Shown here one piece after another: positions 1-6,781 of a stretch of 6,781 nt of DNA. Location: assembly GCA_015055785.1 (NCBI GenBank), contig SVHQ01000096.1, positions 1-6,781 of the forward strand, given 5' to 3'. Numbering within the stretch: position 1 is the first letter of the stretch; the number at the start of each line of letters is the position of its first letter. This DNA comes from Clostridiales bacterium. GTDB lineage: Bacteria > Bacillota_A > Clostridia > Christensenellales > Borkfalkiaceae. Position numbers and translations under genes: made by a program. The notes beneath the pieces were generated by a model. That model searched no databases, was not told where the DNA came from, and worked only from the letters and a program-made list of their open reading frames with translations.

Positions 1-701
1 TGTCCAAGCTCGCACTCTAAGAGTGAAACGCCGTTTTTTATTATCGCTACTGCACTACCAAAACCAGAGTCGATAATCAGTTCCAAATAACGCCTTTCAC
101 AATCGGGGTTTTGTGAATATTCCGCATAGGCAAGCGCATTAGAAAAATTATCTAACACACATTTACAACCAAACTCCCTTTCAAAATAATCTACAATCGA
201 AAAATTTCGCCAAGCCAAGAAATTAGAAACTGCTCCGAGTTTTCCTTCTTCTCTTGAAAGCGGTCCCGGTGCCGTAATACCGATTCCGAGCAAATTGTTT
301 TCATTCTCCAAAAGCTCTTTCAAGTCCATCCGTATATTTTGTAAAGTCCCCTCTGCGTCAAGCGGATCCACAAGTCCTTTTTTTTGCTTTTTGACGTTCC
401 CTATAAAATCGCATACACCCACAACGTACTCGCTTCTGGTAAAATGTACGCCGGCAAAAACGCCGTAGTCCGGATTAAGGCGCAAAACGGTAGCAGGTCT
501 TCCGCCAATGGAAGCCTCTCTCTCCCCCTCCTCTAACAATCCTTCCAAAAGCAATTCTTCGCATATAAAAGAAATTGCCGCGCGCGTGAGCCCCAGCTTT
601 TCCGCAAGCTTTATCCGTGAACACGGCTCTTTTCTGATAAGCCTTAACACTTCATTTCGATTATTCTGTTTCATTATGTCTGCGTTTATTTTTTGTGCCA
701 T
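1..701 (-). CDS. ROK-family transcriptional repressor (NagC/XylR-like), C-terminus cut off by window edge
   Basis: This frame is open from the ATG at 701 to the left edge, giving 233 residues; full-length ROK regulators have about 370-400, so roughly the last 40% is missing. Residues ~15-60 form a winged helix-turn-helix (SRIKLAEKLGLTRAAIS at 28-44), followed by the typical ROK wing GGRP at 66-69. The sugar-kinase-like domain begins near residue 78. It shows the GIGITAPGP turn (139-147), the motif NFLAW (160-164), and the beginning of the glycine-rich ROK signature (DSGFGSAVAIIKNGV at 211-225). The usual catalytic Asp of the ND-A-N motif is replaced by Phe (DNFSN, 184-188), so it should be a regulator, not a kinase. 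It is divergently transcribed from the glycyl radical enzyme operon and probably represses it in the absence of a sugar ligand. The ligand is unknown. No Shine-Dalgarno is visible before the start; a second ATG at codon 10 is the alternative start. The family call is secure; the target is inferred from position. Confidence 0.92.
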   Translation of the reverse strand, partial: MAQKINADIMKQNNRNEVLRLIRKEPCSRIKLAEKLGLTRAAISFICEELLLEGLLEEGEREASIGGRPATVLRLNPDYGVFAGVHFTRSEYVVGVCDFIGNVKKQKKGLVDPLDAEGTLQNIRMDLKELLENENNLLGIGITAPGPLSREEGKLGAVSNFLAWRNFSIVDYFEREFGCKCVLDNFSNALAYAEYSQNPDCERRYLELIIDSGFGSAVAIIKNGVSLLECELG

Positions 702-707
702 AATCTT

Positions 708-736
708 ATTTTACCATTTATATAAAACTTTGTCAA
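708..736 (-). promoter_or_regulatory. Promoter of the ROK repressor gene
   Basis: Read on the minus strand, a consensus -35 TTGACA (731-736) is followed by a 17-bp spacer and a -10 TAAAAT (708-713), with an extended TGG just before the -10. Seven bases after the -10 the predicted start of transcription falls on position 701, the A of the repressor ATG, which implies a leaderless mRNA. The -35 overlaps the left arm of the palindrome at 732-746, which suggests autoregulation. The assignment rests on sequence match only. Confidence 0.75.
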
Positions 737-746
737 ATCATTTGAC
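732..746. promoter_or_regulatory. Perfect 15-bp palindrome, probable ROK repressor operator
   Basis: The sequence GTCAAAT-C-ATTTGAC is a perfect inverted repeat with one central base. Its left arm contains most of the leftward -35 box (731-736) and its right arm most of the rightward -35 box (742-747). A dimeric repressor bound here would block RNA polymerase at both divergent promoters. ROK proteins bind AT-rich palindromes in such positions; that the neighbouring ROK protein is the one that binds is inferred. The symmetry does not extend beyond the 15 bp. Confidence 0.7.
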
Positions 747-770
747 TTACATATGAAATTGTGATAAACT
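742..770 (+). promoter_or_regulatory. Promoter of the glycyl radical enzyme operon
   Basis: A -35 TTGACT (742-747) is separated by 17 bp from a -10 TAAACT (765-770), preceded by an extended TGA (762-764). Transcription should start near 777, giving a leader of about 31 nt that contains the ribosome binding site AGGGAG at 798-803. A stronger-looking TATACT at 770-775 lies too far (22 bp) from the -35 to use it. The -35 overlaps the right arm of the palindrome, so the operon is expected to be repressible. Confidence 0.65.
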
Positions 771-807
771 ATACTTTGTAAAATGGTTTTATTAAGTAGG
801 GAGAATT

Positions 808-1527
808 ATGCAAATTCGATACTTTCAAAAAGGATTTAATTATTCGCAAGACGGCCCTGGAAACAGATTTGTCGCCCACTTGCAAGGTTGCAATTTGCAT
901 TGTCCGTGGTGCTCTAATCCCGAAGGCATAAATGCAAGCGGTGGAAAAACCGTTTCCGTCGACGATTTCATCAAAGAACTCGTATCTTGCAAACGCTTGT
1001 TTTTTGACGGCGGCGGCGTAACCTTTACGGGCGGCGAATGCACCTTGCAAAAAGACGCTTTAATAGAAGTTTTGAAGTCTTGCAAGCAAAACGGTATACA
1101 TACGGCGATTGAAACGAACGGTACTTGCCCTTATACCGTCGACTTGTTTGAAAATATCGACCTAATCATTAGCGATTTCAAGCATTACGACGAGGAAAAA
1201 TTGAAAAAACAGGTGGGGCAAGTACGAGATTATCGAAAAAATATTACCGATTATCTCAAAAGCGGAAAACCTGTTGTCATCCGTATCGTACTGATAAACG
1301 GATTCAATTCGGAGCAACAAGACGCTATTCAATTTGCTCAATTTTTCAAAGCTTTACCAACGAAAAACACGACGTTTGAGTTCCTCCCTTATCACGAATA
1401 CGGAAAAAACAAGTGGGAAAAGCTTGGTAAAACGTATACGATAAAAAACGGATTTATAACCCCAGACACCGTAAAATTATTTGAGACAATTTTCAAAGCC
1501 TATAATTTGAATACTATAAGGAGCTAA
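808..1527 (+). CDS. Glycyl radical enzyme activating enzyme (radical SAM, PflA-like short form)
   Basis: This 239-residue protein uses a [4Fe-4S] cluster and S-adenosylmethionine to abstract a hydrogen from the glycine of its partner, here surely the enzyme encoded 5 bp downstream. The cluster motif is CxxxCxxC (C28, C32, C35), preceded by the activase hallmark DGPG (15-18). The SAM-binding GGE lies at 75-77. Other activase-type motifs are ETNG (102-105), DFKH (123-126) and LPYHEYGKNKW (193-203). The length matches pyruvate formate-lyase activase (about 245), and the ferredoxin-like insert with two extra [4Fe-4S] clusters found in most dehydratase activases is absent. The ATG at 808 is supported by AGGGAG four bases upstream. 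It is the first gene of the operon, ahead of its substrate enzyme, the reverse of the E. coli pfl order. Activase function is secure; partner identity rests on adjacency. Confidence 0.95.
   Translation: MQIRYFQKGFNYSQDGPGNRFVAHLQGCNLHCPWCSNPEGINASGGKTVSVDDFIKELVSCKRLFFDGGGVTFTGGECTLQKDALIEVLKSCKQNGIHTAIETNGTCPYTVDLFENIDLIISDFKHYDEEKLKKQVGQVRDYRKNITDYLKSGKPVVIRIVLINGFNSEQQDAIQFAQFFKALPTKNTTFEFLPYHEYGKNKWEKLGKTYTIKNGFITPDTVKLFETIFKAYNLNTIRS
1518..1523 (+). promoter_or_regulatory. Ribosome binding site of the glycyl radical enzyme gene
   Basis: AAGGAG lies 9 bases before the ATG at 1533 and inside the last codons of the activase gene, so translation of the two genes is probably coupled. It fixes the start at 1533. 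Confidence 0.85.
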
Positions 1528-1532
1528 CTACT

Positions 1533-3896
1533 ATGCGATACGATTGCAACAAATTAGACGAACAAGCCAGACTGCTTTTCAAAGAAGAACGAGCCCTTAC
1601 TCGCCTTGACGGCTGGTTTATTTTACGCGAAACCATTCTTTCTTACGAAGAAGCGCACAAGGATACGCCCAAAGAATTATTGGCGGCGGAGGCACTTTGT
1701 TACGCGTTAGAACGACTTCCCCTTTCGTTAAGCAAAAACGCCGTATTTGCCGGCACGCAACGGGATGCGTTTGCGCAAAGCTACGCGCTCATCAACCCCA
1801 ACTTTAAGTTAAGTACGTTTAACGGCTACTGTGACCCTACCGCCGTATTTAACGATATCGAGCCTAACGAAGAATTTACGGTTGAACGCATTCACCGCGT
1901 TAGAAAACAAACGGAAGAAAGCGATTACGTGCGCTCATTGAAAGAAGTTTATGCAAACGCGGAAATAGACACCAAAGAAGTGGCATACTTTATCGAACAG
2001 GTAACGGGGCACCTTATCCCCGATTTTAGAAAAGCAATCGCTTACGGCTTAAACGCTTTACAATCGGAAATTGAAGAAAAGATAAAGTCGGAAACCGACG
2101 AGAAAAAGATACTTAATTTACAAGCCTTTTCCATTTCTTTGAACGGTGCAAAAATCCTTGCTCGACGTTATATTGAACTTGCTAAAGAGCAAAAAGCAAC
2201 CGCAACGGGCGAACGTTTACAAGAACTTGACCGTTTAATTGACGCGCTTGAAAAAGTACCGGCTTTTGGTGCGGAAACGCTATTTGAAGCCATTCAAAGC
2301 TTTATGCTTTTATGGTCGGTTATGTGCTTAGAACAAGCTCCTAATCCTTTCGCATTTTCCGTAGGAAACGCGGATAGAATTTTCGAACCGTATAGAGCGC
2401 AAGAAAATCTTTCCCGTGAAGAATCGGCAGGTCTTTTGAAGCATTTCCTTTTATTCTTCAACGTGGGTAGCAGAAGCTGGGCGATTTCGCAAAACATTTT
2501 AATCGGTGGCAAAGACAACAACGGCAACGATTTGACAAATCTTACGAGCTTTGCTCTTCTCGACGCCTACTACGCAATGAATTTCCCCCAGCCTATTCTT
2601 TCGGTAAAACTCCATAAAAACACCCCTGATTGTATGTATGAAGAACTTGGTAGATTCTTCTTTACGCCCGGTTGTCTTACCCCGTCTCTTTTCAACGACG
2701 ATACGGTATTCCCTATTCTCAAAAATAACGGCGTGGACAAAAATGACCTGCCTGATTATTCGGTAGCAGGCTGTCAAGAGCCGCTGATTATGGGCAAGGA
2801 CAACGGGAACACGACGAACAGTTGGCTCAACCTCGCCAAGATTCTTGAACTTGTCTTAAACGACGGAAAATCGCTTATTACCAGCGAACAACTTACCGAT
2901 TGCAAACCCTATGCAAACGCAAGGGAATTACTTTCTACCGTTCGGGAACGTTTCTACGAAAAAACGGAAGAATATATCGACAAAATGTGCAAGGCAGCAA
3001 ACGGCGCAAGCATTGCCGTGTCACACTTAAAAGTGCCTTTCCTTTCCTGTTTTATGGGTGGCATAGAAACGGGCATTGATACGCGCGACGTGCAAGCGCA
3101 AGGCACGAAGTATAACGGCAGCGGCTGTTTGATTCACGGCCTTTCCGTCGTGGCAGACGCATTTATTGCCATTGATAAATTGCTCGAGGAACGCCCTGAG
3201 GATAGCGAACAGTTGCTTCTCGCTTTGCAAAAGGATTTCGTGGGCGAAGAAGAGCTGCAAAAATACTTGCTTGCTTGTCCGAAATACGGCAACAATATTG
3301 CCCGTGTAGACGACGAAACCGCGGAAATTGCAAAGAAAATTAGTATTGCCGTTCGAGCAAGAAAAAACTATCTCGGCAACCCCTTCCGTCCCGATTGGAG
3401 TAGTCCTACCACCCATTTAACCTACGGGTATTGGGTAGGCGCAACCCCCGACGGGAGAAAAGCAAGAACTATGCTCGGATACGGTGTTGACCCTTTGTTT
3501 TGCACGGCGGAAAACGGACTTGGATTCCGTATCCTGTCTTTGTTCAAGCTTGATTTCTTAGAGTTTAACGGCGGTTACGCTTCCCACCTTGGCCTTGATC
3601 CGAAATACTTCAAAGGCGAAACCTTGGAAGAAAAAGGGTTAGAGTTCAAAAATAAAATTATGAAACCGTTATTCTTCTCGTCAGAAAACGACAACGCGCC
3701 TTTCTATCTCTACGTAAACGTAACCACGCCTGAAATTTTAAGAAAGGTTCTTGCCAACCCAAAGAAATATGCGCCGAGCGGTGTGTATATTATGCGTATT
3801 CACGGCACGTTCGTAAACTTCTTGGATTTGTCCCCTGACGTGCAAGAAGACATCATCAAACGTCTTGATTTGTCGTCCACGACTTACGGAGGCTAA
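1533..3896 (+). CDS. Glycyl radical enzyme of the PFL/dehydratase superfamily, divergent subfamily, substrate unknown
   Basis: At 787 residues the protein has the usual family length and full-length architecture: an N-terminal PFL-type domain (about 1-630) and a C-terminal glycyl radical domain (about 635-787). Family landmarks are VTGHLIPDF (157-165), the thiyl-radical loop GCQEP with catalytic C414 and probable base E416, ATPDGR (637-642), and the radical loop MRIHGTF with G758, 29 residues before the end. The Cys-x-Glu arrangement resembles glycerol/propanediol dehydratases and C-O or C-N lyases; true pyruvate formate-lyase has two adjacent cysteines, so it is probably not PFL. Several normally conserved stretches are altered: the usual RV-S/A-G-Y is R-I-H-G-T, and the Gly-Pro-rich segment after ATPDGR reads GLGFRILSLF. 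There is no N-terminal microcompartment-targeting extension. The neighbouring kinase and ROK repressor point to a sugar, polyol or sugar phosphate substrate. Family membership is certain; the reaction is not. Confidence 0.95.
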   Translation: MRYDCNKLDEQARLLFKEERALTRLDGWFILRETILSYEEAHKDTPKELLAAEALCYALERLPLSLSKNAVFAGTQRDAFAQSYALINPNFKLSTFNGYCDPTAVFNDIEPNEEFTVERIHRVRKQTEESDYVRSLKEVYANAEIDTKEVAYFIEQVTGHLIPDFRKAIAYGLNALQSEIEEKIKSETDEKKILNLQAFSISLNGAKILARRYIELAKEQKATATGERLQELDRLIDALEKVPAFGAETLFEAIQSFMLLWSVMCLEQAPNPFAFSVGNADRIFEPYRAQENLSREESAGLLKHFLLFFNVGSRSWAISQNILIGGKDNNGNDLTNLTSFALLDAYYAMNFPQPILSVKLHKNTPDCMYEELGRFFFTPGCLTPSLFNDDTVFPILKNNGVDKNDLPDYSVAGCQEPLIMGKDNGNTTNSWLNLAKILELVLNDGKSLITSEQLTDCKPYANARELLSTVRERFYEKTEEYIDKMCKAANGASIAVSHLKVPFLSCFMGGIETGIDTRDVQAQGTKYNGSGCLIHGLSVVADAFIAIDKLLEERPEDSEQLLLALQKDFVGEEELQKYLLACPKYGNNIARVDDETAEIAKKISIAVRARKNYLGNPFRPDWSSPTTHLTYGYWVGATPDGRKARTMLGYGVDPLFCTAENGLGFRILSLFKLDFLEFNGGYASHLGLDPKYFKGETLEEKGLEFKNKIMKPLFFSSENDNAPFYLYVNVTTPEILRKVLANPKKYAPSGVYIMRIHGTFVNFLDLSPDVQEDIIKRLDLSSTTYGG
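3888..3892 (+). promoter_or_regulatory. Ribosome binding site that fixes the kinase start
   Basis: GGAGG lies 8 bases before the ATG at 3901 and encodes part of the final two glycines of the preceding enzyme. It supports ATG 3901 over the upstream in-frame TTG at 3865, which has no such site and would overlap the preceding gene. Confidence 0.88.
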
Positions 3897-3900
3897 TATT

Positions 3901-5214
3901 ATGTATCTTGGACTTGATATCGGCACGACTTCTATTTGTGCCGTCGTTTTAGACGGAAACGGAACCGTCGTTTATACTACTACCAAAGCAAACGACTATC
4001 ACCAACTCAACGAAAACGGAGAGCGCAAGCAAGACGCCGAAAAGATTTTCTCGCTTTGTGAAGAAATCTATCACGAAACGGTTAAAAAATTTGCCGTAAA
4101 AAGCGTAGGTGTTTCAGGGCAAATGCACGGTATTTTATACGTGGACAAAAACGGCCAAGCCGTTTCTCCACTCTACTCGTGGCAGGACGAGCGTGGGAAT
4201 TTACCTTTTGAAAATGCAACGTATGCGGAAGCGCTTTCTATCCGCAGCGGATATACTATGGCAACGGGTTTCGGGTGCACTAGCGTATTTTATGATTTCG
4301 TAAACAAGGCAATTCCACAAAACGCCGTTTCCTTTTGCACAATCGGCGACTACGTCGCAATGAAACTTGCAAAAAAGTCCAAACCGCTCTTAAACGAAAC
4401 CAACGCAGCGTCTTTGGGTCTTTACGATATCAAAAATCACAGTTGGGATTTTCAAGCAATTTCTCGCGTCGGCTTACCTACTTCGTTATTTCCCGAAACG
4501 TCGGCTAACGTGGTAGAACTTGGACAAACGACGGAAGGTAGTTCCGTGTTTACGGCGATTGGCGATAATCAAGCGAGCGTGTACGGCGCGGAGCAATCCC
4601 CCGATACGATTATCGTAAATATTGGCACGGGAAGTCAGATTTCCGTCCTTACAAGCGAATATCATACACCTCCCGTCGGCTGTGAAATTCGCCCTTATTT
4701 TAACGGACGCTATTTGATGTTGGGTTGCGCACTCTGCGGTGGATATTCCTATCGACTTTTGAAAGATTTTTTTAACACCGTTTCCGAAAAAGAAATCACT
4801 TATGAAACAATGAATAGTTGGGCGGAAAGTGCGTTAAACGCACACCTGCCTACCACCTATCCTCTTTTCCGTGGTACGAGAACGAATCCAACTTTACGCG
4901 CAAACATTTGCGAGCTTTCCGAAAATAACTTCAACGCGCAAGCCCTTACGTTATCCGTTTTGAAAGGTATTAGCCGTGAATTGAAAGATTTCTACGCATT
5001 AATAACGCCTGCCACGGGCAAGCGCTCTCATTTAGTCGGTTCTGGAAATGCAATTCGTATGAATCCCGTCTTAAAACAAATTATTGAAACGGATTACAGT
5101 ATGTCGCTAAATATTCCCGTTCACAAGGAAGAAGCGGCGTTTGGCGCGGCACTGATTGCAGCGGAAACGCTTGAAAACAAAAGTCTGAAAAGCTTTATAC
5201 GTTATATACGATAA
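3901..5214 (+). CDS. FGGY-family carbohydrate kinase, sedoheptulokinase-like
   Basis: The 437-residue protein has the two-domain FGGY fold pattern: the ATP phosphate loop DIGTTS at 6-11, SGQMHG at 72-77 and WQDER at 94-98 in the sugar-binding half, the catalytic Asp D222 in GDNQASVYGA (221-230), the second phosphate loop NIGTGSQ (240-246), and an adenosine-site GSGNA (380-384). The stretches TGFGC (122-126), NAAS (168-171) and GD-x-QASVY closely resemble sedoheptulokinase (SHPK/CARKL) as I remember it, more than xylulokinase or glycerol kinase. This suggests a ketose such as sedoheptulose, or a deoxyketose, phosphorylated at its terminal hydroxyl. It is somewhat shorter than the ~480 residues of animal SHPK. 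It starts 4 bp after the glycyl radical enzyme gene and is translationally linked to it, so it should act in the same pathway, before or after the radical step. Kinase family is secure; substrate is not. Confidence 0.92.
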   Translation: MYLGLDIGTTSICAVVLDGNGTVVYTTTKANDYHQLNENGERKQDAEKIFSLCEEIYHETVKKFAVKSVGVSGQMHGILYVDKNGQAVSPLYSWQDERGNLPFENATYAEALSIRSGYTMATGFGCTSVFYDFVNKAIPQNAVSFCTIGDYVAMKLAKKSKPLLNETNAASLGLYDIKNHSWDFQAISRVGLPTSLFPETSANVVELGQTTEGSSVFTAIGDNQASVYGAEQSPDTIIVNIGTGSQISVLTSEYHTPPVGCEIRPYFNGRYLMLGCALCGGYSYRLLKDFFNTVSEKEITYETMNSWAESALNAHLPTTYPLFRGTRTNPTLRANICELSENNFNAQALTLSVLKGISRELKDFYALITPATGKRSHLVGSGNAIRMNPVLKQIIETDYSMSLNIPVHKEEAAFGAALIAAETLENKSLKSFIRYIR

Positions 5215-5434
5215 GCTATACTATAGTAAAAAGATTTTTTAGGGCAAGTGCACTATATACGCAGTTGTCGATACATTTTTCCGCAACTGTCGAATTTTAA
5301 GTTGTTGTTTCAGTTCGAACTCTATAAATTCTAGAAAATCGCAAAATGACAGCTCTAAATCGTAACATTTTTGTCCAACTTTTTGATTGCATAATTATTC
5401 CGTTTCATGTCGCTTTATGCAGTTTTTAACAAAT
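5215..5434. other. Gene-free 3' region of the operon
   Basis: About 220 bases lie between the kinase stop and the terminator, an unusually long 3' untranslated stretch. I see no gene with a start codon and ribosome binding site on either strand. It contains an imperfect direct repeat of 12 bases at 5260-5271 and 5282-5293 (10 of 12 identical, period 22), whose cores CAGTTG and CAACTG also form a 6-7 bp inverted repeat, and a 10-bp palindrome AGTTCGAACT at 5312-5321. No function can be assigned. Confidence 0.5.
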
Positions 5435-5471
5435 AAAAAAGACGAGATTGAATAAATCTCGTCTTTTTTTT
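5435..5471. terminator. Bidirectional intrinsic terminator between convergent genes
   Basis: A perfect stem of GACGAGATT (5441-5449) with AATCTCGTC (5455-5463) encloses the loop GAATA. Eight Ts follow on the plus strand and six As precede it, so it works in both directions and the A/T flanks extend the stem to 15 bp. It should end the operon arriving from the left and the hydrolase transcript arriving from the right, whose stop codon is about 40 bp away. Confidence 0.93.
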
Positions 5472-5511
5472 GCACGTCAGCTTTTTTATAAATGCAAGAT
5501 GTGTTTATAGG

Positions 5512-6159
5512 TCAAAATAACAACTTTAATGCTCTCAATTTTTCAGTTATTGCTTTTGCAATCAAAATATGCCCTGCTTCATTTGGATGGCATCCGTCAC
5601 TGGTATGCTCCTGCCATGAAAAGCCAAAATCATGAAACAGATTCAAACAAGGAATGTCATTTTCCTCACAAATCGTCGCTATAATATCAACGTACTGCTT
5701 CAATGTATGCCCGTTATAATTCTTTTCACTCGTATCGTGGCGGTTGGACTCTTGCCAATAACTTCCGCCACAGAAATTTCCAATTCCGTTATGCGGATAC
5801 GGGGTTACAAATAATGTGGTTTTTTCGAGTCTTTTTTCTTTTACTTGCTTCGCAAGCTTTCTTACCGCAAATTCAAAGTATTGCTCTCCATATCCATGTA
5901 TCGGTCTATCGCTCCAAAAATAGTCATTCGTTCCGCCAAAAACAATAGCAACATCGGCATCATCTATCAAATGAGCTCGACTCAAAAAATCTTTTCCATC
6001 CGTTTGATTCAATCCTGCTTTTGCAACCAAGGTGCCGGTAATACCGTAATTCAATTCATCCATTTTCAATGCTTGACTAACCAAAGTAGAATATCTGTTT
6101 TCTTTATGCTCCAAACCATACCCAAAGGTAATACTATCACCCAAAAATGCAATCGTCAT
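5512..6159 (-). CDS. SGNH/GDSL-family hydrolase (esterase/deacylase), cytoplasmic
   Basis: The 215-residue protein carries the SGNH blocks in order: GDSIT (7-11) with nucleophile S9, a block II Gly in NYGITG (37-42), GGTNDY (75-80) with N78, and the block V pair D188 and H191 in SDGCHPNEAGH. All four catalytic or oxyanion residues are therefore present and the length is typical for single-domain members. There is no signal peptide or membrane segment, so it should act in the cytoplasm on a small ester, perhaps an acylated sugar, but the substrate cannot be read from the sequence. The start at 6159 is chosen because GGGAGG lies 7 bases upstream; an in-frame TTG at 6174 would lie upstream of that site. 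The gene converges on the kinase operon, has its own promoter, and shares only a terminator with it, so a pathway link is not implied. Confidence 0.9.
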   Translation of the reverse strand: MTIAFLGDSITFGYGLEHKENRYSTLVSQALKMDELNYGITGTLVAKAGLNQTDGKDFLSRAHLIDDADVAIVFGGTNDYFWSDRPIHGYGEQYFEFAVRKLAKQVKEKRLEKTTLFVTPYPHNGIGNFCGGSYWQESNRHDTSEKNYNGHTLKQYVDIIATICEENDIPCLNLFHDFGFSWQEHTSDGCHPNEAGHILIAKAITEKLRALKLLF

Positions 6160-6212
6160 TATAATACCTCCCAATTCTCCTTTACATCATTTTTGTTGGG
6201 TTTTACAACCAT
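6159..6212 (-). CDS. Possible 17-codon leader ORF overlapping the hydrolase start
   Basis: Within the hydrolase leader an ATG at 6212 opens a 17-residue frame (MVVKPNKNDVKENWEVL) that ends with TAA sharing its last A with the hydrolase ATG (TAATG). It begins only about 10 nt after the predicted transcription start, with GAGG and AGG purines before it, and it contains the hydrolase ribosome binding site. The 1-base overlap is typical of translational coupling. It has no recognisable run of regulatory codons and resembles no protein I know; chance is a real possibility. Confidence 0.35.
   Translation of the reverse strand: MVVKPNKNDVKENWEVL
6167..6172 (-). promoter_or_regulatory. Ribosome binding site of the SGNH hydrolase
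   Basis: GGGAGG on the minus strand, 7 bases from the ATG at 6159, decides that start against the upstream TTG. A second purine stretch, AAAGGAG, lies about 10 bases further upstream. Confidence 0.85.
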
Positions 6213-6228
6213 CGCCTTCCTCGCTTTT

Positions 6229-6257
6229 ATTATATCATAATCCCTTTATTTTTTCAA
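6229..6257 (-). promoter_or_regulatory. Strong promoter of the SGNH hydrolase gene
   Basis: On the minus strand a -35 TTGAAA (6252-6257), a 17-bp spacer and a consensus -10 TATAAT (6229-6234) with an extended TGA in front form a near-consensus vegetative promoter. Transcription should start at about 6221-6222, giving a leader of about 62 nt. The -35 is the left half of a perfect 12-bp palindrome at 6252-6263. Confidence 0.85.
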
Positions 6258-6288
6258 TTGAAATATTCACCTACGGTGAATTTGAAAT
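6252..6288. repeat. Nested palindromes at and upstream of the hydrolase -35 box
   Basis: TTTCAATTGAAA (6252-6263) is a perfect 12-bp palindrome overlapping the -35 box. Immediately beyond it ATTCACC-TAC-GGTGAAT (6265-6281) is a 7-bp stem with a three-base loop, flanked on both sides by an identical TTGAAAT (6258-6264 and 6282-6288). It could be an operator pair for an unlinked regulator, or one end of a small palindromic repeat element. The sequence alone does not decide. Confidence 0.55.
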
Positions 6289-6388
6289 AATTTTCTTGTA
6301 AAAATTGTGAATTTTCCCATAGATTCATGACGCTCTTGCTCTTTTCTATCTGCTTCATCTTTAATGAATGATGAATAGTGAATTATAC
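6289..6388. other. AT-rich stretch without a gene, with a short TGAAT tandem
   Basis: No credible reading frame is seen here. At 6365-6385 there are three 7-base units, each beginning TGAAT (TGAATGA, TGAATAG, TGAATTA). Together with the GTGAAT palindrome upstream this may be the edge of a non-coding intergenic repeat, but no target-site duplication or terminal inverted repeat is evident. Confidence 0.4.
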
Positions 6389-6427
6389 AAACAAAAATCC
6401 GCCTTCTTTCAAAAGCGGATTTTGTTT
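6389..6427. terminator. Terminator-like hairpin
   Basis: A 13-bp stem with one bulged A pairs 6389-6402 with 6415-6427 (core ATCCGC with GCGGAT) around a 12-base loop. The stem base is rich in A on one side and T on the other, so either strand ends in a T-rich run (ATTTTGTTT or ATTTTTGTTTG). No gene clearly feeds into it within the window; it may belong to the repeat cluster that follows. Confidence 0.5.
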
Positions 6428-6448
6428 GGCTCCTCGTGCAGGGGCGGC

Positions 6449-6477
6449 AGGAGCGTTGCTCCTTTGGTGCAAGCACC
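6449..6477. repeat. Two adjacent small hairpins
   Basis: AGGAGC-GTT-GCTCCT (6449-6463) is a perfect 6-bp stem with a triloop. Three bases later GGTG-CAAG-CACC (6466-6477) forms a 4-bp stem with a tetraloop. They precede the first repeat module and share its short-loop style. Confidence 0.6.
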
Positions 6478-6484
6478 GTGAACC

Positions 6485-6569
6485 TGCGACAATGACAGGT
6501 CGTAATCGTAGATTACTCCCTGCTTTGGCTACCAACAGTCCACTGGACTGTTTGCTTTACGCGTCGCGC
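6485..6569. repeat. Non-coding repeat module, copy 1
   Basis: The first 46 bases (6485-6530) recur 165 bp later with one mismatch and include the hairpin GTAATC-GTA-GATTAC (6502-6516). A second hairpin follows, AACAGTCC-ACT-GGACTGTT (6534-6552), then the sequence GCGTCGCGC (6561-6569). All three parts recur in the same order in copy 2. I read it as non-coding because the hairpins are conserved by pairing and the open frame through it has no ribosome binding site. Confidence 0.8.
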
Positions 6570-6649
6570 GAGGTACAAGCGAAGAGAATAAAAAGGGGCT
6601 TTATCCTCTTTGGCTCCGGCGGTCAATGTCTAAAATGGAATACGTATAA
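6570..6649. repeat. Spacer between the two repeat modules, with an internal hairpin
   Basis: This stretch contains an 11-position stem with one A-C mismatch, pairing 6582-6592 with 6600-6610 around a 7-base loop (AAGGGGC). It has no credible gene. Copy 2 ends its corresponding section with a different hairpin (6749-6771), so this part appears to vary between units. Confidence 0.5.
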
Positions 6650-6781
6650 TGCGACAATGACAGGTCGTAATCGTAGATTACTCCCCGCTTTGGCTAAAAA
6701 CAATTCTCTGGATTGTTTTTACGGAACTTCGTTCCGCCGCGTCGCGCAGTTAACAGCCTTCGTCTGTTAACCTTCGTGTCG
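6650..6781. repeat. Non-coding repeat module, copy 2, running off the window edge
   Basis: Bases 6650-6695 match copy 1 at 45 of 46 positions, including GTAATC-GTA-GATTAC (6667-6681). The second hairpin is an 11-bp stem pairing 6696-6706 with 6710-6720 around TCT. It aligns without gaps to the copy 1 hairpin, with one compensatory base-pair change. An extra hairpin CGGAAC-TTC-GTTCCG (6722-6736) is inserted before GCGTCGCGC (6739-6747), and GTTAACAG with CTGTTAAC (6749-6771) forms a further 8-bp stem. The unit may continue past the edge. Confidence 0.8.

Follow-up and report, generated by a model that had tools for sequence, protein, structure and literature searches.

What does a glycyl radical enzyme (GRE) act upon in an operon that also encodes its own activase and a sugar kinase? 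The operon lies in a 6,781-nucleotide stretch of DNA from a Clostridiales bacterium of the Borkfalkiaceae (contig SVHQ01000096.1), which was analysed over its whole length and is hereafter called the window. On the plus strand, a gene for a radical SAM GRE-activating enzyme (808-1527, 239 aa) is followed by the GRE gene (1533-3896, 787 aa) and by a gene for an FGGY-family sugar kinase (3901-5214, 437 aa, with its ATG start at 3901). The three genes are as tightly packed as the first-pass annotation had reported, with gaps of 5 bases between activase and GRE and of 4 bases between GRE and kinase. The overlapping ribosome binding sites that it had described are also seen, the Shine-Dalgarno sequences of the GRE (AAGGAG) and of the kinase (GGAGG) each lying inside the end of the upstream gene. 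A possible bidirectional terminator is located 3' of the kinase gene (5435-5469; its stem of 15 pairs is on the minus strand, and a T run follows on the plus strand as well), and beyond it an SGNH hydrolase gene (5512-6159) converges with the operon. The gene cluster, which is found in gut and other anaerobic bacteria and whose GRE is oxygen-sensitive and very unusual, points to an undescribed breakdown route for a sugar.

In a Pfam scan, the GRE matched PF02901 (PFL-like) with 366 bits, and the GRE barrel fold spans the whole chain of the window protein. It gave no match to PF01228 (Gly_radical) at E<=10, as compared with 113.5 bits for the YbiW control, and PF02901 was the sole Pfam match of the 120 family relatives among the matches listed. 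An alignment of 160 sequences showed a tight family, in which Cys414, Glu416 and Gly758 are invariant (160/160). Cys414 and Glu416 (codons of Cys414-Gln415-Glu416 at 2772-2780, plus strand), the presumed thiyl cysteine and elimination glutamate, align with Cys433 and Glu435 of glycerol dehydratase, which we take to have these same catalytic roles. The cysteine is a single one (AGCQEP) in 160 of 160 sequences, without the adjacent Cys-Cys pair of pyruvate formate-lyase (PFL), and by its Cys-x-Glu pair the protein is predicted to be one of the eliminating GREs, not a PFL. The glycyl loop is RIHGTF in place of the canonical RVxGY. Since its glycine and arginine align, we read it as a divergent glycyl loop, with Gly758 (codon 3804-3806, plus strand), the presumed radical residue, at the position of the RVAGY glycine of YbiW, PflD and 1r8w. 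A second, distinct GRE in the genome of one relative (L089, genome G003) has a GCQEP active site together with a normal RVCGY loop, and scores below the cut-off of every GRE model.

The first-pass annotation had called the GRE divergent, in agreement with its missing PF01228 match, its long branch and an identity of 25% to the nearest solved GRE, the closest structures being those of glycerol and propanediol dehydratases. Ten NCBIfam GRE models matched the protein, all far below cut-off, with a best score of 276 of 678 bits. In a tree that included a sample of 29 family members, all 29 were separated by a 100/100 branch of length 4.4 from YbiW, PflD, HypD (L076), PFL sequences and sequences labelled diol-dehydratase-like by motif, the outer placement being unsure owing to the long branches. 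Clustering with a characterised family was a test set beforehand, and none of the tested families joined the group. The active-site pocket differs as well. Of the glycerol dehydratase residues that are presumably diol ligands, H164 is retained as His160, whereas the other four are replaced throughout the 160 members (H281 by F/Y273, S282 by A274, Y339 by S319 and D447 by T428). These replacements set the family apart from the B12-independent glycerol/propanediol dehydratases (1r8w, 5i2a). At the same four positions, YbiW differs from the family at three, sharing only Thr428, and PflD at all four. The family also has invariant or nearly invariant stretches absent from YbiW and PflD, namely EQxPNPFAFS, RSWAISQ, QEPLIxGxDNxNTTNxW and RxDxxxPxTH; because these stretches are rich in polar residues, they suggest a polyhydroxylated ligand.

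We compared the gene neighbourhoods of 45 loci besides the window by tblastn, counting as window-like those kinases that scored 150 bits or more. These loci do not amount to 45 independent cases: L006/L007/L009 and L105/L106 are almost copies of each other, a single genome contributes both L013 and L070, several of L061-L069 are closely similar, and L014 has only a broken GRE fragment. Duplicate loci (L015, L016, L020-L022, L030, L034 and L035) were excluded, short loci were replaced by longer ones, and G1215 (L046, internal stop) is in no tally. Neighbour names come from scanned representatives, and the remaining loci were named by similarity. An activase match adjoined the GRE in 40 of the 45 relatives, and in three of the five loci without one (L057, L059 and L060) the GRE lies at the very start of the stretch. 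The window activase matched PF04055 (7.4e-20) and carries the CxxxCxxC motif; its nearest NCBIfam models, PFLA (181.7 of 231.75 bits) and PFLE_PFLC (172.8 of 174.35 bits), were both under cut-off. The family has two forms of activase, which differ in whether a Cys-rich insert, with 4-6 Cys, stands between CxxxCxxC and the GGGVTF region; the insert was found in L006, L007, L009, L061-L067, L069 and L073, and the window activase is of the form without it.

Both FGGY domains were recognised in the kinase (FGGY_N, 93.7 bits against a gathering threshold of 28.8, 1.8e-26; FGGY_C, 27.8 bits against 27, 2.5e-6), and SGQMHG, which we take to be a motif of the ketose-kinase type, is present. In these respects the protein resembles the xylulokinase/sedoheptulokinase FGGY kinases, whereas it scores far below every NCBIfam cut-off matched, the best match being XylB (129 of 380 bits). 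Among the 120 kinase relatives in the matches listed, nine were named at all, seven of these as sedoheptulokinase. The first-pass annotation had described a sedoheptulokinase-like FGGY kinase; the FGGY part stands, and the likeness to sedoheptulokinase derives from these source names (7 of the 120 listed).

A window-like kinase was found within 4 kb of the GRE, always on the GRE strand, in 31 of the 45 relatives; a further six had an FGGY kinase of another type within this distance, and eight had none. For two of these eight, a kinase lies on another contig (L122, L123), at the contig end and next to a fragment of a similar operon, and we infer that these kinase pieces belong with the GRE loci. 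A window-like kinase is encoded elsewhere in the genome in three others (G002, G008 and G1462), and the remaining three genomes (G003, G004 and G1292) gave no window-like kinase at E<=1e-40. The kinases of L010 and L011 lie under longer antisense ORFs. In a sample of 151 genomes, the GRE and the kinase were carried by the identical seven genomes. Chance would be 3e-12 if the genomes were independent; they are in fact not, and six of the seven have the two genes as neighbours in any case. When the 120 GRE matches and 120 kinase matches listed were compared, 13 of the longest contigs were of exactly equal size, as compared with 0.4 when sizes were jittered. Conservation of the kinase adjacency was also a test set beforehand; the adjacency is conserved (31/45 window-like, 6/45 other FGGY), and a conserved GRE-kinase partnership is thus confirmed. 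Distinct by tree, alignment and active site, the GRE is, as judged from these comparisons, an undescribed family inside a known superfamily, marked by its changed radical loop and by the conserved kinase that accompanies it.

The next partner is a mannose-6-phosphate-isomerase-like (MPI-like) enzyme, which was found within 4 kb of the GRE in 17 of the 45 relatives and is absent beside the window operon. Fusions of this enzyme were seen with the kinase, in L005 and L123, and with the activase, in P0336, whose activase is 40% identical to that of the window. In G002, the kinase adjoins an MPI-like gene, both away from the GRE. Like type I mannose-6-phosphate isomerase (1qwr), the enzyme keeps the zinc-ligand positions (QxH, E, H) and the following Arg, to which we assign these roles by assumption, whereas its scores are low (75 bits to ManA 1qwr; 74.5 of 116.2 bits for the manA model); it could act on free or phosphorylated sugars. 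Since the MPI-like family is large (2815 matches), it is probably not dedicated to the GRE pathway everywhere. Among its 120 matches listed, five longest-contig sizes equalled those of GRE matches, as compared with 0.4 expected, and for Oscillospiraceae bacterium PP1C4 a GRE match (P0072) and an MPI-like match (P0242) share a contig size of 556,705 bases; shared sizes between MPI-like and kinase matches (4 against 0.7 expected) were discarded as a sign of association, because jittered controls also reached 4.

In 4 of the 45 relatives, a fructose-6-phosphate aldolase (FSA) is encoded no more than 4 kb from the GRE, on the opposite strand in L062 and L069; FSA was found neither in the window nor in the examined stretches of the other 41 loci. 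D-psicose 3-epimerase and D-lyxose/D-mannose isomerase each occur in 2 of the 45 loci, and ABC transporters in some. The first-pass annotation had proposed a check for transporters, aldolases or dehydrogenases among the neighbours; FSA (4/45) and an RbsA-like gene (3/45) were found, and the GldA bait gave one weak match over the loci (24% identity, L053). No PTS genes and no diol-utilisation genes were recognised among the annotated neighbours of the chosen representatives. All that the window has in common with L071, its 94% relative, is ROK-activase-GRE-kinase, and neither has an isomerase or aldolase gene adjoining the operon. URO-D-type (methyltransferase-like) genes stand beside the GRE in L003 (four), L060 and L006/L007/L009. 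Related lipoprotein-like proteins of 506-539 aa, possibly substrate-binding, are encoded near the GRE in L010, L011 and L013; those of L010 and L011 gave no Pfam match at E<=1e-4.

The ROK regulator that the first-pass annotation had placed alongside the operon is there, encoded by a divergent gene (3-701, minus strand) of which the first 233 aa precede the truncation by the window start. It matched PF00480 with 41.4 bits (gathering threshold, 22.9; 1.7e-10); its homologue in L071 has 345 aa. The best NCBIfam match was NagC (66 bits), far below cut-off; the NagC and Mlc models, both below their cut-offs, align from residue 5-7 on, and an HTH-type Pfam match is under its own. Upstream of the two divergent genes, promoter-like sites were recognised by consensus match only, TTGACA-17-TAAAAT for the ROK gene (708-736, minus strand, 11 of 12) and TTGACT-17-TAAACT with TG before the -10 for the operon (742-770, plus strand, 9 of 12). 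The single promoter that the first-pass annotation had assigned to the operon thus has a counterpart, with consensus resemblance as its basis. The palindrome GTCAAATCATTTGAC (732-746) overlaps the -35 hexamers of both sites and is a candidate ROK operator. The pattern TYAAATSATTTRA occurs six times in 751,901 bases (46 loci including the window), all upstream of activase genes, as compared with a Markov expectation of 0.5; the occurrences are in five loci, the window, L104, L072 (twice), L052 and L005, with GRE identities down to 63%. Because the pattern was derived from the same activase upstream regions, what gives this result its strength is that the pattern is absent elsewhere. With a looser pattern, there were 22 matches against 12.5 expected, 11 upstream of activase genes, where this pattern adds L071, L107, L047 and L054 (twice), and 11 elsewhere.

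The nearest counterparts with an assigned chemistry are E. coli YbiW and PflD, ring-opening GREs for 1,5-anhydroglucitol- and 1,5-anhydromannitol-6-phosphate, as given in PMC12441222 and in the titles of PDB entries 8id7 and 8id0; the product is, by the same paper, 1-deoxyfructose 6-phosphate. In E. coli, ybiW adjoins fsaA, and the pflD cluster adjoins fsaB and gldA. The family resembles these enzymes in its GRE fold, its Cys-x-Glu pair, its own activase and the FSA neighbour of four relatives, and differs from them in its separate clade, its RIHGTF loop and its other pocket residues. Its loci have the FGGY kinase, the MPI-like isomerase and some ABC transporters, where E. coli YbiW/PflD have the PTS. 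The YbiW/PflD-like chemistry that the first-pass annotation had proposed is lent some weight by the FSA neighbour of four relatives, and is disfavoured by the lack of grouping with YbiW and PflD, by the pocket and by an isomerase with no obvious place in a 1-deoxyketose route.

We infer the following chemistry and order of steps. The activase would install a radical on Gly758, from which it would pass to Cys414, and the Cys414 thiyl would abstract a carbon-bound hydrogen adjacent to a C-O bond in the substrate. This sugar-like substrate is probably an anhydrohexitol or sugar that carries no phosphate and belongs, by its stereochemistry, to the mannose/fructose/sedoheptulose series. Its oxygen group, either the ring oxygen or a hydroxyl, would then be lost, Glu416 serving as acid/base, to yield a carbonyl product. 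A ketose, which may be this product or an isomer of it formed, depending on the lineage, by the MPI-like isomerase, D-lyxose/D-mannose isomerase or D-psicose 3-epimerase, would then be phosphorylated by the kinase. The phosphorylated ketose would be consumed by FSA, encoded within the cluster in some lineages and presumably elsewhere in others, or by central metabolism, and the whole would parallel the YbiW/PflD pathway, fed by a kinase instead of the PTS. A 1-deoxyketose cannot serve as the substrate of a C1/C2 isomerase, so that the MPI-like partner misfits the simplest anhydrohexitol route and points either to a different elimination or to a mannose-type sugar that is released alongside. 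For this reason, we assign the full mechanism, a ROK-regulated sugar-catabolic module around an undescribed GRE family, a probability of only about 0.42, and retain its rivals. The broader proposal is a shade more tentative: that the RIHGTF-loop enzymes are a new GRE class, that they perform a radical C-O elimination on a sugar or anhydrosugar without a phosphate group, and that, together with a dedicated ketose kinase and a partner resembling mannose isomerases, they make up an undescribed pathway of anaerobic sugar degradation, which occurs here and there among Clostridia from the gut, the rumen and other anoxic environments.

A reversed order seems to us unlikely. In it, the FGGY kinase would take the place of the PTS and phosphorylate a 1,5-anhydrohexitol or a polyol like it, after which the GRE would open the 6-phosphate. 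YbiW and PflD do use 6-phosphates (PMC12441222; PDB titles 8id7, 8id0), and both the four loci with FSA and the lack of a recognised PTS gene among the annotated neighbours of the representatives would suit such an order. However, the GRE falls outside the YbiW/PflD part of the tree, and its pocket residues are unlike those of both enzymes. The kinase, moreover, is of the ketose-kinase type by source name and by its presumed signature motif, and the MPI-like partner would be left unexplained.

We consider it rather improbable that the GRE acts on glycosides, eliminating on a polyol or diol aglycone or cleaving the ether to the sugar, with glycosidases, isomerase, kinase and aldolase handling a released mannose-type sugar. 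GH38 at no more than about 5 kb from the GRE (4/45), GH172 (2/45, a DUF2961 match) and the D-lyxose/D-mannose isomerase of two loci are in line with it. So is the SGNH/GDSL hydrolase, possibly a deacylase for an esterified sugar, which is encoded beside the window operon and, as a distant relative (69 bits), between GH172 and the kinase in the gene row of L056. The commonest and tightest partner is nevertheless the kinase, not a glycosidase, and the nearest relative, L071, shares no more than the four-gene core with the window; GH38, GH172 and SGNH were too few to decide as substrate clues.

A heptose or heptulose of the sedoheptulose/manno-heptose series, instead of a hexose, would agree with the seven kinase relatives named sedoheptulokinase and with a GmhA-like SIS protein encoded directly 3' of the GRE in L003 and L060. 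Sedoheptulose is, in textbook stereochemistry, to D-glycero-D-manno-heptose what fructose is to mannose. We regard such a substrate as improbable, slightly more so than a glycoside, as the GmhA-like protein scores under the cut-off of its family (140.6 bits against 209.45) and occurs in only 2 of the 45 loci, and the remaining isomerases, like the epimerase, belong to hexose-type families. That the GRE is merely a divergent carrier of a characterised activity (glycerol/propanediol dehydratase, PFL-type, hydroxyproline dehydratase, choline or sulfonate lyase) is very improbable in spite of the closest solved structures, such an identity being rejected by the NCBIfam scores, by the alignment with its replaced diol ligands and by the long 100/100 branch of the tree.

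Returning to the proposed ketose-kinase module, the GRE is sparse, being present in 5/396, 14/391, 1/398, 12/250, 2/16, 7/151, 2/74 and 3/20 genomes of eight samples that overlap and include seed genomes, at a cut-off of 1e-150 (1e-120 in two samples). The first-pass annotation knew of no operon of this make-up with an assigned substrate; the open-licence PMC literature, by titles and abstract openings of the papers listed and with subscription papers outside its scope, gave no description of a GRE with an FGGY kinase or sedoheptulokinase. Large GRE surveys may contain the family as an unnamed cluster, and the PF01228 result suggests that surveys relying on this model alone would miss such enzymes. 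The altered radical loop tests how far a glycyl-radical site can change. In the gut, GREs perform anaerobic bond cleavages that are among the most difficult, and the discovery of isofunctional GRE families has brought overlooked nutrients to light. Here, the clear kinase partner, an isomerase fused to two other proteins and a readable regulator site narrow the substrate search to a small sugar panel.

Three further features of these loci were observed. The GREs of L070 and L108 (genomes G013 and G1462) are nearly identical, with end branches of 0.017 and 0.016, and have different downstream neighbours, reflecting either recent transfer or contamination. At 8080-8619 of L014, a broken GRE remnant (residues ~206-394, one stop) is followed directly by kinase-like and MPI-like sequence, a product of decay or misassembly. 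At the right end of the window, there are two 69-base direct repeats (6485-6553 and 6650-6718), which are 90% identical and lie 165 bases apart.
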